Source: Deltaproteobacteria bacterium GWB2_55_19
GTDB lineage: Bacteria; Desulfobacterota; GWC2-55-46
DNA length: 64,000 nucleotides
Assembly: GCA_001797465.1 (NCBI GenBank)
Contig: MGPQ01000016.1
Coordinates: 1-64,000, forward strand
Direction: 5' to 3'
Under the pieces are notes generated by a model. It did not search any database. It was given only the letters and a program-made list of their open reading frames with translations, and was not told the DNA's origin. Positions 1 through 64,000 of this stretch are shown one piece after another; position 1 is the stretch's first letter, and each line of letters begins with the position of its first letter. The position numbers and the translations under genes were made by a program.

Positions 1-173
1 ACGCTTTTATATCGCCGTGAAGACGATTTATCAAGAAAAAATTTTGTTCATAGTGAGGTGTAGATGTCCAAGAAAGAGTAATTTTAGACCCGGAAGGGAG
101 CCTAATGAAAAGATGGGCGGCCTTTTTATTGCCTTGCGCTTAACAGGTTGTACAGGGGTTGTACAAACACACT

Positions 174-220
174 TAAAAGAAAAGGGGCTACAGGCTGAAA
201 GCCCGTAACCCCTTGTTTTT
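174..220. terminator. bidirectional terminator next to tRNA-Gln
   Basis: A GC-rich hairpin with AAGGGG/CCCCTT outer arms and an inner AGGCT/AGCC stem is flanked by A-rich sequence on the left and GTTTTT on the right. Read on the minus strand it follows the tRNA 3' end and finishes in a T-rich run, so it most likely ends the tRNA transcript. Read on the plus strand it could also stop transcription entering from the left edge. Confidence 0.6.
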
Positions 221-223
221 ATT

Positions 224-297
224 TGGCTGGGGGACCAGGATTCGAACCTGGATAAACGAGTTCAGAGCCCGTTGTCCTGCCGTTAGACGATCCCCCA
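224..297 (-). tRNA. tRNA-Gln (anticodon CTG)
   Basis: The reverse complement folds as a standard 74-nt tRNA. The seven-pair acceptor stem TGGGGGA/TCCCCCA is followed by discriminator G and an encoded CCA. The D arm contains GGCAGGAC. The anticodon stem ACGGG/CTCGT closes the loop CTCTGAA, giving anticodon CTG (glutamine, CAG codons). The T arm carries GGTTCGAATCC. It is divergent to the yceD promoter and followed by a hairpin terminator. Confidence 0.95.
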
Positions 298-367
298 GTT
301 GTGGAAAACCAGAAAATCAGGTCTTCTAAATATAATATCGGGTCAAATCCAAGTCAAGCAAATTTTA

Positions 368-397
368 TTGACAACGCAGTATTAGTTCCTGTATACT
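368..397 (+). promoter_or_regulatory. sigma-70 promoter of the yceD-rpmF-plsX-fab operon
   Basis: TTGACA (368-373) and TATACT (392-397) are separated by 18 bp, 30 bp ahead of the yceD start codon. This is the first good promoter upstream of the fatty-acid gene block. The acpP promoter further down has the same TTGACA-N18-TATAC form. Confidence 0.65.
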
Positions 398-426
398 TTA
401 AAGTCTTTATATTAAGGGCAGATACA

Positions 427-948
427 ATGAAGATAAAGATAGATGACATACCGGAGGCCGGTCTTGAGCTCTCCTTAAAAGAGGAAGGGACCGCGCTCGG
501 CGAGGCGGCAGGAGGCACTCTCGATTTTTCGTTCCCGTCGCCGGTCGAGGCCCATCTGGAGTTCTCCAGGACCGGCCCTAACGTCCAGGTAAGCGGCGAG
601 ATAAAGGCGCAGATCAGGCTCAACTGCGGCAGGTGCCTGAACGAATTCGACCACGACATCTCGCTTTACTTCTCCGACTACTTCACCGCCGGAAGGGCAG
701 TGGAAAAGGACAAAGAGCTCAAACCCGAGGATATGGACATAAGCTACCTCGAAGGGACTGAGATAGACACGACGGCGATGATACTCGGCCAGATCGCCCT
801 CGACGTGCCGATTCAGCCGCTCTGCAAGGAAGACTGCAAGGGCCTGTGTACCAAATGCGGGGCTGACCTTAACATAACAGAATGCGCCTGCGACAAGGGC
901 GACAAGATTGACCCGCGATTAGCCAAGCTCAAGGATTTAAAGAAGTAG
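427..948 (+). CDS. yceD: YceD/DUF177 family protein
   Basis: 173-residue DUF177 (YceD) protein, the usual partner of rpmF. Family members are linked to 23S rRNA or large-subunit metabolism in plants and bacteria, but the exact role is not settled. The sequence has the family's two cysteine clusters: C67-X2-C70 (CGRC) in the middle, and C133, C137, C141, C144, C153 and C155 near the C-terminus, probably a metal site. The frame stays open back to 301, but the ATG at 427 follows an AAGGG ribosome binding site and the promoter ending at 397, so it is chosen. It is the first gene of the operon; rpmF follows after 42 bp. Confidence 0.88.
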   Translation: MKIKIDDIPEAGLELSLKEEGTALGEAAGGTLDFSFPSPVEAHLEFSRTGPNVQVSGEIKAQIRLNCGRCLNEFDHDISLYFSDYFTAGRAVEKDKELKPEDMDISYLEGTEIDTTAMILGQIALDVPIQPLCKEDCKGLCTKCGADLNITECACDKGDKIDPRLAKLKDLKK

Positions 949-990
949 GGGAACAGGGATTTTACAACGACAAAAGAAGTGAGGTAAGCC

Positions 991-1176
991 ATGCCGAATC
1001 CGAAGAAGAGACACTCAAGGTGCAAAAGGATGCAGAGGAGGAGCCACGACGCCCTCACCACGCCGGCCGTATCCACCTGCCCGCAGTGCGGGGAGGCAAA
1101 ACGCCCCCATTACGTGTGCCCGAGTTGCGGCACCTACAGGGGCAAGACCGTCATAAAGAAAGATGAAGCCCTCTAA
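991..1176 (+). CDS. rpmF: 50S ribosomal protein L32
   Basis: 61-residue L32 of the large ribosomal subunit. It begins with the family signature MPNPKKRHSR and keeps a zinc ribbon formed by CPQCG and CPSCG (the zinc-binding, C+ form of L32). Length is normal for the family. A GTGAGG ribosome binding site lies just before the ATG. The yceD-rpmF-plsX order is conserved widely in bacteria and couples ribosome and phospholipid synthesis genes. A small hairpin directly after the stop codon may attenuate read-through into plsX. Confidence 0.97.
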   Translation: MPNPKKRHSRCKRMQRRSHDALTTPAVSTCPQCGEAKRPHYVCPSCGTYRGKTVIKKDEAL

Positions 1177-1196
1177 GGGGCCTTCAGGCCCCTTTT
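1177..1196 (+). terminator. short hairpin after rpmF (attenuator or weak terminator)
   Basis: GGGGCC-TTCA-GGCCCC starts at the base after the rpmF stop codon and is followed by TTTT and, a few bases on, another TTTT. The six-pair stem with a tetraloop and short T run suggests partial termination, leaving some transcription for plsX. Confidence 0.45.
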
Positions 1197-1284
1197 GACC
1201 TTTTAGGCCCAGGTCCTTTTGTGTTATACGTATCCGGTACTCCGGAGGACTGCCGTCTTAAAGGACACTCATGCCTGCAATCAT

Positions 1285-2313
1285 ATGAAAATAGCCGTAG
1301 ATGCGATGGGAGGGGATTACGCCCCCGAGGCCGTGGTCGAAGGGGCTTGTCTTGCCTCGAACGACCTCGACGCCCACATTGTCCTTGTCGGAGACCGCGA
1401 CAGGGTAACCGCCGAACTTAAAAAACACAAACACGGGCAGAACGTCTCTGTTCGGCACGCCTCCGAAGTCGTCGCCATGGACGAGTCCCCGACGCAGGCC
1501 ATTAGGAAGAAGAAAGATTCTTCCTTGAAGGTCGCCTTCGATCTCGTCAAGGCCGGGGAGGCAGACGCCGTCGTGTCCGCCGGGAACTCCGGCGCGGCGA
1601 TGGCCGCGGGCATCCTGCTCCTGAGGAAGATAAAGGGGGTGGACCGTCCGGCGATAGCCGTCACCGTCCCCACCATGAAGGGCCCGGCGGTCCTCCTCGA
1701 CGTCGGCGGCAACGTGGATTGCAAACCCGCGCACCTCTTCCAGTTCGCGGTAATGGGCGAGGTCTACGCGAGGTACGTGTTGAAGAAGGCCCGCCCGGCC
1801 GTCGGCCTCCTCTCAAACGGCGAGGAGGAGGCAAAGGGGAACGAGCTTACGAGGGAGACAAACGCCCTTCTCAAAAAGGCCCAGCTTAATTACCTCGGAT
1901 ACGTCGAGGGGAGAGACATCTACAAAGGCGACGTCGACGTGGTCGTCGCCGACGGGTTCGTCGGAAACGTGGTATTGAAGCTCAGCGAAGGGCTCGTCGA
2001 GGCTGTCGTCACGATGCTTAAAAACGAGATAATGGCGAGCGTGCCGTCGAAGATAGGATACCTGCTGGCAAAGGGCGCCTTCAAGAACCTTAAGAAAAAG
2101 ATAGACTACGCCGAGTACGGCGGCGCGCCGCTTCTGGGCATAGAGGGCGTGTGCATCATAAGCCACGGGAGGTCCACCCCCAAGGCCATGAAGAACGCCA
2201 TACACCGGGCCTACGAGTTCGTCAAGGGAGACGTGAACGCGCACCTCTCCGAGGAGATCGAGAGGATGAATGACCTCGGCATCGGACGCGAGAACGCGGC
2301 GGCCGGGAGATAA
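1285..2313 (+). CDS. plsX: phosphate acyltransferase PlsX
   Basis: 342-residue PlsX, which converts acyl-ACP and phosphate to acyl-phosphate for the PlsY step of phospholipid synthesis. It starts with the diagnostic [11 protein letters not shown] and contains [11 protein letters not shown] and [13 protein letters not shown], all typical of the family. The reading frame extends 22 codons further upstream, but those residues do not resemble PlsX; the ATG at 1285 gives the standard length and N-terminus. fabH follows after only 3 bp, as in many bacteria. Confidence 0.95.
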
Positions 2314-2316
2314 GAT

Positions 2317-3291
2317 ATGATAAGGTCCAGGGTCATAGGCACCGGCTCGTACGTGCCGAAGAAGGTACTTACGAACAACGACCTCGCCAGGTTCGTCGAG
2401 ACGTCGGATGAGTGGATTTCCACGAGGACCGGCATAAGGGAGCGGAGGATCGCCGTAGACGACACGCCTTCGGCGATGGCGGCGAAGGCGGCGAAGGCCG
2501 CGCTCAAGGCCGCGGGCATCTCCCCCAAAGACATAGACTTGATAGTCGTCGGCACTGTCACGCCAGACATGACATTCCCGTCGACCGCCTGTTTTGTGCA
2601 GGGGCACCTTGGAGTCAGGGCCGGGGCCGCGGCGTTCGATGTTTCGGCCGCGTGCTCGGGTTTTCTCTACGCCCTCGATATAGCCGATAAATACGTAAAG
2701 TCCGGGTCCGCGAATAAGGCGCTCGTCATCGGGGTCGACCAGTTCTCAAGGCTCATAGATTGGAAGGACAGGGCGACCTGCGTGCTCTTCGGCGACGGCG
2801 CGGGCGCCGTAGTATTGTCCGCTGAGAAAGGCCAGAGGGGCGTATTGTCGTGCCACATACACTCGGACGGCAGACACTGGGAGATGCTCTACGCCGGCAC
2901 CCCGTGCCCTCCGTCGCCGTTCGAAGAGCGGCAGGCGACGGACCAGTTTTTGAAGATGAACGGCAACGAGACCTTTAAGATCGCGGTCCGCACCATGGGC
3001 AGCGCCATCGCTGAGGCGCTGGACGCCAACAACATCAAGCCCGAAGATGTCGCGCTCCTTATCCCTCATCAGGCGAACCTACGCATTATCGACGCTATAA
3101 GGCAGAGGCTCGGGCTTCCCGAGGATAAGGTTTACACGAACCTGGAGAGGTTCGGCAACACCTCGGCGGGTTCCATCCCGCTCGCGCTCGACGAGGCCGT
3201 AAGGCTCGGGAAGGTGAAGGAGAACGACATCGTGCTCTTCGTCTCTTTCGGCGGCGGGCTCACCTGGGCCTCAGCGGCGGTGAGGTGGTAG
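2317..3291 (+). CDS. fabH: beta-ketoacyl-ACP synthase III
   Basis: 324-residue FabH, which condenses acetyl-CoA with malonyl-ACP to start fatty-acid chains. The catalytic triad is complete: C113 in ACSGFLYALD, H251 in IPHQANLR and N281 in GNTSAGS. It has the full family length with the glycine-rich end VSFGGGLTWA. It is 3 bp behind plsX and probably translationally coupled to it. Confidence 0.97.
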   Translation: MIRSRVIGTGSYVPKKVLTNNDLARFVETSDEWISTRTGIRERRIAVDDTPSAMAAKAAKAALKAAGISPKDIDLIVVGTVTPDMTFPSTACFVQGHLGVRAGAAAFDVSAACSGFLYALDIADKYVKSGSANKALVIGVDQFSRLIDWKDRATCVLFGDGAGAVVLSAEKGQRGVLSCHIHSDGRHWEMLYAGTPCPPSPFEERQATDQFLKMNGNETFKIAVRTMGSAIAEALDANNIKPEDVALLIPHQANLRIIDAIRQRLGLPEDKVYTNLERFGNTSAGSIPLALDEAVRLGKVKENDIVLFVSFGGGLTWASAAVRW

Positions 3292-3336
3292 GGTATTTTA
3301 TTTTTCGCTCTGACTCCTCCTAAAGGAAATTGAAAA

Positions 3337-4275
3337 ATGAAAATGGCATTTGTCTTTCCCGGCCAGGGCTCCCAGTCCGTCGGCATGGGAAAGGGCTTTC
3401 ACGATTCTTTTGAGTCCGCTAAAAGCCTCTACGATGAGGCGAACGCGCTCCTCGGGTATGATCTCAGGAAGCTCTCCTTCGAGGGGCCGAAGGAAGGGCT
3501 CGACAGGACCGAGAACACCCAGCCCGCGCTCTTAACGGCATCGATTGCCGCGTTAACGGCCTTGAACGAGCGCATCAAGATAGAGCCCGCCTGTCTTGCC
3601 GGGCACAGCCTCGGAGAGTACACGGCGCTTGTCGCATCCGGCGCAATCGACTTTCGGGACGCGGTGAAGCTCGTGCATTTAAGGGGCCTGTTCATGCAGG
3701 AGAGCGTGCCTGCCGGGGCCGGCAAGATGTGCGCGATAATCGGGCTTGATCTCGAAAATGTCACGACCATCTGCGAATCCGCCTCAATGGGCGCGGCGCA
3801 AGTAGTGCCTGCAAACATAAACAGTCCCGAGCAGATAGTCATATCAGGCGACGCGGCCGCCGTCGACATAGCCGCCTCTTACGCTAAAGAGAGGGGCGCG
3901 AAGATGGTAGTGCCCCTGCAGGTAAGCGCGCCTTCGCATTCGCCTTTAATGGAGAAGGCGGCGGAAAAGCTCGACAGCGAACTCGCGCACATCGCCTTTA
4001 GAATGCCGAAGGTCCCTGTCATTACTAATGTAAGCGCCGAGCCGTATAAGGACGCTGGCGAGATAAGGGGGCTTCTCAAGGCCCAGCTTACGAGCCCGGT
4101 GCGCTGGGTCGATATTATCAGGCGCATGAAGCGCGACGGAATAGATACGATAGTAGAGATAGGCCCGGGCAAAGTGCTTGCGGGGCTCGTAAAGAGAATA
4201 GATAAAGAGATAAAGACATATAATCTGAGCGAGGCGGGCGACATCGACAAGCTCGCCTTTGATATGAACCGTTGA
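3337..4275 (+). CDS. fabD: malonyl-CoA:ACP transacylase
   Basis: 312-residue FabD, which loads malonyl groups onto acyl carrier protein. It starts with AFVFPGQGSQ, carries the nucleophile S91 in GHSLGEY and the catalytic H201 in APSHSPLM, and ends in the usual VEIGPGKVL region. An AAAGGAAA ribosome binding site precedes the ATG. It sits 45 bp after fabH and 10 bp before fabG in the fatty-acid operon. Confidence 0.97.
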   Translation: MKMAFVFPGQGSQSVGMGKGFHDSFESAKSLYDEANALLGYDLRKLSFEGPKEGLDRTENTQPALLTASIAALTALNERIKIEPACLAGHSLGEYTALVASGAIDFRDAVKLVHLRGLFMQESVPAGAGKMCAIIGLDLENVTTICESASMGAAQVVPANINSPEQIVISGDAAAVDIAASYAKERGAKMVVPLQVSAPSHSPLMEKAAEKLDSELAHIAFRMPKVPVITNVSAEPYKDAGEIRGLLKAQLTSPVRWVDIIRRMKRDGIDTIVEIGPGKVLAGLVKRIDKEIKTYNLSEAGDIDKLAFDMNR

Positions 4276-4285
4276 GGAGGGATAT

Positions 4286-5026
4286 ATGAACGTATCCGGA
4301 AGGGTTGCGATAGTCACGGGCGGCGGGCAGGGCATAGGAAGGGCGATAGCCGAAAAACTCGCCTCCTACGGGGCTGATATCGCGGTAGTCGACGTAAACC
4401 TGGAGAAGGCAACGGAAGTCTCCGAGGGGATAAAGAGGATGGGCAGGCGCTCTATGGCCTTGAAGGTCGACGTCGTCAGCGCCGAGGAGACCGAGGCGAT
4501 GGCCGAGAAGGTCTTCAAGGAGATGGAGGCCATCCACATACTCGTCAACAACGCGGGGATAACGAGGGATGGCCTTATCCTCCGCATGAAGGAAGAAGAC
4601 TGGGACGCCGTAATAGACGTAAACCTGAAGGGCGCGTTCAACTGCACCAAGGCGGCCCTTAAATACATGACCAAGTCGCGCTGGGGCAGGATAGTGAACA
4701 TCGCCTCGGTCGTCGGCGTCATGGGCAACGCCGGGCAGGCGAACTACGCGGCGTCAAAGGCCGGTCTCATAGGGCTAACGAAATCGGTGGCCAGGGAATT
4801 CGCGACTAGGAACATCACCTGCAACGCGGTCGCACCAGGCTTCATAGAGACGGCGATGACCGACGCGTTATCCGAACAGGTAAAGGCCGAGCTCCTGACG
4901 AAGATACCCCTCGGGCGGCTCGGCGGCGCGGGCGACGTAGCCACAGGCGTCTTATTCCTCGCCTCAAACGCCTCGAACTACATAACCGGCCAGGTCCTGA
5001 ACATCAACGGCGGCATGGCGATGTAA
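4286..5026 (+). CDS. fabG: 3-oxoacyl-ACP reductase
   Basis: 246-residue short-chain dehydrogenase, the NADPH-dependent reductase of fatty-acid elongation. It has the nucleotide-binding motif GGGQGIG, the NNAGI motif and the catalytic set S141, Y154 and K158 (NYAASKAG). It ends with [13 protein letters not shown], typical of FabG. A GAGGAGGG ribosome binding site lies 6 bp from the ATG. A gap of almost 200 bp with its own promoter separates it from acpP. Confidence 0.96.
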
Positions 5027-5142
5027 GCGGGAGCGCCCATGGGCAACGGGTTGATCGGGGCGGGAAGTATCGGGCGCGAAACGGCTTTAAAATAGGGTCT
5101 TTTCACAGGCTGGCGCGGTTTTGCCCGGCCTGCCATAAAAAA

Positions 5143-5172
5143 TTGACAACCGCCCTTGTTAGGTGTTATACA
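5143..5172 (+). promoter_or_regulatory. acpP promoter
   Basis: TTGACA at 5143-5148 and TATACA at 5167-5172 with an 18-bp spacer, about 50 bp before the acpP start codon. It would let acpP be transcribed more strongly than the rest of the fab operon. Confidence 0.6.
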
Positions 5173-5223
5173 AAAAGGGATACACTCGCGGGAATAATCA
5201 ATCATCATTCAGGAGGTAACGCA

Positions 5224-5463
<240 letters not shown>

Positions 5464-5539
5464 CAAGAGCCCCCTTGTTCAAGGTCCTGTTCAGCCCCGG
5501 ACGACCCGTTCAACCACACGCAATATCCGGATAGCTTGA

Positions 5540-5591
5540 CCGTAAAGACCCCCAAGGCCCTGGATGGTCGCAAGGGTCTTTACGGTTTTTT
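5540..5591 (+). terminator. long-stem terminator between acpP and fabF
   Basis: CCGTAAAGACCC (5540-5551) and GGGTCTTTACGG (5574-5585) form a perfect 12-bp stem with a 22-nt loop, directly followed by six T residues. It lies between acpP and fabF, so it probably trims most transcripts after acpP and lets only a part continue into fabF. Confidence 0.8.
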
Positions 5592-5622
5592 GAGGACTTT
5601 AATACAGAGAAGACGGGAAAAG

Positions 5623-6867
5623 ATGAAAAGAAGGGTAGCCGTAACAGGCGTAGGCATCATAAGCCCGCTCGGGACAGGTCTAAAAAAGTCCTGGGAGTCC
5701 GCGAAGGAAGGGCGCGGTGGTATACGCGAGATAACCCGGTTCGACGCAAAGGACTTCCCCGTCCGCATAGCCGGGGAGGTCCCGGACTTTGAGCCGACCG
5801 AGCATATCGAGAAGAAAGAGGTCAAGAAGATGGACCTCTTCATCCAGTACGCGGTATCCGCCGCGATGATGGCCTTCAACGACTCCGGCTTTCAAGTGAC
5901 GGAAGAGAACGCCGAAAAGACCGGTGTCTACATCGGCGCGGGCATCGGCGGGCTCCCGGCCATCGAATACTGGCATAACGTGCTTAAGGAGAAGGGGCCC
6001 GATAGGGTGACGCCCTTCTTCATCCCGATGGTCATTATAAACCTCGCCTCAGGGCAGGTCTCTATAAAGACCGGGGCCAAGGGGCCGAACAGCTGTGCGG
6101 TCACTGCCTGCGCCACGGGGACGCACTCGATAGGCGACGCCATGAGGCTCATACAGAACGGGGACGCGGACTGCATGATAGCCGGAGGTACCGAATCCAC
6201 CATTACGCCCCTGTGCGTCGCGGGTTTTAACGCCATGAAGGCGCTCTCCAACCGGAACGACTCACCCGCGACCGCTTCCCGCCCGTTCGATAAGGAGAGG
6301 GATGGCTTCGTAGTCGGCGAGGGTTCGGGGATACTCGTCCTTGAGGAGATGGAATCCGCCATCAAGCGCGGCGCGAGGATTTACGCCGAGGTCTCCGGCT
6401 ACGGCATGAACTCGGACGCCCACCACATGACGACCCCGGCCCCCGAGGGCGAGGGCGCGGCCCGTTGCATGGCGCTTGCCATAAAGAACGCGGGGCTGAA
6501 CCCCGAAGACATCGGGTACATAAACGCGCACGGGACGTCCACCTACTATAACGACTTATATGAGACGATGGCCATAAAGAAGGTATTCGGAGACCACGCC
6601 AAAAGGCTCGCCGTCAGTTCCACCAAGGGCATGACCGGCCACCTGCTCGGGGCCGCCGGCGGGATCGAAGCTGTTTTTACCGCCATGTCCCTCTACGAAG
6701 GCGTGCTTCCCCCGACGATAAACTATACGACACCCGACCCTGAATGCGACCTCGACTACGTGCCGAACACCGCGAGGGAGGCAAGGGTAAAGGCCGCGCT
6801 CTCCAACTCCTTCGGCTTCGGCGGCACGAACGCGGTCCTCGCCTTCAAGCGGTTCGAGGGGCGCTGA
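5623..6867 (+). CDS. fabF: beta-ketoacyl-ACP synthase II
   Basis: 414-residue FabF, the elongating condensing enzyme. The Cys-His-His triad is intact: C163 in ACATGTHS, H303 in NAHGTST and H340 in GHLLGAAGG. The frame extends upstream through the terminator hairpin, but [11 protein letters not shown] at 5623 is the normal family N-terminus. Its stop codon overlaps the rpiB start (TGATG), which indicates translational coupling. Confidence 0.96.
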
Positions 6868-7325
6868 TGGATGGAATGGAAAAGATAGTCATAGCGAGCG
6901 ACCATGCCGGGCGCGAGATCAAAGAGGACATAAAGGAATTTCTTAAATCGCTGGGCGTCGAGTTCATTGACCTCGGCGTCGACAACGACGGCTCGGTCGA
7001 TTACCCGGACTACGGGATACCGGTAGCCGAGAAGGTCTCGAAGGGCGAGGCCCGGCTGGGGATACTCGTCTGCGGGACCGGCATAGGGATGTCGATACTC
7101 GCTAACAAGTTCGCGAATGTCCGCGCCGCGCTCGTAAGCGACGTCTTCACGGCGCGTATGGCAAAGGAGCACAACGACGCGAACATCCTCGTCATAGGCG
7201 GGCGCATCGTGGGCAAGGGGCTCGCCAGAGAAATGGTAAGGGCGTGGCTGGATGCCAGGTTCGAGGGCGGCAGGCACCAGAAGAGGCTGGACAAGATAAC
7301 AGAAGTAGAGAAAAAGAGGGGTTAA
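6867..7325 (+). CDS. rpiB: ribose 5-phosphate isomerase B
   Basis: 152-residue RpiB of the non-oxidative pentose phosphate pathway. It has the substrate-binding DHAG near the N-terminus, the active-site cysteine C69 in CGTGIGMSI, and the later SDVFTARMAKEHNDAN block that is diagnostic for the family. The start at 6867 overlaps the fabF stop as TGATG; the ATG at 6876 (MEKIVIASDHAG) is an alternative three codons later. Placement between fabF and glyA is common in deltaproteobacteria. Confidence 0.94.
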   Translation: MDGMEKIVIASDHAGREIKEDIKEFLKSLGVEFIDLGVDNDGSVDYPDYGIPVAEKVSKGEARLGILVCGTGIGMSILANKFANVRAALVSDVFTARMAKEHNDANILVIGGRIVGKGLAREMVRAWLDARFEGGRHQKRLDKITEVEKKRG

Positions 7326-7343
7326 TAAACGGAGGCCGCACAG

Positions 7344-8600
7344 ATGTCAGAGTTGAAGAACTTCGATCCCGAAATATACGAGTCCATAAGGCTTGAGACC
7401 GAGCGGCAGGAGTACAAGCTTGAGCTAATCGCCTCCGAGAACCTTGTGAGCGAAGCGGTCCTTGAGGCCTCGGGCTCCGTAATGACGAACAAGTACGCGG
7501 AAGGGTATCCCGGGAAGCGCTACTACGGCGGGTGCGAGTTCGTTGACATAGCCGAGAGGCTCGCGATAGAGCGTGCAAAAAAGCTCTTCGGCGCCGAGCA
7601 CGTGAACGTCCAGCCGCACTCCGGCTCTCAGGCTAACATGGCCGTGTATATGGCGGCCGTAAAGCCCGGAGAGACGGTCCTCGGCATGAACCTCTCGCAC
7701 GGCGGCCACCTTACGCACGGCAGTCCCGTGAATTTTTCCGGCATACTATACAACATCGTCTCCTACGGCGTCCGCAGAGACAACCAGCGCATAGACATGG
7801 ATGAGGTGAGGGCCCTTGCCAAGACCCACAGGCCGAAAATGATAGTCGTAGGCGCGAGCGCGTACCCGAGGATAATAGATTTTAAGGCGTTCAGGGAGAT
7901 AGCCGACGAAGTCGGCGCGGTCGTGATGGTGGATATCGCGCACATCGCCGGGCTTGTCGTCGCCGGTCTCCATCCGTCCCCGGTCCCGCACGCGGAGTTT
8001 GTTACGACGACGACGCACAAGACCTTAAGGGGCCCCCGTAGCGGCATGATAATGTGCCGGGAGGCGTTCGTGAAACAGATAGACAAGCTCATATTCCCCG
8101 GCATACAGGGCGGGCCTCTCATGCATATAATCGCGGCAAAGGCCGTTGCCTTTAAAGAAGCGCTCGACCCGTCCTTTACCGTGTACCAGAGGCAGGTCCT
8201 GAAGAACGCTAAGGTATTGTCCGATGAGCTCATGAAACTCGGCTACGACCTCGTCTCCGGCGGGACAGACAACCACCTGATGCTCGTGGACCTTACGAAG
8301 CAGGATATCACCGGCAAGGAGGCCGAAGAGGCGCTCGTGAAGGCAGGCATCACGGTCAATAAGAACACCATTCCGTTCGAGACGCGGAGCCCCTTTGTCA
8401 CAAGCGGCATCCGAATAGGCGTCCCGGCTGTCACCACCAAGGGCATGAAAGAGGGCGAAATGAAGGTTATAGCCTCCTTCATCGACAGGGCGATAAAGGC
8501 GAGGGCTGACGAGACAAAGCTCGCTGGGATAAAGGCGGAGGTAAAAGAGCTCTGCGTGCGGTTCCCGTTCTACGCTAAGCTTATAAACGCGCCTGCCTGA
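7344..8600 (+). CDS. glyA: serine hydroxymethyltransferase
   Basis: 418-residue PLP enzyme that converts serine and tetrahydrofolate to glycine and methylene-tetrahydrofolate. The PLP lysine is K226 in [14 protein letters not shown]; the N-terminal ELIASEN and [17 protein letters not shown] motifs are present. Length is standard. A GGAGG ribosome binding site precedes the ATG, 18 bp after rpiB. A strong terminator about 25 bp downstream closes the operon. Confidence 0.98.
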
Positions 8601-8625
8601 CCGCTCATATTTTTTTAGGCAAACG

Positions 8626-8657
8626 ACGCGCCCGCCTTTGGCGGGCGCGTTTTTTTT
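8626..8657 (+). terminator. terminator of the fab-rpiB-glyA operon
   Basis: Perfect 10-bp stem ACGCGCCCGC/GCGGGCGCGT (8626-8635, 8641-8650) with a 5-nt loop, followed by an eight-base T run. It is positioned just after glyA. Confidence 0.9.
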
Positions 8658-8693
8658 GGCGGGGGTCACGGGGAGATTATGAGCATCGATTAA

Positions 8694-8727
8694 TAATCCC
8701 CCTCATTCCCCCTTTAGAAAAGGGGGA
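8694..8727. repeat. dispersed palindromic repeat, copy A
   Basis: TAATCCCCCTCA followed by CCCCCTTTAGAAAAGGGGG, able to form a CCCCCTTT/AAAGGGGG-type hairpin. Nearly identical to 18038-18071 (about 32 of 34 bases the same), with a related inverted copy near 17920. It is intergenic and non-coding. Confidence 0.75.
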
Positions 8728-8875
8728 AGTCTTATCATGATTCGCTCGGCGCAAGTTTCAAGTTCTTCGGGAAATAAGAGACAGAGAACAATTCAAGTCT
8801 TTAAGAAGTGAACTTTGCCAGTCCGGCGAGGACCTCCCGCTTGAGATTCACCCTGAAATCTGTTACCTTCTACCG

Positions 8876-9115
8876 ATGGAATACCTGATGGCCTTCGGCT
8901 CCACGCACAGGGCGCTTAAGGCCGAGGAGGTCTTGAGGGGATATTCCATAGCGTTCAGACTGCTCCCGGCGCCCAGGGCCCTTGAGCCGTATTGCGACCT
9001 CGTGATATCGGTAAAGGGAGAAGACCTCGGCGCCGCGATGGAGGCCCTCGCATCCGGCGGGGTCAGGCCCAAAAGCACTTACAGGAAGGAGGGAGAGGGG
9101 TATGTTAAAGTGTGA
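8876..9115 (+). CDS. DUF3343 domain protein (putative Se/S carrier-like)
   Basis: 79-residue protein with the DUF3343 pattern: a short N-terminal strand, the segment STHRALKAEEVLRG, then LLPAPR and the middle stretch CDLVISVKGED. The family is described as putative Se/S carrier proteins and is often beside sulfur or selenium metabolism genes, but the cysteine often found in the PR(x) loop region is not evident here. No clear ribosome binding site is seen before the ATG. It overlaps the following small zinc-ribbon gene by 14 bp. Confidence 0.72.
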   Translation: MEYLMAFGSTHRALKAEEVLRGYSIAFRLLPAPRALEPYCDLVISVKGEDLGAAMEALASGGVRPKSTYRKEGEGYVKV

Positions 9116-9281
9116 TTTCTGCGGGGTAGAGACCGACTTCGTCGTAAGGGTGGCGATCGACAAGGACTACGACAGGCTCACTGTTCGGCACGAGAAGAGG
9201 TACGCGTGCATCGTTTGCTCCGAGAAAAAGGAGCGGGAGCGCCAGGAGAGGACGAAGGACAGCGCCGAACAGAAGAAGTGA
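9102..9281 (+). CDS. small zinc-ribbon protein (59 aa)
   Basis: 59-residue protein with paired cysteines C4-X2-C7 and C36-X2-C39, a clear zinc-ribbon layout, and a very basic, charged C-terminal tail rich in K, R and E. A strong GGAGGGAGAGGGG purine tract lies before the ATG. It overlaps DUF3343 by 14 bp upstream and the glycosyltransferase start by 4 bp downstream, which indicates a coupled operon. No specific function is recognised. Its short length makes it easy for annotation pipelines to miss. Confidence 0.72.
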   Translation: MLKCDFCGVETDFVVRVAIDKDYDRLTVRHEKRYACIVCSEKKERERQERTKDSAEQKK

Positions 9282-9931
9282 GGGACAAGGCGCTTGTCGT
9301 CATGATGAGGGCGCCTGAGCCGGGTAGCGTAAAGACCAGACTCGTACCGCCGCTCACCCATGAAGGGGCGGCTACTCTCTACGAGGCCTTTCTCTCCGAT
9401 ATATTCAACAGGCTCGGACGTATTGGGTGGGCCGATATCCACGTAGTCTATACGCCTGAAACCGCGCGTCAAAGGGCGGCCATGATCGTTCCGCCGTCCA
9501 TGGAATGCTTTCCCCAGGCAGGCTCAGACCTTGGAGAGCGGATGTACAACGCCTTTGAAAACCTTCTGGGCAGGGGATACAAAAGGGTCGTGATGATAGG
9601 CTCGGACAGCCCGGACATGCCCATTGGACGCATAAAAGAGGCATTCTCCGCGCTTAAGGGAGGCACGGACGTCGTCTTCGGCCCTGCGCTCGACGGAGGT
9701 TATTACCTCATAGGTCTGAAAAGGCCTACGCGCCTTCCGTTCGAAGGCGTCGCGTGGTCGACGGCCACGGTCTTATCCGACACGCTTGAAAAGATAAAAG
9801 GCGCTCTCTCATTCAAGCTCATCAAGCCCTGGCACGATATAGACACTGTGGAAGACCTGAAGCTCCTAAAAAAAAGGTCCGCGCCGAGGACGTTCGAGGC
9901 CTCCTTAAGGCTCGGACTCGTGGAGGGCTGA
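9278..9931 (+). CDS. TIGR04282 family glycosyltransferase
   Basis: 217-residue protein of the TIGR04282 glycosyltransferase family, a GT-A-like fold related to cofactor guanylyltransferases. It has the N-terminal motif RAPEPGSVKTRLVP, the central GSDSPDMP and the metal-binding region FGPALDGGYYLIGL. The start is taken as the GTG at 9278, which overlaps the previous stop as GTGA; an upstream in-frame start at 9206 would add 24 unrelated residues. It is followed after one base by the membrane glycosyltransferase-TPR gene, which suggests a shared role in glycosylation. The acceptor is unknown. Confidence 0.85.
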   Translation: MRDKALVVMMRAPEPGSVKTRLVPPLTHEGAATLYEAFLSDIFNRLGRIGWADIHVVYTPETARQRAAMIVPPSMECFPQAGSDLGERMYNAFENLLGRGYKRVVMIGSDSPDMPIGRIKEAFSALKGGTDVVFGPALDGGYYLIGLKRPTRLPFEGVAWSTATVLSDTLEKIKGALSFKLIKPWHDIDTVEDLKLLKKRSAPRTFEASLRLGLVEG

Positions 9932-9932
9932 T

Positions 9933-11141
9933 ATGCATGGGCAGGGGGGCAGGGCCTCTCTTTACGGCCCGTTCGCCGCGTTGGCCATCGCTATCATATC
10001 GGTCGCGCTCGTATATTCGAATACGCTTGACTCCCCGTTCCTCTTCGACGACGAGATATATATCGTAAATAACGAAGTGCTCCGGAGCCTCGCCAATTTC
10101 TGGCCGCCGACCGGGTCAAGGTACATAGGCAACCTCTCCTTCGCGCTCAACTACCGCCTCCATCTGCTCGACCCACGGGGCTACCACCTCGTAAACATCG
10201 TAATCCACATAATAAACTCCTTTCTCGTCTATGCGCTCGTAAGGCTCTTGACAAAGACCCCGGCGCTCGAAGCCATCCCGCGCGCGTCGGCTGAGGCGAT
10301 AGCGATACTTACGTCCCTCGTCTTCGCCGTTCACCCGGTGCAGACCGAGTCTGTCACATATATCACCCAGAGATACGCCTCATTGGCCGCGCTTTTTTAC
10401 CTCGCGTCCGTTGTGTTTTACCTGAAGGCCAGGCCAGGAGCAAGGGCCGTGGTAAGGAAGCTCCCCTATGTCATTTCGATAATCCTTGCCGTATTCGCGA
10501 TGAGGACAAAGGAGATAAGTTTTACGCTCCCGCTGGCGATCATGCTACTGGAAGCGACGCTTTTCGGGAAAGGAGACGCGAGGGCGAGGATAAAGATGAT
10601 AGTCCCGTTCGCCGTTACGCTCCTCATAATCCCTCTCTATTTCGCGCTCCATAAGGCTGAGGGCGGGATGGGGATATCGGACTCCATCGTTACGCTCCAG
10701 AAGATGGAGCTCTCGGGGCTATCGAGATACGAGTACGCGATCACCCAGTTCCGGGTCATAGTGAAGTATTTAAGGCTCCTCGCGCTCCCGTACGAGCAGA
10801 ACCTCTTATATGAAATGAAGACGTACAAGTCGTTTTTCGCGCCCGGGGTCATGGCCTCGTTCGTATTCCTCCTTTCCGTCTTCGTCTTTTCGGTCTTTAC
10901 ACTCTTCAGGTCGCTTAAGGGCAAAAGCGCCTACGGGGTCCTCTTTGCCATAGGAGTCCTCTGGTTCTTCCTTACCCTTTCAATCGAATCGTCCCTCATA
11001 CCGATACGGGACGTGATCTTCGAGCACAGGCTCTATCTCCCGTCCGTCGGCGCGTTCCTCGCCTTCTTCTCCGCGTTTTTTTATTTTTTTGGGAGTAAAA
11101 GCGAGGGTAGGGCGGCCCCGGTCATACCCTCGCTTTTCTGA
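9933..11141 (+). CDS. membrane glycosyltransferase-like protein, N-terminal part of a frameshifted gene
   Basis: 402-residue multi-spanning membrane protein. It resembles the membrane half of PMT/TMTC-like proteins in which a hydrophobic domain is followed by TPR repeats. The first luminal loop contains LFDDEIYIVNNE, with the acidic pair expected for dolichyl- or polyprenyl-phosphate-dependent transferases. Many hydrophobic segments follow. The frame stops at 11139, in the middle of a hydrophobic stretch. The next frame continues with IAIPLGIVAHKRNVVWKDA and then TPR repeats, so the gene appears broken by loss of one base, probably in the T run at 11134-11137. Joined, the product would be about 596 residues. 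Confidence 0.82.
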   Translation: MHGQGGRASLYGPFAALAIAIISVALVYSNTLDSPFLFDDEIYIVNNEVLRSLANFWPPTGSRYIGNLSFALNYRLHLLDPRGYHLVNIVIHIINSFLVYALVRLLTKTPALEAIPRASAEAIAILTSLVFAVHPVQTESVTYITQRYASLAALFYLASVVFYLKARPGARAVVRKLPYVISIILAVFAMRTKEISFTLPLAIMLLEATLFGKGDARARIKMIVPFAVTLLIIPLYFALHKAEGGMGISDSIVTLQKMELSGLSRYEYAITQFRVIVKYLRLLALPYEQNLLYEMKTYKSFFAPGVMASFVFLLSVFVFSVFTLFRSLKGKSAYGVLFAIGVLWFFLTLSIESSLIPIRDVIFEHRLYLPSVGAFLAFFSAFFYFFGSKSEGRAAPVIPSLF

Positions 11142-11215
11142 TAGCGATCCCGCTCGGTATCGTCGCGCACAAGAGGAACGTAGTCTGGAAAGACGCCTTC
11201 TCGCTCTGGTCGGAT

Positions 11216-11722
11216 GTGGTGGAGAAGAGCCCGGAGAGCCCGCTGGGGAGGCTGAACCTCGGGGCCGCTTATTACAAAAAAGGGCTCGTTAAAGAGGCGG
11301 AAGGCGAGTTCATGGAGTCTGTCCGGCTCGACCCGTCTTTCAACTCCGCACGCATGAACCTCGCAACACTCTATCAGGAGACCGGGAGGCTCGACGAGGC
11401 CATAGCCGGGTTCCGCGAGGCGATAAGGAGGGACCCGCAGAACGCCCTGGCGCTTTATAACGCCGGGCTCACGTACGGCGCAAAGGGGCTCCCGGAAGAG
11501 GCTGTAATATATTATCTCGCCGCATTGAAGGCCGACCCGGGGTACTCAGAGGTATATTACGCGCTCGGAGATGCGTACATGGGATTGAATCGGCCTGTTG
11601 AGGCGGTGGAGAGCTATACGCTTTTCATTAAAAAGGCCCCGGACCAGTACCGCTCCTACAAGGATTCCGCGGCCATCAAGATAAATTCCGTCAAGAGGAA
11701 AGGGCCTGCCTCTTTCCCCTGA
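11216..11722 (+). CDS. TPR-repeat region, C-terminal part of the frameshifted gene
   Basis: 168 residues from a possible GTG start, made of about four tandem tetratricopeptide repeats (for example LNLGAAYYKKGLVKEA, MNLATLYQETGRLDEA and ALYNAGLTYGAKGLPEEA). The same frame is open back to 11111 and encodes the missing hydrophobic link and WKDAFSLWSDV, a motif normally found just ahead of the TPRs in these membrane proteins. It is therefore most likely the tail of the gene at 9933 rather than a separate gene. A -1 slip at the T run could in principle join both parts. Confidence 0.75.
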   Translation: MVEKSPESPLGRLNLGAAYYKKGLVKEAEGEFMESVRLDPSFNSARMNLATLYQETGRLDEAIAGFREAIRRDPQNALALYNAGLTYGAKGLPEEAVIYYLAALKADPGYSEVYYALGDAYMGLNRPVEAVESYTLFIKKAPDQYRSYKDSAAIKINSVKRKGPASFP

Positions 11723-11823
11723 AGGCCGTATAATACATTATTGTGTTTTTCTCCCTGTGGTGGTATCTTTAATGTCTTGTACGCTGGTTTGAAACCCGAT
11801 ATTTTACGCAAGGTTAAGAGAAA

Positions 11824-12669
11824 ATGAAGAGACTTCCGCCTTGGGCCAAGAAGCCTCTCGGGCCGGCAAGCTCCCTCCACGAGATGAAGTCCATCTTGAG
11901 GAAGAGGAACCTGCATACGGTCTGCGAGTCCGCAAGGTGCCCGAACATAGGCGAGTGTTTTACAAAACCCACCGCGACCTTCATGATATTAGGGGACGTC
12001 TGCACGAGGAAGTGCGGCTTCTGCTCGATAGATAAGGGCAGGGACCCCCTGACTGTCGACCTGCACGAGCCCTCTAATATCGCCCTTACGGCAAAGGAGC
12101 TCGGGCTCAAACATGTCGTCATAACGTCGGTTACGCGCGACGACCTCCCGAGAGGCGGGGCAGGCCAATTTGCCTTGACAATCAAGGCGATAAAGGATAA
12201 CATTTCCGGCATTTTGGTAGAGGTGCTTACCCCGGATTTCGAGGGCGACGAGGAGGCGTTAAAGGTGGTCCTCGATGCCCGGCCCGATATCTTCAACCAC
12301 AACCTTGAGACAGTCCCCTCCCTCTACTCGCAGGTAAGGCCCCAGGCAGACTATCGGAGGTCGTTGCAGGTCTTAAAAGACGCGAAGGCCTCCGGCGTTA
12401 TGACAAAATCCGGGATAATGGTCGGGCTCGGTGAGACAAAAGATGAGGTAAAAGAGGTGCTTAGAGACTTACTCGCCTCTGGCTGCGACGCCGTCACCAT
12501 AGGCCAGTACCTGCGTCCCACAAGAGACAACCTTGAGGTAAAGGAGTATGTGGACCCTGAGGTCTTCAAGGAATACGAGGATTACGGTAGGAGCATAGGC
12601 CTCAAACACGTCTATTCCGGGCCGTTCGTAAGAAGTTCTTATAATGCCGAAAAACTTATGAACGGGTAG
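11824..12669 (+). CDS. lipA: lipoyl synthase
   Basis: 281-residue radical SAM enzyme that inserts sulfur into octanoyl groups on lipoyl domains. Both iron-sulfur sites are present: the auxiliary cluster C34-X4-C39-X5-C45 (CESARCPNIGEC) and the radical SAM cluster C60-X3-C64-X2-C67 (CTRKCGFC). It also has the family's C-terminal GPFVRSSYNAE serine ligand region. A GGTTAAGAG ribosome binding site precedes the ATG. No lipB lies next to it. It is preceded by about 100 bp of intergenic DNA with a TATAAT at 11729. Confidence 0.97.
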   Translation: MKRLPPWAKKPLGPASSLHEMKSILRKRNLHTVCESARCPNIGECFTKPTATFMILGDVCTRKCGFCSIDKGRDPLTVDLHEPSNIALTAKELGLKHVVITSVTRDDLPRGGAGQFALTIKAIKDNISGILVEVLTPDFEGDEEALKVVLDARPDIFNHNLETVPSLYSQVRPQADYRRSLQVLKDAKASGVMTKSGIMVGLGETKDEVKEVLRDLLASGCDAVTIGQYLRPTRDNLEVKEYVDPEVFKEYEDYGRSIGLKHVYSGPFVRSSYNAEKLMNG

Positions 12670-12727
12670 GTTTATAACTGTTTAAAGGACGTTTTACCGA
12701 TTATATTTTACATATTAAGAGGCATAA

Positions 12728-13918
12728 ATGGACGAATTCTACAGGATAAAAAGGCTCCCGCCGTATGTATTCAACATCGTGACCGAGCTAAAGGTCGCGG
12801 CGAGGAAGCGCGGAGAGGATATCATAGACTTCGGCATGGGCAACCCGGACCAGCCGACTCCTAAACACATAGTCGATAAGCTCATCGAGGCCGCCCAGAA
12901 CCCGAGAAACCACAGGTATTCGGCCTCCAAGGGCATATACAAGCTCCGGCTCGCCATATCGGACTGGTACAAGAGAAGGTACGATGTGGACATCGACCCC
13001 GAGACCGAGGCCGTTGGGACGATAGGCTCAAAGGAGGGGCTTGCGCACCTCGCGCTTGCGATAATAGAGCCCGGAGACGTAGTATTCGTCCCGAACCCGA
13101 CTTATTCCATCCACACGTACTCGGTAATCATCGCCGGAGGCGACGTCCGCTCTATCCCGCTCCTTCCGGGCGTGGACTTTTTCGACGAGCTCCTTAAGGC
13201 GACGAAGCAGACCTGGCCGAAGCCTAAGCTCCTCGTCATAAACTTCCCGCATAACCCGACGACCGAGGTGGTGGATAAGTCCTTCTTCGCAAAAATTGTC
13301 GACTTCGCCAAAGAGCATAATATGATGGTCGTCCACGACCTCGCATACGCGGACATTGTCTTCGACGGCTACAAGGCCCCGAGTTTTCTGGAGATACCCG
13401 GCGCGAAGGACGTAGGCGTCGAGTTCTTCACATTATCAAAGAGCTACAACATGCCGGGCTGGAGGGTCGGCTTCGCCGTCGGGAACAGAAAGCTCATAGC
13501 GGCTCTGACGCGCATGAAGAGCTACCTCGATTACGGGATGTTCCAGCCGATACAGATAGCGAGCGTCATCGCCTTAAACGGCCCGCAGGACTGCGTCACC
13601 GAGATATGCAAGACCTACGAGTCCAGGAGGAACGCCCTCATAGAGTCCTTCGGCAAGGCCGGCTGGGAGATAACGAAGCCGAAGGCGACGATGTTCGTAT
13701 GGGCGAAGATACCCGAACATTTGAGGCACTTGAAGTCCCTTGAGTTCTCGAAGTTCCTTTTGGATAAGGCAAAGGTGTCGGTCTCTCCGGGCATCGGGTT
13801 CGGCGAGTATGGCGACGAGTACGTGAGGCTCGCGCTCGTAGAGAACGAGCACAGGATAAGGCAGGCGGCCAAGTGCATAAAGAAGGCGCTCGAGTTGCCG
13901 GTAATGAAGGTCTCGTAG
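12728..13918 (+). CDS. alaC: AlaC-type pyridoxal-phosphate aminotransferase
   Basis: 396-residue class I/II aminotransferase. The PLP lysine is K238 in [14 protein letters not shown]. The N-terminus ([10 protein letters not shown], then [14 protein letters not shown]) matches the AlaC/alanine transaminase group often confused with LL-diaminopimelate aminotransferase. It would transfer an amino group between glutamate and pyruvate or a related 2-oxo acid. It abuts hom with no gap, so it is probably co-transcribed with the threonine genes. The exact substrate cannot be told from sequence. Confidence 0.88.
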
Positions 13919-15283
13919 ATGCAGACAGGGGAGAGAGGTACGCCATCCGTGACACACATGAAGGCTGATAGGATATACGCGGGCCTCATAGGCTTCGGCA
14001 CCGTCGGCACCGGTGTCGTCAAGGTATTGAAGGATAACGCCGCCCTAATTAAAGACAGGCTCGGGTGCGAGCTTGTGCTTAAGCGGGTGGCGGATAAAGA
14101 CGTCTCGCGCGACAGGGGCGTCAAGCTCGACGACGGCGTCTTGACGACGGACGCCATGGACATCATCAACGATCCAGAGATATCGATTGTCATCGAGCTC
14201 GTCGGCGGCACGGGGATCGCCAAGACCTTCATCATGGAGGCGCTCTCCGCGGGCAAGCACGTCGTCACGGCGAACAAGGCGCTCCTTTCGACACACGGAA
14301 AAGAGATATTCCAGAGGGCGGCGGAAAAAAAGCTCGATATCGGATTCGAGGCCTCTGTCGGCGGGGGCATCCCTGTCATAAAGGCCTTAAGAGAGGGGCT
14401 CGCCGCCAACAGAATAGAATCCATCTACGGCATTATAAACGGGACCGCCAACTATATACTCTCAAAGATGACTAACGAGGGGGGCAAGTTCGAGGACGTT
14501 TTAAGGCGCGCGCAGGAAAAGGGCTACGCTGAGGCGGACCCGTCGTACGACGTGGACGGCATTGACACGGCGCACAAGCTCGCGATACTCATAAACCTCG
14601 CCTATGGGACTTACATCGACGTTAACGACATCTACACGTCCGGCATAAGCAGTATCAGCCAGCACGACATAAAGTTTGCCAAGGAGTTCGGATACAGGAT
14701 AAAGCTCCTCGCGATAGCGAAGTCCGGCGACGGGAAGATAGAGGCGCGCGTCCACCCGACGATGGTCCCTGCCTCGCACCCGCTCGCAACCGTCGACGGC
14801 GTATACAACGCCATACACCTTGAGGGCAACGCCGTAGGCTCAGTCATGCTCTACGGCCTTGGCGCGGGGATGATGCCCACGGCGAGCGCGGTAGTCGCTG
14901 ACCTCATGGACATAGCGCGGAACATGAGAAAGGGCATCTCAGAGAGGATCACGCCGCTTGCGTACACGGCTGAAGCGATAAAGGACGTGGCATTAAAGCC
15001 AATAGACTCACTCGAAATCCCGTACTACATCCGCTTCCTCGCGGTAGACAAGCCCGGCGCGCTCTCGAAGATCTCAGGCGTGCTCGGCGCTCATAACATA
15101 AGCATATCGTCTGTTATACAGAAGGACAGGAAGATAGGCGGGGCGGTGCCGCTGGTAATTCTTACTCATAACGCGCTTGAGAGGGAACTGCGTTCAGCCA
15201 TAGAAGAGATACAGTCCATGGATATAATACACGATAAAATCGTCTATATACGGATAGAGGAGAATCTTGGTGCGGCTAACTAG
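13919..15283 (+). CDS. hom: homoserine dehydrogenase
   Basis: NAD(P)-dependent reduction of aspartate semialdehyde to homoserine, in threonine and methionine synthesis. N-terminal Rossmann motif IGFGTVGTGVV, central homoserine-binding region with GIINGTANYILSKM and EADPSYDVDGIDTAHKL, and a C-terminal ACT domain (YYIRFLAVDKPGALSKI) for feedback control. It is 454 residues from the ATG directly after the alaC stop; the ATG at 13958 gives 441 residues and a more usual N-terminus but lacks a visible ribosome binding site. It overlaps thrC by 14 bp. Confidence 0.95.
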   Translation: MQTGERGTPSVTHMKADRIYAGLIGFGTVGTGVVKVLKDNAALIKDRLGCELVLKRVADKDVSRDRGVKLDDGVLTTDAMDIINDPEISIVIELVGGTGIAKTFIMEALSAGKHVVTANKALLSTHGKEIFQRAAEKKLDIGFEASVGGGIPVIKALREGLAANRIESIYGIINGTANYILSKMTNEGGKFEDVLRRAQEKGYAEADPSYDVDGIDTAHKLAILINLAYGTYIDVNDIYTSGISSISQHDIKFAKEFGYRIKLLAIAKSGDGKIEARVHPTMVPASHPLATVDGVYNAIHLEGNAVGSVMLYGLGAGMMPTASAVVADLMDIARNMRKGISERITPLAYTAEAIKDVALKPIDSLEIPYYIRFLAVDKPGALSKISGVLGAHNISISSVIQKDRKIGGAVPLVILTHNALERELRSAIEEIQSMDIIHDKIVYIRIEENLGAAN

Positions 15284-16340
15284 AAAAGGGCTTTGGGCGG
15301 GTCTGATAAGGGAGTTCAGGGACTTTTTGCCTGAGATAAAGGATGAGGCGATAACGACGCTCCTTGAGGGGAACACCCCGCTTATAGAGTCGGTGAATCT
15401 TAAGGACATATTCGGGGACATAAGACTGCTCCTCAAATACGAAGGCCTTAACCCGACCGGCTCCTTCAAGGACCGCGGCATGACGATGGCGGTATCGAAA
15501 GCGCGCGAGGAAGGCGCGAAGGCCGTCATCTGCGCCTCTACCGGAAACACCTCGGCCTCTGCCGCGGCGTATGCCGCAAGGGCCGGCATGAAGGCCTATG
15601 TCCTCGTGCCGGACGGAGGAATAGCGCTCGGCAAGCTCTCGCAGGCGATGATGCACGGCGCGATGGTGCTGCAAATTAAAGGCAACTTCGATGACGCGCT
15701 GAACATCGTCAAGGCCATCACCAAGGACTATCCGGTGAAGATGGTCAACTCCATCAACCCGTACAGGATAGAGGGGCAGAAGACCGGGGCCTTTGAGGTC
15801 TCGGAGCATTTGGGGCACGCGCCGACCTATCACTTCCTCCCTGTGGGGAACGCCGGCAACATCACCGCGTATTGGAAGGGCTACAAGGAATACTACAAGG
15901 AAGGGATAATCTCGAACCTCCCGAAGATGATGGGTTTCCAGGCCGAGGGGGCGGCGCCTATTGTTTTGGGCCATCCTGTCGAGGACCCTCATACCATAGC
16001 TACTGCCATAAAGATCGGTAACCCCGCCTCATGGGAAGGGGCGCTTAAGGCAAAGGAAGAGAGCGGCGGGACGATAGGGCTGGTGTCGGATGACGAGATA
16101 ATCGAGGCATATAGACTCCTTGCCTCGCGCGAAGGCGTATTCTGCGAGCCGGCGTCAGCCGCCTCACTCGCCGGAGCGATAAAATTAAAGAAAGACGGGG
16201 TGCTTATCGACGGTGATACCGTCGTTTGCACGCTTACGGGCCACGGCCTTAAGGACCCGGATAACGCAATGAACGCGTCCCCAAAGCCCGTGAAGGTGGC
16301 GGCGGATGTGAAGAAGATTTTGAAGATAATGGGGTTTTAG
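15270..16340 (+). CDS. thrC: threonine synthase
   Basis: 356-residue PLP enzyme that converts O-phosphohomoserine to threonine. The PLP lysine is K67 in NPTGSFKDRG; phosphate-binding ASTGNTSASAAAYAA and VGNAGNITAYWKG follow. The GTG at 15270 is chosen because GAGGAG lies 7 bp upstream; the TTG one codon earlier is possible. It overlaps hom by 14 bp. No thrB is seen beside it, but the next gene on the same strand is an ApgM-family protein (see finding). Confidence 0.95.
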   Translation: MRLTRKGLWAGLIREFRDFLPEIKDEAITTLLEGNTPLIESVNLKDIFGDIRLLLKYEGLNPTGSFKDRGMTMAVSKAREEGAKAVICASTGNTSASAAAYAARAGMKAYVLVPDGGIALGKLSQAMMHGAMVLQIKGNFDDALNIVKAITKDYPVKMVNSINPYRIEGQKTGAFEVSEHLGHAPTYHFLPVGNAGNITAYWKGYKEYYKEGIISNLPKMMGFQAEGAAPIVLGHPVEDPHTIATAIKIGNPASWEGALKAKEESGGTIGLVSDDEIIEAYRLLASREGVFCEPASAASLAGAIKLKKDGVLIDGDTVVCTLTGHGLKDPDNAMNASPKPVKVAADVKKILKIMGF

Positions 16341-16343
16341 GGG

Positions 16344-16467
16344 GTCAGAGCGCCAGAACTTCACATACCTGCGTTGCTCCTCGGCCCAGTCTCTGCGGCG
16401 TACCCAAAAGTACGCCTCGCGCCGGTTCTTCGTCGCGCCTTGGCCTGTTTTGTTCTGACGCTCTGAC
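16344..16467. repeat. 124-bp non-coding element bounded by 16-bp inverted repeats
   Basis: GTCAGAGCGCCAGAAC (16344-16359) and GTTCTGACGCTCTGAC (16452-16467) are inverted repeats with one mismatch. Between them is a GCGTAC/GTACGC hairpin and GCGTTGCTCCTCGGCCC, which recurs with one change just outside at about 16490. There is no coding frame. It looks like a REP- or MITE-like element. Confidence 0.65.
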
Positions 16468-16529
16468 TGAGCGCCTTGTAAATAACGGCGTTGCCCCTCG
16501 GCCCTCACGCACTGATCGTCATTACCGCG

Positions 16530-16600
16530 TGTCTCAAGCGGGAATCCAGTTTTTTATTCCGTAAAGACACTGGATCCCCGGTTTAAACCTCGGGGATGAC
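16530..16600. repeat. second palindromic repeat upstream of apgM
   Basis: ATCCAGT/ACTGGAT arms, then CCCCG-GTTTAAAC-CTCGGGG, which forms a second hairpin and ends in GATGAC. The pattern is that of common intergenic palindromes in proteobacteria. It lies just before the apgM promoter. Confidence 0.55.
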
Positions 16601-16612
16601 GAATCCGCGAAT

Positions 16613-16641
16613 TTGACAAGGACCACCCGCCATAGGATAAT
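16613..16641 (+). promoter_or_regulatory. apgM promoter
   Basis: TTGACA (16613-16618), 17-bp spacer, GATAAT (16636-16641). It is 30 bp upstream of the apgM start codon, so the gene has its own promoter although it is close to hom-thrC. Confidence 0.7.
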
Positions 16642-16671
16642 TAAGAAACCTCTTCGGGAGCTGAAACTCTT

Positions 16672-17898
16672 ATGAAATATATAATACTCATCGGCGACGG
16701 GATGGCCGACAACGCAATGGACGAGCTCGACGGCAAGACCCCGCTCGAATCCGTCGACACCCCCAATATGGACTCACTTGCCGGGACCGGCAAGTTCGGA
16801 CTCTTCAGGACAGTGCCTCCGGGGTTTCCGCCTGGTAGCGACGTCGCCAATTTAAGCGTCCTCGGCTACGACCCGAAGAAATACTACACGGGTAGGGCCC
16901 CGTTGGAGGCGGCTTCCATCGGCGTAAAATTGGCCCCCGCCGAGATCGCATTCAGGTGCAACCTCGTAACGCTCGCGCAAAAGGACGGCTCTCTCGTCAT
17001 GGACGATTACAGCGCGGGGCACATCACGACAGAAGACGCCGACTCTCTTATAAGGTCGCTCGACCAGGCGCTCTCGAGCTCGGGCGTGCGCTTCTATACC
17101 GGCACCTCGTACAGGCACCTGATGGTATCGTCTACGCAGGGCAAGTTCAAGACGACGCCGCCGCACGATATATCGGACAAGAAGATAGACGAGTACCTGC
17201 CCAAGGGCGCTGGCGCTGAAAAACTCATAGAGCTCATGGACCTTTCAAGGGACGTACTTAAAGACCACCCTGTCAACAGAAAAAGGATGGGCAACGGCAA
17301 AAAGCCCGCCACCTCCATCTGGCTCTGGGGGCAGGGGTCGGCGCCGCAGATGCCGACGCTTAAAGAGCGGTTCGGGGTGGACGGCGCGATAATATCGGCC
17401 GTCGACCTTATGAAGGGCATAGGCATATACGCCGGGCTCGAGGTCATAAAGGTCCCGGGCGCGACCGGCTACATAGACACCAACTACAAGGGTAAGGCCG
17501 AGGCCGCGCTATCGGTGCTTGAGCGGAAGGACTTCGTCTGCGTCCACGTTGAGGCCCCGGATGAGGCAGGGCATAACGGGAACTTGAAGGACAAGCTCCG
17601 CGCCATAGAGGATTTCGACGCCAGGATAGTCGGGCCGATACTTAAAGGCATGGAGAAGTTCAAGGAGTACAGGGTGATGGTCCTCCCGGACCACCCGACC
17701 CCTTTGGCCATAAAGACCCATACTTCTGACCCGGTCCCGTTCGCGCTCTGCACTATGGGCGGCAAACAGGTGGAGAAGGGGATCGCCAAGTTCTGCGAGA
17801 GGGAGGCCGCTGAGACAGGCTGGCTCGTCGAGGACTGCGAGACGATGATACAGGAGTTTTTCGGAAGAGCAGAACAGGTCTGCGACCTGGGGAGATAA
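16672..17898 (+). CDS. apgM: ApgM-family phosphoglycerate mutase-like protein; proposed homoserine kinase
   Basis: 408-residue member of the archaeal-type cofactor-independent phosphoglycerate mutase family (alkaline phosphatase superfamily). Metal-site motifs include ILIGDGMAD at the N-terminus and VLPDHPTP near the C-terminus. The phosphorylated serine is S56 in GSDVANLSVLGYDP. Family knowledge: a subgroup (proposed homoserine kinase, TIGR02535) replaces ThrB in bacteria lacking it. Here it lies just after hom and thrC, with no thrB nearby, so homoserine kinase is the likelier role than glycolysis. This is inference from context. Confidence 0.85.
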   Translation: MKYIILIGDGMADNAMDELDGKTPLESVDTPNMDSLAGTGKFGLFRTVPPGFPPGSDVANLSVLGYDPKKYYTGRAPLEAASIGVKLAPAEIAFRCNLVTLAQKDGSLVMDDYSAGHITTEDADSLIRSLDQALSSSGVRFYTGTSYRHLMVSSTQGKFKTTPPHDISDKKIDEYLPKGAGAEKLIELMDLSRDVLKDHPVNRKRMGNGKKPATSIWLWGQGSAPQMPTLKERFGVDGAIISAVDLMKGIGIYAGLEVIKVPGATGYIDTNYKGKAEAALSVLERKDFVCVHVEAPDEAGHNGNLKDKLRAIEDFDARIVGPILKGMEKFKEYRVMVLPDHPTPLAIKTHTSDPVPFALCTMGGKQVEKGIAKFCEREAAETGWLVEDCETMIQEFFGRAEQVCDLGR

Positions 17899-17917
17899 AC
17901 CCCGGCGCAAGATAAGG

Positions 17918-18000
17918 AAGTCCTCCTCTTTTCTAAAGAGGGGTCAGGGGAGATTATGCTTGTTCCTCCCCTTTACAAGGGGAGGTTGGGAGGGGTCGTT
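17918..18000. repeat. dispersed palindromic repeats: inverted copy plus a second type
   Basis: CCTCTTTTCTAAAGAGG (about 17922-17943) followed by GGGGAGATTATG is an inverted, diverged copy of the repeat at 18038 and 8694. Beside it, CCTCCCCTTTACAAGGGGAGG is a perfect-arm hairpin of another common type. No coding frame. Confidence 0.6.
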
Positions 18001-18037
18001 GTTGGACGTAACACGAAAGGGGCTTGCAGAACCTTTA

Positions 18038-18071
18038 TAATCCCCCTCAGTCCCCCTTTAGAAAAGGGGGA
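18038..18071. repeat. dispersed palindromic repeat, copy B
   Basis: TAATCCCCCTCAG then CCCCCTTTAGAAAAGGGGG, nearly identical to 8694-8727. It lies in the 255-bp gap between apgM and mtgA, which otherwise holds only the neighbouring repeat and the mtgA leader. Confidence 0.75.
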
Positions 18072-18153
18072 TTATATTGTTTGGGCTTCATAAACGGGCG
18101 GGACCTCCAAGTCCCGCTCTTAAGTTTTTAAGCCAAAGAGAGTCCAGCCGTAA

Positions 18154-18972
18154 ATGAAAAGATCCCTATACGCAGTATCCATCTTCGTTGTCCTCCTCGC
18201 CGTTCTTTACTACGCCTATATCCCGGATGTCTCGAAGCTCAAGAAAGAGAACCCCAAGAAGACGGCGATGATGGAGTACCGGGAGGCCGAGTGGAAGGCC
18301 AAGGGCAAGAAGCGCCAGATATACCAGGTCTGGGTGCCTTTTTCGAGGGTCTCTCCCTACATGGCCAAGGCGGTCATCATAGCCGAGGACGACAAGTTCT
18401 GGTCCCACGAGGGTTTCGACTTCGAGGCGATGCAGAAGGCGGTCGAAAAGGACCTGAAGGCAGGCAAATTCAAGGCCGGGGGGTCTACGATAAGCCAGCA
18501 GTTGGCGAAGAACCTCTATCTTACCCCGAAGAAGAGCCCCTTGAGGAAGATAAAAGAGGCGATAATCGCCTGGAAGATAGAGCGGACCTTATCTAAGCGG
18601 CGGATACTCGAGATTTATCTGAATGTCGTCGAGTGGGGTGAGGGGATATACGGCATAGAGGCCGCCTCCCGCCACCACTTCGGCAAATCCGCGAGCGAGC
18701 TTACGGCGATGGAGGCCGCGAGGCTCGCGACCGTCCTGCCGAACCCCCGGAGGCTCGACGCCTCTGGCGAGCAGAAGTATGTAGCCAAACGCGCGGAGAT
18801 AATATACAGCATAATGGTGCGGCGCGGGATAGTCGTGCCTGAGTACGAGGAGGTTGTGGCGGGCGGGACAGATGGCGTCGGCTCCATCTCCACCTCTGTT
18901 GATGGGGCCGTCCCTCCCGGCCCTGAAAAGCCCGTCGAGTCTATTGATGCAAAAAAAGAGGCCGGGGGCTGA
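18154..18972 (+). CDS. mtgA: monofunctional peptidoglycan glycosyltransferase
   Basis: 272-residue GT51 enzyme that polymerises lipid II into glycan strands at the inner membrane. One N-terminal membrane segment (residues about 5-22) anchors the periplasmic catalytic domain. The catalytic glutamate is E78 in EDDKFWSHEGFD; GGSTISQQLAKNLYL and RKIKEAIIAWKIER are the other GT51 signatures. No transpeptidase domain follows. A variable tail of about 40 residues rich in G, S and P ends the protein. Confidence 0.94.
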   Translation: MKRSLYAVSIFVVLLAVLYYAYIPDVSKLKKENPKKTAMMEYREAEWKAKGKKRQIYQVWVPFSRVSPYMAKAVIIAEDDKFWSHEGFDFEAMQKAVEKDLKAGKFKAGGSTISQQLAKNLYLTPKKSPLRKIKEAIIAWKIERTLSKRRILEIYLNVVEWGEGIYGIEAASRHHFGKSASELTAMEAARLATVLPNPRRLDASGEQKYVAKRAEIIYSIMVRRGIVVPEYEEVVAGGTDGVGSISTSVDGAVPPGPEKPVESIDAKKEAGG

Positions 18973-19035
18973 AGTCAGGCCCACCTGCTATCTTATATTA
19001 AATGTTTCTTGTAATACGCTGATTTAAAAAGTATT

Positions 19036-19458
19036 TCAGGCCGATTTTTTCGCCTGGCCGGTCTTCTCCAGGATGAATCTGCCTAACTCTTTGTCAACAA
19101 CGCCTATGTGGTTCGTGAGCCATTCGACCGCGCTATGCTGGGTCTCTATCACGACTGACAGGCTGACACCCGCCTCGATAGCCTTTTTTATCCCCGCGAC
19201 CTGTTCCTTGAAGTTCTTGTGCTCCGCGATATGTGAATTCCTCCCGCTGTACTGGAGTTTGGCCATCGCCTGGTCTTCGGCCCCGAAGTGGGTCACAACA
19301 TAGGTGTCGAGGAATTTGACGAGGTTTACTATCTCCTCCTTGCCCTTTCTCGCGAGCATCGCGTCCATGAGCCTGTTTATCCTCTCGAAAAGCTCCTTGT
19401 GCTGTGTGTCCTGCCAGTCTACTCCTGTCTCCAGGGCCTTTCTCCATAAGAGCGCCAT
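19036..19458 (-). CDS. bacteriohemerythrin
   Basis: 140-residue single-domain hemerythrin with a di-iron oxygen-binding site. The iron ligand pattern is complete: H in WQDTQHKEL, H and E in THFGAEDQAM, H-X3-H in HIAEHKNF, and H-X4-D in NHIGVVDKEL. Family proteins carry or sense O2 in microaerophiles and anaerobes. It is transcribed opposite to mtgA and lexA and has an AGGAGAG ribosome binding site. It is not part of a chemoreceptor here. Confidence 0.93.
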   Translation of the reverse strand: MALLWRKALETGVDWQDTQHKELFERINRLMDAMLARKGKEEIVNLVKFLDTYVVTHFGAEDQAMAKLQYSGRNSHIAEHKNFKEQVAGIKKAIEAGVSLSVVIETQHSAVEWLTNHIGVVDKELGRFILEKTGQAKKSA

Positions 19459-19546
19459 ACTTTCTCTCCTGAGGTGGTTTTTAAAAAACAGCTTTTCTAT
19501 TTATCGGACGGGGATTGAATACCTTAAGGGTATTGCTGGATTTCTT

Positions 19547-19575
19547 TTGACAGCGCCCTATGGGCGCATTATAAT
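19547..19575 (+). promoter_or_regulatory. lexA promoter with a palindromic operator in the spacer
   Basis: TTGACA (19547-19552), 17-bp spacer, TATAAT (19570-19575): a perfect consensus sigma-70 promoter. The spacer holds the palindrome GCGCCC-TAT-GGGCGC (19553-19567). A repressor bound there would block RNA polymerase, so this is the best candidate for the LexA (SOS) box of this organism; it does not match the E. coli, Bacillus or Geobacter-type boxes known to me. Confidence 0.7.
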
Positions 19576-19596
19576 GGGGTAACATTTGTAGCCTAT

Positions 19597-20208
19597 ATGG
19601 ATAAAACACTTACATTACGGCAAAAAGAGGTGCTCGAATTTCTTGAGGGCTTCATCGAGGCGAGGGGGTTTCCGCCTTCCTTGCGGGAGATTTGCGCGCG
19701 CCTCCGTATAAACGGCCCCAAGAACGCCAGAAAACATTTGGAGGCGCTTGAGAAAAAGGGTTTTATAAAGAGGTCCGCCAACATCTCAAGGGCCATAGAG
19801 GTGATTGGGCGCGCCATGAGCGGCATCGTCTCCATGCCCATTGCCGGGTCTGTCCGGGCCGGCGCGCCTAATCTGGCGATAGAGGATATCCTCGGCCATG
19901 TCGCGTTAGACGGGAGGCTCTTCAACTGCCCGGACGGGTTTCTCTTGAAGATCGAGGGCGATTCCATGACTGGCGCGGGAATTGAGCAAGGCGACCTCGT
20001 CATGGTAAGGCCGCAGAGCCATGCGGACCCAAACGACATCATCGTCGCCATGCTCGATAACGAAGCGACGGTCAAGAGGTTTGTCAGGGACGGGGCGAGG
20101 GTGATGCTAAAGCCCGAGAACCCTTCCATGAACCCGATAGAGATCGGCAAAGACCGGGAGTTTTCCATAATAGGAAAGGTCATATCCGTCATCAAGAGGC
20201 TTGAGTAA
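19597..20208 (+). CDS. lexA: LexA repressor
   Basis: 203-residue SOS repressor. The N-terminal winged helix (LTLRQKEVLEFLEGF, then PPSLREICARL) binds DNA. The C-terminal S24 domain has the self-cleavage bond A88-G89 and the Ser-Lys pair S123 (GDSMTGAG) and K160 (EATVKRF). After DNA damage RecA would trigger cleavage. It is the first gene of a three-gene operon with a 79-residue protein and dinB, driven by a strong promoter with an internal palindrome. Confidence 0.96.
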   Translation: MDKTLTLRQKEVLEFLEGFIEARGFPPSLREICARLRINGPKNARKHLEALEKKGFIKRSANISRAIEVIGRAMSGIVSMPIAGSVRAGAPNLAIEDILGHVALDGRLFNCPDGFLLKIEGDSMTGAGIEQGDLVMVRPQSHADPNDIIVAMLDNEATVKRFVRDGARVMLKPENPSMNPIEIGKDREFSIIGKVISVIKRLE

Positions 20209-20448
20209 ATGGCGACAGATATAGGGGAAAAGATAAAGGTCATGGCCGTCTTTGAAAAGGGTGTCAGGCCGGTGAAGTTCAAGTGGAGGGGGCGGGTCTA
20301 TCCAGTGAAGGAGATAACCTATACCTGGGCCTCGAAAGAAGGCGAGGCCCCCATAATCCATTTTTCGGTCACTGACGGCGCGACCCTCTTCGAGCTCGCC
20401 TACAACCAGAATGAGCTGGAGTGGACCTTGAACAAGGTGGACGCATGA
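20209..20448 (+). CDS. small protein between lexA and dinB (DUF6504-like)
   Basis: 79-residue protein starting at the base after the lexA stop and overlapping dinB by 4 bp (ATGA). The core FKWRGRVYPVKEITYTW followed by a FELAYNQNELEWTL segment resembles DUF6504 proteins, which occur beside Y-family polymerases of the ImuB/DinB kind. That assignment is from pattern memory and is not certain. Its position makes it an SOS-induced gene, perhaps an accessory to polymerase IV. Confidence 0.75.
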   Translation: MATDIGEKIKVMAVFEKGVRPVKFKWRGRVYPVKEITYTWASKEGEAPIIHFSVTDGATLFELAYNQNELEWTLNKVDA

Positions 20449-21674
20449 GGACGATCATGCATCTGGACATGAACGCCTTTTTCGCCTCAGTCGAGCAGAG
20501 GTGCGACCCCGGTCTCCGGGGCAAACCCATCGCCGTCATAGGCTCTGCGCACCGGACGGTCGTCACCACCGCCTCATACGAGGCGCGCAAATTCGGCGTC
20601 AAGACCGGGATGAACAAGTATGAAGCCAAGAGGGCCTGCCCCGGCCTCATATTCGTAGTAGGCGACAACCGCAAGTACATCGATACATCTATTAGAATAC
20701 TCAATATTTTAAAGGACTTCTCGCCGAAAGTTGAGGCGTATTCTATTGACGAGGCCTTTGTCGAGATAACCGGCATGTCCTCTCTTTTTGGAGAGCCGGC
20801 CACACTCGCCTCACTGGTAAAGGAGAGGATAAGGGGGGAGTTGGGCCTGACCTGTTCAATCGGTATAGCCCCGAACAAGCTCCTCGCCAAGCTCGCTTCC
20901 GACATGCAAAAGCCGGACGGCCTTGTGGAGATAAGGGAAGGGGACGTCGCCACGCTCCTCGAACCCCTCCCGGTCGGAGAGCTCTTCGGCATAGGGCCTA
21001 AGCTAACGGCTCACTTGGCCTCTTTGGGGGTAGCGACCTGCGGGGAGCTCGCCCGTTTTCCGGTGAGTATCTTAAGGGAGCGGTTCGGGATAATAGGCGA
21101 GCGGCTTGCACTAATGGGGCAGGGCATCGACACCTCCCCGGTCATCCCGGCGGGAGAGGAAGGAGAGGCCAAAAGTGTCGGCCATTCGACGACGCTAAAG
21201 AGGGACATAAGCGAGCGCGGTGTCATTAAGCGCCATATCCTGAAGCTCTCGGAGATGGTCGGCGCGAGGGCAAGGAGGTACGGCCTTAAGGGGAGGAAGG
21301 TCACGCTCACGCTCCGCTACCACGATTTTTTTACATTCAGCAGGCAGAAAACCCTCGCCATACCCACGAACGACACCCGCGCCATATACTCAGCCGCGTC
21401 TTCGATAATTGATTCGCTCCGGCTCAAGTCCGCCATAAGGCTCGTAGGCGTCGCCATTTCGGATATATCGAAAGAAACGGGGCAACTCGACCTTTTCGAG
21501 GACGGTATCAAACGCGAGCGGCTCTTAAAGGCGATAGACGAGATAAACAAGGACATCGGGGCATTTACTATAACCTGGGCCTCGATATGCGATGAGGGCG
21601 CGCAGGTCGAAGGCTCAGGCGTCATCTCACCTTCATGGAGGCCGGAGGGGGTCAAAAGGGTGGAGGTGAGGTAG
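20445..21674 (+). CDS. dinB: DNA polymerase IV
   Basis: 409-residue Y-family translesion polymerase. The palm motifs LDMNAFFASVEQ (metal-binding D8) and YSIDEAFVEI (catalytic acidic pair) are intact. The helix-hairpin-helix LFGIGPKLTAHL and the little-finger domain follow. The C-terminal region contains GQLDLFEDG, a beta-clamp-binding QLxLF motif. The start at 20445 overlaps the previous stop, so translation is probably coupled. Under LexA control by operon membership. Confidence 0.95.
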   Translation: MRTIMHLDMNAFFASVEQRCDPGLRGKPIAVIGSAHRTVVTTASYEARKFGVKTGMNKYEAKRACPGLIFVVGDNRKYIDTSIRILNILKDFSPKVEAYSIDEAFVEITGMSSLFGEPATLASLVKERIRGELGLTCSIGIAPNKLLAKLASDMQKPDGLVEIREGDVATLLEPLPVGELFGIGPKLTAHLASLGVATCGELARFPVSILRERFGIIGERLALMGQGIDTSPVIPAGEEGEAKSVGHSTTLKRDISERGVIKRHILKLSEMVGARARRYGLKGRKVTLTLRYHDFFTFSRQKTLAIPTNDTRAIYSAASSIIDSLRLKSAIRLVGVAISDISKETGQLDLFEDGIKRERLLKAIDEINKDIGAFTITWASICDEGAQVEGSGVISPSWRPEGVKRVEVR

Positions 21675-22100
21675 GAGGGTGCGTTTTGCGCAGGGGAATA
21701 AAATCTCCTCCACGTAGCAAGTGGAGGCAGGGTGGGGTGATTTGAACGCAAGGACGACCTCCCCCGCCCCCTCCTTGGTAAGGAGGGGAGAAGGCACTTT
21801 TGCCAAAGGCCTTGTTGCTCGCTCCGCGCGCTTTTCGCGCAGGGGCTCCTAACGCTTTCTTCCTCCCCATCACGCTCGCGCGCCGAGCGTAAGCGGTCTA
21901 ATCTCCCCCGGTGCGCTCGCCTCTCCCTCCCGCAGGCTTTCTCCGCCCTGCGCCTGTGTTTTGGTGAAACGGAACAAATCTTTTTTGCTTTTCAGAAGCC
22001 CCATGCCGAAAAAAAGCCCGGCAGGGCGTAAGATGGTATTTTTATAAGAGCTTCTTGCGGGTTCATGTTCGCAACCCGAGCCAGCCTCGATTTTATTATC
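21675..22100. other. intergenic region with hairpins and repeats, no gene seen
   Basis: About 425 bp without a convincing gene. It contains CTCCTCCAC/GTGGAGG and CCCTCCTT/AAGGAGGG hairpins of the dispersed intergenic type near 21708-21790, a GCGCGCTTTTCGCGC hairpin near 21825, and a CCGGGCTTTTTTTCGG-like stem at about 22000. The right end leads into the riboswitch promoter. Confidence 0.5.
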
Positions 22101-22102
22101 CC

Positions 22103-22129
22103 TTGACTTGCCGCTCCCAAAACTATAAA
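22103..22129 (+). promoter_or_regulatory. possible promoter of the cobalamin riboswitch leader
   Basis: TTGACT (22103-22108) and TATAAA (22124-22129) with a short 15-bp spacer, 13 bp before the aptamer. The spacer is two bases shorter than ideal, so this is tentative. Confidence 0.4.
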
Positions 22130-22141
22130 GTTACGCCATAA

Positions 22142-22315
22142 ACGCCAGGTATCTCCATCGGGAGATAAAAGGGAATCCCGTGGCCTGCAGAAGCAGGGAA
22201 TCGGGAGCGGTCCCGCCGCTGTAACCGGGGACGAAAACCAACGAAGCCACTGGGGGATAACCCCGGGAAGGTTGGAGAGTAGGCCGATCCGGGAGCCAGA
22301 AGACCTGCCCGGCGT
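22142..22315 (+). promoter_or_regulatory. cobalamin (B12) riboswitch
   Basis: Closing stem ACGCC/GGCGT with AGGT/ACCT (22142-22150 and 22303-22315). Internal conserved blocks are AGGGAATCCCGTG, GAGCGGTCCCGCCGCTGTAA and CCACTGGGG. The B12 box AGCCAGAAGACCTGCC is at 22294-22309. All are hallmarks of the cobalamin aptamer on the plus strand. An intrinsic terminator follows at 22395, so it probably acts by transcription attenuation: high B12 turns the downstream ThiC-family gene off. Confidence 0.93.
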
Positions 22316-22394
22316 CATGAAAGGCCTTCTCGCGGACAGGAAGGTCGTCTGAAGGAAATACCTTCGGAACGATTGAGGGTGAAGAACAGGGTGC

Positions 22395-22431
22395 AATCCT
22401 CGGGGCTTTAAAAGCTCCGAGGATTTTTTTT
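22395..22431 (+). terminator. riboswitch expression-platform terminator
   Basis: AATCCTCGG/CCGAGGATT with an inner GCT/AGC and AT-rich loop, then eight T residues. It lies 80 bp after the aptamer and about 165 bp before the next gene, exactly where a B12-controlled terminator is expected. Confidence 0.88.
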
Positions 22432-22595
22432 GTCTAAAAATTGTTATTTTTCCTAAATTCTGCGTCAGGGCGAAAATAAAAATGCTCACATATTACCATA
22501 TATGCTGCGCTTTTTATTTCCACCCTTCCTTGATTTTAGAAAAAATTCCTAATTTTTAGAGTTAGCCATATCATAATATTTCAAAGGAGACCGAG

Positions 22596-23897
22596 ATGAC
22601 CCAGATAGAGGCCGCAAGAAAAGGCATCATAACAAATGAGATGGAGGAGGCCGCGAAAGGCGAAGAAGCATCCCCGGAATACATAAGACAGATGATCGCC
22701 GAGGGAAAGGCGGTCATACCGAATAATAAGAACCGGAAGGCGCGGCTCGTGGCCATAGGCAAGGGGCTCCGCACCAAGGTCAACGCAAGCATAGGGACCT
22801 CCTCTGACATAGTGGACGCCGCCTCAGAGGTCGAAAAGGCGCTCGCCGCAGAAAAAGCCGGGGCAGATACGCTGATGGAGCTTTCGGTCGGCGGCGACCT
22901 CGACTCAATAAGAAAAGAGGTCCTGTCCGCGACCTCCTTGTCCGTCGGGAGCGTCCCTTTATATCAGGCATTCAAAGAGGCGATAGAAAAATATCACGAC
23001 CCGAACAAATTGACCGAAGAGCTGCTCTTCGATGTCCTGGAGCGGCAGTGCGCCGACGGCATCTCATTCATGGCGGTGCACTGCGGGCTCAACAGGCTCA
23101 CAATTGAGAGGCTGAACAGGCAGGGTTACAGGTACGGCGGGCTGGTCTCCCGCGGGGGCTCGTACATGGTCGGCTGGATGCTCAGGAACAACAGGGAGAA
23201 CCCGCTCTACGAGCGGTTCGACAAGGTGGTGGAGATTTTAAAGAAGTACGACTGCGTTTTGAGCCTCGGGAATGGCCTGCGCGCAGGGGCGGTCCACGAC
23301 TCACTCGACAGGGCGCAGGTCCAGGAACTGCTCATAAACTGCGAGCTCGCCAACCTCGGCCAGGAGATGGGTTGCCAGATGATGTGCGAAGGGCCGGGGC
23401 ATCTGCCGCTCGACGACATAGAGGCGAACGTAAAACTCCAGAAGAGGATGAGCGCAGACGCGCCGTTCTATGTGCTCGGCCCGCTTACGACAGACATCGC
23501 GGCAGGCTACGACCATATATCGGCGGCGATAGGCGCGGCAGAGGCGGCCCGCTACGGCGCCGACCTCATCTGCTACGTTACTCCGGCAGAGCACCTTGCG
23601 CTTCCCAACAAGGAGGATGTTGTTGAAGGGGTGCGGGCCGCGCGCGTCGCCGCGCACGTAGGCGACATGGTAAAGCTCGGAAGGAAAGGGCGCGACATGT
23701 CGATGGCAAAGGCGCGGAGGGACCTCAATTGGAATGAGCAGGCCAGGCTCGGCCTCTTTGGCGAGAGGGCGTCCGAGATAAGGGCGTCAAGGGCGCCTGA
23801 GGACTCGGACACTTGCACCATGTGCGGGAGCTTCTGCGCCCTCGACAATGTAAATGTCCACTTCAGTGAGAGCCTTAAGGCCGGAGATAAGGCTTGA
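22596..23897 (+). CDS. bzaF: ThiC-family radical SAM enzyme, probably BzaF (5-hydroxybenzimidazole synthase)
   Basis: 433-residue short-form ThiC-family protein with a C-terminal radical SAM cluster C407-X2-C410-X3-C414 (CTMCGSFC). ThiC makes the thiamine pyrimidine from aminoimidazole ribotide; the paralogue BzaF turns the same substrate into 5-hydroxybenzimidazole, an anaerobic precursor of the B12 lower ligand. A B12 riboswitch rather than a TPP riboswitch controls this gene, which favours BzaF. Residue changes against typical ThiC agree: SLGNGLRAG where SLGDGLRPG is usual, and MELSVGGD for MDLSTGGD. ThiC remains possible. An AAAGGAGA ribosome binding site precedes the ATG. Confidence 0.85.
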   Translation: MTQIEAARKGIITNEMEEAAKGEEASPEYIRQMIAEGKAVIPNNKNRKARLVAIGKGLRTKVNASIGTSSDIVDAASEVEKALAAEKAGADTLMELSVGGDLDSIRKEVLSATSLSVGSVPLYQAFKEAIEKYHDPNKLTEELLFDVLERQCADGISFMAVHCGLNRLTIERLNRQGYRYGGLVSRGGSYMVGWMLRNNRENPLYERFDKVVEILKKYDCVLSLGNGLRAGAVHDSLDRAQVQELLINCELANLGQEMGCQMMCEGPGHLPLDDIEANVKLQKRMSADAPFYVLGPLTTDIAAGYDHISAAIGAAEAARYGADLICYVTPAEHLALPNKEDVVEGVRAARVAAHVGDMVKLGRKGRDMSMAKARRDLNWNEQARLGLFGERASEIRASRAPEDSDTCTMCGSFCALDNVNVHFSESLKAGDKA

Positions 23898-23998
23898 AGG
23901 GCCTCTGAAGAACTATTCCTGTCTGAAACGTATCAAAATATAAGGCGTTTTATCCAGACAGTCTGCGTGTAACCTGACTCACTGCTTAAGACATCCTT

Positions 23999-24012
23999 CA
24001 TGGTGTACCATG
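23999..24012. promoter_or_regulatory. palindrome upstream of the first mini-protein gene
   Basis: CATGGT-GT-ACCATG, two perfect 6-bp arms with a 2-bp centre, 30 bp before the start codon at 24043. It could be an operator. No clear promoter is seen around it. Confidence 0.35.
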
Positions 24013-24042
24013 CCCCGGTATCTTCAATAAAAGGAGGGCAAA

Positions 24043-24150
24043 ATGAAAAACAAACGCACCATATCGGATCTCTTCGAGATCATCGCCGGTTTTACGGTAA
24101 TGGCTGTCCTGTTTTTTTCGGTCTTTACCACGTTTACAAAGGGCTATTAG
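24043..24150 (+). CDS. mini membrane protein 1 (35 aa)
   Basis: 35-codon frame with a strong AAAAGGAGGG ribosome binding site 5-6 bp from the ATG. The product has a short basic N-terminus (MKNKR), the motif DLFEII, then a hydrophobic stretch GFTVMAVLFFSVF that fits one membrane helix, and a short KGY tail. It is closed by its own strong terminator 8 bp later. Three more frames of the same type follow from 24455. No known family is recognised. Size, ribosome binding site and terminator support a real small membrane protein, perhaps a subunit or regulator of a membrane complex. Confidence 0.7.
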   Translation: MKNKRTISDLFEIIAGFTVMAVLFFSVFTTFTKGY

Positions 24151-24157
24151 GAAAAAG

Positions 24158-24185
24158 GCCGGGGCCTCGCGCCCCGGCTGTTTTT
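24158..24185 (+). terminator. terminator of mini-protein gene 1
   Basis: Perfect 8-bp stem GCCGGGGC/GCCCCGGC with loop CTCGC, followed by TG and five T residues. It begins 8 bp after the stop codon of the 35-codon gene. Confidence 0.88.
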
Positions 24186-24407
24186 ATCTGAGGAAAATAG
24201 CCAAACACCCCCTCTCCTTTTTTCTTTTCACTCTCTATTGCTTTCCGCACTTTCCTATGGCCGTTGCTCGTATCCGCGTTGCGGTAATGCCCTCGCTGTC
24301 ACCGTGCAATGTACGGCCTTAAGCCGGCAAAAAAAGACGCGGGAATTCACCTGCCTTTTTTTGTTTTCCGGTGCTCCATTTTAATAATTCTTTAATTCAG
24401 GCCATAC
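24186..24407. other. spacer between the two mini-protein units
   Basis: No gene seen. A CAAAAAAAG/CTTTTTTTG stem with CCGG outer arms at about 24326-24370 may be a weak bidirectional terminator. Confidence 0.4.
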
Positions 24408-24413
24408 TATAAT
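24408..24413 (+). promoter_or_regulatory. -10 box of the mini-protein operon
   Basis: Consensus TATAAT, 42 bp before the start codon of mini-protein 2. A matching -35 hexamer is not obvious (AT-rich TTTTAATAATTC lies upstream), so an activator or another sigma factor may be involved. Confidence 0.5.
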
Positions 24414-24454
24414 GGGTGCGTAAAGAACGGGACCCGGCATAAAAGGAGGCATCC

Positions 24455-24553
24455 ATGATAAGGACGATGAACAGGTCAAGCGGACTCTTCGAGATAATGG
24501 CAACTTTCGCCATCCTCGCGCTGGTGCTCCTCATATCGATGATCATAATCTGA
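24455..24553 (+). CDS. mini membrane protein 2 (32 aa)
   Basis: 32-codon frame with an AAAAGGAGG ribosome binding site 5-6 bp from the ATG. Basic N-terminus (MIRTMNRSSG), then LFEIM, aligning with DLFEII of mini-protein 1, and an uninterrupted hydrophobic helix to the C-terminus (ATFAILALVLLISMIII). It is the first gene of a three-gene unit with a TATAAT box upstream and a terminator at 24795. No family recognised. Confidence 0.7.
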   Translation: MIRTMNRSSGLFEIMATFAILALVLLISMIII

Positions 24554-24571
24554 AACTGAAAGGAGAGGGAT

Positions 24572-24667
24572 ATGGATAAGAATACAGGCAAGGGCTATTT
24601 GTTCGAGCTACTGACAGTCGCGGGCAACTTCGTGGCTGGCGTCCTTCTCTATGTCATGGTCTCTTAA
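24572..24667 (+). CDS. mini membrane protein 3 (31 aa)
   Basis: 31-codon frame, ribosome binding site AAAGGAGAGG, 18 bp after mini-protein 2. N-terminus MDKNTGKGY, then LFELL at the same place as LFEII/LFEIM in the two previous proteins, followed by a hydrophobic segment VAGNFVAGVLLYVMVS. Predicted single membrane helix. No family recognised. Confidence 0.68.
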   Translation: MDKNTGKGYLFELLTVAGNFVAGVLLYVMVS

Positions 24668-24677
24668 GGAGGTCTTT

Positions 24678-24770
24678 ATGGAAAGGATAATACCCCTGGG
24701 GCAGTTCTTCGCCGCGCTGGCAATCCTTGTCCTCGCGCTGGCCATTATCTCAAAGGTCACATTCGTTTAG
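24678..24770 (+). CDS. mini membrane protein 4 (30 aa)
   Basis: 30-codon frame 10 bp after mini-protein 3, with a TAAGGAGGT ribosome binding site that overlaps the previous stop. MERIIPLGQ then FFAAL, which may be a diverged form of the LFE motif, and a hydrophobic helix AILVLALAIISKV. It is the last gene of the unit; a strong terminator follows 24 bp later. No family recognised. Confidence 0.68.
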   Translation: MERIIPLGQFFAALAILVLALAIISKVTFV

Positions 24771-24794
24771 GCACCCCCGCGGCGATTGAAAATA

Positions 24795-24826
24795 AAGCCT
24801 GGCCGGATATTCCCGGCCAGGCTTTT
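24795..24826 (+). terminator. terminator of the mini-protein operon
   Basis: Perfect 12-bp stem AAGCCTGGCCGG/CCGGCCAGGCTT with a 6-nt loop, continuing into TTTT. It separates the mini-protein genes from the helicase. Confidence 0.9.
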
Positions 24827-24948
24827 CCGTTTTTAAAACAGGCTTGACATCCCCCCGGCCCTCCTTGACAACCTTTTTCTTTCACATATCCGTTTTTCGT
24901 GTTATTATTACGAGCTAAGCCATATCAGATAAAGGAGAAAGCTGGAAA

Positions 24949-26547
24949 TTGGAAAGTGTGAAGGACAAGATGACGTTTAATGATTTCAACCTCTCAAGCG
25001 ATGTGCTCAAGGCCGTCTCCGCGATGGGCTTTGAGGTGCCGACCCCCATACAGGAGAAGACCATCCCGGCGCTTATGACCGGCAGGGACGTCATCGGGCA
25101 GGCGCAGACAGGGACCGGAAAGACGGCCGCATTCGGCATACCGATTGTCGAGCGTATAGACCGCATGGCCAACGGGGTACAGGCGCTCATACTCGCGCCG
25201 ACGAGGGAGCTCGCCATACAGGCCGCCGAGGAGATGAACAAGCTCGGGAAGTTCAAGAAGCTACACGCGCTCCCGGTCTACGGCGGCACGTCGATCGAGA
25301 GGCAGATAAAGGCCTTGAGCAGAGGCGTCCATATCGTAGTCGGCACACCCGGCAGGGTCCTTGACCACATCGAGAGGAAGACCCTCTCTTTAAAGGGCGT
25401 AAGGGTCGTAGTGCTCGACGAGGCCGACGAGATGCTGGATATGGGGTTTCTGGACGACATAAACAGGATACTCAAGGAGACCCCGGAAGAAAGGCAGACC
25501 CTCCTTTTTTCCGCCACTATGGCCGATGAGATAGTAAAGATATCCAAGCGCTACATGAAGAACCCCGATAAGATCAGGATAGCGTCGGACACGCTCACAG
25601 CCCCTAAGATAGACCAGATATTTTATGAGGTGAGGAACGACCAGAAGATGGAGGCGCTCTCGCGCCTTATCGATTCCGACGACTCCGGGCGCTTCCTCGT
25701 CTTCTGCCACACGAAGCGGGAGGCAGACGAAGCGGCCTCGCAATTGAAGTTGCGCGGATACGACGCCGACGCCATGCACGGGGACTACACGCAGTCCCAG
25801 AGGGAGTCGGTCTTAAAGAAGTTCAGGGAAGGGCGCATCGACGTGCTCGTCGCCACCGACGTCGCGGCCAGGGGCCTTGACATAAGCGACATCTCGCACG
25901 TCGTCAACTACTCCATCCCGCAGGACCCGGAGTCCTACGTCCACAGGATAGGCAGGACCGGCAGGGCGGGGAAGGAAGGCATAGCGATCACCTTCGTCAC
26001 CCCGAGGGAAGACAGGCAGTTGCGCCTTATAAAGTCCGTATCCAAGGCGAATATCAAGAGGGGCAAGCTCCCGACCAAGGAAGAGGTCATGGGTTCGCGC
26101 GTGGCGAGCCTTAAGGAGCGCATACAGGAGTGCATAGACGACAAGTCCTTCGACAGGTTCTTAAAGCTCGCCGAGGAGATGACCGTTGACTTAAGCCCGG
26201 TCGAGGCGCTCGCCGCGCTTATCAAGTTCCAGTTGCAGGGGTTCGAGGCGCCGCCGGCGGAGAGGTCAGACGTCTCGCTCGACGACACCGGCGCCCCTTC
26301 CGGCATGGCGCGCCTCTTCGTGACCATAGGCAAGGACCAGGGCGTGAGGGCAGGGGACATCGTGAACGCGATATCCAAGAAGGCCGGCATATCAAGGGAC
26401 GAGATAAAGGGAGTGTCCATCTTCGAGACCTTTACCTTCGTCGAGGTCCCGAGGGACTCGGCCGAGAAGGTAATAGAGTTCATGCACCAGTCGATCCTCT
26501 CTGGCAGGAAAATAGCGGTCGCGCCGGCAAGGCCCAGGGGAAAATAG
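24949..26547 (+). CDS. deaD: DEAD-box ATP-dependent RNA helicase (DeaD/CsdA type)
   Basis: 532-residue RNA helicase. N-terminal RecA domain with Q motif PTPIQ, Walker A AQTGTGKT, PTRELA, DEAD in VLDEADEML and SAT; second domain with ARGLDI and HRIGRTGRAG. The last 80 residues form a DbpA-type RNA-binding domain (ARLFVTIGKDQGVRAGDI), as in CsdA and DbpA, which act in ribosome assembly and cold adaptation. The TTG at 24949 is preferred because AAAGGAGA lies 9-10 bp upstream; GTG 24958 and ATG 24970 are alternatives. TTGACA hexamers occur at 24844 and 24865 without clear -10 partners. Confidence 0.93.
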   Translation: MESVKDKMTFNDFNLSSDVLKAVSAMGFEVPTPIQEKTIPALMTGRDVIGQAQTGTGKTAAFGIPIVERIDRMANGVQALILAPTRELAIQAAEEMNKLGKFKKLHALPVYGGTSIERQIKALSRGVHIVVGTPGRVLDHIERKTLSLKGVRVVVLDEADEMLDMGFLDDINRILKETPEERQTLLFSATMADEIVKISKRYMKNPDKIRIASDTLTAPKIDQIFYEVRNDQKMEALSRLIDSDDSGRFLVFCHTKREADEAASQLKLRGYDADAMHGDYTQSQRESVLKKFREGRIDVLVATDVAARGLDISDISHVVNYSIPQDPESYVHRIGRTGRAGKEGIAITFVTPREDRQLRLIKSVSKANIKRGKLPTKEEVMGSRVASLKERIQECIDDKSFDRFLKLAEEMTVDLSPVEALAALIKFQLQGFEAPPAERSDVSLDDTGAPSGMARLFVTIGKDQGVRAGDIVNAISKKAGISRDEIKGVSIFETFTFVEVPRDSAEKVIEFMHQSILSGRKIAVAPARPRGK

Positions 26548-26571
26548 AAGCAGGCGATTTAACAATCCATT

Positions 26572-26602
26572 AAAAAGGCCCGCCCTCAAGGCGGGCCTTT
26601 TT
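26572..26602. terminator. terminator after the DEAD-box gene
   Basis: AAAAAGGCCCGCC/GGCGGGCCTTTTT: a 13-bp stem, counting the A/T ends, with loop CTCAA. The symmetrical A and T runs allow it to work in both directions. Confidence 0.9.
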
Positions 26603-27015
26603 ACTTGACAAAAACCCCTTTTTCCGCTTGTGGATCTCCGCCATTTACCATAATTCACTTTACAAAAGGCCGGTGCCTGATTTATATTTAAATAGTGGCT
26701 TACATCCTTAACTTTAAAGAGTTTTTTCTTTCAAAGCGGCCTTGTTGAGCGGCGCTTTCCGATTCTGGAAAACGGCGGCAGGCGAGTGAAATAGCGCGGG
26801 GCTTATAGCGGTCCGTTGCCCTTGTCTCAACCCTGTTTTTTTGAACTCGTTGTTAAGGCCGGGCCCGGTCACGCAGGCGCACGCGCTTCAAAGCGGAAAA
26901 TTGGTTTGCCGGGGCTGGCCTGATTCGTTGCCTGATAGCGAAAGTTTTTTTCCGGAGACCCGATAAGATTAAGAAGGGCCTTGAGGGTCACTGAAGCAAT
27001 TCAAAGAGGTTAAGA
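26603..27015. other. intergenic region before the glycan locus, no gene seen
   Basis: About 410 bp. AT-rich at 26670-26730, then GC-rich. An AAAGCG/CGCTTT hairpin lies near 26733. A TTGACA at about 26605 has no fitting -10 box. It may hold a long leader for the glycan operon that starts at 27016; no known riboswitch was recognised. Confidence 0.4.
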
Positions 27016-28779
27016 ATGGGTCTTATATTCACAAAAGGCGCCGTCACGACGGCTGTACTCCTCTGCGGGGGGCACCACGAGGACTTGAACCCTCTGCTAC
27101 GCGACACCCCTGTATGCACCCTCCCTGTATTGAACCGCCATCTCATCGAATACACCGTGGATTTTCTGAGGAACAAGGGCATACGGAATGTCCTCGTCTC
27201 GATACCAAAGGACGACGGATTCGATACGGCCGAGTACATGGAGAACCTGAGCCACTCATTCAGGGGCCGCCTTGAGATAAGCCATTTCGAGGAGGACAAG
27301 CACATAGGGACCGCCGGGTCGTTGCGCGCGATGCGGGACCACGTGGGGGAGGAGAGTTTCCTCGTCATAGCGAGCAACATCTACATGGGAAATATCGACC
27401 TTGAGAGGTTCATGGCCGAGCACGCCGAGTCGAAGGCCTCCCTGACCGTAGGGGTCTTGAAGAACCGCAAGTACCCGACCGAGGACATATACGTCGACAA
27501 GAACGGCTCGGTTGAAGGCTTCTCCGTCATACACCCCTCCAGGGACAGGAGGTCGCCTTATACCCCGCTCGGCGTCTACATCGCCGACCACTCGGTATTC
27601 GGCTTCATAAAGGAGAAGGGCTACTTCGACATAAAGGAACAGCTCATACCGGCGCTTAAAAAGGCGTCTCTCCATGTGCAGTCCCACGAGATAGAGGGCT
27701 ACTGCAGGCCCATAGAGACGATTGAGGACTACTTTGGCCTGCACAGGGAGGCGCTCCTTACCGGGAATTTTACGAAGGCCGGGCTGACCGAGATATCCGA
27801 CGGCGTATGGGCGGGGGAGAACATCTCCATTTCGCCCAAGGCCTACATGGCGGGCCCCGTCCTCATAGGCAGGAACTGCACCATTTCAGACGACGTCCAG
27901 ATCATAGGCCCCGCGGTCATCGGCGACAACTGCACCGTAGGGAAAAGGGCGAGGATACGCGAATCCATCATGCTGAGCGACTTCGACATGGACGACAACG
28001 CGTCCGTCAAGTACTGCGTCGTCGGGCGCGGGGTGAAGATTTTTTCAGGCGATTCGTTCTCAAACAAGATACTCGTCGACAACCTCAAGGTGGCGGATGT
28101 GAACCTAATACCGTCGAGGTACGAGTTCAACGGGGTTATCGAGTCCATGGGGCTCAAGATGGGCGGGTACAAGTACGCGGCCTTCCTCGGCTTAAAGCGG
28201 CTCCTCGACATCACGGTCTCGCTCGCGTGCCTCATCCTTTTTTCCCCTGTAATGCTCGCCCTCGCCGTGGCCGTGAAGCTCGATTCAGACGGCCCCGCGG
28301 TATTCAAGCAGAGGAGGTGCGGCAAGGACGGGGTGGATTTCGAGATGCTTAAATTCAGGACGATGGTCAAGGACGCCCACGCCCAGCAGAAGAAGCTCAC
28401 CGACCAGAAGAACGTCGACGGCCCGATGTTCAAGCTCCTTAACGACCCGAGGATAACGCGCATAGGGCAGTTCCTCAGAAAGACCAGCCTTGACGAGCTG
28501 CCGCAACTGTTGAACGTGCTGAAGGGCGAGATGAGCCTTGTCGGGCCCCGCCCCCTCGTCATGGACGAGATGAAGTTCAGCCAGAGCTGGAGGTCTATCA
28601 GGCTGAAGGTTAAGCCGGGCATCACAGGCCTCTGGCAGGTGCAGGGGAGGAGCGAGGCCTCATTCCACGACTGGATAAGGCACGACGTCTACTACGTGCA
28701 GAACCAGTCGCTCTGGCTCGATGTCAAGATACTCCTTAAGACCGTAGGGGTGGTGTTCAGGAAGGGCGGGGCGTATTAG
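27016..28779 (+). CDS. nucleotidyltransferase / hexapeptide / polyprenyl glycosylphosphotransferase fusion
   Basis: 587-residue three-part protein. Residues about 1-240: sugar-nucleotidyltransferase fold, but the usual GxGTRLxPLT loop is replaced by CGGHHEDLNPLL, so activity is uncertain. Residues about 255-345: hexapeptide (left-handed beta-helix) repeats such as GPVLIGRNCTISDDV. Residues about 390-587: bacterial sugar transferase, with a membrane segment, then KFRTMV, KTSLDELPQLLNVLKGEMSLVGPRP, which moves a sugar phosphate to undecaprenyl phosphate and starts glycan assembly. A GAGGTTAAG ribosome binding site precedes the ATG. It opens the glycan locus. Confidence 0.88.
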   Translation: MGLIFTKGAVTTAVLLCGGHHEDLNPLLRDTPVCTLPVLNRHLIEYTVDFLRNKGIRNVLVSIPKDDGFDTAEYMENLSHSFRGRLEISHFEEDKHIGTAGSLRAMRDHVGEESFLVIASNIYMGNIDLERFMAEHAESKASLTVGVLKNRKYPTEDIYVDKNGSVEGFSVIHPSRDRRSPYTPLGVYIADHSVFGFIKEKGYFDIKEQLIPALKKASLHVQSHEIEGYCRPIETIEDYFGLHREALLTGNFTKAGLTEISDGVWAGENISISPKAYMAGPVLIGRNCTISDDVQIIGPAVIGDNCTVGKRARIRESIMLSDFDMDDNASVKYCVVGRGVKIFSGDSFSNKILVDNLKVADVNLIPSRYEFNGVIESMGLKMGGYKYAAFLGLKRLLDITVSLACLILFSPVMLALAVAVKLDSDGPAVFKQRRCGKDGVDFEMLKFRTMVKDAHAQQKKLTDQKNVDGPMFKLLNDPRITRIGQFLRKTSLDELPQLLNVLKGEMSLVGPRPLVMDEMKFSQSWRSIRLKVKPGITGLWQVQGRSEASFHDWIRHDVYYVQNQSLWLDVKILLKTVGVVFRKGGAY

Positions 28780-28810
28780 CTATCAGGCTGTTTATTAAAT
28801 AGGGAGCCAT

Positions 28811-30301
28811 ATGACGCTTGTAGAAATGCTTGAAAAGGCCGCCGCGGACCACCCGTCGAGGCCGGCCGTTATATTCAACGATACCGTTTTGACCTACTCT
28901 GAGCTCGATTCGACGGTCAACAGGTTCGCGAACGCCCTCATAGCCGAAGGCGTAAAGAAAGGCGACCGTCTCGCTCTTATGCTCCCGAGGGTCCCAGAGC
29001 TCATCATTGCCTTTTTAGGGGCCGCGAAGGCAGGGGCCGTCGCGGCCCCCATAAACTTCGAGCTCCCGCTCTCAAGGATAAAGGCGCTTGTAAAGACGCT
29101 CTCCCCGAGGTTCATCGTATCTGCCGGGGCGCACCTCGAAAACGCCTTATCCGGCGTCGAAGGCACGGGGGCCGGCGTCGTCGCAATCGGCCACGAGGAC
29201 GCCCGCGCGATAGCGTGGGATGAGTTCCTGAAGTTCCCATCGACGAGGCCCGGCATCGACATCCACTCGGACGACGTCGTCTATCTCAATTATACATCCG
29301 GCTCGACCGGGGACCCCAAGGGCGCTATAACGACCCACGCGAACGTCTACTGGAACACGCTCGCCTCTGTCGAGGCCCTGGGGCTCAGGGAAGAGGACGT
29401 CCACCTCTGCATGTTCGCCCCGTTCGCGCACCCGCACGAGCTGCTCGCCCGCCCGTTATTCCTCGGCGGGACTATGGTCCTCGTGGATACCATCTATCCC
29501 AAGGCGATAGCGGAGGCGATATCCAAAAACAAAGTCACCTGCATGATGGGGCTTGCCCCCATGTACGAGAACCTCATTGAGCTCATCGGGCACAGGGCCT
29601 GCGACTTAAGCTCGCTGCGTCTCCCGGAGAGCGGAGGCATGTACACGAGGGGCGAGCTCATGGAGAGGTTTGTTTCTTGCCTCGGGGTTTCCATTATACC
29701 GGTCTGGGGCTCTACCGAGACCTCTGGCATAGCCATAGCCAACCGCCCGGGGACGGTCATCCCGCCCGGGTCTGTCGGGAGGCCGTGCCCTTACTACGAA
29801 GTAAGGATAGTAGATGAGGCGGGCGATGACGCCGGCCCCGGAGAGGTCGGGGAGCTTGTATTCAGGGGCCCGGCCGTGGTCTCAGGGTATTTCGAGGGGG
29901 CGAACGGCTCTGCGGTCTTCAGGGAAGGCTGGTACCATAGCGGAGACCTCGCCACAAAGGACACCGACGGCTTCTTCTACTTCGTAGAGAGGAAGTCGGG
30001 CATGATGAAGGTCGCGGGGCTCAAGGTCTACCCGACTGAGATAGAAAAGACGCTTCTCGAACACCCGTCAATAAGGGAGGCGTCGGTCATCTCCGTTAAG
30101 GACGACCTCCGGGGCGAGGTCCCGAAGGCGTATATCGCTTTGAAAAAAGGCGCCGTGTTGACTGCCAAAGAGGCGCTTAAGTTCTGCAGGGAAAGGCTCG
30201 CGCACTACAAGGTCCCGAGGCACGTCGAGTTCCTCGACGAGCTCCCGAAGACAACGAGCGGCAAGATAAACAAGAAGGCGTTGCAAACGGAGGGGCTGTG
30301 A
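28811..30301 (+). CDS. AMP-dependent acyl-CoA synthetase/ligase
   Basis: 496-residue ANL-superfamily adenylating enzyme. The phosphate-binding loop is YTSGSTGDPKGA, followed by the WGSTETSG motif, the hinge GWYHSGDLATKD and the catalytic lysine region KTTSGKINKKA. It would activate a carboxylic acid (fatty or other) as AMP ester and CoA thioester. It is uncommon in a polysaccharide locus and overlaps the next dehydrogenase gene by 4 bp (GTGA). Together with the three acyltransferases downstream it suggests acyl decoration of the product. Substrate unknown. Confidence 0.88.
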   Translation: MTLVEMLEKAAADHPSRPAVIFNDTVLTYSELDSTVNRFANALIAEGVKKGDRLALMLPRVPELIIAFLGAAKAGAVAAPINFELPLSRIKALVKTLSPRFIVSAGAHLENALSGVEGTGAGVVAIGHEDARAIAWDEFLKFPSTRPGIDIHSDDVVYLNYTSGSTGDPKGAITTHANVYWNTLASVEALGLREEDVHLCMFAPFAHPHELLARPLFLGGTMVLVDTIYPKAIAEAISKNKVTCMMGLAPMYENLIELIGHRACDLSSLRLPESGGMYTRGELMERFVSCLGVSIIPVWGSTETSGIAIANRPGTVIPPGSVGRPCPYYEVRIVDEAGDDAGPGEVGELVFRGPAVVSGYFEGANGSAVFREGWYHSGDLATKDTDGFFYFVERKSGMMKVAGLKVYPTEIEKTLLEHPSIREASVISVKDDLRGEVPKAYIALKKGAVLTAKEALKFCRERLAHYKVPRHVEFLDELPKTTSGKINKKALQTEGL

Positions 30302-31458
30302 AGGCGCTCGTAGCGGACGGCCAGTGGGCCCCGCGGGCCGGCTACACGCCGGTCCGCGAGGAAGAGGAAAAACATCGCGCCCTTGTCGGGAGCCAGGTCT
30401 GGCGCAACACCTCGTTCGACATAAAAGAGATACCGGCCCCGCGCCCCCTCGAAGACGAGGTATTGATACGGGTAAAATCGTGCGGGGTCTGCGGCTCGGA
30501 CACCCATGTCTACGAGACCGACAAGGACGGCTATATCATCTTTTCGGGCCTTACGAAACTCCCGTGCGTCATCGGACACGAGTTCTCCGGCGTCGTCGAG
30601 GAGACAGGGAGGCTCGTAAGGGGTTTAAAGAAGGGCGATACCGTAGCGGTCGAGTCCGTCATGTGGTGCGGGATATGCACCCCGTGCAGGAGCGGGCACC
30701 CGAACCAGTGCAGGAACGTGGAGTTGCTGGGTCTTAGCCGGGACGGGGCGTTGGCGGAGTTCGTCGCGGTGAACGAGAGGTACTGCTGGAAAATAGACCC
30801 GTTATCGGAAGTCTACGGCGGGGAGGAGTTTTTTGACATAGGAGCGCTTATCGAGCCCGTCGGGTGCGCGTACAACGGCATGTTCGTCGTGGCCGGCGGC
30901 TTCAAGCCAGGCTCGACGGTCGTCGTCTACGGCGCCGGGCCTATCGGACTTGGGGCGGTCTCGCTCGCCAGGGCCGCGGGCGCGGACATGGTAATAGCGT
31001 TCGATGTTACGGGGGGCAGGGTAAGGATAGCGGGCGAGATGGGCGCGGACCACGCCTTCAATATAAAGGGACTCGGTGAGCGGAGGCCGTCGGATATAGT
31101 CCTTGAGCTTACCAAAGGCGCGGGGGCCGAGGTTCAGGTCGAGGCCGCGGGCGCGGCGCCAAAGACTGTTCCTGAAATGGAGAGGTCGCTTGCGAGCCAG
31201 GGCAAAATAGTCTATCTCGGCAGGGCCGCGACGTCCACGCCCATGCACCTTGACGCCCTTGTGACAGGCGCTAACAGCGTCGTCGGCGCGCGCGGGCACG
31301 CGGGCTACGGCATATTCCCGAACATCATACGGCTCATAGCCAAAAAGAGGATAGACATCTCTCCCATGATATCGAAGATGTTCCCGTTTAAGGGCGTAAA
31401 AGAGGCGCTTGCCGCCTCATCCGACAGGGAGAACGGCAAGGTGATCGTACGGTTATAG
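30298..31458 (+). CDS. zinc-dependent alcohol/polyol dehydrogenase
   Basis: 386-residue medium-chain dehydrogenase. Catalytic zinc ligands are in CGVCGSDTH and GHEFSG; the structural zinc site is CGICTPCRSGHPNQC. The NAD-binding motif is VYGAGPIGLGAV. The N-terminus has an extra stretch of about 40 residues ahead of the GroES-like fold. The closest feel is to sorbitol, threonine or inosose dehydrogenases. The GTG start overlaps the ligase stop. In this locus it may make or oxidise a sugar or polyol precursor; the substrate is not determined. Confidence 0.88.
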   Translation: MKALVADGQWAPRAGYTPVREEEEKHRALVGSQVWRNTSFDIKEIPAPRPLEDEVLIRVKSCGVCGSDTHVYETDKDGYIIFSGLTKLPCVIGHEFSGVVEETGRLVRGLKKGDTVAVESVMWCGICTPCRSGHPNQCRNVELLGLSRDGALAEFVAVNERYCWKIDPLSEVYGGEEFFDIGALIEPVGCAYNGMFVVAGGFKPGSTVVVYGAGPIGLGAVSLARAAGADMVIAFDVTGGRVRIAGEMGADHAFNIKGLGERRPSDIVLELTKGAGAEVQVEAAGAAPKTVPEMERSLASQGKIVYLGRAATSTPMHLDALVTGANSVVGARGHAGYGIFPNIIRLIAKKRIDISPMISKMFPFKGVKEALAASSDRENGKVIVRL

Positions 31459-31687
31459 GGGGCCGCGTCGCGAAATAGTAGTTGTTGAAATAAGCTATTA
31501 TTTTTGTTAGTATTTTTGGATTGGGTTTATGCGGCTCGCAGTAGACCGTCTGTAAGCCGTCGTCGTTAGCCTGGAAGTCCTGCTTCGGCCAATCGTAGAG
31601 AATATTATGTTTAAAATCGGCTGAGAAGCCCTCAGGGGTCATTTTTTTACATAGCGCAACCGATATTACATGAACAGTGAGGCAAAT

Positions 31688-32455
31688 ATGAAAAATAGAT
31701 TGACATCCCTGGCCCTTGGCCTGGCCCTGTTTTTGGCCTTTATCGGCGGCTGTTCCGGTAAACAGGCGCCGATGCCCGAGGTCGAGCCTGAGTCGAAGCC
31801 TGTGCAGATATCGGAGTTCATCCTCGGCGTGGGCGACAGCATAGAGGTTACGGTATACAGGCATGACGACCTCAAGAAGACGTACAAGATCGACAGCTCT
31901 GGAAGGCTCATGTTCCCGCTCATAGGGGACGTAGAGGCCTCCGGAAGGAGCGTATTCAAGCTCTCTGACGAGATACGCGACAGGCTCGCGCGCTACATAG
32001 TAAACCCGCAGGTGACCATCTCGGTTACCGCCGTGCAGAGCCAGAAGATAATCGTGCTCGGAGAGGTCAACAACCCTGGTGTCCAGACGCTCGACTCCAG
32101 CCTGAGCGCGGTGGATGCGATATCAAAAGCGGGCGGAATGACGGTTGACGCGAAGCTCTCGAACGTGGTCCTCATACGGAGGGTAAACGGCAAGGGGGAG
32201 GTCACGACGCTTGACCTTGACTCGGTGATCAAAAAGGGGGAATGGCGGCATAACAGGTTCCTCCAGAGCGGTGATATCCTCTATGTCCCGGCCTTCACGA
32301 TAGCGAACGTAAGCTGGTATTTCGGGCACCTCTCAAAGATACTATCGCCGATAGTCAACCTTGAGAGCGGCATAGTCCTCTGGCCGCAGGCGCAGGACGT
32401 TTTACTCTACGGAGAGTCGGCCTCCACTACACCCCTGTCGATACCCGCCAGATAA
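31688..32455 (+). CDS. outer-membrane polysaccharide export lipoprotein (Wza-like)
   Basis: 255-residue protein with a lipoprotein signal ending at the lipobox FIGGC (Cys at about residue 22). Then a polysaccharide export domain (FILGVGDSIEVTVYRHDD) and an SLBB domain (VLGEVNNPGVQTL). Such proteins form the outer-membrane exit channel for exo- or capsular polysaccharide. The ATG at 31688 follows GTGAGG at good spacing; an ATG six codons upstream is possible. Followed by the Wzc-like kinase. Confidence 0.92.
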   Translation: MKNRLTSLALGLALFLAFIGGCSGKQAPMPEVEPESKPVQISEFILGVGDSIEVTVYRHDDLKKTYKIDSSGRLMFPLIGDVEASGRSVFKLSDEIRDRLARYIVNPQVTISVTAVQSQKIIVLGEVNNPGVQTLDSSLSAVDAISKAGGMTVDAKLSNVVLIRRVNGKGEVTTLDLDSVIKKGEWRHNRFLQSGDILYVPAFTIANVSWYFGHLSKILSPIVNLESGIVLWPQAQDVLLYGESASTTPLSIPAR

Positions 32456-32485
32456 TCAGCATATAAAAATTTTGAGAGGGTTTGA

Positions 32486-34660
32486 ATGGAGCTTAGACAG
32501 TTAATCGAGACATTACTCAGAAGAAAATGGGTCGTCATCTATATCTTCGGCGCCGTTTTCCTCACCATATTCATCGGGACCCTCGTCGTCACCCCTTCAT
32601 ACGATTCAACCGCGAAGGTGCTTCTGAGAAAATCGCCGGCCTCAAGCTCCATGCTCGCGAGCATCGGGCTCCAGGGGAGCTCTCAGAGCCAGGCGGCCCT
32701 TGGGGACACCGACAGGGCGGACTATCTGGCGCTTGCCGCCGTAAGCCCTGTCGCGGACCAGGTCATAGCGGAACTGGACCTTAAAAGGGAGAGGACGAGG
32801 TCCAGGCTCATGAAGGCCGTGCCGGGCCTTAAGTGGGTGTTCGGGCTTTTGGGCGTGGACGTAACCGCTACGCTGGAGGCGATGACGGCTGAAACGCTTC
32901 TGGACCAGTCGCTGCTTTCCGTCATCTTCCCGAGGCCCTACGTCGCCCTGGAGCAGTATGAGGACACGGACATCATACACATAACGGCCTATTCCACGGA
33001 CCCCGACGACGCCATGCGGATAGCCAACGCCATGGCGAAATACTTCATAACCGAAGAGCTTAAAAGGGTCAGCGAGGATTACAGGGGGGTGAAGGTGTTT
33101 GTCGACAGCAACATCACCAAGGCCAAGAACGAGTACCTTGAATCCCTGAATGTGGTCAAACAGTTCAAGGAGAAGGAAAAGAGCATTAACCTTGACACTG
33201 AATCGACCTCTTTACTGCAGAAAATATCGGACCTAAAGAAGAACGTCGACGATAACAGGCTGAGCCTGGTAAAGGTCTCCTCTTCCATCCGCAACATGGA
33301 ATCCCAGTTGAAATCCTTGCAGAAGTATCAGAAGTCCTCGGAACAGATGAAGGACAATGATATGGTCGTTAATTTAAAGATCACGCTCCGCGACCTTTAC
33401 TTGACGCTCGCCGAAACGAAGTCGAAGTACACGAGCGAAAACCCCTACGTCATCGACCTTGAGAACAAGATAGCCAGGAACAAGGAACTGCTTGAGCAGG
33501 AGATGGTCAAGGTCTACGGCGGAGAGACGATCAGCATAGACCCGGTCTATCAGGACCTTATAATCAAGCTCGCGGAGAACTACGCGGACCAGGCCAGCTA
33601 CGAGAGCCAGGCGAAAACATTGCCGAAAATCATCGCCAGATACGAGTCCGAGATGATGCAGCTGCCGGGGAAGGTCTCCGCTTATTCCAAGCTCGCCCTC
33701 GACGTCACCGTAACCCAGGATATCTACAATTCGCTTCTCCAGTCCCAGTATCAGGTGGGGATGGCCGAATCGATGGCCCTCTCGAACATCTATATAGTCG
33801 AAGACGGCAAGGCGCCGTCCAGGAACGACCCAAAGCATAAGAGCCCTTCGCTTTTCCTGAACACCATCATAGCGGTGCTCCTCGGCTCCACCTTCAGTAT
33901 CGCCGCGGTCTTCCTCATCGAATACTTTGACGTCACCGTGAAGACGTCCCAGGACCTTAAGGCGTTCCAGCACATCACCTTCCTCGGCAGCGTCTTCAAG
34001 CTGAAGAAGAAAGATAGCAGGACCATAGACAGCGCGAACCTGAAGTCTCCGCTAAGGGAGACGTTCAGGTCCATAAGGAACAGCATAAAGTTCGTATCTC
34101 TCGATAAGCCGATAAAGAGCTTCGTGGTGACCAGCGCCACCGCCGGAGAGGGGAAGACCTTTTTCAGCTCAAATATCGGGATATCCCTGGCGCTTGAAGG
34201 GAAAAAGGTGCTCATAATCGACGGCGACTTGAGGAGGCCGGCCCTTCATAAACAGTTCGACCAGCCTAACAGCAAGGGGCTTACCAACTTTCTCGTGGGC
34301 GAGGCTACCATTGAGGAAATACAGGTAAAGACAGGGGTGAGCGGCCTGAGCATCATGACCACCGGGCCGATACCGCCGGACCCGGCAAAGCTGGTCGAAT
34401 CCCATAAGATGCAACAGCTGATCAGCGACATGAAAGACATTTACGATATCGTGATAATAGACGCCCCTCCGGTACTGCCGGCGAGCGACGCCATGGTCTT
34501 CGGCGAGGGCATCGTGATGATCATAGAAAGCTCGCGCCTCAGCAAGGCGGTGTTGAACGACCTTTTCGAGACCATCAAGAAATCCAAGATCGACTTCTAC
34601 GGAGTCGTCCTTAATAAGGACAAGGACTACGGGAGCTCTTATTACGCCTACTATCAATGA
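32486..34660 (+). CDS. chain-length regulator and tyrosine kinase (Wzc-like BY-kinase)
   Basis: 724-residue inner-membrane protein. N-terminal Wzz domain with membrane helix about residues 17-37, long coiled-coil periplasmic region (about 200-420), second membrane helix about 450-475, then the cytoplasmic kinase with Walker A ATAGEGKT (K557), Walker A' VLIIDGDLRRP and Walker B VIIDAPPVLP. The last ten residues, YGSSYYAYYQ, form the autophosphorylated tyrosine cluster. It controls polymer length and export, working with the upstream Wza-like channel and the downstream phosphatase, which it overlaps by 4 bp. Confidence 0.94.
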   Translation: MELRQLIETLLRRKWVVIYIFGAVFLTIFIGTLVVTPSYDSTAKVLLRKSPASSSMLASIGLQGSSQSQAALGDTDRADYLALAAVSPVADQVIAELDLKRERTRSRLMKAVPGLKWVFGLLGVDVTATLEAMTAETLLDQSLLSVIFPRPYVALEQYEDTDIIHITAYSTDPDDAMRIANAMAKYFITEELKRVSEDYRGVKVFVDSNITKAKNEYLESLNVVKQFKEKEKSINLDTESTSLLQKISDLKKNVDDNRLSLVKVSSSIRNMESQLKSLQKYQKSSEQMKDNDMVVNLKITLRDLYLTLAETKSKYTSENPYVIDLENKIARNKELLEQEMVKVYGGETISIDPVYQDLIIKLAENYADQASYESQAKTLPKIIARYESEMMQLPGKVSAYSKLALDVTVTQDIYNSLLQSQYQVGMAESMALSNIYIVEDGKAPSRNDPKHKSPSLFLNTIIAVLLGSTFSIAAVFLIEYFDVTVKTSQDLKAFQHITFLGSVFKLKKKDSRTIDSANLKSPLRETFRSIRNSIKFVSLDKPIKSFVVTSATAGEGKTFFSSNIGISLALEGKKVLIIDGDLRRPALHKQFDQPNSKGLTNFLVGEATIEEIQVKTGVSGLSIMTTGPIPPDPAKLVESHKMQQLISDMKDIYDIVIIDAPPVLPASDAMVFGEGIVMIIESSRLSKAVLNDLFETIKKSKIDFYGVVLNKDKDYGSSYYAYYQ

Positions 34661-35412
34661 GCATCTTATCAAGGTTTTTTTCAGCCGAAAAAATAGATTA
34701 CGCCGACATCCACTCCCATCTGCTCTATGGGATAGATGACGGGGCAAAGAGCCTTGATGAGTCGGTCGAAATGGCCAGGCGGGCCGCGAAAGACGGCGTC
34801 ACGCGCATGGTCGCCACGCCGCACGTCTCCACGGAAACCTCGGCCGGGGATCTGCTGAACGAGGCCTCCGAGAGGCTCGGGATACTGAAAGAGAGGCTGG
34901 CGGAAGAGGGGATAGGGATAGAGGTCGTCCTTGGCGCCGAGGTTTCTCTCGAACTCGGGCTTGCCGACGCGGTAAAGACAGAGAGGCGTCTGACAATCGG
35001 CGGCAACGGCAGGTATATGCTTGTCGAGATGCCGGCGTACGGGATACCCGTATTTGCCGAGAAGGTGGTCTTCGAATTGCTTGCGAGCGGGGTTATCCCT
35101 GTCTGGGCCCATCCGGAGAGGTGCGCTGAGACAGCCGAAGACCATGAGTTCGTAAGAAGGTTCGTGGCGAACGGCGTCCTGCTTCAGCTCAATTCCGGAA
35201 GCCTCCTGGGGCTCTACGGACAGAGGACCAGGCAGTCTGTAAAAAAAATGCTGGCGAACGGGTTGGGGGATGTGATGGCCAGCGACATCCACCACGCCTC
35301 CGATACGCGGAGGTTCCTGTCCGCGGCTTTCCCCAAACTGGCAAGGATAGTGGGAAGGGAAAAGGCCGTGGACATGTGCTCGGCTATGCCCGCTAAGATC
35401 GTCGGGTGCTGA
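34657..35412 (+). CDS. CpsB/YwqE-type tyrosine-protein phosphatase
   Basis: 251-residue PHP-fold phosphatase. The metal motif DIHSHLLYGIDDGA and later ATPHVS, VLGAEVSLE, WAHPERC and SDIHHAS are diagnostic for the CpsB/Wzb-replacing family. It should dephosphorylate the tyrosine tail of the BY-kinase with which it overlaps (ATGA). The kinase-phosphatase pair sets the phosphorylation cycle that drives export. Confidence 0.92.
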   Translation: MSILSRFFSAEKIDYADIHSHLLYGIDDGAKSLDESVEMARRAAKDGVTRMVATPHVSTETSAGDLLNEASERLGILKERLAEEGIGIEVVLGAEVSLELGLADAVKTERRLTIGGNGRYMLVEMPAYGIPVFAEKVVFELLASGVIPVWAHPERCAETAEDHEFVRRFVANGVLLQLNSGSLLGLYGQRTRQSVKKMLANGLGDVMASDIHHASDTRRFLSAAFPKLARIVGREKAVDMCSAMPAKIVGC

Positions 35413-35431
35413 GGAAAGGGAGGACCCTGAT

Positions 35432-37471
35432 ATGACAGACAACCTGAAGAGATGTTTGGCGGTCCTTTTTTTCCTCGCCTTGATTCCCGGGGACCTCCTT
35501 GCCCAGCCGCCTTTTGGAAGGGGCTCCGAGGAGAGAGGCCGCCCCGGGGAGGGTGGTCAGGAGCCCAGGACCGGCGTCGTCAGCGAGGTGCGGGGCAACG
35601 AGATCACCTTGAGTTTGAGGGACGGACAAAGGCAGGTCGTAACGCTATCGCCTTATTTGAATATAACAAGGGAGAGGACGATGACCGCCGAGGACCTGCG
35701 TCCAGGCGCCGATATCATGGTGGTGGGCCCGATGGACGGAGGCTCGATAAGGGCCGAAGTGATCAGGCTTATGCCAAAGGGCGCCTCGATGCCTCCCGGC
35801 GGGAGGGAAATGCCCGGCGGGAGGGAGATGAAGGCGGGCCCCGTCTCCGGAAAGGTGGTCGGGACCTCCCCATTGAGGATCACGACCGCCTCGGGAGAAA
35901 AGCAGATAGATGTCTCCGGGGTCAGAAGGATATTCGAGGAGACGCCCGTCGCGCCGGAGGAGATAAAGGCCGGCGACCAGCTGTTGCTTTTAGGAGGGGC
36001 AGAGAGGATTTTCAAGATTATTCTCCAGACCCCGCGCTCCGCCATGGCGCCCGGACCGATAACCGGGCAGGCGCCCGGACAGGCGCCCGGAAGGAGCAGG
36101 CTTCCCATGCCGCCTGTCCCGGAGGTGTCATACTTCAGTAAAAGGGATATGGACAGGTCGCGGGATTCACAGTTCGGCTTCAAAGACGCGGTTATGCCCC
36201 GAATAGACCTCTTCCTCTGGTACGATGATTACGGGAGGGTGATGAACGACCTCGGGGTCAATTGGATGGAGCCTGCCGCCAGCTTCGGCTTCAGTTGGGA
36301 GCAGGTGCAGAAGAAGAACCGGGATAACACGTACACGGCCTTCGATTGGGCCAGGTATGACAGGCTGATAGAAAATGCGCAGGCATACAATATACATATA
36401 TCGGCGATAATAATCGCAAGGGAGCCGCTTGCGGAACAGGGGCAGAGGCGGCCACCCTCGCTTCCCGCGGACCTGAAAGGATATCAGAGCTTTGTCAGGG
36501 CGCTTGTGGAGAGGTACGACGGAGACGGAAAGGACGACAAGCCGGGGCTTCTTTATCCGATAAAGAACTGGAAGATAGAGGACGAGGCCATGGCAAAGAT
36601 ATATTTCAACGGCACGCCTTCCGACTACGCAAGGCTCGTTAACGCCGCCTATGACGCCATAAAGCAATCCGACAGCGGAGCGAACGTGATACTCGCGATG
36701 GTGCGCGGGTACGACGCCTTCGGCGAAGCCGACCCAAAAGCATTCATGGAGGGTTTCTTCTCCGAATTCGCCAGGCTGAGCAGGGTCAGGAAATGGGACA
36801 CGATCGACCAGCACTCGATGATAGTGAGCAGGACGGCCGACCCTGAAAAACAGTACCTGGAGATCGGCAGATACGTCGAAGACGTCAAGGCCGCGTCAAA
36901 GCGGTACGGGTTTGAGCCTGCCCCGTTCTGGGCCATGGAGGTGGCCGGCATAGACCCTCCGCCGGAGAGGGCACACGCAATCGACCTCTTCAAAAGGTAC
37001 GTCTACGCGTTCTCGGTAGGGGTAAGGAAGGTCTTCTGGTCAGGCCTTGCGGAAAAACCGCCGCAGAGCACCTCCGGCATCAAGGACCCTCTCGAAAAGG
37101 CGACCCTGATAGATTCTCACGGACAGAAGAAGCTCGCGTACTACACGTACAAGAAAATGGTCAGCATGCTTGATGGATTTGACGTGAACAGGGTAGAGAC
37201 CATAAAACATGACGGGGTCTACGTCTTCAGGTTCTCAAGGGACAGCAAGCCAGTGTGGGTGGCCTGGAATGACTTTGGCCCCGTTGTCAGGGAGAAGCTC
37301 TCGGTTCCGCGCGGCGCGCGCGTGACTGTTGTCGAAGCGGTCCCGGACGCCGGGACCGGGGCGGAAATCAGGGATTACGCCAATGCGTTCAGGACAATCG
37401 AGGGGAAGGCCATGTCAGGCGTTTTCGAGTTCGAGATCGGGGCGACTCCCTTGATTATTACGGTCGACTGA
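35432..37471 (+). CDS. secreted protein: DUF5666-like domain plus glycosidase-like barrel
   Basis: 679-residue exported protein with an N-terminal signal peptide (cleavage near ALIPGDLLAQ). Residues about 45-200 hold two small beta domains with the GxVxxVxGNxITL pattern of DUF5666-like modules, separated by Pro/Gly/Met-rich linkers. Residues about 250-560 look like a TIM-barrel glycoside hydrolase: FLWYDDYGRVMNDLGVNWM, then E383/E385 in WKIEDEAM and E503 in WAMEVAG, placed like the acid/base and nucleophile of clan GH-A. A C-terminal beta domain ends the protein. It probably trims or degrades the exported glycan. Family assignment is tentative. Confidence 0.82.
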   Translation: MTDNLKRCLAVLFFLALIPGDLLAQPPFGRGSEERGRPGEGGQEPRTGVVSEVRGNEITLSLRDGQRQVVTLSPYLNITRERTMTAEDLRPGADIMVVGPMDGGSIRAEVIRLMPKGASMPPGGREMPGGREMKAGPVSGKVVGTSPLRITTASGEKQIDVSGVRRIFEETPVAPEEIKAGDQLLLLGGAERIFKIILQTPRSAMAPGPITGQAPGQAPGRSRLPMPPVPEVSYFSKRDMDRSRDSQFGFKDAVMPRIDLFLWYDDYGRVMNDLGVNWMEPAASFGFSWEQVQKKNRDNTYTAFDWARYDRLIENAQAYNIHISAIIIAREPLAEQGQRRPPSLPADLKGYQSFVRALVERYDGDGKDDKPGLLYPIKNWKIEDEAMAKIYFNGTPSDYARLVNAAYDAIKQSDSGANVILAMVRGYDAFGEADPKAFMEGFFSEFARLSRVRKWDTIDQHSMIVSRTADPEKQYLEIGRYVEDVKAASKRYGFEPAPFWAMEVAGIDPPPERAHAIDLFKRYVYAFSVGVRKVFWSGLAEKPPQSTSGIKDPLEKATLIDSHGQKKLAYYTYKKMVSMLDGFDVNRVETIKHDGVYVFRFSRDSKPVWVAWNDFGPVVREKLSVPRGARVTVVEAVPDAGTGAEIRDYANAFRTIEGKAMSGVFEFEIGATPLIITVD

Positions 37472-37475
37472 TTAG

Positions 37476-38867
37476 ATGCAAATATCGAGATTGGGTGAAA
37501 TTTTAAAGACCCTCATAACCGAAAACCTCACCGTCTTTGTCCTGACCTTTGTCTCTGTCGGACTTGGCATCGCCTTCCTGCTGTCTCCTTACGGGACCGT
37601 AGCGCTTTATATCGCGCTGGTCATCATGCTTCTCGTCATAATAAAGCCGATATACGGGCTCTACGCCGTCATCCCCATCATACCTGTCAGGACCTTCAAT
37701 ATGCTGGTCCCCAACCCCAACAGGACCCAGTCCGAGAAATATTCGATGGGGTCGTTGCTGGTTTTTCTGGTCTATATCGCCCTGAGCTTTAATTTGTTCG
37801 CGACGCGCGCCTCCAGCAGGCACAAGGTGCATATCGACGTCCTCGTCCTTCTATTCCTTATGTGGAGTTTGACGACGCTTTTCTGGACTCATGATATATA
37901 TCACGGCTCTTACGTCTTTTTCGAGCTTTTGACGGGCATCCTCATAATGTACATATTCCAGAGGACCATAAGGAGCGAAGCGGATCTTTTAAAGGTATAT
38001 AAATACCTGGCGTTCGCGGCGCTCCTCTGGGGCACCCTGATGTTCATATCCCAGTGGTATAACGGGACGGTCTTCAACGTGCAGATATTCAACAAGGTCT
38101 CCGTAATGTTCGACGTCTATATCCAGGAAAGACGGGTGGGCGGCTTCGCCCCTCCGCAGACGTCTTCAAATACTCTGGCGGTCGCCATGTTCCTGGTGTT
38201 TTCCCTTTTTTACACCGTAAGGCCGTTGGGAAAGTTCATAATCGTTTTGCTCTGCCTCTTCATGATAGACAACGTCCTCCTCGGAGGCTCCAAGGGGGCG
38301 GTAGGCGCGCTCCTCCTCGGCATGATCGCGACGGTGGTCTTAAGCCCGAAGATGAGAAAGAACGCGTTTGTCTGGATATTTTCGATATTCAGTTCCTTTG
38401 CCGTAGTTTATCTCTTTAACGTAGTGGCGTTCTCCGAGCAGAGGCTGACCGCGTCCTCGAAGGTCTCAGAGGCCTCGCTGACATACCGTCTGCAATTCTG
38501 GGAAAAGGGGTTTGAGACCCTGTCGCACAACGGCTGGATAGGGGACGGGATCGGAGGGTTCGCAAGATACGTGGACCCGTGGCCCGGCGCGCACAGCTTC
38601 TATTTCTCAATCCTTTTCGATCTCGGCATCATCGGCCTGCTGATATTTATGCTCATGCTCGCCGTAAGGGCGTCGGCCCTTACGAAGGCGATCATGGTCT
38701 GCAAAAGTGAATTCCTGAGCCACGCGCTTTACTGCATGGTGGGCGCCTTTTTGACCTTCCTCGTGCACGGCATAGTCGAGATGGAATACTCGTTCCTTCA
38801 TTTCTGGATGCTCATAGGCCTGCTCGAGAGGGTGACGGTCTTCGCAAGAGCGGATACGCATGTCTGA
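37476..38867 (+). CDS. O-antigen ligase/polymerase family membrane protein
   Basis: 463-residue protein with about ten to twelve membrane helices and a larger loop near residues 330-380 (RLQFWEKGFETLSHNGWIGDGIGGF), the layout of the Wzy/WaaL superfamily. HSFYFSILFDLGIIGLL in the last third matches the H-containing motif of this family. Between the secreted glycosidase-like gene and the flippase it most likely polymerises the repeat unit. It overlaps the next gene by 8 bp. Confidence 0.88.
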   Translation: MQISRLGEILKTLITENLTVFVLTFVSVGLGIAFLLSPYGTVALYIALVIMLLVIIKPIYGLYAVIPIIPVRTFNMLVPNPNRTQSEKYSMGSLLVFLVYIALSFNLFATRASSRHKVHIDVLVLLFLMWSLTTLFWTHDIYHGSYVFFELLTGILIMYIFQRTIRSEADLLKVYKYLAFAALLWGTLMFISQWYNGTVFNVQIFNKVSVMFDVYIQERRVGGFAPPQTSSNTLAVAMFLVFSLFYTVRPLGKFIIVLLCLFMIDNVLLGGSKGAVGALLLGMIATVVLSPKMRKNAFVWIFSIFSSFAVVYLFNVVAFSEQRLTASSKVSEASLTYRLQFWEKGFETLSHNGWIGDGIGGFARYVDPWPGAHSFYFSILFDLGIIGLLIFMLMLAVRASALTKAIMVCKSEFLSHALYCMVGAFLTFLVHGIVEMEYSFLHFWMLIGLLERVTVFARADTHV

Positions 38868-40419
38868 GCGCGTAGAGAAATCAATGAGTGTGGTGCTTAA
38901 GGGTGGCGCGTTCACCCTTTTGGGCGCCGTGCTCGGGAATTTTTTCGGCTTTGCCGGCAAGCTCGTCATAACCCGCGCCTCGGACCCCGAGGTCTTCGGG
39001 CTCTTCTCCCTCTGCACCGCCATAGTAGGGATCATCTACATCGGTTCTAACCTCGGGCTCTCGATCGGGGTCGCGCGCTACATCCCGTTCTTTAAGGGCA
39101 AGAACGAAGAACTCAAATCAAGGGACGCTTCCATCGTAGCCTTGAACGCCGGCACAGGGATAAGTATTGTTTTTTTCGTAGCCGCCTTTTTTTCCTCGGA
39201 CTTCGTCGCGGCCAGGTTTTTTCCGAAGATCGAGAACCTCTCCTATCTGCTTAAGGTAATATTCCTTACGGTCCCGCTATACTCCTTCCTTGAGCTTACG
39301 ATAGGGATCGCCAGAGGCCACGGCGACGTAATACCGAAGGTCTACTTTCTTGACGTGATAAAGAACGGACTGCTCTTCCTGCTGATACTGGCGGCGATAC
39401 CGTTCGGCATTTCCATCAGCACGCTCGTCTACGCGTATGTCGCGTCAGTCATAGCGCCGAGCGTCATTTCATATTTTTATATGTCGAAAAAATACGGCGT
39501 CAGACTGCTCTCCAAGCGGGTTCCGCAACTGCCAAAAAGAGAGATCATCATGTTTTCGCTCCCGCTGATGATGATGCCGATAATGTGGCTTGTGCTCGGC
39601 ACCATGGACACGGTGATGCTCGGCTACTTCAAGGCCCCTGCCGAGGTCGGCATATACAACGCCTCGGTCTCGCTGGCCAGGGTCTTTAATACCATAGCGG
39701 CCCCGATCATGTTCATGTTCCTCCCGGTGGCGACTGAATACTTCGCAAAGCAGTCTTTTACGGAGCTCGCGTTCCTCTACAAGATGTTTACCAAGTGGAT
39801 ATTCTCAATTTCTCTCCCTATCTTCATGGTCCTCATGTTCTTTCCGGAGATCATTATTACGACGCTCTTCGGCGCGAGGTACATCGACGGGGCGATGTGC
39901 CTGCGTATTATCGTCCTCGGGTATTTGTCTTCCCTTATACTCGGGATCAACAACGTGGCCCTGACGGCGAGCGGGAAAACCATGGTGCAGATGTGGCTTT
40001 CCGCCGCGACCATAGGCCTGAACTTTCTCCTCAACATCTTTTTGATCCCGAGGTACGGCTCTAACGGCGCGGCGCTGGCCACCGCCCTGTCGTTTACGGC
40101 GTTTAACGTGCTCGTTTCTCTGGTGCTGTACAGGCACACCAAGGTACAGCCTTTCTCGATAAATTATTTCAAGGCAATCGCCGCCGCGCTTATCTCCCTC
40201 GGGCTTTTTTACCTGTTGCTGGGATATTTTAACGCCGGGCTCCGCCTGATCCCATTCTTTCTCGTCTTTTACTCGATCAGCTATCTGGCCTTTATGATAC
40301 TTTTCAGCGGGATCAACAAATACGATCTCATCATGCTCGACATACTTGAGAAAAAGAGCGGAAGGAAGTTCTTCAGGCTGAGGAAGCTCCTCGCCAGGTT
40401 CGACAAACATGGAGGATAA
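38860..40419 (+). CDS. oligosaccharide flippase (Wzx-like)
   Basis: 519-residue MATE/MOP-type transporter with about fourteen membrane helices. N-terminal KGGAFTLLGAVLGNFFGFAG and later LGTMDTVMLGYFKAPAEVG are typical of polysaccharide flippases. It would move undecaprenyl-linked units across the inner membrane. It overlaps the Wzy-like gene; the phosphodiesterase-like gene follows after 3 bp. Confidence 0.92.
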   Translation: MSERVEKSMSVVLKGGAFTLLGAVLGNFFGFAGKLVITRASDPEVFGLFSLCTAIVGIIYIGSNLGLSIGVARYIPFFKGKNEELKSRDASIVALNAGTGISIVFFVAAFFSSDFVAARFFPKIENLSYLLKVIFLTVPLYSFLELTIGIARGHGDVIPKVYFLDVIKNGLLFLLILAAIPFGISISTLVYAYVASVIAPSVISYFYMSKKYGVRLLSKRVPQLPKREIIMFSLPLMMMPIMWLVLGTMDTVMLGYFKAPAEVGIYNASVSLARVFNTIAAPIMFMFLPVATEYFAKQSFTELAFLYKMFTKWIFSISLPIFMVLMFFPEIIITTLFGARYIDGAMCLRIIVLGYLSSLILGINNVALTASGKTMVQMWLSAATIGLNFLLNIFLIPRYGSNGAALATALSFTAFNVLVSLVLYRHTKVQPFSINYFKAIAAALISLGLFYLLLGYFNAGLRLIPFFLVFYSISYLAFMILFSGINKYDLIMLDILEKKSGRKFFRLRKLLARFDKHGG

Positions 40420-40422
40420 TAT

Positions 40423-41952
40423 ATGTTCACCCCCGAGAAGGTCATTGTAGTAGGGATAGACGGAGCCACATTCGATATCATAGACGAGCTCTCTTCCAGA
40501 GGGAGGCTCCCTAATATCTCAGAAATAATGAAAAAGGGCGTCAGCGGCAGGCTGAAATCGACGATACCCATGATCAGCGCGACCGCGTGGACGTCCTTTT
40601 CCACCGGGATGAATCCCGGCAGGCACGGGATTTACGACTTCGTGAACAAGGTGAAAAACGAATACAGGTTTTCGGTCACAAGCGCCATGGACAGGAAGTC
40701 GAAGCCGCTCTGGGTGCTGGCGAGCGAGGCCGGCAAAAAGGTCTGCGTGGTAGGCTGTACGCTCACCTACCCGCCGGATGAAGTGAACGGGTGCATGATA
40801 TCCGGGCTCGGTACCCCTAACAGGAAAGGCCTGCCTGCCTGCGATTACTCGTACCCTAAAGACATCATGGCCGAGATAGAGAAGAACGTGGGGCGTTACC
40901 GGCTGACGCCTAACGTGAACATAAAGAACATATCCGACGCCATGAAAAAGGAGATAGACGAGCTCATCGACTACAAGGCGAGGCTCAACACGTATTTCTT
41001 CGAGAACCATCTCTCGGACTTCAATATGTACTTTTTCGGGGAGACCGATATCGCCTCCCATTTTTTCTGGGATGACAGGGACTTCATATACAACGTCTAC
41101 GAGAAGATCGACCGCTTTATAGGCGGACTGCTTTCGAGAAGGGATATAAACATCATCCTGATGTCAGACCACGGTTTTACCGGAAGGGACAGGATGTTCT
41201 TTGTCGACAGGTGGCTTGAGAGCGAGGGCCTGCTTGCCTCAAAGTCAACGAACCGGTTTCTCGATAAACTCAAGTCTCTCGGCCATGAGGAGGACAATTC
41301 CCTTTCAGGCATCAAGTGGGACGAGACAAAGGCCTTTTCAGGGAGGTCCTCCTCCGGGAGCGTCTTCATCAATCTCAAGGGCAGGGAGCCGAGCGGCACG
41401 GTAGACCCGTCCGATTACGAAAAAGTCTGCTCCCAGATATCCGAAAAGCTCCTCATGCTTAAGGACCCGAAGACCGGCTTGGGCTTTGTGGAGAAGGTGC
41501 TCAGGAAAAACGACATATTCTCGGGCGAGGCGCTTGAGTCCGCCCCGGATATGGTCCCGATATTCAAGAAGGGCTACGGCGTGGGGATCAAGTCGATAGA
41601 GGACAGGCACCTGAAGGACGAGTTCATAGCCGACTCCATCTACTGGCGCGGCGACCATGAGCTGCACGGGATTTTCGCGGCATCAGGCCCCGTCTTCAAT
41701 GAGGGGGTGCGTATCGAGGGCGCCGAGATCATAGATATAGTGCCTACGATACTGTACCTCTACGGCATGCCTATAAACAAGGCGATGGACGGCAGGGTGC
41801 TCGATTCCGTTTTCAAGAAGGATTTTGTAGCGTCTAACCCGGTAACCTTAAGCTCCGAGGACATAAGGACTTCTTCAACAGGGAAGCACCTCTCGTCGGA
41901 TGAGCAAAAGATGATAGAGGATTCCCTGAAGAACCTCGGTTATCTCGAGTAA
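40423..41952 (+). CDS. alkaline-phosphatase-superfamily phosphodiesterase/nucleotide pyrophosphatase
   Basis: 509-residue cytoplasmic-looking protein without signal or membrane helix. Metal and nucleophile motifs are VVGIDGATFD, ISATAWTSFSTGMNPGRHG (threonine/serine nucleophile) and MSDHGF, as in type I phosphodiesterase/nucleotide pyrophosphatases. It is often seen in surface-glycan loci, but the substrate is unknown; it may act on sugar nucleotides or phospho-linked intermediates. It sits between the flippase and two acyltransferase genes. Confidence 0.85.
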   Translation: MFTPEKVIVVGIDGATFDIIDELSSRGRLPNISEIMKKGVSGRLKSTIPMISATAWTSFSTGMNPGRHGIYDFVNKVKNEYRFSVTSAMDRKSKPLWVLASEAGKKVCVVGCTLTYPPDEVNGCMISGLGTPNRKGLPACDYSYPKDIMAEIEKNVGRYRLTPNVNIKNISDAMKKEIDELIDYKARLNTYFFENHLSDFNMYFFGETDIASHFFWDDRDFIYNVYEKIDRFIGGLLSRRDINIILMSDHGFTGRDRMFFVDRWLESEGLLASKSTNRFLDKLKSLGHEEDNSLSGIKWDETKAFSGRSSSGSVFINLKGREPSGTVDPSDYEKVCSQISEKLLMLKDPKTGLGFVEKVLRKNDIFSGEALESAPDMVPIFKKGYGVGIKSIEDRHLKDEFIADSIYWRGDHELHGIFAASGPVFNEGVRIEGAEIIDIVPTILYLYGMPINKAMDGRVLDSVFKKDFVASNPVTLSSEDIRTSSTGKHLSSDEQKMIEDSLKNLGYLE

Positions 41953-41988
41953 GGCCGTGGCAAACCCCTTATGGGCCGAAAGTAGGCG

Positions 41989-42912
41989 ATGCTCAAATAT
42001 ATAGCGCTCTTATTCATCTGGTATCCCCTGAGGTCGGTCATCTATTTCATGCCCTCATGCGTGATAGCGTTCGGGTCCTCTCTGGCGGCGAGGCTCGCCT
42101 TGCGCTTGAGCGCCCGGCGCGCAACGGTCATGCGCGAGGAGCTAAAGGCCCTTATAAGCGGCCTGCCCGAGGATCTCTGCCGCGAGACAATTGAAAAGGC
42201 CTTCAAGTTCCTGATTATGGAAGAGGCTGAGAGGCTTTTTTTCGATAAGGAGAAAAAGGTGCTCTCACTCGTCGAGTTCAAGGGGCTGGATAACCTGGAC
42301 TCCGCGCTGAAAGACGGCAAGGGGGCGATACTTTCCCTCATGCACTTCGGCAATCATCTCCTGGTAATCCCGGCCCTCGGCTACAAGGGGTATCCGATCT
42401 ATCAGCTCGCGGAGCAGGGTGTCAGCGGAGGGTCCACCCGGGGAGAGGGGTTCCTTCAGGGGATACTCGTAAGGAAGAGGAGAAAAATAGCCGAGGCGAT
42501 GCCAGCCGGGATGATACACGCAAACAAGATGAGCAAGAAGGTCTATACCGTACTGAAAGAGAACAAGGTCCTTCTGGCGGCCATAGACGGCAGGGTCGCC
42601 AAAAACACGAAAGGGTTCGGGTTTCTGGGCAGGCAGATGCTTCTTTCAAACGGGATATTCAAGCTTGCCCTTTCCACCGGCGCGCCTGTCCTGCCGATAT
42701 TTATGGTCAGGAACGAGGAAGGCAGGAACCTCCTTGTCATCGAGGAGCGTCTTGAATTCAAGACGCCGGATGAGGGGATTGAAAAATACCTGAAGATATT
42801 CGAGCGGTATCTCCTCAAGTTTCCCCATCATTACGCCGCCAACATGATGTTTGAGCATATCAGGTCGAAAAGGGGCGTGGATAACCCCCTTTTCAGCGAT
42901 CTTGCGAAATGA
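41989..42912 (+). CDS. LpxL/HtrB-family acyltransferase paralogue 1
   Basis: 307-residue member of the lysophospholipid/lipid A acyltransferase family with an N-terminal hydrophobic anchor. The family's HX4(D/E) motif appears as H119-FGNH-L124: the histidine is present, the acidic residue is not. The second motif region LLAAIDGRVAKNTKGFGFLG is recognisable. It overlaps the next paralogue by 4 bp, and a third copy lies at 51454. It may transfer an acyl group to a glycan or glycolipid, but the altered motif leaves catalysis open. Confidence 0.85.
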   Translation: MLKYIALLFIWYPLRSVIYFMPSCVIAFGSSLAARLALRLSARRATVMREELKALISGLPEDLCRETIEKAFKFLIMEEAERLFFDKEKKVLSLVEFKGLDNLDSALKDGKGAILSLMHFGNHLLVIPALGYKGYPIYQLAEQGVSGGSTRGEGFLQGILVRKRRKIAEAMPAGMIHANKMSKKVYTVLKENKVLLAAIDGRVAKNTKGFGFLGRQMLLSNGIFKLALSTGAPVLPIFMVRNEEGRNLLVIEERLEFKTPDEGIEKYLKIFERYLLKFPHHYAANMMFEHIRSKRGVDNPLFSDLAK

Positions 42913-43865
42913 CCCTTAAGGAATTTATAAAGGACGCGGTAAGGTTTGTATATTTCTACCCCCTCAGGGGGCTCGTCTCCGTGTTGCCCTTCAAGTGGAC
43001 ATATTCCCTGGCGAGGCTTGCCGGGAAGGCGGCGTACAGTATCAACGGCGGAAAAAGGGCGGCGCTCGAGTCCGAGCTTTACGGGCTTTTTCCGGATATC
43101 GATCAACACAAGGCGGCCCGTGTCGTCAGGAATACTTTCGTAAACCAGATGCAGACCGAGCTTGAGGCCTTTCTCTACCCCAGGCTCGACGCCGGGAGCA
43201 TCGGGTCGGTTATGGAATACGAGGGGTTGAAGCATCTTGAGCGGGGGCTTGAGAGCGGCAAGGGTGTAATGCTTCTCTTCGCGCACTTCGGCGCAAACCA
43301 GATGGTAATGCCGGCCATCGGCTATATGGGCTACAAGATGAGCCAGATAAGCGCCCCGTCCACCGTGTGGGAAGAAAAACTCACTAATAAGAGGATAACG
43401 GCCATGGCAAGGGTCGGGCTGAAGATAAGGTGGAGCAACGAGGCCTCTTTGCCGGTCAGGCATATTAATGTGTTCGGCACCATGAAGGAGGCGTTCCTGT
43501 GCCTTAGGAGGAACGAAGTCCTCGGCATAGCCATAGACGGGGGAGGCGGAAAGACCAGGGCAGGGGTGGAGTTTTTCGGCAAAAAGGCCTTTTTTTCAAC
43601 AGGCTCCGTTGAGATCGCCATGAGGACCGGATGCGTCGTGCTACCGACTTTCATGATAAGGAAAGGGGACGGCACGCACAGGATGATCATCGAGGAGCCG
43701 ATCGAGATGAAAAGAGACTCGGAAGACGCCGTAGGGGGCAATATCTCGGCCTTCGTTAAAAGGCTTGAAGAGTACGTCGCTAAGTACCCGTGCCATTACC
43801 TCAATTTTCTCGCCTTGAGGACCTACATGCTGGGTATCGACGGGATAACCTTCATCGAAGGCTAA
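42909..43865 (+). CDS. LpxL/HtrB-family acyltransferase paralogue 2
   Basis: 318-residue paralogue of the preceding gene, overlapping it by 4 bp. The motif is H126-FGAN-Q131, again with a non-acidic sixth residue. GIAIDGGGGKTRAGVEFFGKKAFFSTG matches the second conserved block. N-terminal hydrophobic segment RFVYFYPLRGLVSVLP is shared with the other two copies (WYPLR). It is the last gene of this run; a promoter at 43891 starts the radical SAM genes. Confidence 0.85.
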   Translation: MTLKEFIKDAVRFVYFYPLRGLVSVLPFKWTYSLARLAGKAAYSINGGKRAALESELYGLFPDIDQHKAARVVRNTFVNQMQTELEAFLYPRLDAGSIGSVMEYEGLKHLERGLESGKGVMLLFAHFGANQMVMPAIGYMGYKMSQISAPSTVWEEKLTNKRITAMARVGLKIRWSNEASLPVRHINVFGTMKEAFLCLRRNEVLGIAIDGGGGKTRAGVEFFGKKAFFSTGSVEIAMRTGCVVLPTFMIRKGDGTHRMIIEEPIEMKRDSEDAVGGNISAFVKRLEEYVAKYPCHYLNFLALRTYMLGIDGITFIEG

Positions 43866-43890
43866 AAGAGGGGATTTCGCCGTTCCTTTT

Positions 43891-43919
43891 TTGATTCGTG
43901 CGCGTATTTATGGTAGCAT
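43891..43919 (+). promoter_or_regulatory. promoter of the radical SAM genes
   Basis: TTGATT (43891-43896), 17-bp spacer, extended -10 TGGTAGCAT ending at 43919. About 110 bp before the start of the first radical SAM gene, inside the glycan locus. Confidence 0.5.
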
Positions 43920-44030
43920 TTATACAGGCGTTGTCGGTATGGGGCGATTTTGCCCGAAGCCTCCCGTGAGCTGCGTTTTCAGGGTGTCGGGCTTGATTTC
44001 AGCATACAAAAAATTAAGGGAAAGATATCC

Positions 44031-45623
44031 ATGAAGATTACATTAGTGGCGCCTACCCCGCCGGATGTTTCGGCTTTTGGCGTAAGGGCGTTGTCCGCGT
44101 ATCTTAAAAGGCACGGTAAAGATGTCCGTCTTGTGCTGATACCCGGCGGGGTGGAAAAGTTCAAGCACACCGTAGGGTTCAGATACCAATACGAAGAGCA
44201 CATCCTCCGGCAGGTGGTGGAGCTCTGTAAAGGGTCTGACCTTGTCGGGATATCGTTCATGAGCAACTACCTCGACCGCGCGATGCAGTTAAGCAAGGCC
44301 ATCAAGGGCGAGGTAAAGGCCCCTCTGGTGCTCGGAGGCATACACCCGTCGGTCATGCCTGAGGAGTGCCTTAAGTTCGCCGACATAGTCTGCGTCGGGG
44401 AGGGAGAAGAGGCGCTTCTTGAGCTCGTCGAGAGGATTGAGCAGAAGAGAGACTATACGGACATAGGGAACCTCTGGGTTAAAAAGGACGGGAAGGTCGT
44501 CAGGAACCCGCTCCGGCCGCTCATCCACAACCTCGACACCCTCCCGCACTACGATTTCGTCATGGAGGACCACTACATCTATGACAACGTCACGCGGCGC
44601 ATGGAGCCGATGAGCAAGGAACTCCTCAAGCGCGCGTTCCCGCTGGAGCCGCATGTCGAGGGGTCCTTCAGCGATTCGTACAAGCGGACGCTTTCGTACA
44701 AGACCATGACCACAAGGGGATGTCCGCACCACTGCACCTTCTGCGCAGAGAAGGCCATGGCGGACATGTACAGCGGTCAAAAATACCTTCGCAAGAGGAG
44801 CGCCGCGCACGTCATGGAGGAGCTCCAGTGGGTAAAAAAGGAGATGCCTTTTGTCGAGAGCATATTCCTTTTCGACGACACATTCCTGGGGAGGCCCACG
44901 GAAGAGATTAAGGAGTTCGCGCGCATATATAAACAGATGGTAGGTCTGCCGTTCCACATACAGGCGAGCCCAGGGACGGTGAACGAGGAAAAGATGGAAG
45001 CGCTCCTGGACGCCGGTCTCGCATTTGTAGAGATGGGCATACAGTCGACGAGCAACACCGCCAAGGAGCTTTATAAAAGGAAGGTCTCTGCCGATACGAT
45101 TCTTCGCGCGGCGAATATCTTTCATAAATACAGGGGCAGGATATACCCGCCCTGCTACCACGTTATCCTTGACAACCCCTGGGAGAGCTCCCAGGATGTT
45201 GTGGAGACCGTCAGGCTGATATTGAAGATACCGGCGCCCTTCTGGCTTAAAAGGTCTTCGCTCGTCTGTTTCCCGGGGACAGAGCTCTACCACCTGGCAA
45301 AAAAGGACGGCATCATAAAGAACGAGGAGGACGAGCAGAGCGAGATATACTCTAAGCACCTCCACATGCCGAAGGGCACCTACGTTAATTTTCTCATGTA
45401 CCTGACAGGGTTCTCGCGTTTTCCCAGGTGGGTCATCAAGTTGATGTGCAACGACGTTATCGTCAAGCTCCTCGACAGGAAGCACCTTAACAAGATTTAT
45501 GCGTGGCTCAACAGGGAAGGCGAGTTCCTCATAATCCTGTACAAGGGGCTCAAGTCCCTTTTGACCGGCGACTTTACGCGCATATACAGATATTTCATAA
45601 GAACGGTCTCGAAGACATCCTGA
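44031..45623 (+). CDS. B12-binding-domain radical SAM protein 1
   Basis: 530-residue protein. Residues about 1-150 have a cobalamin-binding-type fold with LGGIHPSVMPEE and VCVGEGEEAL, but the DxHxxG histidine motif is absent. The radical SAM cluster is C-X3-C-X2-C in RGCPHHCTFC at about residue 230. The C-terminus ends in a hydrophobic helix-rich tail. The frame is open 27 codons upstream, but the ATG at 44031 (MKITLVAP) matches the N-terminus of the next paralogue. It probably modifies a lipid or sugar of the glycan; the reaction is unknown. Confidence 0.87.
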   Translation: MKITLVAPTPPDVSAFGVRALSAYLKRHGKDVRLVLIPGGVEKFKHTVGFRYQYEEHILRQVVELCKGSDLVGISFMSNYLDRAMQLSKAIKGEVKAPLVLGGIHPSVMPEECLKFADIVCVGEGEEALLELVERIEQKRDYTDIGNLWVKKDGKVVRNPLRPLIHNLDTLPHYDFVMEDHYIYDNVTRRMEPMSKELLKRAFPLEPHVEGSFSDSYKRTLSYKTMTTRGCPHHCTFCAEKAMADMYSGQKYLRKRSAAHVMEELQWVKKEMPFVESIFLFDDTFLGRPTEEIKEFARIYKQMVGLPFHIQASPGTVNEEKMEALLDAGLAFVEMGIQSTSNTAKELYKRKVSADTILRAANIFHKYRGRIYPPCYHVILDNPWESSQDVVETVRLILKIPAPFWLKRSSLVCFPGTELYHLAKKDGIIKNEEDEQSEIYSKHLHMPKGTYVNFLMYLTGFSRFPRWVIKLMCNDVIVKLLDRKHLNKIYAWLNREGEFLIILYKGLKSLLTGDFTRIYRYFIRTVSKTS

Positions 45624-45624
45624 T

Positions 45625-47127
45625 ATGAAAATAACCCTGATATCGCCGTATCCCGATATCACCGCTTTCGGGATACGCACCATATCGGCCTATCTGAAGA
45701 AGCACGGCCACAGGACCCAGCTCATATTCCTTCCGGACCCCTATGGCGACAACCTTGTCTTCGGGAAGAAGAGGTACGAAGACGGCGTCCTCGACTCCCT
45801 CATATCCCTTTGCAGGGACTCCGATCTCATAGGCCTGACCCTTATGACGAACTTTTTCGAGGGGGCCGTGCAGATAACGGAAAAGCTCAGGTCCGGCCTC
45901 AAGGCCCCCGTTCTCTGGGGAGGCATCCACCCGACCATCAGGCCCGAGGAGTCGCTTGAGTACGCCGACATCGTATGCGTAGGCGACGGCGAGGAGGCCG
46001 CGCTCGAGCTTGCCGACAGGATGGAAAAAAAAGAGCCTTTCCTCGATGTTCGCAATCTCTGGGTAAAGGAAAAAGGGCGGATCCACAAAAATCCTCCGAG
46101 GTCCCTCCCTCACGACCTCGACGTCTACCCGAGGCCCGATTACAGCCTGGAAGACGCCCATGTCCTCTTCGATGGCAGGATACAGAAGATGGACTACGCG
46201 CTTATGAAGGCCTGCCTTGAGAAGGGGACGGTCTCGGGGTATCTGAAGAAGACCGGGTACCAGACCATGACCGGGCGCGGTTGTCCCCACAAGTGCACGT
46301 ACTGCATAAACGACACCCTGAAAGGCATGTACAACAACGAGAACTATCTGCGCTGGCGCTCGACCGGACATGTCATGGAAGAGCTTGTCTGGGTCAGGGA
46401 GAACCTGCCGTACGTCGGGTTCGTCTGGATCTCGGACGACGCGTTTTTCGCCAGGAACAAAAAAAGCCTCGAAGAGTTCTGCCTTCAGTATAAGGAAAAA
46501 ATCGGGCTTCCCTTCAGTTGTCTGGCAAGCCCGATGACGATATCCGAAGAGAAGATGTCCATGCTCGTCGACGCCGGGCTCGTGTATCTGCAGATGGGGG
46601 TGGAGAGCGGCAGCAAGAAAATACAGGAGCTCTTTAACAGGAAGCAGATGGACAACGAAAGGCTCCGGAAGGCGTTCGGCATAATCAACAAGTATAAGGA
46701 CAGGATGTTTCCGCCGAGCTACGATTTTATACTCGACGTCCCTTACGAGACCGACGCGGACAAGATAGAGAGCTTGAAGCTCATCGCAGACATCCCCAAG
46801 CCGTTCCACCTTCAGCCCTTCTCGCTCGTACTGTACCCGGGGACAAAGCTCTACGAGATGGCCAAGAAGGACGGCCTTCTGCATGACGAAAAGAGGCAGA
46901 TATACGAGAAGAGCTATACGATGAGGGCCCCTAATTACCTGAACCTCCTCATAACGCTCTCAAAGAACGGCAGGTTCCCGGCCCCGGTATTGAAAATGCT
47001 CGTCAGTTCCCCGGCCGTTGACATACTGAACAGCAGGCCGCTGAAGCCGCTTTTTAAATTTCTCTTCATATCCCTGAAATCCTCCCTCAGGCTTGCCAAG
47101 CGGCTTACGGGCGCAGCCACTGCATGA
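45625..47127 (+). CDS. B12-binding-domain radical SAM protein 2
   Basis: 500-residue tandem paralogue of the previous gene, one base downstream of it. Same N-terminus (MKITLISPYPDITAFG), WGGIHPTIRPEE and VCVGDGEEAA, radical SAM cluster in RGCPHKCTYC, and also no DxHxxG motif. It overlaps the next radical SAM gene by 4 bp. The duplication suggests two similar steps in one pathway. Confidence 0.87.
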   Translation: MKITLISPYPDITAFGIRTISAYLKKHGHRTQLIFLPDPYGDNLVFGKKRYEDGVLDSLISLCRDSDLIGLTLMTNFFEGAVQITEKLRSGLKAPVLWGGIHPTIRPEESLEYADIVCVGDGEEAALELADRMEKKEPFLDVRNLWVKEKGRIHKNPPRSLPHDLDVYPRPDYSLEDAHVLFDGRIQKMDYALMKACLEKGTVSGYLKKTGYQTMTGRGCPHKCTYCINDTLKGMYNNENYLRWRSTGHVMEELVWVRENLPYVGFVWISDDAFFARNKKSLEEFCLQYKEKIGLPFSCLASPMTISEEKMSMLVDAGLVYLQMGVESGSKKIQELFNRKQMDNERLRKAFGIINKYKDRMFPPSYDFILDVPYETDADKIESLKLIADIPKPFHLQPFSLVLYPGTKLYEMAKKDGLLHDEKRQIYEKSYTMRAPNYLNLLITLSKNGRFPAPVLKMLVSSPAVDILNSRPLKPLFKFLFISLKSSLRLAKRLTGAATA

Positions 47128-48398
47128 AGGTCTTCCTCGTCCAATCATACCTCGGCGGGGCTGAGCCGCCTGTTTTCCCTTTGGGGCTTGCGTGCGTAAA
47201 GGCGGGCCTTGCCGGCCACGACGTCCGCGGGCTCGACCTCAATACCTCGAAACGGCCGCTTGATGAGATGGCCGAGGCGATAAGGTCGTTCTCTCCGGAC
47301 GTCGTCGGCATATCGCTACGCAACATCGACTCGACCAACAAGCGGGAAGTGGTCTTTTATTACGACTACTTCAAAAAGGCCATCGAAAAGATAAAAGAGG
47401 CGAGCAAGGCTAGGATCGTCGTCGGAGGGTCCGGTTTTTCCATGTTCGCCAGACCCATCATGGAAGACGAGCCCGGGATAGAATTCGGGGTCTTCCTTGA
47501 GGGAGAGGTCACGTTTAAAAAGCTCCTTGACAACTTGGACGACCCGGACCGTGTAAAAGGCATCTTTTACAGGCGCTCCGGAAAGGTTGTTTTCACCGGG
47601 GCACCCCCTCAGGTGGACCTTGACGGCGTAGAGCCGCCGGACAGGTCCATGAACCATGTCTCGGATTACAGGGACATACCCGAGGCTGTCGGGATAGAGA
47701 CCAAACGAGGATGCGCCCTCAAATGCGTCTACTGCATATACGGGTTTTTGAACGGGCGTAAGTACAGGTTCAGGTCGCCCGAGAAGATAGTGGATGAGAT
47801 AGAGGCCCTGCAGAAGGTACACGGCATAGACAGCTTCACTTTCGTCGATTCGGTATTCAATGTGCCGCAGAAGCACGCCGAGGAGATATGCCGGGAAATA
47901 ATAAAGAGAGGGATCAAGGTCAAATGGTCGGCCTGGTTCAGCGAGAAGAATCTCACAAGGGAATTCGTGGGGCTTGCCAGAGAGGCCGGGTGCAGAAAGG
48001 TCATACTCTCGCCGGACGGTTTTTCCGACAGGGTGCTGAAGGCGCTCGAGAAGAACATCGTCAAAAAGGATATCGTCGAATCCTACAAACTCCTTTGCGG
48101 GATGGACGGTTTCGAGATCTGCTACAATTTCTTCAAGAACCCGCCTGGGCAGACGTTAGGGGCGTTCCTTGCTGTTATTTTTTTCACCATAAGGGGCAAG
48201 CTCCGGCTCAGGAGGCGCGTACATTTCGAGTTCAACTCGATGCGCGTGGAGCCTAACACGAAGCTATATGATATAGCCGTAAGCGAGGGCGTCATAAAAA
48301 AGGGTGAGCCGCTCCTCTACCCGCGCTATTACACGAACCCCGGGACCGCGTATATAGACAAGATATTCAATCTCATGCTGAAGCTCAAAGGCAAATAG
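47124..48398 (+). CDS. B12-binding-domain radical SAM protein 3
   Basis: 424-residue protein of the same broad class but more diverged. N-terminal FLVQSYLGGAEPPVFPLGLACVKAGL, central VVGGSGFSMF, radical SAM cluster in RGCALKCVYC. No DxHxxG motif. It overlaps the previous gene by 4 bp and precedes a methyltransferase. Function unknown; likely the same pathway as its two neighbours. Confidence 0.86.
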   Translation: MKVFLVQSYLGGAEPPVFPLGLACVKAGLAGHDVRGLDLNTSKRPLDEMAEAIRSFSPDVVGISLRNIDSTNKREVVFYYDYFKKAIEKIKEASKARIVVGGSGFSMFARPIMEDEPGIEFGVFLEGEVTFKKLLDNLDDPDRVKGIFYRRSGKVVFTGAPPQVDLDGVEPPDRSMNHVSDYRDIPEAVGIETKRGCALKCVYCIYGFLNGRKYRFRSPEKIVDEIEALQKVHGIDSFTFVDSVFNVPQKHAEEICREIIKRGIKVKWSAWFSEKNLTREFVGLAREAGCRKVILSPDGFSDRVLKALEKNIVKKDIVESYKLLCGMDGFEICYNFFKNPPGQTLGAFLAVIFFTIRGKLRLRRRVHFEFNSMRVEPNTKLYDIAVSEGVIKKGEPLLYPRYYTNPGTAYIDKIFNLMLKLKGK

Positions 48399-48470
48399 CG
48401 ATATTTTTAACCAGTGGCAAAAAGTTATGCGCAGTCCCTGCAAGGGCGGGGGCCGATTCAAGGGGGTGGC

Positions 48471-49217
48471 ATGAGGTATTTCAACGAAAGCGACAGGGAA
48501 AAAAAGGAAAAGCGCCTCTCCGAGCAGCCTAAGTGGGCCCAGAGGCTATTCCGCAATATACCGACTATACACGACATGTACGACGACCAGCTTATCCCCT
48601 ACATCAGCAAGGACAGCGTGCTCCTTGACGCCGGGTGCGGCAAAAAGGGCATAATGAACAAGTACAGGGGCCGGTTTAAATACTCAGTCGGCATAGACCT
48701 GTCGTTGTCCGCCATAAAAATGAACGATTCCCTTGACAGCTATGCCCAGGCCAGTCTGAGCGACCTTCCCTTCCGCGACGGGACCTTTGACATCATAATC
48801 TCGCAGTGGGCAGTTGAGCATATAGAAGACCCGGCGGTCTGCTTCAGGGAATTTTACAGGGTGCTCAAGAAGGGCGGCGGCGTGATCGTCGTGACGAACA
48901 GCATCTACAACCCTCTCATGTTCTTCAGCTCCGTCTTCCCGGAGAAGATAAGGGACGCGATAAAGAAAAGGCTCCTTCCGCCTGAGATAGAAGAGGACAC
49001 CTTCCCCACGTATTACAATTGCAATACCCTCGCGAAGAGCGAAGAGGTGTTTGAAGGCATCGGTTTTACAAAGGTCTTTGACAGTTACGTCGGGGACGCG
49101 TCGTTTTTCATATTCTCAAGGCTCATATTCCCGATACTACTCTTCTATGAAAAGCTCACGGACATCCCGTTCCTCCGGAAGTTCAAGATGCACACGATAG
49201 TGCATTACAGAAAATAG
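48471..49217 (+). CDS. class I SAM-dependent methyltransferase
   Basis: 248-residue methyltransferase. SAM-binding motif LLDAGCGKKG, then DLPFRDGTFDIIISQWAVEHIEDP, the usual motif II-III region. A membrane-associating tail may exist near the C-terminus (FIFSRLIFPILLFYEKL). The ATG at 48471 follows AGGGGGTGGC and fits the family; a GTG at 48414 would add 19 unlikely residues. The next gene starts 1 bp after its stop. Acceptor unknown, probably a lipid or sugar of the locus. Confidence 0.87.
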   Translation: MRYFNESDREKKEKRLSEQPKWAQRLFRNIPTIHDMYDDQLIPYISKDSVLLDAGCGKKGIMNKYRGRFKYSVGIDLSLSAIKMNDSLDSYAQASLSDLPFRDGTFDIIISQWAVEHIEDPAVCFREFYRVLKKGGGVIVVTNSIYNPLMFFSSVFPEKIRDAIKKRLLPPEIEEDTFPTYYNCNTLAKSEEVFEGIGFTKVFDSYVGDASFFIFSRLIFPILLFYEKLTDIPFLRKFKMHTIVHYRK

Positions 49218-49218
49218 A

Positions 49219-50079
49219 GTGGACATAATAAGCAAGTTGAGGAATTGGCGTAGCGGCATGTGTCTCAGCCGCTACTCTGGCGCGGAGCCCCTTAAGACCT
49301 CCTTCAGGGAGGCGTGGATAGACTCCCCCCGCGGTTACGGCCTGTACGCGCATATCCACGAGCCGGCCGCTCCTGGAACATACCCCGGGGTGGTCTTTGT
49401 GCCAGGGGCTAACAGCGCCGGGACGGATTACGACAGAGGCATGGGGCTCCGGGCCGCTGATGTCGCCTCATGCGGCTTCGTGGTCCTGCACTACGACCCG
49501 TCCGGGCGCGGCAGGAGCGGGGGGCAGGAGGACTACTGGGGCCCGGTCCATCAGGAGGAACTCTCCAGCGTCGTCGCTTTTTTCTCAAGGCTTAAGGAGG
49601 TAGACCGCAAAAGGATCGGGATACTCTCCTTTTCCATAGGCATCATAATCGCCTCCGGCGCGCTTGCGAACTACCCGATGGATGACGTCAAATATATTTT
49701 TGACTGGGAAGGCCCGTCCAACAGGTTCAATACCACCAGAAACGATACCCACGAGCCGCTTCGTGGGTTCCCGACGTCAGATGACGGGTTCTGGGATTTG
49801 CGCGAGGCGGCCCGGTTCATCGGCAGGATCAGATGCGGGTATTTCAGGTATCAGGCCGAGGTCGACCATATGCAGGGCGCAAACAAAGACCACGCCATAG
49901 AGCTTATAAAGAACGCCCAAAAGGGGACCGCCCTCTGGACGAGGTGCAATGACAACCCGGAAGGCGCTGTCTTTGACGAGAAAAGCCCCGGCAAGTACAG
50001 ATGGGTCCCTGAAAGCCTCAACCACAAGGGGCAGATGATAAGGTATCTTTCGGAGATAAACGCGGCCCTTGGCCATTAG
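49219..50079 (+). CDS. alpha/beta hydrolase
   Basis: 286-residue hydrolase. Oxyanion region VVFVPGANSAG, then HYDPSGRGRSGG and nucleophile elbow LSFSIG (S-x-S-x-G in place of G-x-S-x-G). A late histidine in PESLNHKGQM could complete the triad. It starts with GTG one base after the methyltransferase stop. It may be an esterase acting on acyl groups or a thioesterase; no closer family is recognised. Confidence 0.82.
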   Translation: MDIISKLRNWRSGMCLSRYSGAEPLKTSFREAWIDSPRGYGLYAHIHEPAAPGTYPGVVFVPGANSAGTDYDRGMGLRAADVASCGFVVLHYDPSGRGRSGGQEDYWGPVHQEELSSVVAFFSRLKEVDRKRIGILSFSIGIIIASGALANYPMDDVKYIFDWEGPSNRFNTTRNDTHEPLRGFPTSDDGFWDLREAARFIGRIRCGYFRYQAEVDHMQGANKDHAIELIKNAQKGTALWTRCNDNPEGAVFDEKSPGKYRWVPESLNHKGQMIRYLSEINAALGH

Positions 50080-50143
50080 CGGGGAAGCGTCCGGCGCTCA
50101 TCCTGTACATAAGAAGGGAGAGGCGGCTCGTCGGCGAGGGGTC

Positions 50144-51307
50144 ATGTTCTACAAGATAATCAACAGAAAAAAAAAGGCCTTTACGATGGCGGCGGACCTT
50201 GCCGGCTATTTGCTCTGGGCCCCTTTCAGGCTCTTCCGCAGAGGCGGCCCTGTCGAAGGCGAAGGGATTAGGGAGATACTCGTGATACGCACCGCCTATC
50301 TCGGCGACGTCGTCATGACCATACCGGTTCTCTGCCTCCTTAAAAAGAGATTCCCAGAGGCAAGGGTCTCGTTTTTGACCTCGAAGTCGGCGGCGGAGGT
50401 GCTGAGAAACAACCCGTATCTCGATGAGATAATCACCTACGACCCGTTCTGGTTCTATGGGACAAAAAAATCAGGGTACTTCCGGTTCATAAGAGATTTC
50501 AGAAAAAGGCGCTATGACCTTCTCATAGAGGCGCGCTCGGACATAAGGGACCTTCTTTTTCTGGTCTTTCCGCTCCGTGCCAGGTATAAGATAGGGTTTA
50601 CCTTCGGGGGCGGGGGGTTTTTGCTGACGCACGCCGTGCCTTACACAGGCGTCAAGCACAAGCTTGAGTACCACCTCGACATAGCCGGATACCTCGGATG
50701 CGACACCAACAGTTTCGAAACCGGCGTCTATCTTACCGGGGCAGAGAAAAGTTCGGTAAGAAAAATCCTCGGTGAAAACGGCATAAGAGGGCCTTTTATA
50801 GCCGTGCACCCAGGGGCGAGGCACGCGCTCAGAAGGTGGCGCGCGGACAGGTACGCAAAGCTCTATGACATGGTAGCGGAGCGGTACGGGGCGGCTATCG
50901 TGGTGCTCGGCGCCCCTGACGAGATGGACGTGGTACGGGAGGTCGTCGAGAAGATGGCGAATAAGCCGGTCTCACTCGCCGGGAGGCTCTCGATAAGGGA
51001 ACTTGCGGGGGTAATCTCGGAATCAAGCCTCTTTATCTGCAACAACAGCGGACCTATGCACATTGCCGCCGCCATGCGCGTGCCGACCGTCGTCATACAC
51101 GGGCCGTCCAAGACCTACTGGGACGCGCCTTACGGGAACCTGCACCGTATCATAGAGAAGCCTTTCCCGTGCAGGGACTTATGCGACGAGAACTCCTGCA
51201 ACAACGCGCGCTACCACGCCTGCATGGAAGATATCAGTGTCGATGACGTTTTTCATGCGGTGGAGGATATTATTAAGGACTTAAAACCTTCCCCGTTCAA
51301 GGCATGA
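50144..51307 (+). CDS. glycosyltransferase family 9 (heptosyltransferase-like)
   Basis: 387-residue GT9 enzyme. N-terminal ILVIRTAYLGDVVMTIPVL, central FIAVHPGARHALRRW and C-terminal ICNNSGPMHIAAAMRVPTVVIHGPS are the ADP-heptose transferase signatures. A late cysteine cluster (CRDLCDENSCNNARYHAC) is also common in the family. The start is taken as the ATG at 50144 after GCGAGGGG; the frame continues upstream to a TTG at 50069 inside the previous gene. It adds a sugar in core or glycan assembly. Confidence 0.9.
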   Translation: MFYKIINRKKKAFTMAADLAGYLLWAPFRLFRRGGPVEGEGIREILVIRTAYLGDVVMTIPVLCLLKKRFPEARVSFLTSKSAAEVLRNNPYLDEIITYDPFWFYGTKKSGYFRFIRDFRKRRYDLLIEARSDIRDLLFLVFPLRARYKIGFTFGGGGFLLTHAVPYTGVKHKLEYHLDIAGYLGCDTNSFETGVYLTGAEKSSVRKILGENGIRGPFIAVHPGARHALRRWRADRYAKLYDMVAERYGAAIVVLGAPDEMDVVREVVEKMANKPVSLAGRLSIRELAGVISESSLFICNNSGPMHIAAAMRVPTVVIHGPSKTYWDAPYGNLHRIIEKPFPCRDLCDENSCNNARYHACMEDISVDDVFHAVEDIIKDLKPSPFKA

Positions 51308-51453
51308 CCGGCGTTCCATGCCGGTCTGATCAAACGAACAGCCGGGAAAAACAAGTAAGGGGCGCAAATGAACGCAGACCCAAGCCGTACCAGCCGGTTT
51401 TGTTTTATCGGTTCCATGTCGGCATATGCGGCAGGGAGCGCGTTCAGTAGAGG

Positions 51454-52377
51454 ATGGTAGTCAAAGAGAGCATAGCGCGCGACGTCCTTCGTCTCTTCGT
51501 ATGGTATCCGCTGAGGTGGATGATACTCGCCCTGCCGATAGCCGCGGGTTTTAAGGTGTTGCAGACTATGGGCGGCCTCCACTACGCATTCTCCAGAGGC
51601 AGGAAGGCGCTCCTTAAGGAGAACTTAAGGCGCATAGACCCCTCAATGACGGATGACATGGCTGAGGCGGCTGTAAAGGAGTACTTCAGGAACCATTATA
51701 CGGACAGGCTCCTCATCTTCATCTTCCCGAGGTTCGGAAAAAAAGAAATAGAGAGACTCGTCAAGATCGATGGGATCGAGAACCTTGACCGGGCCCTGAA
51801 GAAAGGCAGGGGCGCAATCCTTGTTCACGGCCACTTCGGGCCAGTGCACCTGCCGCTTGTAGCGCTTGCCCGGCTCGGCTACGGGATGAAGCAGATAGGA
51901 CTGCCCTCTGACGAGGGCTTGAGCTGGATAGGCCGTAACGTCGCCTTCAGGCTCCGCCTTGAATACGAGTCCCTTTTGCCGGCTGAGGTGATAATGGCGG
52001 ACGGGTTCCTTAGGGGCGCGTTCAAGTGGCTCGCCGGGAACGGCGTCATCATGATAACCGGCGACGGCTCCGGCACCGAGAGGAAGGTAGGCAGGCACTC
52101 GCCGTTCCGGTTCTGCGGTCAACCCGTTCTTTTCCCGCTCGGCCCGGCGCTCCTTTCGGAAAAGACCGGCGCGGAGCTCATACCCATGTTCATAACGCCT
52201 GGCGACGGTAAGTCACTTTACAGGATAGTGATAGAGACTCCGATAGAGAAGAGGGAAGGCGGCTCCGAGGCGATGGTCTCGGAGTTCATCTCGCGCTACG
52301 AGCGCTACGTAACGAAATACCCCGGCTACATGCACTTCCTCGACAAGTTCTCTCCAGGGCTCTTTATAACCCGGTAA
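51454..52377 (+). CDS. LpxL/HtrB-family acyltransferase paralogue 3
   Basis: 307-residue third copy of the acyltransferase family in this locus. Motif H127-FGPV-H132: the acidic residue is again missing, here replaced by histidine. MITGDGSGTERKVGRHSPF corresponds to the second block of the other copies, and the N-terminus shares the WYPLR segment. The 146-bp gap before it carries no gene. The glycan locus ends after it with a 17-bp-stem terminator. Confidence 0.85.
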   Translation: MVVKESIARDVLRLFVWYPLRWMILALPIAAGFKVLQTMGGLHYAFSRGRKALLKENLRRIDPSMTDDMAEAAVKEYFRNHYTDRLLIFIFPRFGKKEIERLVKIDGIENLDRALKKGRGAILVHGHFGPVHLPLVALARLGYGMKQIGLPSDEGLSWIGRNVAFRLRLEYESLLPAEVIMADGFLRGAFKWLAGNGVIMITGDGSGTERKVGRHSPFRFCGQPVLFPLGPALLSEKTGAELIPMFITPGDGKSLYRIVIETPIEKREGGSEAMVSEFISRYERYVTKYPGYMHFLDKFSPGLFITR

Positions 52378-52393
52378 CCGGATTGTCATTTAA

Positions 52394-52433
52394 AAAAGAC
52401 AGGGCGCGCCTTGAAAGGCGCGCCCTGTCTTTT
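52394..52433. terminator. bidirectional terminator between convergent genes
   Basis: Perfect 17-bp stem AAAAGACAGGGCGCGCC/GGCGCGCCCTGTCTTTT with loop TTGAAA. A and T ends on both sides serve the acyltransferase gene from the left and the outer-membrane protein gene from the right. Confidence 0.93.
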
Positions 52434-52453
52434 CGTTCAAGGGTTTAAACCGT

Positions 52454-53977
52454 TTAAAAAAGCGCCGAGAGCGCAAGCTCGGCGGTGAACTCCTTGGGGA
52501 TGTCGTTGCCGTCTATGGTCGTGGAGTCCGGTGAGAGGGACGCGCCGAAGTCCAGGTTCACGACCCAGAGGTTGAGGCCGAACCCGGCCGTGTAGACGGG
52601 GCCGATGTCGCTCTCGGCCATGTTCTGGTAGAGCCCGGCCCGGAGCTGGAGGATCGTCAGTACGTCGAGTTCCACGCCGCCGCCGAGGTTCTGAGATTTG
52701 TAATTGTCGGAGACGGTCGTGTCGTTCTGGGTGAGGTCGTAGTCGAGCGCGAGCGTTATGAAGTCAAGGGGCATCCAGGCGATGCCGGCCCTCACCTGCG
52801 CGGACTCTTCCATGCTGTCCTCGTCTCCGGGGAGGAGCTGTTTCATGTCGAACGCGGGAGAGTTGACGTTCCTGGCTACGAGGCCCACCCGGAGGTCGTC
52901 GCCGAACCTGTATAGCGCGCCAAGGTCGATGCCGAAGTTCGAGCTGTCCAGATAGTCGTCCTGCGCTTCAGAGAGGGCGTCGGCGAAGTCGGTGTCGAAG
53001 ACGCGGACCGATGTGTTATATACGCGGGCCTTCATGTATTTGATGTTCGCGCCCACGGCGAAGTCGTCGGTTATCGGGTGCCCGTAGGTGAGCGGGAACT
53101 CGAAGAGCGCAATGCCCTTGAAGAGGAGCTGTGACTCGTTGTCTGAGAGCGAGCCGCCGGTGTCGGCGACGCTCGCGACCTCGGCCGCAGAAGTGACGAG
53201 GGTTACTATTTCGGCCGTCGACGGAATGGTTGCGCCGCTCGCCTGGGCCTGGAGGATGCCGTACTCAACCGAATTGACGAAGCTCTGCGCCTCGGCGGTG
53301 GTCCAGCCCGACATGCCGCCTATCTGGCTTATGAGCGCGGTTTCATCCGCGGACGAAAAATAGTCCTGGTTGGCCGGGACAGCGGAGCCGTTGTTGAAGT
53401 TGGTTGACGTGCCGAACTGCGCGGTTACGTCCACGTCCGTCGTAAGGCTCGTCGGCGCAATGTTTACGAGGTCGAGGTCGCCCTTTGCAGAAATCTCGCT
53501 GAAAGTGTACCCGCCGATGCCGAACCTGCCAACTTGCGCGCGCAGACCCCCGTTAATGCGCACGGTAAGCGCTCTCGCGTCGTTGGCGTCGAACTCTCTT
53601 AGGTTATCTATTATTTGCAGGAAATCAGAGACGTCCGAGGCCTGTATGACGCCGTTGTCGAACTGGCCGAAGTCTATCTGAAATATATTGTCGAGTTGCT
53701 CTCCCAGGTCCTCATGGACCTGCATGCCGAAGCCGCCGTCAAGCGTTGCGCTCCAGGACCTGTCGCCGTAATAGCCGCCGTCCTTGGACTTGAAAAAGCC
53801 GTAGGCCGCCGGGTTCCAGTAGCTCGCAGAGGCGTCGTTGGCTACGGCCACGCTCGCGCCTCCCATGCCGAGCGCCCTGGGTCCCACGACCGTCCATTCC
53901 CTCGCTTCCGCCCCTGTGGCGGCAAGGAGCGCCGCAGGGAGGAGATAGAGGAAGGGTTTCAGGAATCTTCTAACCAT
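52454..53977 (-). CDS. outer-membrane beta-barrel protein (TraF_2/PorV-like)
   Basis: 507-residue exported protein with a signal peptide ending near AATGAEA. The segment RALGMGGASVAVANDASASYWNPAAYGF is the hallmark of the conjugal-transfer TraF_2/PorV/FadL-like barrel group; many alternating beta strands follow and the protein ends in F (ALSALF), as expected for an outer-membrane barrel. It is often labelled conjugal transfer protein TraF, but no conjugation genes are nearby. It shares strand with the lipoprotein gene upstream (54771-54040) and may be co-transcribed with it. Confidence 0.85.
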   Translation of the reverse strand: MVRRFLKPFLYLLPAALLAATGAEAREWTVVGPRALGMGGASVAVANDASASYWNPAAYGFFKSKDGGYYGDRSWSATLDGGFGMQVHEDLGEQLDNIFQIDFGQFDNGVIQASDVSDFLQIIDNLREFDANDARALTVRINGGLRAQVGRFGIGGYTFSEISAKGDLDLVNIAPTSLTTDVDVTAQFGTSTNFNNGSAVPANQDYFSSADETALISQIGGMSGWTTAEAQSFVNSVEYGILQAQASGATIPSTAEIVTLVTSAAEVASVADTGGSLSDNESQLLFKGIALFEFPLTYGHPITDDFAVGANIKYMKARVYNTSVRVFDTDFADALSEAQDDYLDSSNFGIDLGALYRFGDDLRVGLVARNVNSPAFDMKQLLPGDEDSMEESAQVRAGIAWMPLDFITLALDYDLTQNDTTVSDNYKSQNLGGGVELDVLTILQLRAGLYQNMAESDIGPVYTAGFGLNLWVVNLDFGASLSPDSTTIDGNDIPKEFTAELALSALF

Positions 53978-54039
53978 ATGGAACCTCCTGTGTTTGACTG
54001 TTGTGCGTCTTTAATGGCGGTCCAAGCCGCCTGCAAAAA

Positions 54040-54771
54040 CTATTTGGCAATAGCCGGTTCAGGGGGCGCGGACGGCTCGGCAAGAGGAGCCATGGCCGGG
54101 GGGGCCTCAGGCGCCGTGACTGCCGCAGGGGCCGGTGTCAATGCCGGCGCTGTATCCATTGGCCTGGCGGGCCTTGACGCCCTCTTTACCAGCGGCAGTT
54201 CCTCGAACATCTCGGAGAGGAGCTTGTCCGCGAGTTTCCCCAGGTCCGGCTTTATCATCCAGTATCCCTCCACGAGTTCGTGGTTCGCCTTCCATACTAT
54301 TACGCCGTTCGACGGGTTGATGAGCCTTATGCCGAGACCGACGCGCGCCACCTTGTCGCCGCCCTGCCTGCCGTAACCCCACGAAGTCACATAGGCGAGG
54401 AAAAACGCGTCGGCGTTGAGCGTTTCCTTTAACTTGGCCGAAACGAGAGCGTCCGAGATCCCGAGGGTGTTGAGTCTCTGGATGTAGCCCTCCATCAATG
54501 AGGCTGTCTCGGCGGAGGCCGAGACCTGGGTTTTTATCGTAGCGCTGTCCTTTACCTCTTCGAATATCCCGGTCTCAAGGAGTTTTCTCGATGCGAGGTC
54601 GTCTATGACCGACCTGCTCGACTCGAATTCGCCGACGGTAGCGGGCAGTACCGCGATGGTAGAGGGGCTGAAGTCCTTCGCCTCAGGGCTCACCTGGCTG
54701 AAGTTCAACCCGCCGCAACCGGCAAGGAACGCGGCAAAGACGAGTAAGAAAGCTACAATCGGTTTTTTCAT
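54040..54771 (-). CDS. putative lipoprotein, DUF799/CsgG-like
   Basis: 243-residue protein with a lipoprotein signal ending at FLAGC. The core (IAVLPATVGEF, LNADAFFLAYVTSWGYG, GIRLINPSNGVIVWKANHEL) resembles DUF799/GNA1162-type and CsgG-related outer-membrane lipoproteins. The last 40 residues are Pro/Ala-rich and low complexity. It lies 62 bp ahead of the barrel protein on the same strand. Function unknown; family placement is approximate. Confidence 0.75.
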   Translation of the reverse strand: MKKPIVAFLLVFAAFLAGCGGLNFSQVSPEAKDFSPSTIAVLPATVGEFESSRSVIDDLASRKLLETGIFEEVKDSATIKTQVSASAETASLMEGYIQRLNTLGISDALVSAKLKETLNADAFFLAYVTSWGYGRQGGDKVARVGLGIRLINPSNGVIVWKANHELVEGYWMIKPDLGKLADKLLSEMFEELPLVKRASRPARPMDTAPALTPAPAAVTAPEAPPAMAPLAEPSAPPEPAIAK

Positions 54772-55201
54772 GCAGGGTCACCTCTGGCGAGTATTCACTT
54801 ACCTTTATCTATCGGCCTGGCGCGGTAATGTCTTGAACTCTTTTTTATGCCGGTTTAAGACGGACAAGAACCGCGGTGCTTGAGGTCGTGAGGAGTTCAA
54901 AAGTTGAAAGAGGACGCCTTCAGTTATTACTCGTCAATGATGAGGGGACTGTCTGCCGGGTTGCGGTCTTTAAAGGAAAGTAGATCGATCGGCTAAATCT
55001 TATTTTATTGCGGCACGGATTGCAACCTATTTTTAAGCCCCAGGGGGCCATGAAATGCAACTGGCGCGAGGTCTCTTTTGATCATGGGGAGAAAATTGTT
55101 CCGCATCAGGGGGCAATAAATGCCCGGAGACTTATGGGCGGCCATCAGGCCGGCATTGGCTTATTTCCTGATTTATATGGGGTATTCCGGTTTTAAGGCT
55201 C
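54772..55201. other. intergenic region between the lipoprotein and the flagellar operon
   Basis: About 430 bp with divergent genes on both sides. No convincing gene. It probably contains the minus-strand promoter of the lipoprotein and upstream activator sites for the sigma-54 promoter at 55203, but no clear repeat could be assigned to an activator. Confidence 0.45.
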
Positions 55202-55202
55202 T

Positions 55203-55217
55203 TGGCACGCTCTTTGC
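55203..55217 (+). promoter_or_regulatory. sigma-54 promoter of the flagellar operon
   Basis: TGGCACG-N4-TTGC (55203-55209 and 55214-55217), with the invariant GG and GC 10 bp apart. It matches the -24/-12 consensus completely and lies 43 bp before the fliK start. This indicates RpoN control with an enhancer-binding protein such as FleQ or FlrC, usual for hook-stage flagellar genes. Confidence 0.9.
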
Positions 55218-55259
55218 GTTTTAGGCTGGGCAGCATTTATTCCTTTTTCAGAGGCAGAT

Positions 55260-56906
55260 ATGGAAATAAGGCTTTTTACCGCAACCCAGGTGGAAGTTAA
55301 TCAGATGGCAAAGGGCGTCGAAGAGGGCCGAGAGGCCCAGGACGGCTCCTTTGACGACTTCGTCGCGTCTTTTTCCGCGGTCATTGCGGGAGACCGGGGC
55401 AGTGAGGATGTAAAGGCCGAGGCCGATGGCGTCTCGCCTGTGGTCCTTGCTGTCGGATCAGCCGTCAACGCCGTTGTTGCTGAAGATGAGATTGTCGAAG
55501 ACGATTCCGCCCCTTCGGATGGTGTAGCAGAGGAGACTTCGCTGGATGCGGGCCTTGATATCAGGGGTATGACGACTATGATGGAGACCCCTCAACCCGT
55601 AGCGGATGGGACGAGCGACGAGCCCCTTGTCGGAGCAACGTCTGTTCTTCAGGACGCTTTTCAACCTGTGCGGCAATATGCGGACGGCTTGGTGGAGGGC
55701 GTCTTAACCGATGCAGACCAAAAGACAGTAGCGACTGTTAAATCTTTTGAGACAGAACCGGCTGAAACGCCTGTACCAGCCTCCGTCATCCAGACGACGA
55801 AAGTGACTGCGGCTGGCGCGAGAGAAGAAACGAAGGCCTCTGCAAATGTTGATGTCAGGGACGAGACAGCCCCGGTTACCCATGACAATGAGACGGAGGT
55901 ATCAGGGTTTGCCGTAAACCCGAACACGGCGCTTTATAATGAGCCTGCCTTGGCCGCGGATATGGCGACGGTTTCTCTCTCCCGCACAATCGATCCGAGA
56001 GACGGCGTCTACATGGCCGACGCCTCCAGGATAGCGGTTGCGGCCTATGAGGAGAAGCCGGTCAGGGAGGAGGGCGCATGGGAGTCTGTCGAGGCCAACG
56101 AGCCCTCCGGGAATTCCGGCCCGGAAAGCAAGACCGATGACGGCGTTGAGGCCAGAGGCGCTACGCTTGAGGAGAAAGGCTCTCATGAGGGCGGGGAAGA
56201 AGGCGGAGAACACAACGGAGGAGGGGAAGAGAGCGCTTCTGTTGTAAAGGCCGAAAGGCGCACGAGCGAAGGCGAAGGCAACGGCAACGAGGCCTTCGAG
56301 GTTGAATACGCCCCATCCACCGGCGCGTCCTCAAATGACCAGAGGCAGATAAACGGCCCGCTCAACCACTCTGGGATCGCAACTGAGGCGGCCTTCGGGC
56401 CTGACCGGACAATCGATTCCCCGGCACGCGCAACGGACGCCTCAGCCGGGCACGCGGAAACGCATATAGACGGGCTCTTCGAGAAGCTCGACACCGGCGT
56501 CAGGATGAGCGTCAGGGGGAACGGGAGCGTCAGGCTCGAACTCAGCCCCGAGCACCTGGGCGAGATGGAAATAAGGCTTAAGATCGAAGACGCGAAAGTA
56601 GTAGCCGAGATACGGGTGGAGAGCGCGGAAGTAAAGGCGTTGCTCGATTCCGACTCCGGAAGGCTTAAGGAAATATTCAACTCCAACGGGCTCACTCTCG
56701 ACAAATACACTGTAGAGGTAGACATGAATCCAATGCGCGGAAAGGCTGAGGGCAACGGCTACGGAGGCAACTGGTCTCAAGAGAACTCATCCAGCGGGAA
56801 CGGATACGGCAGGAAACCATGGGCCGGAGAGGCCGAGGTAGAGGCCGCGTTCGGCAACCGCATCGAGGCTTCCGCCAAAAATGGCGGCATAGACATATTC
56901 GCCTGA
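55260..56906 (+). CDS. fliK: flagellar hook-length control protein FliK
   Basis: 548-residue protein with a long, low-complexity, acidic N-terminal part (about 1-400, rich in E, A, T, V) and a conserved C-terminal domain from about residue 410: [23 protein letters not shown], the Flg_hook signature. FliK measures hook length and switches the export gate. The poor conservation of the N-terminal ruler is normal. A GAGGC ribosome binding site precedes the ATG. First gene behind the sigma-54 promoter, followed by flgD. Confidence 0.9.
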
Positions 56907-56949
56907 GACAAGGGCAAACGGGACTGACCATTTAAAAAGGAGGCATAAG

Positions 56950-57609
56950 ATGATAGACGGCGTATCCTCGGCTACAACAGTCAGCATGAGCGATTCGAGC
57001 AGTACGACAAGTACCACTGAGGAACTCGGGAAGGACGACTTCCTCCTCCTGCTTGTGACCCAGCTCCAGAACCAGGACCCGCTGAACCCGACGGACAACA
57101 CCGAGTTCGTCTCCCAGCTCGCGCAGTTCAGCTCGCTTGAGGGCATAAAGAACATGGAGGAGACGATGGGGACCGTCGCTGACGGCATATCCGACATGCA
57201 GAAGTGGTCTTTATCCGACCTTATCGACAATACCGTGAAGTTCGAGAGTTCGTCATTCGATTTCTCAGGGGAGCCGGTCTCGATCGAATACTCGCTCGGG
57301 TCAAACGCGGAGAGCGCGAACGTCTCCATATACGACGCGAGCGGCAACCTTATAAAGTCCGTCGACGCGGGGGCCCTGAACTCCGGCACCTACGAGCTCC
57401 AGTGGGACGGCACGGACGCCGCAGGCGCAGTAGCCGCCAGCGGGACCTACACGATAAATATAACCGCTGTCGATTCAAGCGGCGCATCGGTTGACACCTC
57501 GACGTACGTAAGCGGCAAGGTAACGAGCGTCACCTACGGCTCGGACGGCGCGGAGATAAACGCGGGCAACATAATACTCACTCAGGACGATATCCTGGAA
57601 GTCTATTAA
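56950..57609 (+). CDS. flgD: flagellar hook capping protein FlgD
   Basis: 219-residue scaffold that caps the growing hook. N-terminal [22 protein letters not shown] and [17 protein letters not shown] are diagnostic. The C-terminal half holds the FLG_ig/tudor-like domains ([24 protein letters not shown]). An AAAGGAGG ribosome binding site precedes the ATG. It is 43 bp after fliK and 15 bp before flgE. Confidence 0.96.
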
Positions 57610-57624
57610 AAGGAGGTAGCACAC

Positions 57625-59277
57625 ATGCAGTCATCACTCTACACCGGAGTAAGCGGCCTTAACGCCAACATGTCGGAGCTCTCGGTCATCGGTAACAACA
57701 TAGCTAACGTCAACACCGTCGGGTTCAAGTCCAGCAGGGTGAACTTCGAGGACATATTGAGCCAGACGCTCACCGGGTCGAATAACCAGATAGGCGTCGG
57801 CGTGACCGTGAGCAGTATCCAGAAGATGTTCACGCAGGGCGACTTCGAGACGACCGGCAACACGCTCGACATGGCCATAAGCGGCAACGGCTTCTTCGTC
57901 GTCGAGGACCCGGTGCTCGGCACCCTTTATTACACGAGGGCCGGCCAGTTTGAGACCGACAAGGACGGATACATAGTGAACCAGGACGGCTTAAGGCTCC
58001 AGGGCTACATGGCGGATACCGCCGGCAACCTCCAGAACTCCCTTACTGACCTCCTCCTTACGACCAAGACTATCGCCCCCAACGCGACAGCGAGCGCAGA
58101 TCTCACGGCGAACCTGGACTCCAACTCGTCGATCTCCGGGTTCGTCTTCACCTCGGGCACGAACGACACTTTACAGTTCAGCATAGACGGCGGCGCTACT
58201 TACTTAAGCGCTAACCTTGTGACGGACGGCGGGCTCGCCTCCGGCGACGCCTATACGGGCAACGAAGTCGCCGCCGCCATACAGGCCTCGTTAGAGGCGA
58301 CTAACGGCTCCGCCGACACCTACACCGTCACCTACGACGACCAGACCGGGTACTTCACGGTAACTAACGACACCGGGAACGCCAGTACGCTCCTCCTCGA
58401 CTGGGGTAGCGCCGTATCCACCGCCTCGACTGTCCTCGGTTATTCGGCCTCGACCGCGGCGCTCGCCGCCGGGACCGGTTCGACCTCAACCGCCGCGGCC
58501 GGAGAGTTCACCCTCAGCAAGGCCGGAGACACCTCCAACTTCTCTACACCCATGACCGTCTACGACTCACTCGGCAACTCTCACGTCGTCACCATGTACT
58601 TCAGGAAGTCCTCGCTCGACGCGACCGGCAACAACTGGGAGTGGTACGCGGTAGTCGACGCGGCGGACTCATACAGCGGCACTACCGAGGTCCAGGCGAG
58701 CGGCACCGTCAGTTTCAATTCCAGCGGCTCCTTGTATTCCGAGTCATCGACCACGTACCCGGTGGGCGGGTTCGACTTCACCGGAGGCGCGGCGCAGGAC
58801 CAGGTCATATCATTCGACTTCGGCACTTCCATCGTCCAGGGCGGCACCGGCACCGACGGCACCACGCAGTACGCGACGAGCTCCGGCGTATCCGCCCTCA
58901 CGCAGGACGGCTACTCTTCCGGCTCGCTCGAGTCGATCAGCATAGACGCCGACGGAGTCGTATCCGGTACGTTCTCGAACGGCAAGGAATTGACGCTCGC
59001 TGAGGTGATACTCGCGGACTTCTCTAATACCGGGGGGCTGGCGAGCGCGGGCTCGAACCTCTATACCGAGACTTACGCCTCGGGACAGCCGCTCATGGGA
59101 GAGGCCGGCAGTTCCGGCAGGGGCACCGTCGCGTCATCCACACTCGAGCTCTCGAACGTAGACATCGCCTCCGAGTTTGTCTCGATGATAACGGCCCAGA
59201 GGGGTTTTCAGGCGAACTCCAAGGTCATAACCACGACCGACGAGATACTCGCCGAGATAGTGAACCTCAAACGCTAA
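57625..59277 (+). CDS. flgE: flagellar hook protein FlgE
   Basis: 550-residue hook subunit. N-terminal SLYTGVSGLNANMSELSVIG and NNIANVNTVGFK, and C-terminal FVSMITAQRGFQANSKVI, are the rod/hook-family heptad ends. The centre is Ser/Thr/Gly-rich and longer than in enteric FlgE, as is common outside them. Ribosome binding site AAAAGGAGG. It ends the flagellar operon; a terminator follows. Confidence 0.96.
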   Translation: MQSSLYTGVSGLNANMSELSVIGNNIANVNTVGFKSSRVNFEDILSQTLTGSNNQIGVGVTVSSIQKMFTQGDFETTGNTLDMAISGNGFFVVEDPVLGTLYYTRAGQFETDKDGYIVNQDGLRLQGYMADTAGNLQNSLTDLLLTTKTIAPNATASADLTANLDSNSSISGFVFTSGTNDTLQFSIDGGATYLSANLVTDGGLASGDAYTGNEVAAAIQASLEATNGSADTYTVTYDDQTGYFTVTNDTGNASTLLLDWGSAVSTASTVLGYSASTAALAAGTGSTSTAAAGEFTLSKAGDTSNFSTPMTVYDSLGNSHVVTMYFRKSSLDATGNNWEWYAVVDAADSYSGTTEVQASGTVSFNSSGSLYSESSTTYPVGGFDFTGGAAQDQVISFDFGTSIVQGGTGTDGTTQYATSSGVSALTQDGYSSGSLESISIDADGVVSGTFSNGKELTLAEVILADFSNTGGLASAGSNLYTETYASGQPLMGEAGSSGRGTVASSTLELSNVDIASEFVSMITAQRGFQANSKVITTTDEILAEIVNLKR

Positions 59278-59290
59278 ACGTAAGCGTCTA

Positions 59291-59325
59291 AAAAGGGGGG
59301 GCGGATAATCGCCCCCCTTTTTTTT
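59291..59325 (+). terminator. terminator of the fliK-flgD-flgE operon
   Basis: AAAGGGGGGGCG/CGCCCCCCTTT stem with a short AT-rich loop (GATAAT), then a run of eight to eleven T residues. It lies 14 bp after flgE. Confidence 0.9.
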
Positions 59326-59566
59326 ATCTTGCCCGGCCCTCCGCCGCAAAAAGACAGCTGTCCTTTTCCCACTTGGAATCGACTCGACATACCCCCATTC
59401 GACTGGCCTTTGCAGGGCGTATTACAGAAGCTTAAATCAATAGTGTATTGTTTTTTTTAGTTTGAATTCGGGGTTCTTTTCTGTTAATCTGTAAAATTGT
59501 TTTTCAGGTCAGTCATGAATTTTCTAAGTATTTGAATATCAAATCCAATTCAGGCGAAAAAGTCTA

Positions 59567-61018
59567 ATGGGAATCCCCGGTAACGCGAAGAGAAAAAGGT
59601 CCGGCCAGGAGGTGTACGCGGCCATACTTGCCGGCGGCATAGGGAGCCGGTTCTGGCCGTTGTCCAGGGAGACGACCCCGAAACAGCTCCTAAAGGTTGT
59701 CGGGGACGAGAGCCTGCTTAAGTCCACGATAAGGAGGCTCTCTCCGCTTATACCGGCCGAGCGCGTCTCCATCGTGACGAACGCGAGGCAGGCCGAGATA
59801 ATAAGACTGCACCTCTCATACGGGGGCGATGGAAAAGCGCTGTCGCCGGGTTACATAGTCGAGCCGGTGGGCAGGAACACGGCCGCGGCGATAGCCCTTG
59901 CGGCCTTCGAGGTCTGGAGAAAAGACCCCGAGGGGGTGATGGCTGTGCTCCCCGCCGACCATATAATAAAGGACGGGAAATCATTCAGGGCGGCGCTTAA
60001 GGCCGCGATAGCCGTAGCCTCAGAAGGGCACCTCGTCACCTTCGGGATCGTGCCGACCTCGCCCGAGACCGGGTACGGCTACATAAAGGCGGGGAAGAAA
60101 ACGGTTTCCAGGATAAACGGCCATACGGTCAAGCGCGTGGACAGGTTCGTCGAAAAACCGGACATAAAGAGGGCGAGGAAGTATGTCGCCGACGGCAGTT
60201 ATTTCTGGAACAGCGGCATATTCCTCTGGAAGGCCGGAAGGATACTCGAAGAGATAAAGGCCTACCTGCCGGACGTATATAACGCCCTTTCCTCAGCCTC
60301 AAGCCCGGCGGAAGTCGCTGAGGCCTATCTCTCCTTCAAGGACGTCTCCATAGACCACGGCATACTCGAAAAGGCGAAGGACGTCGTCGTAATCCCGGCG
60401 GATTTTCCATGGTCGGACATGGGGACGTGGTCGTCTTTTTCCGAGATACTCGACCCCGACAGCGACGGCAACATCATAAAGGGCCGGGTCGTGGACATCG
60501 GCTCAGAGAACTCGATCATCTTCGGCTGTGACAGGGCCGTTGCGACGATCGGACTCAAGGACTTCATACTGGTGGACACACCTGACGCTACACTCGTCTG
60601 CCCGAAGGACAGGGCCCAGGAGGTCAAGGACGTCGTCAATATCCTCAAGGCGAAGAAGTACATCGAGCACGAGCACCACAGGACTGTCGAGCGGCCCTGG
60701 GGCTCTTACACCCTCCTTGAGCAGGGAGAGGGGTACAAGATAAAGAAGATAAGGGTCGAGCCGGGCCGCCGCTTGAGCCTCCAGCTCCACAAGCACAGGA
60801 GCGAGCACTGGGTCGTCATCACCGGGACCGCGAGGGTGCAGAGGGGCGAGGAGGTCGTCGACATAGCCATAAACCAGTCCACATACATCCCGAGGGGCGT
60901 CAAGCACAGGCTGGAGAACCCCGCGGACACGCCTCTTGAGATAATCGAGGTGCAGAACGGGGAATACGTCGAGGAAGCGGACATAGTCCGTTTTGACGAC
61001 GACTTCGAGAGGAAATGA
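59567..61018 (+). CDS. manC: mannose-1-phosphate guanylyltransferase / mannose-6-phosphate isomerase
   Basis: 483-residue bifunctional enzyme for GDP-mannose. The N-terminal nucleotidyltransferase has AGGIGSRFWPLSRE and TPKQLL, with FVEKPD later. The C-terminal cupin domain (RPWGSYTLLEQGEGYKIK, LSLQLHKHRSEHWVV) carries the isomerase-type metal histidines. GDP-mannose feeds mannose-containing O-antigen or exopolysaccharide. The AT-rich 240-bp region upstream probably holds its promoter. It starts the second glycan cluster with Wzm/Wzt behind it. Confidence 0.95.
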   Translation: MGIPGNAKRKRSGQEVYAAILAGGIGSRFWPLSRETTPKQLLKVVGDESLLKSTIRRLSPLIPAERVSIVTNARQAEIIRLHLSYGGDGKALSPGYIVEPVGRNTAAAIALAAFEVWRKDPEGVMAVLPADHIIKDGKSFRAALKAAIAVASEGHLVTFGIVPTSPETGYGYIKAGKKTVSRINGHTVKRVDRFVEKPDIKRARKYVADGSYFWNSGIFLWKAGRILEEIKAYLPDVYNALSSASSPAEVAEAYLSFKDVSIDHGILEKAKDVVVIPADFPWSDMGTWSSFSEILDPDSDGNIIKGRVVDIGSENSIIFGCDRAVATIGLKDFILVDTPDATLVCPKDRAQEVKDVVNILKAKKYIEHEHHRTVERPWGSYTLLEQGEGYKIKKIRVEPGRRLSLQLHKHRSEHWVVITGTARVQRGEEVVDIAINQSTYIPRGVKHRLENPADTPLEIIEVQNGEYVEEADIVRFDDDFERK

Positions 61019-61076
61019 CCATTTTTAAGGCCCTTACACCCGTGACCACGTACCTTTGTTAGCAGACCGCCGGCAA

Positions 61077-61871
61077 ATGCATAGCATATTTCATATCGTC
61101 AAGGATTTTTCAAGGATATTCGGCTACGGCAACCTTATCTGGATGCTTGTGGCAAAGGAGCTGAAGGCGCGCTACAGGGGCACTTTCTTCGGCTTTCTAT
61201 GGTCGTTCTTTAACCCCCTTATCGCGATGCTCACCTATGTCCTCGTCTTCTCCATCTACATGAAGGTGCAGATGGAGAATTACAGCGTGTTCCTGTTAAG
61301 CGGCATGCTGCCGTGGATATGGTTTTCCTCGACGGTCAACGAGGCCTCCAACTCGATACTCTCAAACGGCGGGATCATCAAGAAGATAGCCATGCCGATG
61401 GAGATATTCCCGCTGGTCTTCGTCGCGTCCAACCTGATGAATTTTCTTTTCAGCATCCCGATACTGCTTGCTCTGCTTTTCATATTGAAGGTGCAGGTCG
61501 GCGCGCCGATCCTGCTTTTTCCGGTCCTCGTCCTCATACAGTTCGTATTCGCTTTCGGGGCGGCCCTTATCGTATCCTCGGTGACCGTAAAGTTCAGGGA
61601 CTTCATCTACCTGATACCGAACATCATACAGATATGGTATTTTCTTACGCCGATAATGTATCCCCAGACCGTAGTGCCTGAGAAGTACAGGGTATTCCTG
61701 TACCTCAACCCCTTTTCACATTTCGCCGTGTCGTACCAGGACATATTCCTGTACAATAAGACGCCTTCCTTCGAGGCGTTTACCAACATGATAACGGTTT
61801 CCATCGCCATCTTCATGCTCGGGGTGCTGACCTTCAGCAAACTCAAAGACGCTTTTCCGGAAGAGGTCTGA
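61077..61871 (+). CDS. wzm: polysaccharide ABC transporter permease (Wzm-like)
   Basis: 264-residue ABC-2-type permease with about six membrane helices. N-terminal KELKARYRGTFFGFLWSFFNPL is the family signature. It exports completed undecaprenyl-linked O-antigen or capsule chains. The ATG at 61077 is preferred to an in-frame TTG at 61056. The stop overlaps the ATPase start (TGATG). Confidence 0.93.
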   Translation: MHSIFHIVKDFSRIFGYGNLIWMLVAKELKARYRGTFFGFLWSFFNPLIAMLTYVLVFSIYMKVQMENYSVFLLSGMLPWIWFSSTVNEASNSILSNGGIIKKIAMPMEIFPLVFVASNLMNFLFSIPILLALLFILKVQVGAPILLFPVLVLIQFVFAFGAALIVSSVTVKFRDFIYLIPNIIQIWYFLTPIMYPQTVVPEKYRVFLYLNPFSHFAVSYQDIFLYNKTPSFEAFTNMITVSIAIFMLGVLTFSKLKDAFPEEV

Positions 61872-63202
61872 TGCACGCCATAGACGTAAGCAACGTCTCC
61901 AAGAGGTTCAGGCGCAACAATACCACCACGATAAAGGAGTATATCGTCCGCGGGCTCTGGAACAGAAGGCCAGAGCCACAGGGCCCGGTCTGGGCCCTCA
62001 AGGAAGTGAACCTCAAGGTCATGAGAGGGGCCGCCTACGCGGTCATCGGGCAGAACGGCTCGGGTAAAAGCACGCTCCTTAAGATCATAGCAGGCATCAT
62101 GCGGCCCGACGAGGGAAAGGTGAGCGTCAACGGCAAGGTATCCGCGCTCATCGAGCTCGGGGCCGGGTTCCACCCCGAGTTCACCGGCAGGGAGAACATC
62201 TACATCAACGGCATGCTCCTCGGGCTGACCAAAAAAGAGATAGGCAGGAGGATCGACGATATAATCGATTTCGCCGGACTGCGGGATTTCATCAACGAGC
62301 CCGTGAGGACGTATTCCTCAGGCATGTACTCGAAGCTCGGTTTCGCCGTCGCGGTCAACGTTGACCCGGACATACTCCTCATAGACGAGGTGTTTGCCGT
62401 GGGGGACGAGGAGTTCGTCCACAAATGCAAGGGCAAGATGGACGAATTCAAGAAGAGGGGGAAGACTATACTCTTCGTGACCCACAGCCTTCCGACGGTC
62501 GAGGAGTGGTGCGACGAGGCGATGTGGCTCGAATACGGCGTCACCAGGGCGGCCGGGAGCTCCATAGAAGTCTCCGACTCATATAAAAGAGAGATTTTCG
62601 CCCTTGAGAACATGAAGCTCATAATGGAGAGCGAAAAGACGAATACCGGGCTCGAAGACGCCGTGAACGACGTCCCAACAGGCGCCGCCGGCGGCGGAGC
62701 CCCGTCTGCTGATGCATTGGCCGCGGCGCAGGACGGCGGTGGGGAGCCCGGGCGGCGGTGGGGGAGCCGCGAGGTCGAGATAACCTCCGTAAAGCTTTTC
62801 GACCACAAGGGCGTGGAAAAGTATGTCTTCTCAATGGGCGAGCCCGTAACCATCCTCATGCATTACGACGCCCACAAGACCGTTTTTAAGCCTGTATTCG
62901 GGTTCGCGCTTCTCAGAAGCGACGGCGTCCGGTGTTACGGGACGAACACCTCCTTGCAGGGCATAAGCATAGGCATGGTGAGCGGGCAGGGTACGATAAA
63001 GGTGGTCGTGGATGAGATAAACCTCCTTGGAGGTCAGTACTTCGTAGACGCGGCGGTGCATACCGAAGACGGGGTAGCCTACGACTATCACAGCCAGATA
63101 CATCAGATGGTGATAATGAACGATGAAAAAGACGTAGGGGTCTGCAGGCTCAGGCACAGGTGGGAACTGCCGGAGGCCTTGCTGGCTACGGACGGGGCCT
63201 GA
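61871..63202 (+). CDS. wzt: polysaccharide ABC transporter ATPase with C-terminal carbohydrate domain (Wzt-like)
   Basis: 443-residue ATPase. Walker A GQNGSGKST, signature TYSSGMYSKLGFAVA and Walker B ILLIDEVFAVGD are intact. A low-complexity linker (about residues 265-295) leads to a C-terminal Wzt_C-type beta domain (VEITSVKLFDHKGVEKYVF), which recognises the capped end of the glycan in systems of the O9a type. It starts within the stop of the permease gene. A terminally modified polymer is therefore expected, in line with the methyltransferase that follows. Confidence 0.93.
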   Translation: MHAIDVSNVSKRFRRNNTTTIKEYIVRGLWNRRPEPQGPVWALKEVNLKVMRGAAYAVIGQNGSGKSTLLKIIAGIMRPDEGKVSVNGKVSALIELGAGFHPEFTGRENIYINGMLLGLTKKEIGRRIDDIIDFAGLRDFINEPVRTYSSGMYSKLGFAVAVNVDPDILLIDEVFAVGDEEFVHKCKGKMDEFKKRGKTILFVTHSLPTVEEWCDEAMWLEYGVTRAAGSSIEVSDSYKREIFALENMKLIMESEKTNTGLEDAVNDVPTGAAGGGAPSADALAAAQDGGGEPGRRWGSREVEITSVKLFDHKGVEKYVFSMGEPVTILMHYDAHKTVFKPVFGFALLRSDGVRCYGTNTSLQGISIGMVSGQGTIKVVVDEINLLGGQYFVDAAVHTEDGVAYDYHSQIHQMVIMNDEKDVGVCRLRHRWELPEALLATDGA

Positions 63203-63386
63203 GAGGCGCCGAAGGCGACATGCGTCTTCCGGCGAGCCGAGCCGTGTCTCTTTAAAGCGCTTTCGTGCGAGGACTCGGCTACCCGCCTCCTCGAATGCGC
63301 GCGGACCTTCCTGGAGTTTCTCTTTTTTCAGCCTTTAGCAGACAAGCCCCTCTCGGACATTGAAGGGCGCGAATACGGAGGAGTCG

Positions 63387-64000
63387 ATGGCCTTACCGAC
63401 CGAAGTTTCTATCTCTTCTCACCGGCCAGTTATCGGAAAACTGATAGTCGCTTACAAGCGGCTTGTAAAGCGCATTATCTCGCCCTACCTGAAGAGTCTT
63501 CTCGAAGAGCGGGACAGGGCCCTGGACGCGAGGTTTGCCGGGCTTTTGAGAGACCTTCTGGAGCGCACCGACGCGCTATTCTCAAGCCTCGACCAGAGGA
63601 TAGAGGCGCTGAGGGCCGGGAGGGATAGGACGCGCATGGAGCTTCTGAGCTACATCTCTTCCGAGGAGTTCACCGGGCAACAAAGAAAGGCGCTCTCCGG
63701 GCACTTCCTTACAAGGGACGATGTGGCGGATACCGACGTTGCGCTTGAGGACCTCTCGCGGGAGATAGCGCTCCATAAGAGAAGGCTTGACGTCATACTG
63801 GGAGAGATCCGCGGCAAGTCCGCGCCCGAGGCGGCTGGGGCCGAAAGGATAGACTTCGAGCGCGCCCGCCTGTATGACCATTCGTACGTAAATTTCGAGA
63901 ACAGGTTCAGGGGCTCAAGGGAGCTCATAAAGGGACGCATGCAGACGTACGTACCGCTCCTAAGCGCGCTCTCCGGCCGTCACAGGGGGTGCTCCATCCT
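63387..64000 (+). CDS. WbdD-like methyltransferase, N-terminal part (runs off the window)
   Basis: Open frame of at least 204 codons with no stop before the window edge, preceded by a GGAGGAG ribosome binding site 4 bp from the ATG. The first 170 residues are charged and helical, with probable coiled coil (LLEERDRALDARF). Then YVNFENRFRGSRELIKGRMQ and LLSALSGRHRG, the segment that precedes the SAM-binding DLGCGRGEF motif in WbdD-like glycan-capping methyltransferases. That motif would lie just past the edge, so the call rests on the lead-in pattern and on the neighbouring wzm-wzt genes. Confidence 0.72.
   Translation, partial: MALPTEVSISSHRPVIGKLIVAYKRLVKRIISPYLKSLLEERDRALDARFAGLLRDLLERTDALFSSLDQRIEALRAGRDRTRMELLSYISSEEFTGQQRKALSGHFLTRDDVADTDVALEDLSREIALHKRRLDVILGEIRGKSAPEAAGAERIDFERARLYDHSYVNFENRFRGSRELIKGRMQTYVPLLSALSGRHRGCSI

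Follow-up and report, generated by a model that had tools for sequence, protein, structure and literature searches.

The window analyzed here is a 64,000-nucleotide stretch (positions 1 to 64,000) of contig MGPQ01000016.1 from Deltaproteobacteria bacterium GWB2_55_19, whose assembly (G000) comprises 2.6 Mb on 21 contigs. Between thiC and a DEAD-box helicase gene lie four very short open reading frames on the + strand, encoding tiny membrane proteins A (24043..24150, 35 aa, MKNKRTISDLFEIIAGFTVMAVLFFSVFTTFTKGY), B (24455..24553, 32 aa, MIRTMNRSSGLFEIMATFAILALVLLISMIII), C (24572..24667, 31 aa, MDKNTGKGYLFELLTVAGNFVAGVLLYVMVS) and D (24678..24770, 30 aa, MERIIPLGQFFAALAILVLALAIISKVTFV). All four start with ATG, with an AGGAG-type Shine-Dalgarno (SD) sequence 5-9 nt upstream, and each product has a single hydrophobic helix, just as described in an earlier note made from this sequence. 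The motifs LFEII, LFEIM, LFELL and FFAAL were also found at the positions given there. Protein D is diverged, and the acid of the motif is replaced by Q.

Gene A is followed by its own intrinsic terminator with a 9-bp stem (24157..24179, +). Genes B, C and D are separated by gaps of only 10-18 bp, have good SD sequences, and form one predicted transcription unit that ends in a bidirectional terminator with a stem of 13-14 bp (24794..24825, +). Upstream of this unit is the TATAAT box noted earlier, a -10 element at 24408..24413 (+), and 11 bp 5' of that element is a direct repeat, TTTAAT-AATTC-TTTAAT (24380..24396, +), that has 0 mismatches to the regulator box pattern discussed below. Seven terminator-like sites were found in the array region, compared to 1.3 +/- 1.2 in shuffled sequences, and the terminators reported after A and D are thus real. 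The evidence from promoter, terminators and spacing is consistent with the two transcription units that had been proposed.

Short open reading frames are common, and about 9% of random 500-bp stretches hold one that passes the same filter, so that the four frames might be chance occurrences carrying SD-like sequence. However, the order, codon-position bias, motif and promoter are all kept across genera, which makes that explanation extremely improbable; on the sequence evidence, A to D are real genes. DNA and protein searches revealed orthologues in the same order in four genomes of the same genus (G001, G002, G003 and G004), with gene D apparently absent from G003, as well as on a single contig assigned to the G039 bin. 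Gene A orthologues are 71-94% identical, with a dN/dS of about 0.1 in most pairs. For the pooled array, computed with two pairs missing, dN/dS was 0.19-0.34, indicating purifying selection. Substitutions favor third positions and are mostly synonymous. The conserved frames, order and synonymous bias that the earlier note had suggested looking for in relatives were therefore all found in the same-genus genomes, and its view that the array is beyond chance holds against the random background. The relatives also carry one to three extra paralogues between genes A and B, namely E and F in G002, G003, G004 and G039, with A2 in addition in G002, and all of these have an SD sequence of their own; further paralogues are found at other genome sites. 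The G039 contig (G039:C33, L042) is 3.5 kb long; its content is almost the same as in the genus of the window, while it is binned with the genome of another family, and its placement is probably a binning error.

Profile searches starting from the A-D proteins retrieved single-helix proteins of 27-40 aa, grouped in arrays with as many as seven members, at no fewer than four loci per genome. In all, there are about 50 members across many genomes, with about ten or more per genome, and their consensus at the membrane edge is [IL]FE[IV]xA, with a conserved acid and a face of small residues. Profile matches occurred at several loci in the genome of the window and in genera g1, g3, g12, g11 and g2, with weaker matches in g7, g5 and g6. 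Locus I, that of the window, has the arrangement dinB/(thiC)-array-DEAD-box helicase, with seven tiny genes in G006, three in G015 and four in G040. The other three were also found in the window's own genome: locus II has three to four genes by ubiE and a ubiB-CGGC pair (G000:C10), locus III is a single gene between DUF3570 and apbE (G000:C12), and locus IV has four genes ahead of a PAS/sigma-54-type regulator (G000:C12). The tandem tiny genes at the ubiE locus (L103, L154-L156) show few residue differences, and in G000 the first and second copies have a box apiece, one of which lies 10 rather than 11 bp before the -10 element.

Strong matches were limited to the GTDB family of the window among the 62 class genomes and 395 phylum genomes searched. 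Outside the family, the 395 phylum genomes gave matches of a mixed alignment (A4) at E values of about 0.01-0.05; these fell mostly within long frames and were not retained. Also excluded were matches in G005 (C61) and G017 (C69), which belong to a 130-142-residue protein. Searches of Pfam, NCBIfam, PHROGs and PADLOC gave sub-threshold matches only, none of them acceptable. With regard to a phage origin, viral contigs were scanned with the family A profile, A4 being too diverse for this purpose, and no relative was found. We found no description of the family in searches of open-licence papers. The earlier suggestion of an undescribed family of tiny membrane proteins is thus upheld and extended to about 50 members, and a lineage-specific family of predicted one-helix membrane proteins is well supported.

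In 32 non-redundant members the acid position is occupied by E in 27, D in three and Q in two, a frequency that is not independent of the alignment, whose register was partly set by the acid. Counting from the acid, small residues are found at +3 (72%), +6 (66%), +10 (44%) and +13 (69%) of these members, and their periodicity peaks at 105 degrees (permutation p = 0.005). The net charge ahead of the acid is positive, which suggests an N-in topology, and the N-terminus is probably cytoplasmic. AlphaFold2, given the single sequence of protein B, predicted one helix from residue 3 to 31 with a pLDDT of 87. The small-residue face most likely serves for packing, either against helices in other membrane proteins or between the tiny proteins themselves. 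Processing of the type IV pilin kind was rejected, as a search for a prepilin peptidase site (G/A then F/M, with E at +5) revealed no cleavage site, and the residues preceding the acid vary, with no consistent G-x4-E.

When upstream regions were aligned, gene B and locus II were both seen to carry TTTAATAATCCTTTAAT, with TATAAT 11 bp downstream of it. The resulting promoter, YTTAAT-N5-YTTAAT-N11-TATAAT, is common to many arrays and is found in other genera too. The window copy, at 24380-24413 ahead of B-C-D, is kept in G001, G002, G004 and G039 and partly in G003. The box pattern matched 26 sites in 5 genomes versus 2 for the reversed pattern, and a second form matched 70 sites in 14 genomes versus 1 for its reversed pattern. 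Among 54 sites read in detail, 45 have a T before the first half-site, a position outside both search patterns. A tiny-protein ORF lies within 500 bp of the box in 21 of the 54, compared to 9% of random positions (Fisher p 5e-9), although this excess is partly circular because the pattern was derived from tiny-gene promoters. No recognised box was found upstream of gene A in the window's genus or upstream of E and F; the G015 (genus g12) relative has one. The region upstream of A (window 23940-24042) contains a conserved block, GTAACC-A-CTCAC-GC ... GTGTACCATGC, which is unlike the shared box, and A, the most conserved member, therefore appears to use another promoter in this genus.

Boxes were also found ahead of genes for envelope redox proteins, named by Pfam/NCBIfam or by reading. 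These are operons of cytochrome b561 with a response regulator and histidine kinase; a tiny ORF followed by a cytochrome b561/DHC fusion, DUF1924 (SHP) and a diheme cytochrome c; a TlpA-DUF4266-DUF3570-q-ApbE cluster, in which q is a tiny member; and CcdA. The part of a published account drawn on here describes SHP-DHC-cytochrome b561 operons with an adjacent sensor kinase and response regulator, and shares with the boxed operons the same cytochromes (PF01292, PF09626, PF09086/DUF1924) and the two-component pair by cytochrome b561, while making no mention, in that part, of tiny membrane proteins or a common box (PMC2909971). Flavinylation operons of TlpA/thioredoxin, DUF4266, DUF3570 and ApbE, linked to electron supply of the DsbD/CcdA type, have the same gene set as the operon found here (PMC8238504), but in our case apbE is preceded by an inserted tiny member, and the shared box lies ahead of the operon.

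The box is located 5' of the response regulator in 21 of 21 loci, compared to 2 of 4200 shuffled sequences; in 10 of these loci the regulator start was not located and the whole locus was scanned, the boxes nevertheless lying upstream of the regulator match. With a Response_reg domain (PF00072, 103 bits) and a Trans_reg_C domain (PF00486, 85 bits) the protein belongs to the OmpR/PhoB class. It is nearest to the CopR/CzcR group and to the PmrA/BasR and DrrD structures, yet passed no curated subfamily cut-off among its best matches, the closest family being CzcR/SilR/CopR (TIGR01387; 258.7 bits against a cut-off of 279.2). Orthologues (76% or more) are present in 21 of the 30 genomes of the family, and all 13 of the box-scanned genomes that contain one have boxes. 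The five box-scanned genomes without it comprise the near-complete G009, G011 and G024, which have neither boxes nor convincing tiny members, and G000 and the 74%-complete G022, which have some boxes (Fisher p 0.012). Within genus g6, G044 is the one genome with the regulator and also the one genome with a clear tiny member, which follows a box. The assembly of the window itself, G000, keeps 6-7 boxes and has no orthologue of the regulator, only a 57% paralogue. The close relative G001 does have the orthologue (L233:2629-3297), and in G000 the operon is either absent from the assembly or lost by the genome; this gap is the chief point against the proposed regulator. The 57% paralogue (L238) is present in almost all genomes, including those lacking boxes, and was set aside as the regulator on this account. 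A regulon sharing the box is well supported by these comparisons, and they argue strongly that this response regulator acts through it.

Individual tiny membrane peptides controlled by stress regulators have been described before. MgrB, MgtS, AcrZ, KdpF and CydX have one helix in 30-50 aa, are often controlled by a regulator or by stress, and bind a larger membrane protein; PmrR is likewise about 30 residues long. The proteins described here are similar in size and in their one helix, but they differ in having no family match, no known partner adjoining them in the window, and an arrangement in paralogue arrays. Pfam and NCBIfam models, including those for CydX, CcoQ and KdpF, gave no match above cut-off, and the adjacency to a large partner seen with such proteins is lacking in the window. 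The earlier note had made the latter point, and it stands for the window but not for relatives, where tiny members are found inside or directly before redox operons, examples being q, which precedes apbE, and the tiny ORF ahead of cytochrome b561/DHC. The PmrA box consists of two hexamers arranged head to tail and five bases apart (PMC3973317), and the window promoter has the same layout, about the same half-sites and the N5 spacing, as in a PmrA/OmpR-type direct repeat. PmrR is a membrane peptide under PmrA/BasR that inhibits LpxT (PMC8129183), and resembles our proteins as a tiny membrane peptide behind an OmpR-class direct-repeat promoter, a likeness of putative function. PmrR is encoded by one gene next to pmrAB, whereas the family found here occupies multiple loci, with about ten members or more in each genome, and no link to LpxT was seen for the tiny proteins.

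The above considerations suggest a model in which a candidate OmpR/CopR/PmrA-class response regulator and its histidine kinase, encoded behind a cytochrome b561 gene, would control B-C-D. The regulator would bind the box, with TTTAATAATTCTTTAAT as the candidate target sequence, and through this element it apparently regulates not only its own operon but also the cytochrome b/SHP/diheme-c and TlpA-DUF3570-ApbE operons and CcdA. The kinase would sense an envelope or redox signal, upon which the redox operons and the tiny proteins would be induced together. The tiny helices would then pack on partner helices and alter their activity or stability, as do MgrB, PmrR and AcrZ in enterobacteria. We give this reading, of a lineage-specific one-helix family with B-C-D induced by a two-component system and acting by helix packing, about an even chance of being correct. 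Of the roles floated in the earlier note, that of stress regulators gains support from the two-component-type box and from the redox and envelope genes of the regulon.

The proteins might instead act without any partner, as growth-silencing peptides like YohP or TisB that enter the membrane upon stress, lower the proton motive force and slow metabolism, with redundant copies serving as dose. Their size, hydrophobicity and control by a stress-type regulator would fit, as would the tandem near-identical copies at the ubiE locus, a trait shared by some type I toxins (Ibs, Ldr), and the 27-aa YohP does reduce membrane potential (PMC12719787). Nonetheless, we consider such a role unlikely. Specific contacts are suggested by the conserved acid, by the face of small residues and by sequences that are particular to each orthologue and kept by purifying selection. 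Type I toxins are also encoded on monocistronic, translation-occluded mRNAs, unlike the tightly polycistronic B-C-D genes with their good SD sequences. An Rfam scan of the array revealed no type I antitoxin RNA, no family reaching threshold, although an antisense RNA of a new kind may be present.

Were specific partners involved, they could be the redox complexes of the regulon (cytochrome b561/DHC, DUF3570-ApbE, CcdA), for which the tiny proteins would be accessory subunits or assembly factors in the manner of CydX and CcoQ. The member within TlpA-DUF4266-DUF3570-q-ApbE, the tiny ORFs directly 5' of cytochrome b561/DHC in G006 and G019, and the box common to both gene sets are all in keeping with this possibility. 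Yet most members are in stand-alone arrays distant from redox genes, each array holds several divergent paralogues, none matches the CydX or CcoQ families, and the ORFs preceding cytochrome b561 have no clear FE motif, leaving this role quite doubtful. The partners could also be chiefly the tiny proteins themselves. Distinct paralogues are co-transcribed side by side in a fixed order, and they possess polar E/N residues and the small-residue face, features that drive helix association. A hetero-oligomeric membrane assembly of this type, the other role floated in the earlier note, is hard, however, to reconcile with arrays that vary by genus from three to seven members and with the existence of single-gene loci, and we regard it as very unlikely. 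Equally speculative is the idea that one two-component system deploys at least ten different 30-residue helices as a membrane structure made entirely of tiny subunits, which would protect or rewire envelope electron transfer.

What is new here is that one family of this kind has grown into multi-locus arrays linked to a common box and to redox operons of the envelope. Its members are dispersed over the genomes of a single group of groundwater bacteria, and one sensor-regulator pair appears to induce them along with envelope redox proteins. The expansion makes it testable whether tiny helices serve as an interchangeable toolkit, and with the common box further members can be sought from their promoters instead of from weak similarity in sequence. 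The combination of the same motif, many paralogues and the same promoter is a pattern that can be searched for in phyla with unannotated 30-residue genes.

Two further box-driven genes were observed. One encodes a conserved protein of 131-134 residues with glycine-rich hydrophobic segments (L241:1819-2211, L197, L202 and L225; DAIYGGVVGALVGAAVLLLTDNP), which had no match in Pfam or NCBIfam. The other is a hydrophobic ORF of 27 residues, MKKLAGIAPIDVLAATIVAVTITMSIL, located upstream of groES/groEL (L237:2524-2604, G000:C19); it is conserved in G004, and G001 and G002 have boxes at sites that appear to correspond. In the window, the thiC-like gene neighboring the array (22596-23897, +) is preceded by a cobalamin riboswitch at 22130-22326 (+; Rfam RF00174, E 6e-29). 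Its product is ThiC in NCBIfam (588 bits) and falls under the BzaB cut-off (548 versus 700), and the B12 riboswitch suggests that the gene is a BzaF-like ThiC paralogue for synthesis of the B12 lower ligand.
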